Source: a virus
IMG/VR virus record: IMGVR_UViG_3300004448_000425
Span: 1-23,278 of that record
Length of the DNA stretch: 23,278 nt
Reading direction: 5' to 3' (one strand)
Shown: positions 1 to 23,278 of the stretch, piece after piece
Numbering within the stretch: the stretch's first letter is position 1
Layout: each line of letters opens with the position of its first letter
Notes under the pieces: model-generated
Database searches by the model: none
Told to the model about the DNA's origin: nothing
The model's input: the letters and a program-made list of their open reading frames with translations, nothing else
Translations under genes and position numbers: made by a program

Positions 1-306
1 TTCATCCACTCTCTGGATGCCACGGCAATGTTCAAGACGGTCAACTCAGCGGCTGGTCGTGGTGTGTCTGCGTTCTCCATGATCCACGACTCTTACGGCA
101 CAGTAGCTGCCGACACTGAGGTGCTTAACGCTGCTACGCGAGAGGCTTTTGTGTCTATCTACAGAGACGCTGATGTGTTGTCAGAGTTTAGGGACCAGTT
201 AAAGACCATACTGCCAGCAGACCTAGCTGAACAGTTGCCGGAGTTACCTACTACAGGTGACTTCGATGTCTCGGAGGTGCTGAGAAGCCAGCACTTCTTT
301 TCTTAA
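1..306 (+). CDS. T7-like single-subunit RNA polymerase, C-terminal part (5' end outside window)
   Basis: The frame is open from base 1, beginning FIHSLDATAMF, and stops at 306, so only the last 101 residues of the phage RNA polymerase are present. The segment SMIHDSYGT matches the T7 RNA polymerase block that holds the catalytic His811-Asp812 pair; the Asp codon here is 88-90. The tail LPTTGDFDVSEVL and the aromatic end HFFS match the T7 end (NLNLRDILES, FAFA), where the C-terminal foot lies near the active site. The enzyme would transcribe the middle and late genes downstream from its own promoters. Unusually, an 18-nt repeat resembling such a promoter (188-205) lies inside this coding region. 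The family assignment is very secure; promoter specificity cannot be read because the specificity loop is missing from the window. Confidence 0.96.
   Translation, partial: FIHSLDATAMFKTVNSAAGRGVSAFSMIHDSYGTVAADTEVLNAATREAFVSIYRDADVLSEFRDQLKTILPADLAEQLPELPTTGDFDVSEVLRSQHFFS
188..205 (+). promoter_or_regulatory. Family A repeat, copy 1: candidate phage RNA polymerase promoter
   Basis: TTAGGGACCAGTTAAAGA is identical at 188-205, 8190-8207 and 21796-21813, all on the + strand. Here it lies inside the RNA polymerase gene and would drive the 2.5-to-reductase block. By analogy with SP6, initiation would be at the G at 204. After the core this copy reads CC where the other two read AGG. Promoter function is inferred from repetition, orientation, position and resemblance to SP6 and Syn5 promoters. 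Confidence 0.6.
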
Positions 307-331
307 CTTTGGTTGATGCACCCCCGCATTA

Positions 332-348
332 ACTAAAGTTTCTTTAGT
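332..348. repeat. Family B palindrome, copy 1 (ACTAAAGTTTCTTTAGT)
   Basis: A perfect 7-bp inverted repeat around a 3-bp TTT centre lies in the gap between the RNA polymerase stop and the ssDNA-binding protein start, 22 nt before that GTG. It is one of six copies in the window. No T-tract follows, so it is not a standard terminator. It could be a dimeric-protein site or an RNA hairpin; its function is unknown. Confidence 0.85.
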
Positions 349-369
349 GAACATAGCAGGAGAAAGTAA

Positions 370-960
370 GTGGCGATTTCTAAGAAACCCTACGGTAAAA
401 TTAAGTCACCCATAGGTACAGCTTTATTCCCTTGGCTCCAAGAGCCTGACACTAAGTGGAAGGACGAAGGTGAGTACAAAGTCAACCTAGCCTTGGATGC
501 CAAGGATGCCGAACCACTCATAGAGCAGCTTGAAAAAATCTACGAAACTATCATGGCCGACCATAAGGCTGACCTCTCAGACAAGAAGAAGACGACGATC
601 AAAGAGGCTGCTCGTCCGTGGTACGATGAGGAAGACGATGAAGACGAGCCGACTGGGCGAACGGTCTTCAAGTTTAAGTCCCGCTTCAAACCCGCAATGG
701 TTGACAGCCAGCGTAACCCTGTGTCGTCCTCGACCAAGGTGCGCTCAGGGTCAGAGATGCGTGTGTCCAGTGATGTCGCAGGCTATCCATCACCCGTAGT
801 CGGTGTAGGTATGATCCTACGGCTCAATGCCGTTCAGGTTATCCGGGCAGTTGGTAGCGGCGGCGGTGCTGCCGACTTCGATGTCGTAGATGACGGGTTC
901 GTTGAGGTCGCTGTAGCTGACGCGGCTGATGAATTTGTTGCCGCCGAAGCGGATTACTGA
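370..960 (+). CDS. Single-stranded DNA-binding protein (T7 gp2.5-like)
   Basis: This 196-residue protein matches T7 gp2.5 (232 aa), which coats ssDNA at the replication fork and contacts the polymerase and the primase-helicase. Family features visible are the N-terminal region with EGEYKVNLALDAKDAEPLIEQL, the central TVFKFKSRFKPA strand (T7 TTTFKFKCYASF), the VDSQRNPV turn, the SGSEMRVSSDVAGY stretch, and an acidic tail. The last residue is Tyr; in T7 the terminal aromatic Phe is essential for partner contacts, so an aromatic end appears retained. The start is GTG, chosen because AGGAG lies 7 nt upstream and the N-terminus AISKKPYGKI aligns with gp2.5. A family B palindrome lies just upstream. 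Endonuclease I follows after 6 nt, as expected from T7 order. Confidence 0.92.
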   Translation: MAISKKPYGKIKSPIGTALFPWLQEPDTKWKDEGEYKVNLALDAKDAEPLIEQLEKIYETIMADHKADLSDKKKTTIKEAARPWYDEEDDEDEPTGRTVFKFKSRFKPAMVDSQRNPVSSSTKVRSGSEMRVSSDVAGYPSPVVGVGMILRLNAVQVIRAVGSGGGAADFDVVDDGFVEVAVADAADEFVAAEADY

Positions 961-966
961 TACACT

Positions 967-1350
967 ATGGCCTCCAGATTTCGGTCTGGTTTTGAAGGGA
1001 AAGTGGCGCTTGGGTTGAAAGACCTTGGCGTCACTTTTTCTTTCGAGCCTTACAAGATCAGCTTCGTTCAGCCAGCCAAGCAACGATCCTATACGCCTGA
1101 CTTTGTGCTGCCCAACGGCGTCATCATTGAGGTCAAGGGTAGGTTCGAGACTGCCGACAGGCAGAAGCATCTTATGATCCGCGAGACCCACGGCACACCA
1201 GAAGAAGGTGGCCCGGACATCCGCTTCCTTTTCCAAGCACCTCACCAGCGCATCTCTAAGCGCAGCAAAACTACCTATGCAATGTGGTGTGACAAGCACG
1301 GCTTTCGATATTCCAACATAAAAAATTTAAAGGACATTTTGGATGCGTGA
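967..1350 (+). CDS. Endonuclease I, Holliday-junction resolvase (T7 gp3-like)
   Basis: A 127-residue protein closely matching T7 endonuclease I (149 aa), which cuts branched DNA and contributes to recombination and host DNA breakdown. The catalytic set of T7 (Glu20, Asp55, Glu65, Lys67) is present with a constant offset of ten: Glu10 in FRSGFEGKV, Asp45 in YTPDF, and Glu55 and Lys57 in IIEVKGRF. The block DRQKHLMIRETH matches T7 DRKKHLLIREQH. The protein is shorter than T7's at both ends, lacking the basic C-terminal tail. The Shine-Dalgarno sequence is weak, and the gene begins only 6 nt after the ssDNA-binding protein stop, so coupling is likely. Its end overlaps the amidase gene by 8 nt. 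Confidence 0.95.
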   Translation: MASRFRSGFEGKVALGLKDLGVTFSFEPYKISFVQPAKQRSYTPDFVLPNGVIIEVKGRFETADRQKHLMIRETHGTPEEGGPDIRFLFQAPHQRISKRSKTTYAMWCDKHGFRYSNIKNLKDILDA

Positions 1351-1759
1351 GATCAACAAGATCATCATTCACTGCGCGGCTACCAAACCGTCGATGGACA
1401 TTGGCGCAGAGGACATCAAGCGTTGGCATGTGCAGCGAGGGTGGCGGACTATCGGCTACCACTTTGTCATCCGCCTCGACGGTACAGTAGAGGCTGGTCG
1501 TCCTGTTTCCGAGCCGGGTGCTCACGCCTACGGTCACAACTCAGACAGCATTGGTATCTGTCTAGTCGGCGGGTGTGACGACGAGATGAATCCCGTTGCC
1601 GACTACACCGATGACCAGCGGAAGGCGCTGACATTTTTGGTAGATCAACTGGTCGAGCAGTACAGCGCCGAGGTGATCGGGCACAACGAAGTGTCCAACA
1701 AAACCTGCCCTAATTTTGACGTAAGAGAGTGGATAAAAAATGGAGGAGATAGAGAGTGA
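1343..1759 (+). CDS. N-acetylmuramoyl-L-alanine amidase / T7-type lysozyme (gp3.5-like)
   Basis: This 138-residue amidase_2-fold enzyme cleaves the bond between N-acetylmuramic acid and L-alanine in peptidoglycan. Zinc ligands corresponding to T7 His17, His122 and Cys130 are His10 (IIIHCAA), His114 (VIGHNEV) and Cys122 (NKTCPNFDV). The catalytic Tyr and Lys correspond to Tyr39 (TIGYHFVI) and Lys120. In T7 the protein also binds the phage RNA polymerase and inhibits it, shifting transcription to late promoters. Retention beside an RNA polymerase gene makes that second role plausible here, but the sequence does not prove it. The gene overlaps endonuclease I by 8 nt and the primase-helicase by 20 nt. 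No holin or other lysis gene is visible in this window. Confidence 0.95.
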   Translation: MREINKIIIHCAATKPSMDIGAEDIKRWHVQRGWRTIGYHFVIRLDGTVEAGRPVSEPGAHAYGHNSDSIGICLVGGCDDEMNPVADYTDDQRKALTFLVDQLVEQYSAEVIGHNEVSNKTCPNFDVREWIKNGGDRE

Positions 1760-3323
1760 ATTTTTACAGCACGAACCCTGCCCTGCTTGCGGAAGTAAGG
1801 ACAACCTAGCTCGCTATGACGACGGCCATGCGTATTGCTTTGGCTGCGAATACTACGAGCATGGAGATGAATCAACTAAGCCGAGGAGAGATATGTTGCA
1901 AGGTACAGCACAGCCGATAGCATCAAGAAAGCTATCGAAGAAGACCTGTCAAAAATTTGGTTATATCATAGCTGAGAAGGGTGGCGAGTCAGTTCAGGTG
2001 GCTCAATACTTTGACGAGCGGCAGAACCTGATCGCGCAGAAGACCAAGGACAAGAACAAGAATTACTCATGGTCGCCAACAGGTATGCCAGACGTTGGCC
2101 TGTACGGGCAGTGGCTCTGGCGCGACGGCGGCAAGCAGATCACAATCACCGAGGGCGAGGTTGACTGCCTGTCTGTCAGTCAGGCGCAGGATAACAAGTG
2201 GCCGGTGGTCTCATTGAGCAACGGCATCGCGTCATCTGTTCGCCAGATCAAGAAGAACCTCGAATGGCTGGACAAGTTCGAGCGGGTCAACCTCTGCTTT
2301 GACATGGACGAGCCGGGTCGCAAGTACGTCGAGAAAGTTGCCAACCTATTTGCCCCCGGCAAGGCAAGGATCGTCAACCTTCCGCTCAAGGATGCCAGTG
2401 ACATGCTGGTAGCTGGGCGGGACAAGGAGCTGATCGACTGCCTGTGGGGTGCCAAGCCCTACAACCCTGACGGCATCGTAGCCTACGACGACATGCTCGA
2501 ATATCTCCAGCGACCAAAGCAGAAGGACAGCAAGCCTTATCCGTTCGAGGGTCTGAATGAAAAGACGCACGGCATCCGTCGCGGCGAGCTAGTCACAGTG
2601 GTGGCTGGTACTGGTGTGGGTAAGAGCCAGCTATGCCGACAGATCGCCTACTCGCTCCTCAAGACGGGTGAGAGAGTGGGTTACATTGCGCTCGAAGAGA
2701 GCGTTCAGCGCACCCTCGAAGGACTGATGGCTCTTGAGATGAAGAAGGTATTGCACACCGACTTCAGGGATTGGGACACCCTCTCCGAAACGGAGCGCAC
2801 AGAACGAGAGGATGCACTACACGAACTACGTCACCTGTATCTGTACGACCACTTCGGGTCGATCGACAGCGACAACCTACTGTCGCGCATCCGCTACCTC
2901 ACTAAAGCAAACGACGTGAGCTGGATCGTGCTCGACCACCTGTCGATTATGTCTTCGGCGTTCCACGAAGGCGACGAACGTCGGATGATTGATGCGACCA
3001 TGACCAACCTACGGTCACTGGTGCAGGAGACAAACTGCGGCATGATCCTTGTGTCCCACCTACGCCGTCCGTCAGGCGACAAGGGCTACGAGGATGGTAT
3101 GCCTGTCACGATGAACGCCCTGCGCGGCAGTCACTCAATCGGCCAGCTATCAGACATCGTTATCTCTGTCGAACGTAACGTCACCGGAGACGAGCAGAAC
3201 GTCAGCAAGCTAGTTGTCCAGAAGAACCGGACTACCGGCCTAACTGGTCCTGCTTGTTTTGTCCGCTTCGATCCATCTACGACAGAGATGTTGGAGTGCA
3301 TGGATGTGGAGGACGACTTTTGA
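1740..3323 (+). CDS. Bifunctional primase-helicase (T7 gp4-like)
   Basis: 527 residues, T7 gp4 being 566. Order of parts: an N-terminal zinc-ribbon with Cys14, Cys17, Cys33 and Cys36 that reads the primase template; a TOPRIM primase core with TEGEVD (Glu138, Glu140) and CFDMDEPG (Asp188, Asp190) binding metal for primer synthesis; and a RecA-like DnaB-family helicase with Walker A GTGVGKS (290-296, Lys295), GYIALEES with Glu319 as the likely catalytic base, Walker B WIVLDH (Asp399), and LRGSHSIGQLSD (461-472). It would unwind DNA as a hexamer ahead of the polymerase and lay primers for the lagging strand. The start is the ATG at 1740 inside the amidase gene, preceded by an A-rich stretch without a strong ribosome site; the zinc domain supports it. 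An internal start at Met52 (1893) may give a second form. The stop overlaps the polymerase start. Confidence 0.96.
   Translation: MEEIESEFLQHEPCPACGSKDNLARYDDGHAYCFGCEYYEHGDESTKPRRDMLQGTAQPIASRKLSKKTCQKFGYIIAEKGGESVQVAQYFDERQNLIAQKTKDKNKNYSWSPTGMPDVGLYGQWLWRDGGKQITITEGEVDCLSVSQAQDNKWPVVSLSNGIASSVRQIKKNLEWLDKFERVNLCFDMDEPGRKYVEKVANLFAPGKARIVNLPLKDASDMLVAGRDKELIDCLWGAKPYNPDGIVAYDDMLEYLQRPKQKDSKPYPFEGLNEKTHGIRRGELVTVVAGTGVGKSQLCRQIAYSLLKTGERVGYIALEESVQRTLEGLMALEMKKVLHTDFRDWDTLSETERTEREDALHELRHLYLYDHFGSIDSDNLLSRIRYLTKANDVSWIVLDHLSIMSSAFHEGDERRMIDATMTNLRSLVQETNCGMILVSHLRRPSGDKGYEDGMPVTMNALRGSHSIGQLSDIVISVERNVTGDEQNVSKLVVQKNRTTGLTGPACFVRFDPSTTEMLECMDVEDDF
1883..1895 (+). promoter_or_regulatory. Internal ribosome-binding site and ATG for a shorter primase-helicase form
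   Basis: GAGGAGAG at 1883-1890 precedes an in-frame ATG at 1893-1895 (Met52). The site falls directly after the zinc-binding domain (last Cys at residue 36), where T7 gene 4 uses Met64 to make its helicase-only 4B protein. The 4-5 nt spacing is a little short but usable. It is a better ribosome site than the one before the full-length start. Confidence 0.6.
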
Positions 3324-5080
3324 CTAAAGAAACTTTAGTGTTCGACATAGAGACCAACGGGTTACTTGATGAACTGGACGCCATCCACTGTATCTCTATC
3401 TACAATGTAGAACAGCAGGAGCAGTACACTTCATCAGGCAGTAGCGTACTGGATGCCCTGCCCTTGCTCACCGAGGCAGATACCTTGGTCGGCCACAACA
3501 TAATCGACTTCGACATACCCGCTATCCAGAAGCTGGTCCCTAGTTTCCAGCCTCAAGGTCTAGTCAGAGACACGCTGGTGATGAGCCGTCTTATCTGGCC
3601 CGACACCAAAGAGAAAGACTACGAGCGTGGGCTACCCAATAAGCTGGTAGGCAGTCACTCGCTGAAGGCGTGGGGGCTTAGGCTGGGCAACACCAAGGGA
3701 GACTTCGAGGGTCCGTGGGACACACTGACCCAGGAGATGAAGGACTACTGCGAGCAGGACGTTAGAGTAACTGCTGACCTGTACGCTCGACTTCTGTCCG
3801 AGAACTTTACAGAGCAGAGCATTGATCTAGAGCACCGTGTACACCGCATCTGCCTAGACCAGAAGCGACAAGGGTTCGCCTTTGATGTGGACGGCGCATG
3901 GTCTTTGGTCAACCGACTGAACAAGGACCGGACAAAGCTGGAGAAGTATTTCCAAAAAGTTTTTCCACCTATCACCGATGTCTCCTACTTCATACCGAAG
4001 AGCAGCAACTCACGGTATGGTTACACCGCTGGTGTACCTGCCAAAAAAGAAAAGACGATTACCTTCAACCCCCGTAGTCGCCAGCACATAGCCTCAAGGC
4101 TGAAGGATAAGTACGGCTGGAAGCCCGATAAGTTTACAGCCAGCGGACAGCCTCTTCTTGACGAGCGCGTTATTGAGCGCCTTCCTTTCGATGAGGCAGA
4201 GAGCCTTGCGACCTACCTGCTGATACAGAAACGGATAGCCGCCATATCCGAGGCGAAGCAGGCTTGGCTAAACAATGTCCACCTTGGAAGACTACACGGC
4301 AGCGTCATCACGAACGGCGCGGTCAGCGGTAGGGCCACTCATAGATACCCCAACTTAGCTCAAGTTCCATCGACCCGTGTGCCATACGGTGCTGACTGTC
4401 GCCGCCTGTTCTGTGTGCCGGAAGGTAAGATGCTAGTCGGTAGCGACGTTAGTGGCCTTGAGCTACGCGCCCTCGCCCACTTCCTGCACCCGCTAGACAA
4501 CGGTCAATACGCAGAGGCTGTGGTCAATGGGGACATCCACACCTTCAACCAAAAGCTGGCAGGTCTTGAGACTAGGGATCAGGCGAAGACATTTATCTAC
4601 GCCTTAATTTATTCGGCTGGTTTCCAGAAGCTAGGCGAGGTTGCTGGCGGCAACGCGGCGACCGGCAAGAAACTCAAGACCCGGTTCCTTAAAGAACTTC
4701 CCGCACTTAGCCGACTTATCAAGTCAGTAACTAGCAAGGCGACAGAGAAGGGCTACCTGCTTGGGCTGGACAAGCGGAAGCTCCGCGTTCGATCCCCGCA
4801 CTCCAGCCTCAACCTATTGATACAAAGCGCAGGAGCACTGCTTTGCAAGCAGTGGCTTGTAGAGATTCACGCAGAATTACAAAGGAGAAAACTAGATGAC
4901 CGATGCAAGCAAGTCGCTTGGGTCCATGACGAAGTACAATTTGAATGTGATGAGGATATAGCAGATGAGTTTGGACAGATCGCAGTTGGAGCTATTCGAG
5001 ACGCTGGAGAACACTTCGGATTTAGATGTGAACTCTCCGCTGAATACAGCAAAGGCAAAACTTGGAATGAGACCCATTAG
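3320..5080 (+). CDS. Family A DNA polymerase with 3'-5' exonuclease (T7 gp5-like)
   Basis: 586 residues from a TTG start; T7 gp5 has 704. The proofreading domain shows Exo I VFDIETN (Asp9, Glu11), Exo II GHNIIDFD (Asp65) and Exo III YCEQDVRVTADLY (Asp147). The polymerase domain shows motif A SDVSGLELR (Asp376), motif B RDQAKTFIYALIYSAG (419-434) and motif C WVHDE (Asp near 536). The end, TWNETH, resembles other phage polymerases, so the C-terminus is native. An ATG-like start farther upstream would lie inside the helicase gene. TTG at 3320 is chosen because GGAGG at 3308-3312 is well spaced, it overlaps the previous TGA, and the exonuclease fold begins at once. The region that holds the thioredoxin-binding loop in T7 is about half as long. 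A family B palindrome begins at codon 2. Confidence 0.95.
   Translation: MTKETLVFDIETNGLLDELDAIHCISIYNVEQQEQYTSSGSSVLDALPLLTEADTLVGHNIIDFDIPAIQKLVPSFQPQGLVRDTLVMSRLIWPDTKEKDYERGLPNKLVGSHSLKAWGLRLGNTKGDFEGPWDTLTQEMKDYCEQDVRVTADLYARLLSENFTEQSIDLEHRVHRICLDQKRQGFAFDVDGAWSLVNRLNKDRTKLEKYFQKVFPPITDVSYFIPKSSNSRYGYTAGVPAKKEKTITFNPRSRQHIASRLKDKYGWKPDKFTASGQPLLDERVIERLPFDEAESLATYLLIQKRIAAISEAKQAWLNNVHLGRLHGSVITNGAVSGRATHRYPNLAQVPSTRVPYGADCRRLFCVPEGKMLVGSDVSGLELRALAHFLHPLDNGQYAEAVVNGDIHTFNQKLAGLETRDQAKTFIYALIYSAGFQKLGEVAGGNAATGKKLKTRFLKELPALSRLIKSVTSKATEKGYLLGLDKRKLRVRSPHSSLNLLIQSAGALLCKQWLVEIHAELQRRKLDDRCKQVAWVHDEVQFECDEDIADEFGQIAVGAIRDAGEHFGFRCELSAEYSKGKTWNETH
3323..3339. repeat. Family B palindrome, copy 2 (ACTAAAGAAACTTTAGT), inside the start of the polymerase gene
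   Basis: The inverted repeat starts at the base after the TTG initiator and encodes codons 2-6 (Thr-Lys-Glu-Thr-Leu) plus the first two bases of codon 7 (Val). The A of the upstream helicase TGA stop is also its first base. Exact conservation within coding sequence points to selection on the DNA or RNA. As RNA, the hairpin would begin just after the initiator codon. Confidence 0.85.
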
Positions 5081-5450
5081 TATTGAATGGTTGGCGGGTT
5101 ACATCGATGGTGAAGGGTGCTTCCTAATTAGTGGACGCTCCACCCCTGTCGTTAAAATCAATAGCTGCCACTTCGATGTGCTGTGCCGCATATCAGATCA
5201 ATTCGGCGGCAAGATTTACAACCACAGTAAAAGTACAGACAGCCACCGCGCATCATGGACTTGGCACTTGGGCGGGGACGCTGCGTTAGATTTGTCAGCC
5301 TCTCTCCTGCCCCACCTCATAGAGAAAAGGTCACAGGCAGTAGCGTTGATGGCTCTACCCACATGCTCAGATCATCAGCGTCAGTACGTGATGGATTTTT
5401 TAAAAGAAGAGAAGAAACCATTCTTTGAACACTTGGAGAGTAATCAATGA
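5067..5450 (+). CDS. Single-motif LAGLIDADG endonuclease-like protein
   Basis: A 127-residue ORF that begins MRPISIEWLAGYIDGEGCF; LAGYIDGEG is a clear LAGLIDADG helix, with Glu16 at the usual metal-binding acidic position. One motif and a length near 130 residues fit the homodimeric class of homing endonucleases. No second motif, intron or intein is seen. The chosen start overlaps the polymerase end by 14 nt. A longer form starting at the ATG at 4965 has a better Shine-Dalgarno (GAGGA at 4952-4956) and adds 34 residues, but would overlap the conserved polymerase C-terminus by 116 nt. The stop overlaps the exonuclease start by 4 nt (ATGA). T7 carries an unrelated HNH-type gene (5.3) in the same 5-6 interval. 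The family is fairly sure; whether it still cuts DNA, and where, is unknown. Confidence 0.8.
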   Translation: MRPISIEWLAGYIDGEGCFLISGRSTPVVKINSCHFDVLCRISDQFGGKIYNHSKSTDSHRASWTWHLGGDAALDLSASLLPHLIEKRSQAVALMALPTCSDHQRQYVMDFLKEEKKPFFEHLESNQ

Positions 5451-6244
5451 AAGAGAAACTTTTTATCGATGGAGACATAATCGCCTACTCGGTATGCAGC
5501 AACGCAGAGCAGGTTGTGGAATGGGAAGAAGATGACATCACGGTCCACTGTAGCAAAAGCCAAGTGGCCCATGAGCTTGATACATACATAGAAAAGCTGA
5601 CGGAGACTGCTTCAGGCTACAAGAACACCGATCTAGAACCAGTGGTATGCCTTACGGGTTCTTCTAACTTTCGTAAAACTCTGGCTGAGTCGTACAAAGC
5701 AAACCGCAAGAGCAGCAGAAAACCTGTCGGTCTAAAGTGGGCTAAAGAATATTTAGTAGACAGGCACAGTGCTTTGCTCTGGGATTATCTAGAAGCTGAT
5801 GACCTTATCGGAATACTGGCAACTAGCTATGTAGATAAGTGTGTCATCTCTAGTTCAGACAAAGACCTCCTCCAGATACCCGGATACCATTTAACTTCGG
5901 ATGGGTTAATGCACCATCGCATTGAAGAGTGCGACAGGTTTCACATGGTGCAAACGCTGACGGGTGACGCCACCGATAATTACAAGGGTTGTCCCGGTGT
6001 CGGGCCGGTAAAGGCCGAGAAGATACTGACACCAGAAGACGACACAACGCCCGACAATGCTTGGATGTGGGAGCAGGTGGTTGCTGCCTATGAGAAGGCC
6101 GGACTAACGGTGGATGACGCGCTGCTCAACGCTCGCTTGGCCTACATCCTTCGAGACCAAAACTACAACCGAGACACAGAGGAGATGATTCTATGGGAGC
6201 CGCCCCACTCGAAGACCACGACCAATATATCCTGCGCCGCATGA
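5447..6244 (+). CDS. 5'-3' exonuclease of the FEN family (T7 gp6-like)
   Basis: This 265-residue protein (T7 gp6: 300) has the metal-binding residues of the 5' nuclease family: FIDGD (Asp8, Asp10), YKANRK (83-88) in the helical arch, EADDLIG (116-122), SSDKDLLQ (136-143) and TGDATDN (172-178). The helix-three-turn-helix DNA-binding segment GCPGVGPVKAEKIL follows at 181-194. It would remove RNA primers and degrade host DNA into nucleotides, supplying substrates to the reductase encoded two genes later. The ATG overlaps the previous stop as ATGA with GGAGAG upstream at 5436-5441. The 3' end overlaps the DUF3310 gene by 52 nt. Confidence 0.94.
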   Translation: MKEKLFIDGDIIAYSVCSNAEQVVEWEEDDITVHCSKSQVAHELDTYIEKLTETASGYKNTDLEPVVCLTGSSNFRKTLAESYKANRKSSRKPVGLKWAKEYLVDRHSALLWDYLEADDLIGILATSYVDKCVISSSDKDLLQIPGYHLTSDGLMHHRIEECDRFHMVQTLTGDATDNYKGCPGVGPVKAEKILTPEDDTTPDNAWMWEQVVAAYEKAGLTVDDALLNARLAYILRDQNYNRDTEEMILWEPPHSKTTTNISCAA

Positions 6245-6492
6245 GAGAAGAACGAGCAGAGGTTGTTGAGAACCCCTCCCATTACACCCGCTGGAAAATC
6301 GAACCTGTCACCTACGTGATGAGGAACGGAATGGAGTTTTGGCGGGGCAATATAATTAAGTACGCCTCACGCGCAGGTTTCAAAAGCCAGCCGGGTAAGA
6401 CAGCCGCAGAGGCTGAAATAACTGATCTTCAAAAAGTCATCCGGTACGCCGAGATGCGGATAAACCAACTTAACGGAAAGGAAGAACTTTGA
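6193..6492 (+). CDS. DUF3310 protein, related to the C-terminal part of T7 gp1.7 nucleotide kinase
   Basis: A 99-residue protein with the DUF3310 pattern: NPSHYTRWKIEPVTYV (27-42), NIIKYASRAG (53-62) and an amphipathic DLQKVIRYAEMRI helix (78-90). T7 gp1.7, which has nucleotide kinase activity, carries a similar domain, so a role in dNTP supply is plausible, and its place next to a ribonucleotide reductase agrees. No P-loop is visible, and activity cannot be assigned from sequence. The start at 6193 is chosen for GAGGAG at 6178-6183. The alternative ATG at 6241 forms an ATGA overlap with the exonuclease stop and would still keep the whole domain, removing 16 residues. Confidence 0.82.
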   Translation: MGAAPLEDHDQYILRRMREERAEVVENPSHYTRWKIEPVTYVMRNGMEFWRGNIIKYASRAGFKSQPGKTAAEAEITDLQKVIRYAEMRINQLNGKEEL

Positions 6493-8189
6493 CACTGCTC
6501 GCCAACGCTCAGTACGGGATGACACTCCCGATCTCCATAGAAATTGACACCCAAAAGTATCGACAAACTGGCGAGGATTTTTACTCTAAGGTTGTCCGTA
6601 TAGCGGACTCACTCAAGGACAGCCCGGAGCACTTCGAGCAGTTCAAGGACATCCTGCGATACCTGCGCTTCCTACCTGCTGGTCGCGTTCAGAACGCTAT
6701 GGGTGCTGCAAGGCAGACTACCGCATACAACTGCTTTGTGTCTGGCGTCATCGATGACTCTATGGACTCAATCATGCAGGCAGCGACCGACGCTGCTGAG
6801 ACTATGCGGCGTGGCGGGGGTATCGGATACGACTTCTCTCGCCTTCGCCCCCGTGGTGACAGGATCAAATCATTAGAGTCCAAGGCGTCCGGTGCGGTCA
6901 GCTTCATGGGCATCTTCGACGCAGTTTGTCAGACCATCGCCAGCAGCGGCCACCGTCGCGGCGCACAGATGGGCGTCCTTCGGGTCGATCACCCTGACAT
7001 TGAGCAGTTCATCACAGCCAAGCACAACGAGTCCTACCTAACAGGTTTCAACATCTCTGTCGGTATCACCGACGAGTTCATGCAGTGCCTCGAAGAGAAG
7101 AAACCTTTCCCTCTTCGGTTTGGCGGGGAAGTACATAAAGAAATAGACCCCGTTGCCCTGTGGGACATGATTATGCGGTCTACATGGGATTGGGCAGAGC
7201 CGGGAGTTCTGTTCTTAGACACCATAAATAAGATGAACAACCTTTGGTACTGCGAAACCATCGAAGCCACCAACCCCTGCGGAGAGCAGCCTCTCCCACC
7301 CTACGGAGCCTGCCTGTTAGGCAGCTTTAACCTTACAAAATATGTAGAGGACGGTCGGTTCCTCTGGGAGCAGTACAAGGATGATATACGTGCGAGTGTT
7401 AGAGCTATGGATAACGTCATCGATAGGACCATCTACCCACTACCGGCGCAGAAAGATGAGGCGCTGGCTAAGAGGCGGATGGGGCTTGGCGTTACTGGTC
7501 TTGCTAACGCTGGTGAGCTTATGGGTCATCCTTACGGGTCTCCAGATTTTATGGAGTTTGCCGATAGGTCGATGAGAGAGTTACGGGACAACTGCTATTC
7601 CACGTCAGCCGATCTAGCAGAAGAGAAAGGTGCGTTCCCTCTGTACGACAAAGATAAGTACCTATCCGGGCAGTTCATCCAAACACTCCCTGAAAACATA
7701 CGCTCCAAGATTGCTGAGAAAGGCATACGTAACAGCCATCTCACCTCTATTGCCCCGACAGGCACGATCAGCCTTACCGCTGACAACGTGTCGTCAGGCA
7801 TAGAGCCACCCTTCGCGATGTATTACGACCGCACTATCCAGCAGTTTGATGGACATCAGATTGAACGTGTCGAGGATTATGCGTACCGGCTTGGCGTGAA
7901 CGGGCGCACCGCGAACGAGATATCCGCCCAAGAGCATGTAAGCGTCCTGTCGCTTGCATCTCAGTACATGGACTCAGCAGTGTCTAAAACTTGCAACGTA
8001 GGCGACGACGTTACTTACGAAGAGTTCAAAGACCTTTACCTCATGGCTTATCGACAAGGTTGTAAAGGGATCACGACCTTTAGAGCCGCTGGCAAAAGGT
8101 ATGGAATACTTAACGAGGTCAAAGAAGAAGAGCCTAAAGCAGAGGCTTGTTACATTGATCCCGCTACAGGCCAGAAAACCTGTGAGTGA
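6489..8189 (+). CDS. nrdJ: Class II (adenosylcobalamin-dependent) ribonucleotide reductase
   Basis: 566 residues. The enzyme reduces ribonucleotides to deoxyribonucleotides using a radical generated from coenzyme B12. Cys82 (AYNCFVSGV) and Cys275 are the expected redox pair, and Cys264 in NPCGEQPLPPYGACLLGS the radical-carrying residue. The 264-275 spacing of 11 equals that of Thermotoga NrdJ (Cys322, Cys333). The C-terminal block TCNVGDDVTYEEFKDLYLMA and GCKGITTFR is typical of NrdJ. Two cysteines at the extreme end (554, 565) could be the shuttle pair, though their spacing is wide. No small-subunit gene (nrdB) is nearby, supporting class II. The TTG start overlaps the previous TGA (TTGA) and has AAAGGAAG just upstream; ATG at 6519 is the alternative. 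The phage would depend on host or environmental cobalamin. Confidence 0.92.
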   Translation: MTLLANAQYGMTLPISIEIDTQKYRQTGEDFYSKVVRIADSLKDSPEHFEQFKDILRYLRFLPAGRVQNAMGAARQTTAYNCFVSGVIDDSMDSIMQAATDAAETMRRGGGIGYDFSRLRPRGDRIKSLESKASGAVSFMGIFDAVCQTIASSGHRRGAQMGVLRVDHPDIEQFITAKHNESYLTGFNISVGITDEFMQCLEEKKPFPLRFGGEVHKEIDPVALWDMIMRSTWDWAEPGVLFLDTINKMNNLWYCETIEATNPCGEQPLPPYGACLLGSFNLTKYVEDGRFLWEQYKDDIRASVRAMDNVIDRTIYPLPAQKDEALAKRRMGLGVTGLANAGELMGHPYGSPDFMEFADRSMRELRDNCYSTSADLAEEKGAFPLYDKDKYLSGQFIQTLPENIRSKIAEKGIRNSHLTSIAPTGTISLTADNVSSGIEPPFAMYYDRTIQQFDGHQIERVEDYAYRLGVNGRTANEISAQEHVSVLSLASQYMDSAVSKTCNVGDDVTYEEFKDLYLMAYRQGCKGITTFRAAGKRYGILNEVKEEEPKAEACYIDPATGQKTCE

Positions 8190-8207
8190 TTAGGGACCAG
8201 TTAAAGA
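8190..8207 (+). promoter_or_regulatory. Family A repeat, copy 2: candidate late promoter before the head genes
   Basis: The 18-nt core TTAGGGACCAGTTAAAGA starts at the base after the reductase stop and occupies most of the 28-nt gap before the next gene, so coding constraint cannot explain it. With copy 3 it shares 22 nt, including the following AGG. By analogy with SP6, initiation at G8206 would give a short leader containing the AAGGA ribosome site of the 8218 gene. This position corresponds to T7 phi-6.5. Confidence 0.7.
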
Positions 8208-8217
8208 AGGAATCACT

Positions 8218-8418
8218 ATGACTAAAGTTTCTTTAGCCCAAAACAAGATAGGACTACCCCCCTCTACCGAAGAGTTAGTCCAGCAGTTAGATGAGGCTTT
8301 TCCTAACAAATCTCCGCAACTGCATGAGTCCGAGAAAGAACTTTATTTCAGGGCGGGTCAGCGGTCAGTCGTGGATTTTTTAATACACAAACAAAACGAA
8401 GACATACAAGGAATATAA
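8218..8418 (+). CDS. Small protein of unknown function, first gene of the head block
   Basis: A 66-residue ORF with a good ribosome site (AAGGA at 8207-8211, 6 nt before ATG). I do not recognise the family. The protein is acidic, with a likely helical stretch TEELVQQLDEAF and a C-terminal FLIHKQNEDIQG. Similar small ORFs occupy the T7 6.5-7 interval, but no homology is claimed. Codons 2-6 and part of codon 7 are formed by a family B palindrome. It is the first gene after the candidate late promoter and ends 2 nt before the next gene. Confidence 0.75.
   Translation: MTKVSLAQNKIGLPPSTEELVQQLDEAFPNKSPQLHESEKELYFRAGQRSVVDFLIHKQNEDIQGI
8221..8237. repeat. Family B palindrome, copy 3 (last base differs)
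   Basis: ACTAAAGTTTCTTTAGC, 16 of 17 bases of the consensus, begins at the base after the ATG. It lies 13 nt after the end of the family A core, the only place where the two families adjoin. As RNA, the stem (6 bp here) would begin immediately after the start codon. Confidence 0.8.
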
Positions 8419-8420
8419 AC

Positions 8421-8636
8421 ATGTGCCTCTCGTCTCCAAGAGCAGCCCCGGCACCTAAGCCGCAGATCATGGGTGAAGCAGAAGATAAAGAAGCTCCAAC
8501 CCTAAAGCTGATTGGTGAAGGAGACAACGACTCCGGGGGTGGCGACAAGGTTGCTGAAGCTGCTGGAGCGACTAATTCTGAGGGATCAGCTTTGACTATT
8601 CCTAAGAAGAAAGGGACAGGAGTCGTCTCTGTCTAA
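8421..8636 (+). CDS. Small low-complexity protein, possibly a gp7.3-like tail assembly or virion protein
   Basis: A 71-residue protein with an MC N-terminus, a proline/alanine-rich start (SSPRAAPAPKPQ), an acidic glycine-rich middle and the end ALTIPKKKGTGVVSV. Small proteins with an MC start and a short basic-hydrophobic end recur directly before podovirus portal genes; T7 gp7.3 (99 aa), needed for tail assembly, sits in this slot and has a comparable end. The match is in style and position only, so the call is tentative. AAGGAA lies upstream with normal spacing, and its TAA shares the A of the portal ATG (TAATG). Confidence 0.6.
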   Translation: MCLSSPRAAPAPKPQIMGEAEDKEAPTLKLIGEGDNDSGGGDKVAEAAGATNSEGSALTIPKKKGTGVVSV

Positions 8637-10210
8637 TGGCTGAAGGTAGCTGTTCTTCCCGTTATAACAGGCTTACCTCTAAACGTGACTACTACCTCGA
8701 CAGAGCTAGAGAGACAGCAGAGCTAACGATACCGGCTCTGCTCCCCCCAGAAGGCTTCACCTCTGCCTCTGATATCTACACCCCTTTCCAATCTGTAGGC
8801 GCTAGGGGCGTAAACAACCTGTCCAGCAAGTTGCTTATGCTTCTTCTACCGCCTAACACGCCATTCTTCCGGCTCATGCCTGACAGCGATACGCTCAAAG
8901 AGCTAGAAGAACAGCCTGACATTAAACAAGAAGTAGAAGGCTCTCTCAGTAAGATCGAACGTCAGCTAATGGACGAGATCGAAGTAGGCGCGTTTCGGGT
9001 AGCAGTCTTTGAAGCCTTAAAGCACATGATAATAGCCGGGAATACTCTGGTTCATGTGCCTGACAACGGCGCACTAAAAGTTTTCCCTCTCAGTAACTAT
9101 GTTATCCGGCGCGGACCTGATGGTTCCGTCCTAGAAATCATAGTTAAAGAGCTAATAAGCAAGCAAGACCTTGGCCTTGAAAGTCCTGAGTATGAAAGTG
9201 CTGATGGTAGCTACGGGGACAGCTACGTACCTAACGATGCCAAGCCTATCTACACGAAGATTATAAAAGTAGGTGATATCTACCAAGTCTATCAAGAGAT
9301 AGACGACCAGATAATCGAAGAGTCTTACGGAGAGTACCCGTTAGACCTTCTACCTTGGCTCCCCTTACGCATGGTCCGCGTAGACGGAGAAGATTACGGA
9401 AGATCATTTGCAGAAGAACAGCTTGGAGACCTTCGGTCCTTAGAAGGACTGACACAGGCTCTCGTAGAGTCTGCCGCAGCAGCCTCGAAGCTGGTCTTCA
9501 TGGTACGACCAAATGCCACTACTCGTAAAAGCGATATAGCCGAAGCAAATAACGGCGACGTGGTTACGGGAAGTCCTGATGATGTGACTGTCTTGCAGTC
9601 CGGTAAGTATCAGGACATGCGTGTGGTGTTAGACGCGGTTCAGCGCATTGAGGAACGGTTGAAATTCGTTTTTCTCCTCAACGAATCAATCCAACGAAAT
9701 GCCGACCGCGTTACAGCCGAAGAAATTCGGTTTATGGCGAACGAGCTGGAGTCGGCCCTCTCCGGTGTTTACTCTCTCCTCTCCGTAGAGTTCCAACTTC
9801 CGCTCGTTCGTATCCTTATGAAACGGATGCAGGCTAAAGGTAAGATACCTAAGCTCCCCAAAGACAGCATCACGCCTGTCATCGTCACAGGTACAGCCGC
9901 ACTAGGCAGAGGAAACGATCTTCAGAAACTGAAGTCGTTCCTACAAGACCTGATTACTTTGACAGGCGCGTCCCCCAATTCCATCCAACGAATAAAAACA
10001 GGCGACCTTATCAGGCGTCTAGCTACCGGACACGGCATAGAGGTCCAAGGGCTTATTCGTTCTGATGAAGAAATCCAATCCATGATGCAGCAACAACAGC
10101 AACAAGCTCTGATGCAGCAAGGACTAACCGAAGCCGTGAAGGGGGCAGCACCTGAAGCGGGTAAACAAATGATACAACAGGGAATAGATTTAGATGGCCT
10201 CCAGACGTAA
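8636..10210 (+). CDS. Portal protein, head-tail connector (T7 gp8-like)
   Basis: 524 residues, T7 gp8 being 536. The N-terminal segment with RDYYLDRARETAELTIPALLP and FQSVGARGVNNLSSKLLMLLLPPNTPFFRL is the standard portal opening in this group. A central DYGRSFAEEQLGDLRSLEGLTQALVESAAAASKL and NRDAVTAEEIR-like block (RNADRVTAEEIRFMANELE) follow. The protein forms the ring through which DNA enters the head and to which the tail tube attaches. A glutamine-rich run (MMQQQQQQALMQQ, about 483-495) lies near the C-terminus. The start is coupled to the previous stop (TAATG). The 3' end overlaps the basic protein gene by 17 nt. Confidence 0.95.
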   Translation: MAEGSCSSRYNRLTSKRDYYLDRARETAELTIPALLPPEGFTSASDIYTPFQSVGARGVNNLSSKLLMLLLPPNTPFFRLMPDSDTLKELEEQPDIKQEVEGSLSKIERQLMDEIEVGAFRVAVFEALKHMIIAGNTLVHVPDNGALKVFPLSNYVIRRGPDGSVLEIIVKELISKQDLGLESPEYESADGSYGDSYVPNDAKPIYTKIIKVGDIYQVYQEIDDQIIEESYGEYPLDLLPWLPLRMVRVDGEDYGRSFAEEQLGDLRSLEGLTQALVESAAAASKLVFMVRPNATTRKSDIAEANNGDVVTGSPDDVTVLQSGKYQDMRVVLDAVQRIEERLKFVFLLNESIQRNADRVTAEEIRFMANELESALSGVYSLLSVEFQLPLVRILMKRMQAKGKIPKLPKDSITPVIVTGTAALGRGNDLQKLKSFLQDLITLTGASPNSIQRIKTGDLIRRLATGHGIEVQGLIRSDEEIQSMMQQQQQQALMQQGLTEAVKGAAPEAGKQMIQQGIDLDGLQT

Positions 10211-11042
10211 AGCTTCAGCCGGACAACGTGTAAGAGCAGGTTCGTACCTTGCCGACCGCGCCAAGAAAAAAGCGGCAGCTAAGAAACCCGCAGCTAAGAA
10301 ACCCGCAGCTAAGAAACCCGCAGCTAAGAAACCCGCAGCTAAGAAACCCGCAGCTAAGAAACCTTCGGTCAGCCCTTTAAAGCAGCTTCAAGCTAACGAG
10401 AAAGCCTCCGCTAATGCTGCTAAAAAAGCCGGTTATGGTACGGGGAAAAAAGCCGGTGTTCGCGCAGGTATGCGAGCAGCAGGTAGATCACCTATGGGCA
10501 AAGGCCCGGTAGGCACAGGCATTGGCGCAGCCCTCATGGGCGCGAGCTTCCTGCCTGACGTTACAGCCGACAAGTCTAAGCAACGCGCTGCGAACAGGAA
10601 AAAGCCTACTAGCAGAAACAGCATGAGAGCTACGTCCCGTAGGGCCACCCCTCCGGTAGACAAAGGCAAAGCACCTAAGCAGCGTCCCCAAGGCGCAAAG
10701 GTTCCCGTCATCAAGCCTAAGCCCGGACCTACTAAAGTCCGTCCTGAGGGAAGCCGTAAGCTCGACAGGACAGAAAACAAACGCCGTAACGCTGGTGACT
10801 ATGGGGGAAACTCAACAGGTGCATCCATGCGTATGTCTCCTAAACCCATAAATCCTACGCGTGTGACTCTGTCTACGAAAACCGGGAATAAGAAAACTAA
10901 AGCTGGAAACTACCCCGTCTATAAAAAAAGATCTTCAGCCGCAAGATCATTTCAAACTGCATTTGCAGACGCCCGTAAGAGCGGAAGGAAGACGTTCACT
11001 TGGCAGAAACGAAAGTACACAACCAAAGTTAAAAAGAAATGA
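10194..11042 (+). CDS. Very basic virion-associated protein with AAKKP repeats
   Basis: This 282-residue protein is rich in Lys, Arg and Ala. Residues 28-57 are six AAKKP units, like the lysine/alanine/proline tails of histone H1 and bacterial H1-like proteins. The middle is low-complexity, basic and proline-rich. The C-terminal FQTAFADARKSGRKTFTW followed by KYTT (253-277) resembles a short domain I associate with phage proteins between portal and scaffold genes. A DNA-binding or DNA-condensing role in the head is inferred from charge and position. It has no T7 counterpart that I recognise. A ribosome site AGGGAA lies within the portal gene. Confidence that it is a real gene is high; its function is unproven. 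Confidence 0.85.
   Translation: MASRRKASAGQRVRAGSYLADRAKKKAAAKKPAAKKPAAKKPAAKKPAAKKPAAKKPSVSPLKQLQANEKASANAAKKAGYGTGKKAGVRAGMRAAGRSPMGKGPVGTGIGAALMGASFLPDVTADKSKQRAANRKKPTSRNSMRATSRRATPPVDKGKAPKQRPQGAKVPVIKPKPGPTKVRPEGSRKLDRTENKRRNAGDYGGNSTGASMRMSPKPINPTRVTLSTKTGNKKTKAGNYPVYKKRSSAARSFQTAFADARKSGRKTFTWQKRKYTTKVKKK
10275..10364 (+). repeat. Tandem repeat, six 15-bp units (GCAGCTAAGAAACCC)
   Basis: Five identical units and a sixth with one change (last C to T), in frame, each encoding Ala-Ala-Lys-Lys-Pro. Near-perfect identity even at synonymous positions points to recent expansion by slippage or recombination, so copy number may vary between relatives. Confidence 0.95.
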
Positions 11043-11051
11043 GGATAAACA

Positions 11052-11204
11052 ATGGCTATAGCGCCAAAAGCAGAGACCCCTACTAAAGCTAAAGAACCTG
11101 AGTACCCCGAATGGCCGGGTGTCGAAAATGCGGAAGACGATATCATTTATCGCCTGCCTAAAAGCGGCAACCTAATCCAAAAAGGAGAAAAGGCTGATGG
11201 TTGA
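11052..11204 (+). CDS. Small 50-residue protein of unknown function
   Basis: ATG at 11052 with GAGG at 11041-11044, 7 nt upstream, opens a 50-residue frame beginning MAIAPKAETPTKAKEPEY and ending LIQKGEKADG. The middle, YPEWPGVENAEDDIIYRLPK, has a folded-looking mix of aromatics and acidic residues. The frame fills the gap between the basic protein and scaffold genes and overlaps the scaffold start by 8 nt, the packing used elsewhere in this genome. No family is recognised. It is likely a real gene because the gap has no other use. Confidence 0.7.
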   Translation: MAIAPKAETPTKAKEPEYPEWPGVENAEDDIIYRLPKSGNLIQKGEKADG

Positions 11205-11952
11205 ATCTGTACAAACATTTGAAGGGGAGACCGGACCAGATGCTCCTACAGAAACTCCCGCAGAAGCTCCTGTCGTTGAGCAAGTCAATGGTACAGAGGT
11301 TCCAGAGAGTGTTCTCCCAGACAAGTTTGCGAATGTCGAAGACCTTATTAAGAGCTACAACGAGCTTGAGTCAAAGCTTGGCAATGCTTCGGAAGAGCCT
11401 GCTCAAACTGATGAGCCACCTCCAGAAGAAGCTAAAGAAGTTCTCGCAGACCGTGGTCTTAGTTTTGATGACATGGCAGCAGAGTACGCTAGAGATAGCT
11501 CACTCAGCGAAGCGCGTTATGAAGAACTTGAAAGTGCTGGCATCCCTCGCAGCATGGTCGATCAATATATCGAAGGCCAGAAAGCGGTTGGTGAACGTGT
11601 TCAGCAACAGGCGTTCGAGGTAGTAGGCGGCGAAGACGCTTACAACGAAATGCTGACATGGGCGCAAGCCTCCATGACAGAAGGCGAGATTAACTCCTAT
11701 AACCGTGCGGTTCAGGCCGGTGACGTTGATGATAAAATCCTAGCAGTCCGTGGGCTGCACTCTAGGTTCATTTCGGAAAACGGCATCGCCCCTAATTTAC
11801 GGCATGGCAACTCAATCAGCGGTGCGGCCAACGATATGTACGGCAGTTGGGCGCAAGTCACATCTGATATGCGTGACTCTCGCTACAAGAACGACCCTGC
11901 TTTCCGAGCAGAGGTTGAGGGCAGAATTTCTAGATCAGGAACTCTGTCCTAA
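11197..11952 (+). CDS. Scaffolding / capsid assembly protein (T7 gp9-like)
   Basis: 251 residues, acidic and Glu/Ala/Pro-rich, placed between portal and capsid genes like T7 gp9 (about 307 aa). The N-terminal segment LPDKFANVEDLIKSYNELES (40-59) followed by KLG is the typical opening motif of podovirus scaffolds. The middle (AYNEMLTWAQASMTEGEINSY, about 208 onward to the end being basic) suggests a helical protein with a C-terminal shell-binding end. It would guide capsid protein into a prohead and then leave. The ribosome site AGGAGAAAAGG precedes ATG 11197. The start overlaps the upstream small ORF by 8 nt. Confidence 0.88.
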   Translation: MVESVQTFEGETGPDAPTETPAEAPVVEQVNGTEVPESVLPDKFANVEDLIKSYNELESKLGNASEEPAQTDEPPPEEAKEVLADRGLSFDDMAAEYARDSSLSEARYEELESAGIPRSMVDQYIEGQKAVGERVQQQAFEVVGGEDAYNEMLTWAQASMTEGEINSYNRAVQAGDVDDKILAVRGLHSRFISENGIAPNLRHGNSISGAANDMYGSWAQVTSDMRDSRYKNDPAFRAEVEGRISRSGTLS

Positions 11953-12011
11953 AAGCCTAACCAACAAGTACCCTTGACCCGATACGTCGGACAATCTTGA
12001 GGAAACGGTAA

Positions 12012-12030
12012 GTAGGCACCCAAGCTGGGA
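12012..12030 (+). promoter_or_regulatory. Weak candidate promoter in the scaffold-capsid gap
   Basis: The 129-nt gap 11953-12081 is the largest between genes. TAGGCACCC at 12013-12021 resembles the TAGGGACC core of family A and the GGGCACCC core I recall for the Syn5 promoter, and it lies where T7 places its strong phi-10 promoter. The downstream half does not match family A. The rest of the gap holds a family B palindrome and a short CCGA-TACG-TCGG dyad at 11980-11991; I see no ORF in it. Confidence 0.25.
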
Positions 12031-12046
12031 CTAAAGTTTCTTTAGT
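12030..12046. repeat. Family B palindrome, copy 4 (ACTAAAGTTTCTTTAGT)
   Basis: A perfect copy; the flanks G and C extend the dyad to 8-bp arms (12029-12047). It is noncoding and lies 35 nt before the capsid ATG. Confidence 0.88.
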
Positions 12047-12081
12047 CTCATTCCCTAACTCTAAATGTGAGGTACTACCAA

Positions 12082-13044
12082 ATGGCTAACGCCGTTCCTT
12101 CGCGTCTAGGTCAGGTCAATGCGTCGGGTTCTGCTGACGCTCTATTCCTTAAAGTATGGGCCGGTGAGGTTCTTGAAAGCTTTGAACAGTATACTGTTAC
12201 AGCCGACAAGCACATGCTCCGTTCTATTGCTTCAGGTAAGAGCGCACAGTTTCCGGTCATGGGCCGTTCTAGCGCATCCTATCACACCCCCGGCAACGAA
12301 ATTAACGGGAGTGCGATCAACCACAACGAGAAGGTCATCACGATCAACGACCTTCTCATCGCCCACCATTTCATTGCGGAAATTGACGAGGCCAAAAATC
12401 ACTACGACGTGAGGTCTGTCTATACGCAGGAAATGGGTCGCGCTCTCGCCTTCCAGATGGACAAGCACGTCCTTCAGATGATGCTGGCGGCAGCGAAGAC
12501 CACCACGGCAAACGTGGGAGACACCAGCTACCCGTCAGGTACAATCGTTACTTCGACCAACGCAGGGACAGCAGCGAACGATCTTATTGCTGCTATCTTT
12601 GATGCTGCCGAAGCTCTTGACGATAACTACGTGCCTTCCGAGGATCGCTTCTGTTTCCTCAAGCCGGACGACTACTACATGCTGGCTAACGCCACCAATG
12701 CGGTCAACGTAGACTTTAGCGGAAGCGGGTCGATTGCTGACGGTACGGTAACGAGCATTGCTGGTATCCAACTCATCAAAACCCCCCACCTGCCGACTGG
12801 TAATGTCACGGGTACGGGTGTTGATGCTGGTGGTGCCGGTGGAGCACAGGTTGTGGACGCACGTAACACAATCGCTCTAGTAGCCCACCCGTCTTGCGTT
12901 GGTACGGTAAAGCTCATGGACCTTGCGGTTGAGAGCGAATATCAAATCCAGCGGCAGGGTACGCTCATGGTCGCAAAGTATGCGATGGGTCATGGCGTCC
13001 TTCGTCCTGAAGGTGCTGTACAGATTCGGAGTGCCGCCCCGTAA
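12082..13044 (+). CDS. Major capsid protein (T7 gp10A-like)
   Basis: 320 residues (T7 gp10A: 345). It shows the T7 capsid signature in order: ALFLKVWAGEVLESF (20-34), HMLRSIASGKSAQFPVMGR (44-62), HNEKVITINDLL (81-92) and NHYDVRS (106-112). It forms the icosahedral head with an HK97-type fold. ATG 12082 is chosen because GAGG lies 9 nt upstream (12069-12072) and the protein then starts MANAVPSRLG; a GTG at 12067 would add five residues and destroy that ribosome site's spacing. A family B palindrome lies in the leader and a terminator lies 25 nt downstream, so the gene probably has the high separate expression seen for T7 gene 10. A second frame after the stop is open to 13123, but I see no convincing slippery site. 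Confidence 0.97.
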   Translation: MANAVPSRLGQVNASGSADALFLKVWAGEVLESFEQYTVTADKHMLRSIASGKSAQFPVMGRSSASYHTPGNEINGSAINHNEKVITINDLLIAHHFIAEIDEAKNHYDVRSVYTQEMGRALAFQMDKHVLQMMLAAAKTTTANVGDTSYPSGTIVTSTNAGTAANDLIAAIFDAAEALDDNYVPSEDRFCFLKPDDYYMLANATNAVNVDFSGSGSIADGTVTSIAGIQLIKTPHLPTGNVTGTGVDAGGAGGAQVVDARNTIALVAHPSCVGTVKLMDLAVESEYQIQRQGTLMVAKYAMGHGVLRPEGAVQIRSAAP

Positions 13045-13069
13045 GGCGACTCTTCTATCTGCTTATTGT

Positions 13070-13101
13070 GGCCGGGGGGAGCAATCTCCCCGGTCATTTT
13101 T
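13070..13101 (+). terminator. Intrinsic terminator after the capsid gene (T-phi analogue)
   Basis: A GC-rich hairpin with the core GGGGAG-CAAT-CTCCCC, extended by CC/GG pairs across a 2-base bulge, is followed by ATTTTT (13096-13101). T7 has its main late terminator T-phi in exactly this place, between genes 10 and 11. Partial read-through would supply the tail genes. Confidence 0.85.
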
Positions 13102-13123
13102 CACTTTATATAGGGAGCTTTAG

Positions 13124-13732
13124 TTGACCCAACTTTATAAAACAACAGAACTTGAAGCAGTCAATGTGATGTTGGGGTCTATCGGTGAAGCCCCTGTATC
13201 CTCTCTAGAGAACACCTCTCTAGAAGACGTAGCCGTCGCTGTTAATATCCTCAACGAGACAGTCGTAGATGTTCAGTCTCCCGGCTACCACTTCAATAAA
13301 GATTATAACTCTCCCCTACTCCCAGATACTGATGGGTTCATTAACGTAGGGGCGAATGTTGTATCCGTAGACTCATCCCCCTACGGATCAAATCCTAGTG
13401 TAGATATCGTTCTCCGCGGCAGCAGATTATATGATCGCGAGAAACGGACCTTTGTGTTCACGACCACTATCTACGCTGACATCATAACTATTTTAGCATG
13501 GGATGATCTCCCCCAGACAGCAAGACGCTACATCACGGTAAAAGCAGCTCGACGTTACCAAGCTCGAACCTTTGGTTCAGACACGCTCCACGGCTTTACT
13601 ACTCAAGACGAGACAGAAGCTTTGGTAGCGATGCAGCAAGACGACAGCCGGACATCAGACACAAACTTCTTAAACTCTAACTGGGACGTGTTTCGTGTAC
13701 TGTCTCGTAATGGGCGCAGACGCTACCACTGA
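13124..13732 (+). CDS. Tail tube protein A (T7 gp11-like)
   Basis: 202 residues, T7 gp11 being 196. The opening TTELEAVNVMLGSIGEAPVSSL is the standard start of this family, and the end (AARRYQARTFGSD, EALVAMQQDD) also fits. The protein forms the ring (gatekeeper) that connects the portal to the nozzle. The start is TTG at 13124, with AGGGAG at 13112-13117; no ATG occurs before the conserved N-terminus. The TGA stop overlaps the next ATG (TGATG). Confidence 0.93.
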   Translation: MTQLYKTTELEAVNVMLGSIGEAPVSSLENTSLEDVAVAVNILNETVVDVQSPGYHFNKDYNSPLLPDTDGFINVGANVVSVDSSPYGSNPSVDIVLRGSRLYDREKRTFVFTTTIYADIITILAWDDLPQTARRYITVKAARRYQARTFGSDTLHGFTTQDETEALVAMQQDDSRTSDTNFLNSNWDVFRVLSRNGRRRYH

Positions 13733-15810
13733 TGGCTCTAGTATCTGACTCCATCCCTTTTATGGTTCAAGGCATAAGCCAGCAGCCATCAGAGGTAAGA
13801 AAACCGTACCAAGGTGAGATACAAATAAACGGGCAGAGTTCTCTGGTAGATGGGTTAAACAAAAGACCCCCTTCAGTTCACGTAGCTAAACTCCTTACGT
13901 CTTCCGCCTCCAATGTCTCCTGCCACTTAATCAACCGGGGGCCGACTGACCGTCACATAGTGCTGATACAGAGCGATGGAACTCTGGGAAACACTTCCTT
14001 AAAAGTTTTTGATGCCGTCACTGGTGCTTCACGCACGGTGACTAACACGGCCAGTTTGAACTATCTGGTTACATCAGACCCAAGAAACGATATCAGATTT
14101 CTCACAATCCTTGACCAGACCTATGTACTAAACCGTTCTAAAACAACGGCGGCAGGAAGTACGACTTCTGCAAACATCACTCTTACGGAGAAGCAGCGGT
14201 TTTCAGACCTACCTACTACTGGGGTCAGCACAGGAGACAAGTTTAAAATACAAGGGGATGACGACGACAACTTCAGCACGTTCTATGTCGAGTACCAAGC
14301 AGGCACGGTGTATGAAGAGACTGTCGCGCCCAACATCGTAGTAGACCTAGATCAAACTTCTTTGCCCCACAAGCTGACGCAATCAGGCTCTGCCTTTACT
14401 TTTGACGTGATCGATTACGCAGACCGTTTAGTCGGAGATGCTACAACAAACAAATCACCCGCGTTTATAGGTAAAAAGCTAAACGCTATGTTCTTTTTCA
14501 AGAACAGGTTTGGTGTGGTAGCCGGTCAGGAGGTTGTTTTTTCTGAATCAGGTGAGCCGGATAATTTCTTTAAAACTACGGTAACGACCAATAAAGACAG
14601 CGACCCTATTCACGTATCAGTAACGCATACTCGAATATCCGAGATCGAACATGCTGTTCCGTTCAACGAGCAGCTTATGCTTTTCTCGGCTACCTCTCAG
14701 TTTTTCGTAGATAGCAACGGTGCGCTTACGGGGTCTACTATTTCAGTCAATCCTGCCTCTGACTTTGAGATGGATGTAAAACTAGCTCCTATTGGTGCTG
14801 GTATTAACGTGTACTTTGCACAGGCGTCAGGACAGTTCTCTCGTATTAGAGAGTTATTTGTAGCCACTGATAACAGCACAACGGACGCTGCCGACATCAC
14901 CGCTCACGTACCTAAGTATGTCCCAAAAAACCTGACAAAGATTGCAGCGTCTTCCTCAGAAGACCTAATGCACATGGTGTCGTCAGATCAGCCTAACAGG
15001 CTGTACTGCTATAAGTACAACTGGTCAGGAGTGGATAAGAACCAGAGTGCTTGGGGGTTCTACGAGTTCGCGAGCAGCGACATTATCCTGTGGATAGAGA
15101 TCGTAGAGAACACCACGTACATGCTGGTCTCTAGGTCCGATGGCGTCTTTCTAGAGACTATGGATTACATAGGGCCAGACGATACGAACTTAACGTACAA
15201 CGCAAAGCTCGACCGGAAGGTATCACTCACTGGTTCATACAATGCCGGGACGGGTAACACGACTTGGACCCTTCCTTATGAAGTAGCAACCAGCACCCCC
15301 CTCGTAGTCATAAAGGCCCACACCACGCCCGACGCCGGGATAACCATAACGAACACTAGGCCAACCACGACGACCGTGGTGGCTGTAGGCGACTACAGTG
15401 GGTTCAGTTGTGTTATCGGAGTTCCTTACCAGTTTCAGTACAGGTTCTCTACCCCGTATGTACGAGAAGCTACCGGGGTATCTACCAGTATCGGTGAAAA
15501 GATGGCGGTTACTACAGGCCGTCTTCAGCTACGGAGGTGGAGCGTAACGTACAAAGATACTGGAGCTTTTACGGTAGAGGTAGCTCCCGAAGGCCGAGGG
15601 TTAAAGTCCTACGAGTTCACCTCAAAGCGCGTGAACTTATCTAGCTCTTCTATTGAGAGAGTCGCCTTAGAGTCAGGGACTTTTAAGTTTCCTATCATGG
15701 CCCGGAACACTTCTGTCAAGATCGACGTTAAGTCTTCCTCTCACTTTCCTTGCAATCTCGTTCAGGCAGAGTGGGAAGGTAACTACAGCGTACAGTCAAG
15801 GCGTATGTAA
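13732..15810 (+). CDS. Tail tube protein B, nozzle (T7 gp12-like)
   Basis: 692 residues, T7 gp12 being 794. The opening SIPFMVQGISQQPSEVRKPYQGEIQINGQSSLVDGLNKRPP (shown in parts: VQGISQQP, GLNKRPP) is diagnostic. Other family blocks are FFKNRFGVVAGQEVVFSESGEPDNFF and the RLYCYKYNWSG and WGFYEF strands of the beta-propeller. Hexameric nozzle protein closes the tail and carries the fibres. It is coupled to gp11 by TGATG and to the next gene by TAATG. The size difference comes from the body; both termini are recognisable. Confidence 0.94.
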   Translation: MALVSDSIPFMVQGISQQPSEVRKPYQGEIQINGQSSLVDGLNKRPPSVHVAKLLTSSASNVSCHLINRGPTDRHIVLIQSDGTLGNTSLKVFDAVTGASRTVTNTASLNYLVTSDPRNDIRFLTILDQTYVLNRSKTTAAGSTTSANITLTEKQRFSDLPTTGVSTGDKFKIQGDDDDNFSTFYVEYQAGTVYEETVAPNIVVDLDQTSLPHKLTQSGSAFTFDVIDYADRLVGDATTNKSPAFIGKKLNAMFFFKNRFGVVAGQEVVFSESGEPDNFFKTTVTTNKDSDPIHVSVTHTRISEIEHAVPFNEQLMLFSATSQFFVDSNGALTGSTISVNPASDFEMDVKLAPIGAGINVYFAQASGQFSRIRELFVATDNSTTDAADITAHVPKYVPKNLTKIAASSSEDLMHMVSSDQPNRLYCYKYNWSGVDKNQSAWGFYEFASSDIILWIEIVENTTYMLVSRSDGVFLETMDYIGPDDTNLTYNAKLDRKVSLTGSYNAGTGNTTWTLPYEVATSTPLVVIKAHTTPDAGITITNTRPTTTTVVAVGDYSGFSCVIGVPYQFQYRFSTPYVREATGVSTSIGEKMAVTTGRLQLRRWSVTYKDTGAFTVEVAPEGRGLKSYEFTSKRVNLSSSSIERVALESGTFKFPIMARNTSVKIDVKSSSHFPCNLVQAEWEGNYSVQSRRM

Positions 15811-16310
15811 TGCCTAAGATCACTCACAACGAATTTGGAATATGGGTACGCCCTGCTGAACAAGAAGATGTTACCTCTCTAGTCCCTAGACTGAGGGATA
15901 GCGATGTAGTCGAGGTATCTGCCGTATGCGGAGACAAGACGGTTGCAGAAGCTATGTCTTGGTCAGTAGCTACGTCCGCAGAGTCCTACGTTCTCATGGT
16001 TGACGATAGTGTAGAAGCTTTGTGGGGCGTCAACTCCTGCCGGACCCTACCGAAAGCAGGTATCCCGTGGCTTGTCGGATCAGAACGTATGACAGAAGTT
16101 AGCAGGTCTGTTGCTAGACACAGCGTGGGCTGGGCAGCGCACCTGATGCGTAACTACTACCTTTTGTACAACTTTGTACACGTACCGCACATTCAGTCTC
16201 AGAAGTGGCTGCGGCTCTGCGGTTTTCAAATCCAAACAGATCGAACATACAAATTCACCAATGAAGATTTTTACCTATTTACGATGGGGGCAAAGCAATG
16301 TGTGGCATAG
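15810..16310 (+). CDS. gp13-like protein with GNAT-type fold
   Basis: This 166-residue protein matches T7 gp13 (138 aa) in position and in its C-terminal half. The series MRNYYLLYNFVHVPHIQSQKWLRLCGF and YLFTM parallels T7 YDTLWNYVWVGNTSHIRFLKTIGA and QLFTI. The N-terminal half, WVRPAEQEDV and a strand pair around SYVLMVDDSVEALWGV, looks like the opening of a GNAT acetyltransferase domain. Whether it acetylates anything is unknown; in T7 gp13 is needed for correct tail or core assembly. An acetyl-CoA-binding R/Q-x-x-G-x-G/A loop is not clear, so it may be a catalytically inactive fold. It overlaps the gp14-like gene by 13 nt. Confidence 0.8.
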   Translation: MPKITHNEFGIWVRPAEQEDVTSLVPRLRDSDVVEVSAVCGDKTVAEAMSWSVATSAESYVLMVDDSVEALWGVNSCRTLPKAGIPWLVGSERMTEVSRSVARHSVGWAAHLMRNYYLLYNFVHVPHIQSQKWLRLCGFQIQTDRTYKFTNEDFYLFTMGAKQCVA

Positions 16311-16909
16311 CTGAAGCAACGCTGGCGATAGCCATCATAAGTGCTGGCGCGTCCTATATGCAGGCAGAGCAAGCTGCTGACGCAGAGATCGAAGCGCAGC
16401 GGCGGCAGGATCAGGTTGCCTACGACAACTACCAGTTCAACCTATCTCGTACAAAGAAACAACGAGAGCAAATCCTTCAAGAAGGCGGGCAGCAGAACAT
16501 GAAGGCCGCTATAGATAGGGCTAAGGTTGAGGGACAGACTAAAGTTGCTGCTGGTGAGTCAGGTCTAGGGCAGTTTGGCCTAGCTGGCGGGGCAGTCGAT
16601 GATGTTTTCGGAGATATCGCTTTCCAAACTGGAGTCGGCAAAGCCAGAGTAGCTGGCGCAGTGGCTAACCGAATTGAAGATAGCTATGCAACGGACGAAG
16701 CTTCTTACCTTAACTACAAAGCAAAGAACTCGTCCTTCTCTCCTGTCATGGGCGGAAGCATTGGAAACCTGCTTATCGATGTAGCCAGCGCCGGGGCTGA
16801 TTACGGAACAAACCCAAACCGTAGGTACTTTAAGAGTACCGGCAGCACACCGAGTACATCTTCTAGAGGTGGGTCGTTCCCCTCCCCCGCCAACTCATTT
16901 ACCACTTAG
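16298..16909 (+). CDS. Internal virion protein B (T7 gp14-like)
   Basis: 203 residues, T7 gp14 being 196. Like gp14 it starts MC followed by a small-residue hydrophobic helix (4-21), then a long polar helix with QAADAEIEAQRRQ (T7 QTAAGRRQAM). The middle KVAAGESGLGQFGLAGG matches T7 IRAAIGESMLEGSS. The protein is ejected and forms the channel in the outer membrane at the start of infection. The C-terminus is serine/threonine/proline-rich. GGGGG lies 7-8 nt upstream of ATG. The next gene is separated by 38 nt that mostly consist of a family B palindrome. Confidence 0.88.
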   Translation: MCGIAEATLAIAIISAGASYMQAEQAADAEIEAQRRQDQVAYDNYQFNLSRTKKQREQILQEGGQQNMKAAIDRAKVEGQTKVAAGESGLGQFGLAGGAVDDVFGDIAFQTGVGKARVAGAVANRIEDSYATDEASYLNYKAKNSSFSPVMGGSIGNLLIDVASAGADYGTNPNRRYFKSTGSTPSTSSRGGSFPSPANSFTT

Positions 16910-16913
16910 TTGC

Positions 16914-16930
16914 ACTAAAGAAACTTTAGT
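16914..16930. repeat. Family B palindrome, copy 5 (ACTAAAGAAACTTTAGT)
   Basis: A perfect copy in the 38-nt gap between the gp14-like and gp15-like genes, 5 nt after one stop and 17 nt before the next ATG. The AAAGGAAA ribosome site directly follows it. Confidence 0.88.
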
Positions 16931-16947
16931 CGAAAGGAAATTCGTTA

Positions 16948-19233
16948 ATGGCATTAGGTGACGCGAGGTCCACAGGACGCCGTAGATCACAGTCTGTTAA
17001 TAGGCCAGATAGCCGCGCCGTACAGGGCGCTAGTAACACTGTGTCTATGCAGGCTGCGACACAGAAAAACCTAATTGTACCTAACATCCAGCCGAAGAAG
17101 ACCGGGATGGAAGGGCTTGTTGATGGGTTAAAAGCTACAAATAAAAAGCTGCAAGCCTACCAAAACCGCAACCAAGAAAAATGGACGAGCGAGGCAGAAC
17201 AGAAGTCTCGGGCCATCATCGATAGAGAACTGGCTGGTGGAAAAAGCATAGAGCAAATACGGCAAGATTTTTCTAACGGAGCTTACCCGGAACTCAAGAC
17301 CCAACTGTCATACGATATGTTCAACGTAACGTGGGGTAACCGACAGGCCATAGACTATTTTGAAAGCCCGAAGGGCGAAGGCTATCAAAAGCTACAGGAT
17401 TGGAAAGCCAAGTTCGAGGCCGCGCCTTTCCATGAGCGGCAAGAGATGGACATTGAGCGTTTCTTAGCCCAGCAAAAAGATAACTTCAGAAATAAAGTAG
17501 GCAGCAACCCAAAGGTTCTAGCCGGTGCGATGGCAAGGATTGGGGCGCACAATACGAAACTTAGGAAGTCTCTTAACGAAACTGCCGAAACGCTGAACAA
17601 CAACGACATAACAAACACTGGTGCGGCTCTTCTTAGAACAACAATCCTAGATGCCTATGAATCTAACGTCGGGGAAGGCGCAACAAATTTTGAAATAGAC
17701 GATGAGCCTCTTACCGAATTGGAGTTTCTAAAAGAAATCCCGTTCATCACCGAGCAGTTTCTTGTGCAGTTTGCCGATAACAATGGTATGGCGCGGTCAA
17801 ATATATCCAACGTAAAGCTCATGGCTGTAGAAGACCTAATAACAGATGTGACCACCAGCAACGCCTCTGGTCTACAGAAGCTAAGAACGCTTGCAGTAGC
17901 AGAAGAAATCTTGAAGTCGAAGGCTAACGACAACCTCCCCTCTCTCCTGAAAAACAACAGGCTCTACAAAACAAACACAGGGGGGCAAAGAGCAATAAGG
18001 GACGAAGCCCAAAGTCAGTTAGCAAAGCTTCAATCAATTAGAAGCGGGCTACAAGAAGGCGTGATGATCGATCAAGCCGTAGGACAAGCGGAAGCGGCTC
18101 TTACAAGCCCTAGTCAAGAAACTAGTGAGGTTTTAAGAGGGCAACAGACAGACAACTACCTTGGGTCTGGTAAATCAAGGGTGATAATACTTAACAGGGC
18201 CATTCAAAATATAATGGTAGACCTGAAAAGAGAGCATGGAGAGAGCACTCCCCGGTACTACTCAGAACTAACAATTTTAGCCGAACGCTGGGCAAATAAT
18301 GAAGCTATCCCTAAATTCACCGAACTAAAGACGCAGGTAAGCGAAGCTTTTAAGAACATTAAAACAGCAGGAGAGCAGCTAAGGTCTGGCGAAGCCTCAG
18401 GCCCTTTTACTAAAGAGGTTATGGCTCAGGTGCAGCAAGCTTACGGGCTTTATGTTGCCATGTCCCAAAGCGCCAAAAGAACAGCCCTAGACTCATACTT
18501 TTCGAGGGAAGAACAAGGGATGTTTGCGGAGCTACATTCAAGAGTTAAAACCAGCGACAAGGATAATGGGCAAGTAGTAAACTTGGACCCTGATACCTTA
18601 GCCTCAGTCATCCCTGCACTAACAACGCCTTTGCCTCCCCTCACTCAAGAGCAAGTTAAGCTATATCGAGAAGATATAATTGACGAGTTGGACGGGTGGT
18701 GGTTTGGCTTACTTGGTGGGCGGGATGATTTAGATGTAGGCGACTTCAGCCCTGATACTAATCCCGGTGCTGCACAGCTAGTAAGGAGCTTGATAGCCGA
18801 AGCTTACGCGGTTGTTGGGCGATCTCAAGGCGGTAACATTAAAGACAAAATTACTACTCACGTTCTTAAAAATATTACAGCCCTGAGAATCGATCACAAA
18901 ACTGGCGGATTCCTTGGTACTGGATTCCGTAATAAGTTTCACATACTGATCCGAGCGAATCCCGGCGATCCTCTGCACCATAGTAACCCACAAAGGAAGT
19001 TCGCCTTAAAACAAGTCCAAGAACATTTGTACAAAATTGATAGAGAGGGAAATTACGGGGGAACTCTGCGTATCCGTCAGCTCAACCCCAATAAAAATTC
19101 AGTATTTATAATAACAGACAGTATCGGGAACGCGATCCCAGCCAAAGACGGGAAGGGTGCTCTGCACTTTGAGATAAATTCTGATAACACGCTTAAAGCG
19201 TATTCCCGTGGTCTTACAATGGATGCTAAATGA
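16948..19233 (+). CDS. Internal virion protein C (T7 gp15-like)
   Basis: 761 residues, close to T7 gp15 (747). The protein is mostly polar and helical, with a basic disordered N-terminus (RSTGRRRSQSVNRPDSRA) and blocks such as NRNQEKWTSEAEQKSRAII and QLSYDMFNVTWGNRQAIDYF that match the gp15 family. The C-terminal third contains FRNKFHILIRANPGDPL and KNSVFIITDSIGNAIPAK. gp15 forms part of the internal core and, after ejection, the periplasmic tube with gp16. I see no enzymatic motif. AAAGGAAA precedes ATG. The stop overlaps the gp16-like start (ATGA, 19230-19233). Confidence 0.88.
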   Translation: MALGDARSTGRRRSQSVNRPDSRAVQGASNTVSMQAATQKNLIVPNIQPKKTGMEGLVDGLKATNKKLQAYQNRNQEKWTSEAEQKSRAIIDRELAGGKSIEQIRQDFSNGAYPELKTQLSYDMFNVTWGNRQAIDYFESPKGEGYQKLQDWKAKFEAAPFHERQEMDIERFLAQQKDNFRNKVGSNPKVLAGAMARIGAHNTKLRKSLNETAETLNNNDITNTGAALLRTTILDAYESNVGEGATNFEIDDEPLTELEFLKEIPFITEQFLVQFADNNGMARSNISNVKLMAVEDLITDVTTSNASGLQKLRTLAVAEEILKSKANDNLPSLLKNNRLYKTNTGGQRAIRDEAQSQLAKLQSIRSGLQEGVMIDQAVGQAEAALTSPSQETSEVLRGQQTDNYLGSGKSRVIILNRAIQNIMVDLKREHGESTPRYYSELTILAERWANNEAIPKFTELKTQVSEAFKNIKTAGEQLRSGEASGPFTKEVMAQVQQAYGLYVAMSQSAKRTALDSYFSREEQGMFAELHSRVKTSDKDNGQVVNLDPDTLASVIPALTTPLPPLTQEQVKLYREDIIDELDGWWFGLLGGRDDLDVGDFSPDTNPGAAQLVRSLIAEAYAVVGRSQGGNIKDKITTHVLKNITALRIDHKTGGFLGTGFRNKFHILIRANPGDPLHHSNPQRKFALKQVQEHLYKIDREGNYGGTLRIRQLNPNKNSVFIITDSIGNAIPAKDGKGALHFEINSDNTLKAYSRGLTMDAK

Positions 19234-22200
19234 TGGCGGAGGCTACAGAGCTTCTCACCCCTCCGGTAGATCAGCAACTTAGCACCCCTACAGAACCTCA
19301 GTTCGACAGCAGGGACAACAAGCCTACACAAGCTGATGTAACTGATGCCTTTATTCAGCCGGTGCGTAGGCCAGAAGAAATTCTTGCAGAAGAGCTTACG
19401 CCCAGAGCTAAAAGACCTGAGATAATAGACGAAGTTCCGTGGAATCTCGCGGGTCAAATTGCTGAAGAAGATTGGGCGCTACAAAACCTAGCAAGATGGT
19501 TGGGCAGAGAGGAACACCTCCCCGACCCTGACTTTGTGATGACCCCAGAGATGTTCGAGGCCGCTGCGAAGCAGGATGGTATCAGCTTCACAAATCTGGA
19601 TGAACTCTCAAGCTCTCATAGCCAAGCGGATTGGGATGAGAAGGTAGCCCACATCAAACAAGAGCAAGACTTCAATAACGAGATTGCTAAGTATGGGTGG
19701 AAAGGTGCTGGCCTGAGAATGGGCGTCAGCTTTATGGACCCCGGAGTCTGGGGGCTGGCTATAGCTACTGGGGGCTTAGGTCTCTACGGAAAAGCTGCAC
19801 AGGTGGGCCGTATGGCTACCGTAGCCCGTTGGGGCGGAGTAAGTGCGGCAGAGGCAGGTCTTATAGAAGCAGCCATGCTCACTGATAAAGTCACTTGGGG
19901 CTGGGAGGATTCAGCAGCATCAGTAGGTGCTTCCCTGATAGTCGGTGGCAGCTTAGGAGCACTGTTCGCCAAGCCTGTGCAGAACCTAACAAAGAATATA
20001 GAGGCACAGGCAGTAAAGCGTCAGGCTGAAGAGTCTGGAGTTACGCTGTCTGAAGCGTCCCGCACTAAGCTTGATGGCGAACGAGAGCTAGTAAACTTTG
20101 ACCCTCTGTCTCCAGACTCGAATATAGCACCTGCGGCTATGACCCACATAAATATCAAAAACCCCTTTGGCCCGTCTGTAAGAATACCACTGCGGTTTGA
20201 CATGATGGCCTTTGTAAAAACATCTCCGTCTGAACCTTTGAGAAGGTACTTTGGAGGCATAGCCCAAGACGTTGTTGGCGATACCACTACAGGGCGTATC
20301 GTAAACATGTCCGCGACAGAGCTTGGTACACAGATGTACAGGACGTACAGCGCGTCTTTCATGCAGCCCTACACTGCAAACTTTAACAAATTTAAAGAAG
20401 AAATATCTTACGGACTGCTGGATAGAGACGCTGTAAGGATGCAGTTCAGCGAACTGGTAGAACAAGCGGTACGAAGAGATGGCGACGGGTGGATAGATAG
20501 CCTCGACAATTTGTCTGACGTTCAAAAGCAGGCGGTAAAAGCCCAAAGAAATGAATACCGCTCAATGATGCGGCAAGTCCTCAAAGACTTAAAAGAGGCT
20601 GGCGTAGACGGAGCAGAGGCGATAGCGGAGAACGCTTTGTACGTACCTCGTCGGATACGCGCCTCAACCCTAACCCGCTGGAGAGACCAGCTAGGCGATG
20701 ATGGTCTGGTAGATTTTATAGCGCAGGCATACAGGTCTGGCAGCAAGCGACCCATTACAATGGCTCAGGCACAATCAGTAGCTAGAATCCACATAAAGAA
20801 CATCGAAAGATACGATGGGGGTTTCGAGCGTGTTAGCGGCAGCGTCACCAAGCAGCAGCTAGACGAGATAAAAAAGCTACTGTCTGAAGGTGGGGCGACC
20901 CCTCAAACAACCCGCGACATAGAGATTATTGAAAAGATACTCTCTGATAAAAAAGGTGGGTCAAACCTATCCCGCCGATTGGACTTGGATGAGACCTTCG
21001 AGGCCAAGGGCTACAAGATGGAAGACCTGTACGAGAGTAGTGCTCTGGATGGGATGGATAAATACCTCCGAGTGATGACAGGTAGAGTTCAGGCAGCGAA
21101 GGTTTTAGGCATCAGGTCTGACGCTGAGTTTCAAGAGCGCATAAAAGAAATTGGAGAGTCGGTTATTGGAAAAGACCCCAAGACCGTAGCAAGGGTTAAA
21201 GCAGATATTAAAAGGGTGGACGTACTTTACAGACACTTGACCGGCAAGCCTATGGACAAAGACGCTGGTAAGAGTGCTAGTGGAGATACGGCTTTCCGCC
21301 TCCTCATGGACTACAACTACATGAGGGTGATGAATCAGGTAGGTTTTCCGCAGTTTGCTGAACTCGGAAACACCCTCGCCTTTGCAGGCTTTAGGGCAAC
21401 GCTAAGATCAGTACCGGCTCTGAAAAAACTACGACGCGATTTAGAGACAGGCGAGATTGTTAATCAGGATATCCTTCGAGACCTAGAAGCAATGAACGCT
21501 ATAGGCAGCGATTACATAAGGTATCAAACAGTTTCTAGCCGGTTTACTGGGCCTTCTGACGAAGTTATCGGACATAACATGACCGACTCGCAACGCAAAG
21601 TTATGGACCTAGCAACCAAAGGTAAACGGGTAACGTCTATATTGTCGGGCATGGTTCCCATAACTGTGGGTTTGCAGAGAATGTCGGCCTCTGCGTTTAT
21701 ACAAAAGATGGGGAGCCTACAACGGAAAGCTCTAACAGAGAAAGACTACAGGCGGTTCCGCGAAATAGGGTGGACTGACGAAGTTACAAACGGCATTAGG
21801 GACCAGTTAAAGAAGGCCACCTATACCAAAACTGGTGCGATTGATGACCTGAACATGACTCAGTGGGACGGTAAGTTACGAGAAGAGTTTGCTAATGGCA
21901 TAGCTCGGTGGACTTACCGAGTCATCCAAGAGAATGACCCCGGCGCTCTAGGTTATTTTATGACACAGAGGGTCGGCAAAGCTGTTACTCAGTTTAGAAC
22001 CTTTATGCTGGTGGCACATGCCAAGCAGTTTCTTCACGGTGTTCAGCGTCTCAAACAGGGCGACCTACAGGTAGCTAACGCCTTTATGCTAAGTACATTT
22101 ATTGGTGGGCTGGCTTACATGGGCCAGAGCGAGTTGAAGACCATAGGGGCCAGCAACAGGGATGAGCTTTTGCATGACCCAGACAAGGGGTACTTAGCAC

Positions 22201-22496
22201 CTGAGAACATAGCTAAGTCCGCTTTCCAGAGGTCTGCATACTCTTCCCTTATACCAACAGGCATAGACAATCTGTCTTATATGTTTGGTGGTGATCCCGT
22301 GTTTGCTTATGGAAGATCGTCTGGGCTACCAAGTAATATATTTTTTGGAAACCCGTCGATAGACGCTTTTAACAAGGCAACCGCTCTCCCCGGAACCATA
22401 TTATCTGGGGATTTCTCAGAGGCAGCTAAGGCTCTCCCTTACCAAAACATGCTCGGAGTAACCAACTTTCTTCGCGCTATAGACGAAGACGACTAA
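19230..22496 (+). CDS. Internal virion protein D (T7 gp16-like), without a transglycosylase domain
   Basis: 1088 residues; T7 gp16 has 1318, of which the first ~150 are a soluble lytic transglycosylase domain. Here the N-terminus is a proline/glutamate-rich linker with no Glu-Ser catalytic motif or SLT-like pattern. A Gly/Ala-rich hydrophobic region follows (about 155-180 and 231-247), then long helices. The C-terminal part, AELGNTLAFAGFRA, QRMSASAFIQKMGS, and GKAVTQFRTFMLVAHAKQFLHG, matches the gp16 family, and FMLSTFIGGLAYMGQ is a likely membrane segment. gp16 spans the inner membrane and helps pull DNA in. A second ATG at 19233 could be used. The stop codon lies within a family B palindrome, and a family A repeat lies inside the gene. 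Confidence 0.87.
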   Translation: MMAEATELLTPPVDQQLSTPTEPQFDSRDNKPTQADVTDAFIQPVRRPEEILAEELTPRAKRPEIIDEVPWNLAGQIAEEDWALQNLARWLGREEHLPDPDFVMTPEMFEAAAKQDGISFTNLDELSSSHSQADWDEKVAHIKQEQDFNNEIAKYGWKGAGLRMGVSFMDPGVWGLAIATGGLGLYGKAAQVGRMATVARWGGVSAAEAGLIEAAMLTDKVTWGWEDSAASVGASLIVGGSLGALFAKPVQNLTKNIEAQAVKRQAEESGVTLSEASRTKLDGERELVNFDPLSPDSNIAPAAMTHINIKNPFGPSVRIPLRFDMMAFVKTSPSEPLRRYFGGIAQDVVGDTTTGRIVNMSATELGTQMYRTYSASFMQPYTANFNKFKEEISYGLLDRDAVRMQFSELVEQAVRRDGDGWIDSLDNLSDVQKQAVKAQRNEYRSMMRQVLKDLKEAGVDGAEAIAENALYVPRRIRASTLTRWRDQLGDDGLVDFIAQAYRSGSKRPITMAQAQSVARIHIKNIERYDGGFERVSGSVTKQQLDEIKKLLSEGGATPQTTRDIEIIEKILSDKKGGSNLSRRLDLDETFEAKGYKMEDLYESSALDGMDKYLRVMTGRVQAAKVLGIRSDAEFQERIKEIGESVIGKDPKTVARVKADIKRVDVLYRHLTGKPMDKDAGKSASGDTAFRLLMDYNYMRVMNQVGFPQFAELGNTLAFAGFRATLRSVPALKKLRRDLETGEIVNQDILRDLEAMNAIGSDYIRYQTVSSRFTGPSDEVIGHNMTDSQRKVMDLATKGKRVTSILSGMVPITVGLQRMSASAFIQKMGSLQRKALTEKDYRRFREIGWTDEVTNGIRDQLKKATYTKTGAIDDLNMTQWDGKLREEFANGIARWTYRVIQENDPGALGYFMTQRVGKAVTQFRTFMLVAHAKQFLHGVQRLKQGDLQVANAFMLSTFIGGLAYMGQSELKTIGASNRDELLHDPDKGYLAPENIAKSAFQRSAYSSLIPTGIDNLSYMFGGDPVFAYGRSSGLPSNIFFGNPSIDAFNKATALPGTILSGDFSEAAKALPYQNMLGVTNFLRAIDEDD
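21796..21813 (+). promoter_or_regulatory. Family A repeat, copy 3: candidate promoter for the tail fibre region
   Basis: An identical 18-nt core inside gene 16 encodes Arg-Asp-Gln-Leu-Lys, as copy 1 does in the RNA polymerase gene in the same frame. It lies about 750 nt before the tail fibre ATG, a position comparable to T7 phi-17. The inferred start is G21812. It shares AGG after the core with copy 2. Confidence 0.6.
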
Positions 22497-22508
22497 AGAA
22501 ACTTTAGT
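22492..22508. repeat. Family B palindrome, copy 6 (ACTAAAGAAACTTTAGT)
   Basis: A perfect copy, extended to 8-bp arms by flanking G and C (22491-22509). It contains the TAA stop of the gp16-like gene and lies 35 nt before the tail fibre ATG, the same distance as copy 4 from the capsid ATG. Confidence 0.88.
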
Positions 22509-22543
22509 CCACCCCCTACCCCTCCATAAAAGGAAAATCTTAA

Positions 22544-23278
22544 ATGTCGTTTGCGCTCACTAGGACAACTGGTGACGGCAGCACTGCTACGTTCAATGTG
22601 CCGTTCAGCTACAGGGCTACGGCTGATGTTATAGTTAAAGTAGCTGGCGTGACCAAAACGATTACCACTCACTACACGTTCCCTACTTCTTCCACCATTC
22701 AGTTTACGGCGGGAAACATACCAGCTAATGCAGCGGTCGTTGAAATACGTAGGGCTACTAGCCACAACGCTCGTCTGGTTGATTACGTAGCTGGTGCAAC
22801 TCTGACAGAGACTGATCTAGACACTGACTCAGAACAAGCGTTCTTCATCTCCCAAGAAGCTATCGACTACGCTACAGATACCATTGCTCTTAACGCCAAC
22901 GACAAGTTCGACGCCCTCAACAAGCAGATACAAAACCTAGCAGACCCCGCTCTTGCACAGGATGCTGTAACTAAAAACTACTTAGAAAACACGTTCCTTA
23001 CACCCACTGATAAAACAAACATCACTGCGGTTAATGCAGTCTCTACAGAAATAGGACGCCTCGGCACCGCAGAGGCAGTAGCCGACATGGCGATCATCGG
23101 CACCGCTGATTTCGTTGCCGACATGAATACAATAGCGTCCGCAGATTTTGTTTCTGACCTGAACACCGTCGCTTCCGCCGATTTCGTGGCCGATATGAGC
23201 GTGCTGGCAACGGCAGACGTTGTAACCGACATGAACACACTTGGCACCAGCGCAAACGTCACGGCGATGGACACAGTG
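22544..23278 (+). CDS. Tail fibre protein, N-terminal part (T7 gp17-like; runs off the window)
   Basis: The frame is open from ATG 22544 to the last base (245 codons), with AAAAGGAAAA as ribosome site. Residues 1 to about 150 match the T7 fibre N-terminal domain, which anchors the fibre to the tail nozzle: TGDGSTATFNVPFSY, a THYTF turn, VVEIRRAT and LTETDLDTDSEQAFFISQEAID. From residue 173 the protein is made of 12-residue repeats (see separate entry), probably a shaft or coiled segment. The receptor-binding tip lies beyond the window, so specificity cannot be judged. It follows gene 16, as in T7. Confidence 0.92.
   Translation, partial: MSFALTRTTGDGSTATFNVPFSYRATADVIVKVAGVTKTITTHYTFPTSSTIQFTAGNIPANAAVVEIRRATSHNARLVDYVAGATLTETDLDTDSEQAFFISQEAIDYATDTIALNANDKFDALNKQIQNLADPALAQDAVTKNYLENTFLTPTDKTNITAVNAVSTEIGRLGTAEAVADMAIIGTADFVADMNTIASADFVSDLNTVASADFVADMSVLATADVVTDMNTLGTSANVTAMDTV
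23060..23275 (+). repeat. Six imperfect 36-bp (12-residue) repeats in the tail fibre
   Basis: Successive units read LGTAEAVADMAI, IGTADFVADMNT, IASADFVSDLNT, VASADFVADMSV, LATADVVTDMNT and LGTSANVTAMDT. The heptad-like spacing of hydrophobic residues suggests a trimeric shaft. DNA identity is lower than protein similarity, so the array is old or under selection. It may continue past the window. Confidence 0.88.

Follow-up and report, generated by a model that had tools for sequence, protein, structure and literature searches.

The basic protein encoded between the portal and scaffold genes of the window (the whole 23,278-nucleotide stretch of DNA analysed, from IMG/VR virus record IMGVR_UViG_3300004448_000425) ends in a conserved module of 28 residues that is common to many unrelated phages. 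This C-terminal module is the most telling feature of the protein and was missed by the original prediction, which had described the product as histone H1-like. The gene occupies positions 10194-11042 of the plus strand (ATG at 10194, TGA at 11042) and encodes 282 residues, modelled as a disordered basic body followed by a helix/beta-hairpin module. Its start overlaps the last 17 nt of the upstream gene for the portal, or head-tail connector (8636-10210, plus strand; PHROG 449, E 2.6e-175). Downstream on the same strand lie a 50-residue ORF without a PHROG match (11052-11204), the gene for a T7-type scaffold or capsid assembly protein (11197-11952; PHROG 1052, E 7e-49; Pfam Phage_T7_Capsid) and the major capsid protein (MCP) gene (12067-13044; PHROG 267, Pfam Gp10A-like).

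The 282-residue protein (30 kDa) contains 51 lysine, 27 arginine, 7 aspartate and 3 glutamate residues and has a pI of 11.8 and a net charge of +68. Charge per 100 residues was +24, compared with +5.5 for the runner-up among the 19 window proteins checked. The scaffold protein is acidic (net -28). These values, taken with the PHROG matches of the portal and scaffold, agree with the earlier description of a strongly basic protein lying among the head genes. A Pfam profile search of the protein returned no family at E ≤ 1, histone families included. The histone H1 label thus holds for composition and fails for family membership, and assignment to histone H1 or Hc1 was rejected. The PHROG search gave weak matches only (phrog_613, a head protein, E 0.021; phrog_33526, E 0.019), the first of which covers part of the module region. 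A known enzymatic domain, whose detection by profile search would have refuted the original prediction, was found in neither Pfam nor PHROG.

The equivalent slot in T7-like relatives, located by portal similarity, is empty in many and holds an ORF of 42-66 residues in others; the gene is therefore accessory or dispensable within this group. The short ORFs overlap the portal end in ten portal relatives (L006, L007, L009, L011-L013, L019, L020, L028 and L029) and are possibly equivalent to the 50-residue ORF of the window at 11052-11204.

When the whole protein was used to search for relatives, loci alike only in the last 31 residues were recovered, and searches with this C-terminal part detected that short stretch in widely differing phages. 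In the window the module comprises residues 252-279 (10947-11030, plus strand; SFQTAFADARKSGRKTFTWQKRKYTTKV). An alignment of 25 sequences gave the consensus SFxxAFAxARKxGxKTFTWNGKKYTT, in which five columns (F, G, F, Y and T) do not vary and several conserved positions hold lysine or arginine. A profile built with the window family excluded detected the window module at 44.3 bits (E 4.9e-10 per million sequences). The best score over 1.9 million shuffled residues was 8.7 bits, and chance likeness of basic low-complexity sequence was ruled out by this control. The module is preceded by an extension (residues 220-251; 10851-10946, plus strand; ..KTKAGNYPVYKKRSSAAR..) that was modelled with low confidence as a hairpin. 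This extension recurs in a set of proteins from another phage lineage, whose genes immediately follow that of the major head protein.

AlphaFold was run on the single sequence and with a 40-sequence alignment. The single-sequence model had a mean pLDDT of 57, with low confidence nearly everywhere outside residues 251-280, for which pLDDT was about 83-90. With the alignment, this region was predicted as a helix (248-263) followed by a hairpin (strands 267-270 and 273-276) at a pLDDT of about 90. The remainder of the protein was mostly under 60 in the AlphaFold models. In these models the body is mostly disordered, and the module, a predicted helix plus beta-hairpin, is the sole confidently folded part.

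Searches of PHROG and Pfam with the 28-mers gave no family below E 0.07, and a PDB sequence search with the module gave a best E of 1.1. Neither Pfam nor PDB showed similarity of the module to known nucleic-acid-binding domains. When the modelled module was compared with PDB structures, the best Foldseek match had an E of 5.2; the best VIA-align Z score was 3.3. Given these weak scores no structural relative can be named, and novelty of the fold does not follow from them. The best BFVD matches (E 0.02 to 0.2) included the carrier from MedDCM phage S28-C3, already known by sequence. Plasmids searched for the module gave zero matches, and a literature search with six variants of the motif string found no paper quoting it. 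Basic head proteins as such are already known. A portable module that occurs across phages in this way seems not to have been described in the databases and papers covered (Pfam, PHROGs, PDB and the literature).

Near the other end of the protein, Tandem Repeats Finder identified a 15-bp tandem repeat at 10275-10363 (plus strand; consensus GCAGCTAAGAAACCC; period 15, 5.9 copies, 100% matches). It encodes the six AAKKP units noted in the original prediction, at about residues 28-57. Its perfect DNA identity, third positions included, would fit recent expansion or homogenisation by slippage and so supports the recent expansion proposed there. The repeat is also present in the two nearest relatives (L005 and L001, both from metagenome 3300004461), and contig breaks fall within it: L005 ends there and L001 begins there. 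Of all parts of the protein the repeat probably says least, because relatives with a gene in the same slot carry the module without it. A hypervariable spacer lies at 10751-10870 (plus strand), where 120 nt compared with the sister contig L001 contained 36 mismatches and 17 gaps; the neighbouring genes differed by about 1% mismatches, and 10991-11050, a segment that includes the gene end, showed zero differences. Between these two contigs the spacer is free to vary and the module end is preserved. Recombination or relaxed constraint is a possible cause of the hypervariable segment. A second tandem repeat (period 36, 2.7 copies, 71% matches; Tandem Repeats Finder) is located near the window end at 23103-23198.

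Two other ORFs of the window were noted by eye. A 161-residue ORF at 4965-5450 overlaps the 3' end of the DNA polymerase gene and contains a LAGLIDADG-like stretch (WLAGYIDGEGCF); to judge by this motif, it is a possible homing endonuclease. A 566-residue ORF at 6489-8189 resembles ribonucleotide reductase and lies within the T7-like gene order.

Searches recovered the module from at least 245 IMG/VR loci and from 22 records among 50,697 phage genomes. Carriers among the phage records were Rhizobium Autographiviridae, MedDCM phage S28-C3, Roseobacter phages CRP-13 and CRP-345, pelagiphage HTVC115P, T4-like cyanophage DSL-LC03, the crAss-like phage cr107_1, csAssE-Sib, 200-kb Pseudomonas putida phages and two gut ssDNA microviruses. 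Two copies were seen within one protein at L151:1676-2251, and more than one ORF of the locus carried the module in L087, L088 and L110.

A scan of 84,980 bacterial and archaeal genomes with a single strict pattern returned 15 stretches and three related loci. One of these (L135) and an IMG/VR locus (L169) both have 7,547 bases and match at the same place, and appear to be one contig; the second (L136) adjoins a portal gene. Two of the three loci recovered by this pattern appear to be phage contigs. The third (L137:3854-4498), on a 209-kb contig of an Ignavibacteriales MAG, encodes a bacterial-looking basic protein that has a signal-peptide-like start and carries the module twice. It was the only clear cellular carrier seen, and a wider profile search across 296 genomes of its phylum yielded only the genome already known.

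Among T7-like phages, the Rhizobium phages RHEph01, RHEph21 and TRX32-1 have a portal gene, a module protein of 162-169 residues with the module at the N-terminus, and a T7 scaffold gene. The same order, again with an N-terminal module, was present in the other T7-like phages L213 and L104. The module and its slot are retained across T7-like groups while the remaining protein changes. Further orders were portal (phrog_156), module and scaffold-like gene (L107); portal (phrog_1216), hydrolase plus module, scaffold-like gene and MCP (L119 and L127); MCP (phrog_334) and module (L142, L155, L179, L190 and L191); TerL, module and portal (L151); and module and TerL (L145, L132, L154, L194 and MedDCM S28-C3). 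The portals in these settings belong to different families (phrog_449, 156, 1216 and 332). A recognised head gene was detected in 50 of the 98 listed loci (a few kb each; 20 queries), which is a lower bound given the limited query set and refers to loci picked via the module, without a matched control rate. In the 200-kb P. putida phages, a stand-alone module protein of 46 residues is encoded among replication and DNA-metabolism genes.

Net charge was positive in 96 of 99 distinct carriers (median +15.7 per 100 residues). Of these, 37 have the module at the C-terminus, 13 at the N-terminus and 49 internally, a spread that a tag would be expected to show. Several carriers combine it with hydrolases. 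In the two microviruses it is fused to an M15 peptidase (L050:2178-2765 and L220:2314-2892, M15-type, module at the C-terminus), and the annotated 98-residue CDS of Tortoise microvirus 70 is only the end of a 195-residue open frame. At L119:3347-4123 and L127:3376-3900, a SleB-type Hydrolase_2 domain accompanies the module between the portal and the scaffold-like gene. The csAssE-Sib carrier is a tail lysozyme (Phage_lysozyme2) that adjoins the muzzle gene, the HTVC115P carrier has 1,893 residues and an endolysin match, and the cr107_1 carrier is a 792-residue protein encoded directly after a very large gene. These last three look like virion cargo. The search for virion proteomics on any carrier found none; it took in passages of the papers that describe Rhizobium phage TRX32-1 and Sulfitobacter phage GT1.

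The most economical reading of these data is a modular design in which a folded anchoring or targeting module is joined to a variable payload. The explanation that we tentatively put first, at somewhat under even chances, is that the window protein is an accessory head protein. The module would act as a portable, phage-specific anchor that brings its carrier to the assembling head, by way of the scaffold, the portal or the shell interior. The long disordered tail, with its net charge of +68 and slippage-prone AAKKP tract, would bind packaged DNA or the acidic scaffold; in principle, a polycationic tail could neutralise DNA or pair with its acidic neighbour. The most likely final location of the protein would be the head interior, from which it may leave together with the genome at ejection. 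We infer that the module anchors the protein, that the protein is present in the virion and that its tail binds DNA or scaffold. Some carriers fit a head tag poorly: the 46-residue protein of the P. putida phages, the microvirus M15 peptidases and the two-copy bacterial protein. Microvirus virions lack any portal or scaffold like those of tailed phages.

A broader version, in which the module is a virus-specific general sorting tag on basic DNA-binding tails, cell-wall hydrolases and giant ejection proteins, is possible but on the unlikely side. The common destination would most likely be the virion. At the same level of doubt, such a tag would span unrelated T7-like, T4-like and crAss-like phages, pelagiphages and perhaps ssDNA microviruses.

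The main rival places the module at the cell envelope, as a mini-domain that binds, for example, peptidoglycan. Injected or released carriers would then act at the wall, and the basic tail would cling to the anionic envelope. Such a role would account for the fusion or proximity of the module to unrelated wall hydrolases (M15, Hydrolase_2, Phage_lysozyme2 and the HTVC115P endolysin match), for its presence in microviruses, with no need of a head target, and for the two copies and signal-peptide-like N-terminus of the sole clear cellular carrier. On hydrolase fusions, microviruses and the bacterial protein it performs better than the head-protein explanation; on the positions of the genes within head modules it performs worse. 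Most carriers are extremely basic, have no recognisable enzymatic or secretion feature and adjoin genes for the portal, scaffold, MCP or terminase, not genes for lysis, and the likely ejection genes of the window lie elsewhere, from 15810 onward. We consider envelope binding unlikely.

Nearest to the original prediction is the view that the module itself binds nucleic acid. The protein would then be a DNA- or RNA-binding packaging cofactor, a protector of new genomes or a modifier of the host nucleoid, possibly outside the virion. Lysine or arginine at several conserved module positions, the strong basicity of the carriers, the proximity of some to terminase and the stand-alone copy among DNA-metabolism genes all point this way. 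The fusions to wall hydrolases are left unexplained by it, however, and the Pfam and PDB searches showed no similarity to known nucleic-acid-binding domains; we regard it as doubtful, and its chances as low.

The order portal, module, scaffold in four T7-like groups, L107 and L119, and the opposite charges of the two window proteins (+68 and -28), would also suit an assembly aid that joins the acidic scaffold, as its partner or chaperone, while the prohead forms and that departs with it. The slot is empty in many related T7-like phages, however, and other carriers adjoin TerL or follow the MCP instead of the scaffold, which makes this role quite improbable. Low-complexity basic filler of little function, arising by repeat slippage in a dispensable gene, would be in keeping with the perfect repeats, the hypervariable spacer and the many relatives without the gene, but is very improbable given the strong conservation of the terminal module across very distant phages and the fact that the window and L001 are identical over roughly the final 50 bases of the gene despite the diverging spacer.

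If the module targets heads or virions, as the accessory head protein explanation holds, virion cargo could be recognised by a sequence tag of wide occurrence. Numerous basic proteins that are merely hypothetical in phage metagenomes could then be assigned as internal virion proteins, and the module would offer a portable tag for capsid loading comparable to the T4 capsid targeting sequence (CTS). If it binds the cell envelope instead, it would be a new minimal wall-binding module common to tailed and ssDNA phages. Either way, a single short module links proteins of phages with unrelated portals and capsids.

Several known systems resemble the window protein in part. Histone H1-type tails (linker histone and chlamydial Hc1) share with it lysine-, alanine- and proline-rich repeats, extreme basicity and predicted disorder. 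It differs from them in having no linker-histone or other Pfam domain, its folded part being the 28-residue module. The T7 internal virion or ejection proteins gp13-gp16 share a possible destination inside the head; the window nevertheless has separate homologues of these at 15810 (PHROG 308) and 16298 (PHROG 805), and the basic protein had no profile match to the gp13-gp16 families in the PHROG search.

The cargo proteins of crAss001 are gp45 and gp46 (PMC10172136), and the module gene of cr107_1 occupies the position equivalent to that of crAss001 cargo protein 1 (PMC10172136). Homology was rejected after phmmer searches with the cr107_1 gene and its two neighbours gave no PDB relative and no sequence link to the solved crAss001 proteins, so this link is positional only. 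The phage records that the module queries matched did not include the crAss001 genome.

In T4, the basic internal proteins IPI-IPIII and foreign cargo are taken into proheads by a short portable sequence (PMC9026906). The window protein is likewise basic and encoded among head genes, a likeness in manner of working and not of family membership. The T4 CTSs are N-terminal propeptides of 10-19 residues that are cleaved by the prohead protease (PMC9026906), whereas the window module has 28 residues, is predicted to be folded and occupies residues 252-279 of 282. Across carriers, moreover, the module is C-terminal, N-terminal or internal. RHEph01 gp034, annotated merely as hypothetical, differs from the window protein in its N-terminal module, its length (166 residues), its net charge (+19) and the absence of the AAKKP repeat; with its RHEph21 and TRX32-1 relatives it shares the same slot between portal and scaffold, the same module and a basic body rich in proline and alanine.
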